From the NCBI GenBank assembly GCA_003447785.1, contig DLYJ01000221.1, positions 1-7,392 on the forward strand: a DNA stretch of 7,392 bases, read 5' to 3'. How positions within the stretch are numbered: the stretch's first letter is position 1; the number at the start of each line of letters is the position of its first letter. The stretch comes from Treponema sp. (GTDB lineage Bacteria > Spirochaetota > Spirochaetia > Treponematales > Treponemataceae). A program made the position numbers and the translations under genes. The notes beneath the pieces are model-generated. The model was not told the DNA's origin. It searched no databases and worked only from the letters and a program-made list of their open reading frames with translations. Positions 1 to 7,392 of the stretch are shown here, piece by piece.

Positions 1-82
1 GGGGAGTTTCCCGAGTGGTCAAAGGGGACAGACTGTAAATCTGCTGCCTAGTGCTTCGTAGGTTCGAATCCTTCACTCCCCA
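1..82 (+). tRNA. tRNA-Tyr (anticodon GUA), class II
   Basis: A full cloverleaf can be drawn. The acceptor stem GGGGAGU (1-7) pairs with ACUCCCC (75-81), with discriminator A82. The anticodon loop is 33-39 with anticodon GTA at 35-37, which reads tyrosine codons. The T loop TTCGAAT lies at 63-69. A long variable arm lies between the anticodon and T stems, as expected for bacterial tRNA-Tyr, and the sequence aligns by eye with E. coli tRNA-Tyr over most of its length. CCA is not encoded, so the 3' end must be added enzymatically. Two stem positions are non-canonical: A28/C44 at the top of the anticodon stem and U59/U73 in the T stem. The gene begins at the first base of the window, so its promoter is not visible. 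Confidence 0.97.
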
Positions 83-87
83 TAGTG

Positions 88-116
88 AGTTCCAGAATAT
101 CTGGAACTTTTTTTTT
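88..116 (+). terminator. Rho-independent terminator after tRNA-Tyr
   Basis: A 7-bp perfect stem, GTTCCAG (89-95) with CTGGAAC (101-107), has a 5-nt AATAT loop and is followed directly by nine Ts (108-116). A88-T108 can extend the stem. A second T run follows at 120-127. The hairpin starts six bases after the tRNA 3' end and would separate tRNA transcription from the downstream operon. Confidence 0.9.
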
Positions 117-147
117 GTCTTTTTTTTAATAATTCAAAAATTCACAG

Positions 148-176
148 TAGATTTTTATTCATTTAGGAATTATAAT
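148..176 (+). promoter_or_regulatory. Candidate promoter of the MBL-orf72-mltG-dnaG-rpoD operon
   Basis: A perfect TATAAT lies at 171-176 in the AT-rich gap between the tRNA terminator and the first gene. The hexamer 17 bases upstream (148-153, TAGATT) is a poor -35 element. TTCACA at 141-146 is a better hexamer but sits 24 bases away, which is too far. The call therefore rests on the -10 box, the position about 44 bases before the start codon, and the lack of a better candidate in the 137-base gap. Confidence 0.45.
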
Positions 177-209
177 TTTTGTTAGATTTATAAAAGTTTT
201 TAGTTTACC

Positions 210-213
210 GGAG
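210..213 (+). promoter_or_regulatory. Ribosome binding site deciding the MBL gene start
   Basis: GGAG ends six bases before a GTG at 220. An in-frame TTG at 214 directly abuts the GGAG and leaves no room for a spacer. This favours GTG 220, which also gives the N-terminus MNIKFWGVRGSIP typical of this family. Confidence 0.7.
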
Positions 214-219
214 TTGGGA

Positions 220-1161
220 GTGAACATTAAATTTTGGGGAGTGCGGGGCTCGATCCCCACACCGCTTACGCCACATCAGGTACGGGCAAAAATTTCTGCC
301 GCTGTTCAGCGCATCACCGCAGCTGATTTACAATCATCAGATTCACGGGAAAAATTCTTAGCTTCTTTGCCTGCATGGATTTTTGGAACCGCAGGCGGTA
401 ATACTCCTTGTGTCGAATTAACAACATCTGATAATCAGAAAATTATTTTTGATGCAGGTTCAGGACTGCGCCAGATGGGCAAGTCCAGTGTTCTTTCTGA
501 AAGCCTTCATTACAACATGTTTTTCTCTCATTTTCACTGGGACCATATCCAGGGACTTCCTTTCTTTGATTTTGCATATAATCCCAACGTAACAATCGAT
601 ATTTATTCACCCTTTGACGATATGGCAAAATATCTTTCTGAACAGATGGTGTCTCCCTATTATCCGGTCACATGGGAAGCACTTTCCAAAAAGATTAACT
701 TTCATGTCGTAAAGCCCGGCCAGGAAATTCAACTTGATAATGTTAAAATAAATCTTGCCCGCATGAACCATCCCGGCGGCTCTTATTCATATTCAGTTGT
801 TGAAAACGGCCGTAAATTTGTGTACGCAACCGATGTTGAATTAACCAACGATGACTTTGATGTAAATAATGAGGAACTTAAGGCTGTTTTTTATGGGGCT
901 GATGCTGTTGTTCTTGACAGCCAGTACACTGTGGAAGAAGCTTTGAGAAAGGCTAACTGGGGGCACTCCGCATTCTGTTTTGCCGTTGACTTTGCGGTTG
1001 CCTGGAAAATAAAAAATCTTTATTTGTTCCATCATGAACCAACCTATGATGACAAAAAACTTAATTCTATACTAGAATCTGCTCGCTGGTATTCTAAATA
1101 CATAGCGCACGGCGAGATAAAAGTTCATCTTGCTGTGGAAGGTAGGGAACTGCGTCTATGA
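220..1161 (+). CDS. Metallo-beta-lactamase-fold metal-dependent hydrolase
   Basis: This is a 313-residue cytosolic protein with no signal peptide. Visible metal-binding signatures of the MBL fold are HFHWDH at residues 104-109 (H104, H106, D108, H109), a later His in NHPGG (H184), Asp in ATDVE (D205) and a C-terminal His pair in FHHEP (271-272). The opening KFWGVRGSIPTP and the GGNTPCVEL strand (59-67) place it in the broad COG1235/PhnP-like group, which includes phosphodiesterases and cyclic-nucleotide hydrolases. The substrate cannot be read from sequence. A helical insertion of roughly 35-40 residues (about 18-55) separates the first strand from GGNTPCVEL. The start is set at GTG 220 because of the GGAG spacing; TTG 214 would add two residues. 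It is the first gene of the apparent operon, and its TGA overlaps the next ATG by four bases. Confidence 0.9.
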   Translation: MNIKFWGVRGSIPTPLTPHQVRAKISAAVQRITAADLQSSDSREKFLASLPAWIFGTAGGNTPCVELTTSDNQKIIFDAGSGLRQMGKSSVLSESLHYNMFFSHFHWDHIQGLPFFDFAYNPNVTIDIYSPFDDMAKYLSEQMVSPYYPVTWEALSKKINFHVVKPGQEIQLDNVKINLARMNHPGGSYSYSVVENGRKFVYATDVELTNDDFDVNNEELKAVFYGADAVVLDSQYTVEEALRKANWGHSAFCFAVDFAVAWKIKNLYLFHHEPTYDDKKLNSILESARWYSKYIAHGEIKVHLAVEGRELRL

Positions 1162-1376
1162 TAAATCCGGAACAAGTCAGTGATACTAATTCAACCTCTG
1201 AACCGGCATTTTCTTTAGATTATTCATTTAACGAACGCGAAATCAAAATTCTTGCCCGTTTTTTCAGGCAGAATCAGGGTAAACTTCCTGAGGGGCTTGA
1301 AGATTTTGCCCGTCAAATCGAACTCCTTATCTATCAAAATATGTCAATTGACGAAGTCGAGAAGTTTTATTCATGA
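1158..1376 (+). CDS. Conserved-looking small protein of unknown function (72 aa)
   Basis: I do not recognise this protein. It has 72 residues: a Ser/Thr/Asn-rich, probably disordered N-terminus (1-22), then an amphipathic, probably helical segment rich in Glu, Arg and aromatics (24-72). There is no membrane segment, signal peptide or Cys cluster. Evidence that it is a real gene is positional. Its ATG overlaps the MBL stop as ATGA, it has an AGGGA ribosome site at 1144-1148 nine bases upstream, and its TGA overlaps the mltG ATG in the same way. It is therefore probably translationally coupled at both ends. A small cytosolic adaptor or regulator working with a neighbour is possible, but nothing in the sequence demonstrates a role. 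Confidence 0.8.
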   Translation: MINPEQVSDTNSTSEPAFSLDYSFNEREIKILARFFRQNQGKLPEGLEDFARQIELLIYQNMSIDEVEKFYS

Positions 1377-2422
1377 AAACTAAAAAACTCTGTATTTTAA
1401 TTTTTGCTCTTTGTTTTGCCGCCGTAACCGGAGCCGGCTTTATCGTAAGTCAGCTTTATTTTCCTGTTTCTTCACACTCACATGCCGTTCAGGAAAAAGT
1501 GCAGATTCCCATGGGAACAGGTACGATTAAAGTTGCAAAACTCCTGAAGGAAAAGGGCCTCATCCGTTCGGAAAAGTTTTTTGTTCTTGCGGCCCGTGTA
1601 CCATTTTTTTATGGAAGGGCAAAACCATACGCAATAAAGTCAGGTATTTATAATATTGATTCATCCATGACTCAGGCTTCCATTCTTGAACTTCTGGATT
1701 CCGGAAAGCAGGAGTATCTGAAAGTTGTATTTCCTGAAGGCCTGACCCTTGGAAAAATCGCACTGATGCTTGAAGCAGAAGGTGTGTGCTCGGCCGCTGA
1801 TTTTAGGGAAGCCGCAACAAGCTACGAACTTTTGGAAAAATATCAGATTCCGGCAGACAGTCTGGAAGGTTATCTCTTCCCGGATACTTATTTCTTTAAT
1901 CCTTCAATGGACGCAAAGGCCGTTGTTTCCATGATGGCTGATAACTTTTTTGACCGCATTAAAACAATTCAGGGACTTTCAGAAAAGTCACCGTCAGAAC
2001 TCTATAACATTCTGATTATGGCGTCCATTGTTGAACGGGAATACCGGGTAGAAAGTGAAGCGCCTCTCATCGCAAGTGTTTTCTATAACCGTCTGGAAGA
2101 TAATGTGGGCTTTTATTCATGCGCAACAATTGAATATATAATTACCGAGATTCTGGGGCGTCCTCATCCGGATGTAATTACCTACGAAGATCTCCAGATT
2201 AATTCGCCGTACAATACTTACAAGTGGGCGGGTTTACCTCCATCTCCAATCAGTAACCCGGGACTTGTTGCCCTCAGTGCGGCCGCAAATCCTCCCAAAA
2301 CCGATTATTATTACTTTACTTTGACCAATGCCGAAAAAGGAACCCATGCCTTTACAAAATCTTTTGGTTCCCATATCAGGGCCGGAATGCAGTTAAAAAC
2401 AAAAAAGGCGGCGACTAAGTAG
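1373..2422 (+). CDS. mltG: Endolytic murein transglycosylase MltG (YceG-like)
   Basis: The 349-residue protein has a short basic N-terminus (MKTKK) and one hydrophobic segment at about residues 7-29, so it is a single-pass inner-membrane protein with a periplasmic body. In this family the enzyme cleaves nascent glycan strands and is thought to set their final length. Diagnostic features are LEGYLFPDTY (164-173), ASIVERE (217-223) with the presumed catalytic Glu at 221, the VFYNRL segment (236-241), and the C-terminal NSPYNTY (277-283), GLPPSPISNPG (287-297) and HAF (325-327) motifs. Length is typical of the family. The start overlaps the upstream stop as ATGA and has only a weak ribosome site, suggesting coupled translation. 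Its TAG shares one base with the dnaG GTG. The catalytic region looks intact. Confidence 0.95.
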   Translation: MKTKKLCILIFALCFAAVTGAGFIVSQLYFPVSSHSHAVQEKVQIPMGTGTIKVAKLLKEKGLIRSEKFFVLAARVPFFYGRAKPYAIKSGIYNIDSSMTQASILELLDSGKQEYLKVVFPEGLTLGKIALMLEAEGVCSAADFREAATSYELLEKYQIPADSLEGYLFPDTYFFNPSMDAKAVVSMMADNFFDRIKTIQGLSEKSPSELYNILIMASIVEREYRVESEAPLIASVFYNRLEDNVGFYSCATIEYIITEILGRPHPDVITYEDLQINSPYNTYKWAGLPPSPISNPGLVALSAAANPPKTDYYYFTLTNAEKGTHAFTKSFGSHIRAGMQLKTKKAATK

Positions 2423-4227
2423 TGGCGGGATTTATCAGTCAGGAATCAATTGAAGCCGTAAAAAATGCGGCGGATATTGTTTCGGTTGTAAGTGAATATG
2501 TAAAACTCGACAAAAGGGGCTCGGATTTCTGGGGCTGCTGTCCTTTCCACGGCGAAAAGACGGCTTCCTTCCATGTGGTTCCCGACAGAAATGCATATTA
2601 CTGCTTTGGCTGCCATGCAGGCGGTTCATCTGCAATCAAGTTCATTCAGGATATTGAAAAGGTAAGTTTTCCTGAAGCAGTAGATATTCTTGCCAGAAAA
2701 TACGGAATTACACTTACTTACTCGGACAAGGGGGACAGTCAGGTAAAATTTGATGATTCAAAAAAGAAAACAATTGAATTATACGACCGGGTTTCTACAA
2801 CATTTCATTTCTTTCTGACACAGCACCCGTCAGGAAAAAAGGCCCTTGAATACATCAAAGGCCGTGGAATTTCTGACGAAACCATTGAAAAATTCCGAAT
2901 CGGATACTCGCCTGAAGACAGGTTCTGGCTGCACAGGTTCTTAAAGGAAAAAAACTTCAGCGATGACTTTCTTGCAAAGTCAGGTCTTTTCAGCCAGAAC
3001 TACCCGAACGTTTCGTTCTTTTCTGACCGCCTGATGTTCCCGATTTTCAACAGGCACGGGGAGTGTGTGGCAATGGGCGGACGCATTCTCCACCAGCAGG
3101 GCGAAAATGACAGAAAATATTTAAATTCCCGCGAACTTCCGCACTACAGCAAAAAGAACACCCTTTATGCATTTAATTTTGCCAGGGAAGAGATTCGCCT
3201 TAAAAAGACTGCAATCATCTGTGAAGGCTATATGGATTGTATTGCCTATCATCAGAGCGGAATCAAAAACGCGGTTGCCACCTGCGGAACCGCCCTTACG
3301 GAAGACCATATCAAACTGATTTCCCAGACTACATCCGGCGGAACCGTACTTTTGTCTTTTGACAGCGACGGAGCAGGCCAGGAAGCCACCAGAAAATCCA
3401 TCCTGCTTTGCCGCAGGGCGGGGCTTACGGTAAAAATCGTTCGTCTTCGCGGAGGGAAAGACCCGGCAGAAATTATGGTTAATTATGGGGCGGCAACCTT
3501 GACGGAGGATGTCAACTGTGCTATAATAGATAGTGATTACCTGTTTGAAAATCTGACGCATAAATACCCGATTGACACACCGGAAGGTAAAACTAAGGTA
3601 GCCCTTGAGTTTTTTCCCTATATAGATGCATTGCAGAATAACATTCAGAAGGAATCAAGCCTGGATTTGCTTTGCCAGAAGCTCAACATATCCAGACAGG
3701 CTGTAGAACGAGATTTCAACAACCGCCAGCAAGCCCAGAAACAGACTGTTGTTACTCAGAAAGTTGAACCGGTGCAGGATTTTTCTAAACTTAAGAAAAA
3801 TGCGGAATTAAAGGTGTTACTTGCAGTTATTTCTGATACACAGCAATTTGATATTGTAAGGCGCGAACTGAACGAAGATGAATTCGAGACAGCCGAAGCA
3901 AAGGAATTATTCGTTGTTTTGGAAGAGTGTGCTCAAAAAGGCAACCTTTCTTTCAGCAATGTATGCGAACACTGCGGTAGCGATGAACTGGTCCGATTTA
4001 TTACAGAAAGCGTAATGTCCGGAGAATATGCAACTAATACTGCTAAAATCGTAAGTGACGGCATACAGCTTATTAAACAAAAAGGTCTGGAAAGACAGCG
4101 GGATTATATACTTAGTAGAATTAGAGAACTTGGTACCCCTGAGCAGCCTGAAAAGAAAGAAGAACTCCAGCAGCTTTTGCACGAAATAATGAATATCAAC
4201 AATTTAATTAACTCTAAAAAGGAATAG
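2422..4227 (+). CDS. dnaG: DNA primase DnaG
   Basis: This 601-residue primase makes the RNA primers for chromosome replication at the fork with DnaB helicase. An N-terminal CHC2 zinc finger is visible, with ligands C40, H43, C61 and C64. The RNA polymerase core follows with DRLMFPI (202-208), GGR (219-221) and KYLNS (232-236). The Toprim domain has CEGYMD with E268 and FDSDGAG with D314 and D316, then KDPAE (346-350). A C-terminal helical region (about 455-600) corresponds to the DnaB-interacting domain. Length is near the E. coli protein (581 aa). The GTG start shares one base with the mltG stop. The nearest AAGG (2405-2408) is 13 bases upstream, so coupled translation is likely. A promoter-like sequence is embedded at codons 360-369, just after the Toprim motifs. 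Confidence 0.98.
   Translation: MAGFISQESIEAVKNAADIVSVVSEYVKLDKRGSDFWGCCPFHGEKTASFHVVPDRNAYYCFGCHAGGSSAIKFIQDIEKVSFPEAVDILARKYGITLTYSDKGDSQVKFDDSKKKTIELYDRVSTTFHFFLTQHPSGKKALEYIKGRGISDETIEKFRIGYSPEDRFWLHRFLKEKNFSDDFLAKSGLFSQNYPNVSFFSDRLMFPIFNRHGECVAMGGRILHQQGENDRKYLNSRELPHYSKKNTLYAFNFAREEIRLKKTAIICEGYMDCIAYHQSGIKNAVATCGTALTEDHIKLISQTTSGGTVLLSFDSDGAGQEATRKSILLCRRAGLTVKIVRLRGGKDPAEIMVNYGAATLTEDVNCAIIDSDYLFENLTHKYPIDTPEGKTKVALEFFPYIDALQNNIQKESSLDLLCQKLNISRQAVERDFNNRQQAQKQTVVTQKVEPVQDFSKLKKNAELKVLLAVISDTQQFDIVRRELNEDEFETAEAKELFVVLEECAQKGNLSFSNVCEHCGSDELVRFITESVMSGEYATNTAKIVSDGIQLIKQKGLERQRDYILSRIRELGTPEQPEKKEELQQLLHEIMNINNLINSKKE
3499..3527 (+). promoter_or_regulatory. Candidate internal promoter for rpoD, within dnaG
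   Basis: TTGACG (3499-3504) is followed by a 17-base spacer and a perfect TATAAT (3522-3527), matching the sigma-70 consensus at 11 of 12 positions. TG at 3519-3520, one base before the -10, makes it an extended -10 promoter. The predicted start is near 3534, about 700 bases before rpoD and inside dnaG. The -10 falls on two consecutive ATA isoleucine codons. E. coli also has an rpoD promoter inside dnaG, so a similar role is plausible. The match is seen directly; activity is inferred. Confidence 0.6.
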
Positions 4228-4233
4228 CAGAGT

Positions 4234-6003
4234 ATGGATCAGGAACTGGATCCCCTAGTTACAAAACTTCTTGAATATGCTAAAGAAAAACAAATCGTGT
4301 CATGGGATGAAATCAATGAGATTCTCGGACAGGATTTTGTAAATTCCCCGAAAATGGAAAGTGTACTTCAACTTTTAACCCAGAACAACATTCAGGTTAT
4401 GGAAGAAGATACCCTTGATGATGAAGACGAAGCCGACGATGATGACGAAGATCTCGAAGGCGATGAAGACGCTGAAGCCGCTGATGACGACGGTGCCCAT
4501 ATCGTAAACAGCGATAAAGATTCAAATGTTGACGACCCTATCAGACTTTACCTCCGGGAAATCGGTAAGGAAAAGCTTCTTACTGCAGAAGAGGAAGTTA
4601 AGTATTCTAAGGAAATGGAAGAGGGCGAAAACATCATTAAAAACGTAATCAAAGAGTCGGGAATGATGATTCCTGAATTCTACGCTGTTGCCCTTAAAGC
4701 CTTTACACGCATTGACCCTCATGAACCGGGAAAGGCACGTAAAGAAATCAATGAAGAAATGGCAGAAAAACGCCGCTTAAAGGGCTGCTACTCAGAATGG
4801 ATTAAACCGGTCCTTCCTGAAATGAAGCAGTACATGGCCCTTAAAAAGCAGTTGTTTGATGCAGAACAGTCCCCTGAAATTTTCCAGAATCCTCAGCTTG
4901 TTGAACTCCGCGGTAAAATCCTTCCGGGATTGAAGACCGTAGAAATTCAGTCTGAAGAAATCGAAAAATTCAGTGATAAATTTGTAAACGCTACAGAAAA
5001 AATTGAAGAATGCTTCCACAACCAGGAAAAGAAGATGAAGGAACTGCGTATTTCAAATACAGGTGAACTGCGCAGTCTTGGACGCAAACTTGCAATTCAC
5101 TCTGAAGCCGCAAAACTCGAAAAGGAACTGGGGCTTTCAGCAGACGAAATCCGCGATGTTTATACTCAGATTCAGAAAATCGATAGACGCCTGCGCCGCA
5201 TGGAATATGATTTTGAAAATAACGTAGAAGAAATTCTTTCCATGGCAAAAGAAATCGACCGCGGACGCCGCATGATGGAAAAGGCAAAGAACAAGCTCAT
5301 CAATGCAAACCTTCGTCTTGTTGTTTCCATCGCTAAAAAATACACAAACCGCGGACTTCAGTTCTTTGACCTTGTACAGGAAGGAAATATCGGTCTTATC
5401 AAGGCTGTTGAAAAATTTGAATACCGCAAGGGATACAAATTTTCTACATATGCAACATGGTGGATCCGCCAGGCAATCACACGTTCAATTTCTGACCAGG
5501 CACGCACAATCCGCGTTCCTGTACACATGATTGAACAGATTAACAAGGTTGTTCGCGAAAGCCGTCAGCTTATGCAGAAACTGGGCCGCGAACCAAAAGA
5601 TGAAGAAATCGCACAGCAGCTGGGATGGCCTGTTGCCCGGGTTAAACAGGTTAAAAACGTTGCCCGCGAACCAATCTCTCTTGAAACACCAATCGGTGAA
5701 GAAGAAGACAGTCAGCTGGGAGACTTTATCGAAGATAAGGAAGTTGAAAATCCAGCAAATCAGACTGCATACACACTTCTCCAGGAACAGCTTCGCGAAG
5801 TTCTTGGCACTCTGCCGCCCCGTGAACAGGAAGTTCTCAAGATGCGCTTTGGTCTTGATGACGGTTACAGTCTTACTCTTGAGGAAGTTGGTCTTTACTT
5901 CAACGTTACCCGCGAACGTATCCGTCAGATTGAAGCAAAGGCTCTTCGAAGGCTCCGACACCCGCGCCGTGCTTCAGGGCTGCGGGATTACATCGAAACG
6001 TAA
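4234..6003 (+). CDS. rpoD: Primary RNA polymerase sigma factor (sigma-70, RpoD)
   Basis: This 589-residue housekeeping sigma factor directs RNA polymerase to most promoters. Domains in order are region 1.1 (about 1-58); a very acidic linker (about 61-86); region 1.2 (about 99-132, with [11 protein letters not shown]); a roughly 200-residue non-conserved region typical of primary sigmas; region 2 (about 344-437, with [12 protein letters not shown] and [14 protein letters not shown]); region 3 (about 438-510); and region 4 (about 511-589). The -35-binding helix [14 protein letters not shown] spans 558-571. The -10 and -35 recognition residues match E. coli by eye, so TTGACA/TATAAT promoters are expected in this genome. 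A good AAAAAGGAA ribosome site (4216-4224) lies nine bases before the ATG, and the gap after dnaG is six bases. The gene can be transcribed from the operon promoter and probably from the site inside dnaG. A terminator follows. Confidence 0.99.
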
Positions 6004-6021
6004 GTTTTTCGCGGCGCTCAG

Positions 6022-6057
6022 AAAACCGGTCAGTTTAAGTTTTAACCGACCGGTTTT
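6022..6057 (+). terminator. Rho-independent terminator after rpoD
   Basis: A 10-bp perfect stem, AAAACCGGTC (6022-6031) with GACCGGTTTT (6048-6057), is extended inward by GTT/AAC (6033-6035 with 6044-6046) after one mismatch. The 3' arm ends in TTTT. Because the 5' arm begins with AAAA, the hairpin could also stop transcription from the opposite strand. It lies 18 bases after the rpoD stop and closes the five-gene operon. Confidence 0.85.
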
Positions 6058-6058
6058 A

Positions 6059-6087
6059 TAGACATAACAAAACAAATTTTATATAAT
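6059..6087 (+). promoter_or_regulatory. Promoter of the zinc-ribbon protein gene
   Basis: TAGACA (6059-6064), a 17-base spacer and TATAAT (6082-6087) match the sigma-70 consensus at 11 of 12 positions. The predicted start is near 6094, giving a leader of about 67 bases. The -35 box begins two bases after the rpoD terminator hairpin, so termination and re-initiation are packed back to back. Confidence 0.8.
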
Positions 6088-6148
6088 ATGGGCACTTTTT
6101 GCAGTCTTTTTTGATATGCAAAAGCCGCTTATTCCGATACATTTACCC

Positions 6149-6152
6149 GAGG
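6149..6152 (+). promoter_or_regulatory. Ribosome binding site deciding the zinc-ribbon gene start
   Basis: GAGG ends eight bases before ATG 6161. An in-frame ATG at 6116 has no purine-rich site in front of it and would add 15 residues unlike the rest of the protein, so 6161 is preferred. ATG 6167 is a less well spaced alternative. Confidence 0.7.
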
Positions 6153-6160
6153 TTTTTGAC

Positions 6161-7030
6161 ATGGTAATGACAGAAGTTTTTGACAAACTTAAAGCTCTTC
6201 AGGATGTACTTGCAGAAAAATACACTCTTGAAGCTCAAATCGAAGATTCACCAAAACAGCTTTCTTCTTCTGAAGAACTCCTTGTTCGTCTCAGAAAAGA
6301 ATTTTTGGAAACAAACACCAAATATGAAGAAGTAAAAGCAGAAGTTGGCCAGTTCCAGCTTGAATTGGAAGAAGCTGAAAAATCACGAGAGTCGGGCGAA
6401 AAGGGTATGGATAATATCTCTACTCACCGCGAATACGAAGCTCTTCAGAAACAGATTGACGACGCATCTGCAAAAGAAAGTGAAGTTCGCAAAAGTCTTC
6501 AGAAAAAAGAAAAGGAACTTGAAGAACTTAACGAAAAACTTCGCATGACAGAAGAAACAATCAAGATGCAGGAACAGGACCTTGAAGCAAACAAGGCTAA
6601 CCTGGACAAACAGATTTCTTCATACAAAGATGAACTCAAGGAACTTGAAAAAAAGGAAAAGGAAATAACACCTGGTCTGGATACAGAAATCGTTTACAAA
6701 TTTCAGCGCATTATTCAGCGTAACCGCGAAGGTATCGTAGCCGTTCGTAACGGTGTTTGTTCAGGCTGTAACATGATTCTTCCTGCTCAGTTTGCAAACG
6801 AAGTTCACGAAGGCGAAAGCATTCTCTTCTGCCCGTACTGTTCACGTATTTTGTATCATGAAGATGTAGATGAATCAGAAGCAGAAGATTATTCATCACT
6901 GGAAGAAACAGGTACTCTGGCTGACTTTGATGATGAATTTGCTGATGAAACCGAAGAATTGGCAGAAGGCGAAGAAAGAGAAGATTCTTCTGATGATGAA
7001 GACAAATCAATCGCTTTTGACGATCAATAA
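6161..7030 (+). CDS. Coiled-coil C4-type zinc-ribbon protein (COG1579-like)
   Basis: This 289-residue protein has no signal peptide or membrane segment. Residues about 5-170 are almost entirely charged heptad-like helix rich in Glu, Lys and Leu, predicting a long antiparallel coiled coil. A zinc ribbon follows with CSGC (C200, C203) and CPYC (C224, C227), about 20 residues apart, the layout of the zf-RING_7/COG1579 family. The last 55 residues (about 235-289) form a strongly acidic, probably disordered tail. Family members include chlamydial CT398/CdsZ, reported to bind sigma-54 and secretion components; whether this applies here is unknown. The start at 6161 is chosen for its GAGG site. It has its own promoter, separate from rpoD, and is followed closely by rnpB. 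A role in transcription or as an assembly scaffold is possible but inferred. Confidence 0.88.
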   Translation: MVMTEVFDKLKALQDVLAEKYTLEAQIEDSPKQLSSSEELLVRLRKEFLETNTKYEEVKAEVGQFQLELEEAEKSRESGEKGMDNISTHREYEALQKQIDDASAKESEVRKSLQKKEKELEELNEKLRMTEETIKMQEQDLEANKANLDKQISSYKDELKELEKKEKEITPGLDTEIVYKFQRIIQRNREGIVAVRNGVCSGCNMILPAQFANEVHEGESILFCPYCSRILYHEDVDESEAEDYSSLEETGTLADFDDEFADETEELAEGEEREDSSDDEDKSIAFDDQ

Positions 7031-7050
7031 TTAGAAAACAACAGAAAGGA

Positions 7051-7056
7051 TATAAT
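7051..7056 (+). promoter_or_regulatory. Possible -10 element of rnpB
   Basis: A perfect TATAAT lies 20 bases after the preceding stop codon and just before the RNase P RNA core. No convincing -35 is found at 16-18 bases (TAATTA at 7028-7033 for 17). TTGACG at 7017-7022 is 28 bases away, too far. The hexamer could instead be part of the mature RNA: ATAATC (7052-7057) can pair with GGTTAT (7380-7385). Confidence 0.4.
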
Positions 7057-7392
7057 CGTGCCGGTAATCGTTGATGATAACTTTTACCGGTGAGGAAAGT
7101 CCGGGCTCCACCGGAAAGAATGCTGGGTAATAACCAGGCAGAAAATGGCAGTTGTTTATTTATAAACATAACCCTTTTTCTGACAGACAGTGCCACAGAA
7201 AACAAACCGCCCGCAAGGGTAAGGGTGCAAAGGCGGGGTAAGAGCCCACCGGGGTTCTGGCGACAGAATCCGCAAGGCAAACCTCATTCGGAGCAAAGTC
7301 AAGCAGCAGTATGGTTTTCCGGGCCTTATACTGCGGGTAGACTGCTAAAGGCTTTTGGCAACAAAAGTTTTGGATAGATGGTTATGCGTTTG
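7057..7392 (+). ncRNA. rnpB: RNase P RNA (bacterial type A), 3' end cut by window
   Basis: This is the catalytic RNA of RNase P, which removes 5' leaders from precursor tRNAs. Conserved blocks appear in the right order: GAGGAAAGTCCGG (7092-7104, the 5' strand of helix P4), a P9-like hairpin CTGG/CCAG (7123-7126 with 7134-7137) bearing a GGTAA-type loop, ACAGAAAACAAACCGCC (7195-7211), GGTAAGAGCCCACCG (7237-7251), GGAGCAAAGTCAA, the L15 GGT (7336-7338) that pairs with the tRNA 3' CCA, and TAGATG (7375-7380). An AT-rich hairpin, TGTTTAT/ATAAACA (7153-7168), sits where P12 is expected. The P4 3' strand and P1 3' strand lie beyond the window. The 5' boundary is uncertain by about 15 bases. A reading frame across this region (7090-7377) is an accident of the RNA sequence. 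Confidence 0.95.

Follow-up and report, generated by a model that had tools for sequence, protein, structure and literature searches.

A probable sigma-70-type promoter conserved at the DNA level within dnaG of Treponema and related spirochaetes and predicted to transcribe rpoD

In Escherichia coli, dnaG and rpoD belong to the rpsU-dnaG-rpoD operon, in which the rpoD promoters Phs, Pa and Pb lie within dnaG. The heat-shock-type site that we take to be Phs begins around codon 516 of this dnaG and 394 nt upstream of rpoD. In Mycobacterium tuberculosis, recX reportedly has a promoter internal to recA, a likeness to the locus described here in that the downstream gene is transcribed from inside the coding sequence of its neighbour. 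A passage of PMC3415461 describes several promoters for E. coli rpoD, read by sigma-70, sigma-32 and sigma-24, and a table row of PMC5493296 assigns an RpoS-holoenzyme peak to E. coli dnaG. For Staphylococcus epidermidis, part of PMC2824700 places transcription starts at 177 and 78 bp upstream of sigA, and another part counts seven known promoters for the macromolecular synthesis operon of Bacillus subtilis. The dnaG-rpoD operon of Listeria is given as sigma-H dependent in an excerpt of PMC4754846. Neither an earlier description of a dnaG-internal site in Treponema nor transcription start-site maps for Treponema were found in the open-licence literature.

In the present study, we analysed a stretch of 7,392 nt from a Treponema sp., called the window here (G000:C246; host assembly of 2.03 Mb, 75% complete), which carries the same gene pair, dnaG-rpoD, as E. 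coli. The closest relatives of its DnaG are those of Treponema sp. MAGs (96% identity). Several other ORFs are also present in the window, and the features that concern us are these:

1-82: tRNA-Tyr
2422-4227, plus strand: dnaG, the coding sequence that hosts the promoter site (ORF; relatives found by tblastn)
3499-3504, plus strand: predicted -35 hexamer TTGACG, which is dnaG codons TTG ACG (TTG in 107/107 genus, 34/34 family and 29/30 order rows)
3505-3521, plus strand: predicted 17-nt spacer, with the extended -10 TG at 3519-3520 (same length in 93/93 non-redundant genus rows)
3522-3527, plus strand: predicted -10 hexamer TATAAT, from codons GCT ATA ATA (constraint ranks of codons 3520 and 3523)
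3533-3536, plus strand: predicted transcription start region, from the usual distance to a -10
4234-6003, plus strand: rpoD, the predicted target gene (ORF; matches to RpoD/SigA of solved structure; alignment with E. coli RpoD)
6022-6057, plus strand: predicted terminator hairpin 3' of rpoD (fold of -17.1 kcal/mol)
6116-7030: a further ORF beyond rpoD
7052-7385: class A RNase P RNA

The element at 3499-3527 is very probably a housekeeping sigma-70 promoter inside dnaG, conserved as DNA across an order of spirochaetes and predicted to transcribe rpoD. It presumably lies immediately 3' of the Toprim-encoding part of dnaG, and it aligns with residues 358-367 of E. coli DnaG, a stretch in which no such match is present in E. 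coli. The site assumed to be Phs is at about codon 516, so the two positions are not homologous; because the place in dnaG differs, we regard the Treponema site as a functional parallel to Phs and not as the same element. The spacing between dnaG and rpoD is also different, being 194 bp in E. coli and 6 nt in the window. S. epidermidis and B. subtilis resemble this locus in having promoters for the primary sigma gene in addition to the one at the operon head, but theirs lie near sigA, one of them under sigma-B control, whereas the site in Treponema is about 700 nt upstream and of sigma-70 type. Compared with intragenic promoters generally, it is order-wide, its codon-level constraint can be measured, and its loss coincides with lost adjacency.

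The initial annotation had read TTGACG-N17-TATAAT with a TGn extension on the coding strand of dnaG, about 700 nt upstream of rpoD, and these letters are correct one by one, with rpoD starting at 4234. The site scores 11/12 against the sigma-70 consensus hexamers with a spacer of 17. It was also said to surpass the candidate at the head of the operon, which it does, since the best match there is TAGATT-N17-TATAAT at 148 (9/12), and ATA is indeed a minority Ile codon in the dnaG of the window (7/42, including both codons of the site). The window contains 14 promoter-like matches, two of them at 11/12 (the dnaG site and 6059-6087), against 12.4 (sd 3.5) in shuffled sequences; as this is no excess, the single-sequence match in dnaG proves little alone. 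The other match at 11/12, TAGACA-N17-TATAAT at 6059-6087, comes right after the hairpin behind rpoD and heads the next ORF (start 6116 or 6161). The terminator scan, which covered loops of up to 8 only, did not list the hairpin at 6022-6057, and it listed no terminator-like site on the plus strand between 3527 and rpoD.

In the host genome as a whole, there are 20 occurrences of TTGACN-N17-TATANT and 8 of its reversed form, and 18 of the 20 are outside any ORF of at least 80 aa. Of the other two, one (L246) is close to the 3' end of an ORF, which leaves the dnaG site as the only one deep within a gene. Since the pattern is mainly intergenic, it appears to act as a promoter signature in this host, to which the dnaG site is an exception of location.

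For the comparison with relatives, dnaG was aligned by codons, and each column was scored by the frequency of the same codon among rows with the same amino acid, relative to the codon usage of each gene itself. The genus gave 110 rows, reduced to 93 non-redundant rows, and in all 93 neither the position of the site nor its spacer length differs (at least 5/6 and at least 4/6 letters). In these rows, the four most constrained of the 588 scored dnaG columns are TTG 3499, GCT 3520, ATA 3523 and codon 3526, and the spacer codons rank merely 62-354. Of the 15 most constrained ten-codon windows among 592, 13 overlap the site and two begin just downstream. We then compared three non-overlapping sets, namely the genus (107 rows), the other genera of the family (34) and the other families of the order (30), with about 580 codons ranked. 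TTG 3499 ranks 1, 1 and 1 for synonymous constraint in genus, family and order, codon 3520 ranks 2, 2 and 3, ATA 3523 ranks 3, 4 and 2, and codon 3526 ranks 5, 266 and 12. There was no signal in 19 rows of spirochaetes at the class and phylum level, in which codons 3499, 3520 and 3523 rank 244, 82 and 83. The proposal that the hexamers would be conserved beyond neighbouring synonymous sites was therefore borne out in its main part, because hexamer codons are the most constrained of dnaG in all three sets, and it failed for the second ATA, which is not conserved.

The same result was obtained with 200 protein-preserving synonymous codon shuffles as the null. At least 9 of the 12 promoter letters are present at the aligned place in 111/111 genus rows (17-nt spacer), 32/34 family rows and 27/30 order rows, and the shuffles reach at most 35, 16 and 5 rows, respectively (genus mean 24); these shuffles ignore the kinship of rows, which the scoring of each column against the rest of the gene takes into account. 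The site is the best sense-strand match of the whole dnaG, ties included, in 111/111, 31/34 and 27/30 rows of genus, family and order. Furthermore, the third base of codon 3520 is T in 171/175 rows even though nine amino acids are encoded there, and the Thr codon of the -35 is ACC in 0/108 Thr rows where 22 were expected. In an alignment-free scan, TTGAC-N16-GCTATANTNGA was found in 142/200 genus genomes and its reversed control in 11; dnaG hits contain 26 of the first 27 matches listed, as judged by eye, and several later ones are elsewhere.

The relatives also define which letters of the site are held. Most of them have TTA at the second ATA codon, so that the usual -10 of the genus is TATATT with position 5 varying, and the TATAAT of the window is unusual. 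The two successive ATA codons had been taken as a hint of selection on DNA, and this stands for the first ATA, which is strongly constrained, and falls for the second. The TG extension is common in the genus (T in 63% and G in 96% of rows), but the codon that supplies the T is without synonymous excess (rank 354 of 588), and we dropped the extension as a selected part. An intact TATA is missing in 12/111 genus rows and 10/34 family rows. Compensation between the hexamers was considered and set aside, as TTGACA is present in 11/22 rows that lack TATA against 28/123 other rows (genus and family, P 0.016), and within each group alone P is 0.08, which is suggestive only because the rows are related. 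In the order-level families, the -10 is mostly TATAA followed by a variable base, with position 6 mostly not T (A in 63%), and the -35 is TTGCAA or TTGAAA. We observed in these rows (e.g. L174-L182) that TATAAn is followed by T, while T is rare at position 6 itself, and that the A at position 5 is kept (87%) despite a change among Asn, Thr and Ser, which is not explained by E. coli promoter rules.

The second line of evidence is the linkage of the site to its predicted target. Almost every locus retrieved across the phylum has rpoD behind dnaG in the same orientation, and this near-universal order makes the exceptions informative. The test comprised 241 dnaG loci of the order, from regions retrieved for a subset of the genomes that had given a dnaG hit, after removal of identical dnaG and of dnaG below 1200 nt, with class- and phylum-level loci excluded. 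The site is kept in 230 of the 232 loci in which rpoD begins no more than 117 nt away. None of the three loci without rpoD downstream has kept it (L312, L318 and L323); in these, dnaG is followed by an opposing gene (L318, L323) or by an ORF read as truA-like (L312). Likewise, it is absent from both loci with a dnaG-rpoD spacer of 405-421 nt (L311 and L259, of one genus, g12), and L157, a congener that has no such spacer, keeps it. The genus labels (g12, g66 and g71) place the five losses in three lineages, and in g66 the linked congener L309 retains TTG...TAT. The one locus with a gap of 202 nt (L329) keeps the site, so distance alone is not the rule. Three of the 241 loci end before rpoD and are outside these counts, of which L027 and L071 kept the site and L322 lost it. 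Base composition does not explain the losses, because TTG is found in 48/49 and TATA in 47/49 of the loci that have an adjacent rpoD and a GC3 of 0.6 or more. Since the site is kept with adjacent rpoD and has decayed in all five loci in which rpoD is gone or more than 400 nt away, it is likely to be a promoter of rpoD itself; thus, the target named by the initial annotation gained support from a separate test (230/232 adjacent, 0/3 gone, 0/2 behind 405-421 nt).

These results bear on the other explanations. The site could be a functionless look-alike produced by the protein constraint on Leu-Thr ... Ala-Ile-Leu together with codon bias, in keeping with promoter-like matches in the single sequence being as common as in shuffles. 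Nevertheless, the protein-preserving codon shuffles fall short of the observed counts, the third base of codon 3520 is constant over nine amino acids, and the site is retained in GC-rich genes. In view of the constraint ranks and the codon shuffles, we consider this explanation exceedingly improbable and, for practical purposes, apparently refuted; on the aligned genes, the promoter-like conservation of the site is not chance. A real rpoD promoter read by an alternative sigma factor of the heat-shock or stationary-phase type, as in E. coli, is highly improbable, although rpoD promoters of E. coli are used by sigma-70, sigma-32 and sigma-24 according to a part of PMC3415461. The hexamers here are of the sigma-70 type, their pattern forms a signature found mainly between genes in the host genome, and the RpoD of the window has recognition segments like those of E. 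coli.

The constraint might instead serve dnaG, as an RNA element, as a translational pause at rare codons, or as a promoter for a C-terminal DnaG fragment. Codons just downstream are also constrained (TAT 3538, rank 7 of 588), and transcripts from the site would include a 3' fragment of dnaG, which would fit such a role. Against it, the site decays in loci without rpoD although dnaG persists, and two hexamers are constrained while the spacer is not. Moreover, there is no common start-codon column within about 130 nt of the predicted start: the first such column is 3670, with TTG in 57% of genus rows, and the window has GTA at 3856. An internal DnaG start was dropped for this reason. The constraint follows rpoD and not dnaG, which argues against a dnaG fragment or an RNA element, and we judge a role in dnaG very unlikely. 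Two other observations concern this region. The Tyr codon TAT at 3538-3540, just past the predicted start, is strongly favoured over TAC (ranks 7 and 8 in genus and family), possibly through an effect of the initially transcribed sequence or a GATA...TATC dyad. A CCG-GAG-GC stretch at 3694-3699 of the window is highly conserved at synonymous sites within the genus (ranks 5 and 20 for its columns) and resembles an internal ribosome-binding motif, with no suitable start codon after it.

Returning to the site as a promoter of rpoD, the initial annotation had held that it would be of housekeeping type and that the encoded sigma factor has the recognition helices of E. coli RpoD. The hexamers agree with the former, and the alignment agrees with the latter, as segments of 19 and 15 residues are identical between the two RpoD proteins. 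We take these segments to be regions 2.4 and 4.2. Because they match E. coli RpoD, sigma-70 autoregulation is expected, and the promoter is likely to be autoregulatory via RpoD. In the mechanism that we propose, RpoD holoenzyme would bind inside the primase gene, and the mRNA would start near 3533-3536, with the 3' part of dnaG as a leader of its first 700 nt or so. The transcript would then run through rpoD and stop at the hairpin at 6022-6057. In this way, the supply of rpoD would be uncoupled from dnaG, and RpoD would sustain its own gene. We infer initiation at the site, RpoD as the sigma factor, positive autoregulation and the share of the site in rpoD expression. As a separate observation, RpoD seems to begin directly behind dnaG and to carry a long Lys/Ala-rich N-terminal extension in the genus members L061, L064, L065, L069, L070, L073, L075-L080, L082, L204, L205 and L208; this extension is missing from the RpoD of the window.

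Prediction of intragenic promoters is easy and functional proof is hard; here the comparative evidence is strong and includes lineages where the constraint was lifted by the presumed target gene being displaced. The site also gives a testable rule for the supply of the primary sigma factor in treponemes, the majority of which are not easily manipulated, and it is a clean case in which the constraint of regulatory DNA on an essential protein can be measured. The promoter may even dictate the protein, in that the Ile of the DnaG linker after Toprim would be present for the ATA of the promoter and not for the primase, an idea that we advance tentatively and hold at somewhat below an even chance. 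The residue of the ATA codon is Ile in 162/175 genus, family and order rows, in 1/8 loci that lost the site, and Ile codons are present in 6/19 class- and phylum-level rows. If true, an essential enzyme has been shaped by the regulatory DNA of its neighbour for the age of the order and was released once the neighbour left.

Two loci are without the site despite an adjacent rpoD, namely L165 (from G214, a reduced genome of 1.14 Mb; -10 lost) and L313 (G339), and no convincing substitute promoter was found in either. A replacement site at dnaG offset 688 in L165 and L168 was rejected, since the -10 letters in L165 come from a TAT-AAA motif shared by many relatives. Displaced rpoD is on other contigs in G379 and G362, G387 gave a weaker sigma match only, and G373 gave no rpoD match at the cut-off used. 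Upstream of the displaced genes, TTGACA-N18-TATATT is found in G362 and TGTACA-N16-TATACT in G379. The match in front of rpoD in G362 (L368, 11/12) alone stands out, being equalled in 5 of 300 mononucleotide shuffles, and that of L365 (9/12) was equalled in 93 of 300. Corresponding positions in the spacers of L311 and L259 carry TTGACA-N17-TAATAT and TTGACG-N17-TAATAT; the TTGAC block and the TAATAT block of one spacer align with those of the other, and further shared blocks are present in the spacer too. The best matches in these spacers (10/12 in L311 and 9/12 in L259) were equalled in 81 and 247 of 300 mononucleotide shuffles. As most of these candidates are no better than composition shuffles, they were not used as proof, and promoter replacement near displaced rpoD is no more than plausible. 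No known RNA family was found in the 405-421-nt spacer of g12 at Rfam gathering scores. An undescribed RNA or leader may be present in this spacer, which has long blocks conserved between the two genomes and strong predicted folding.
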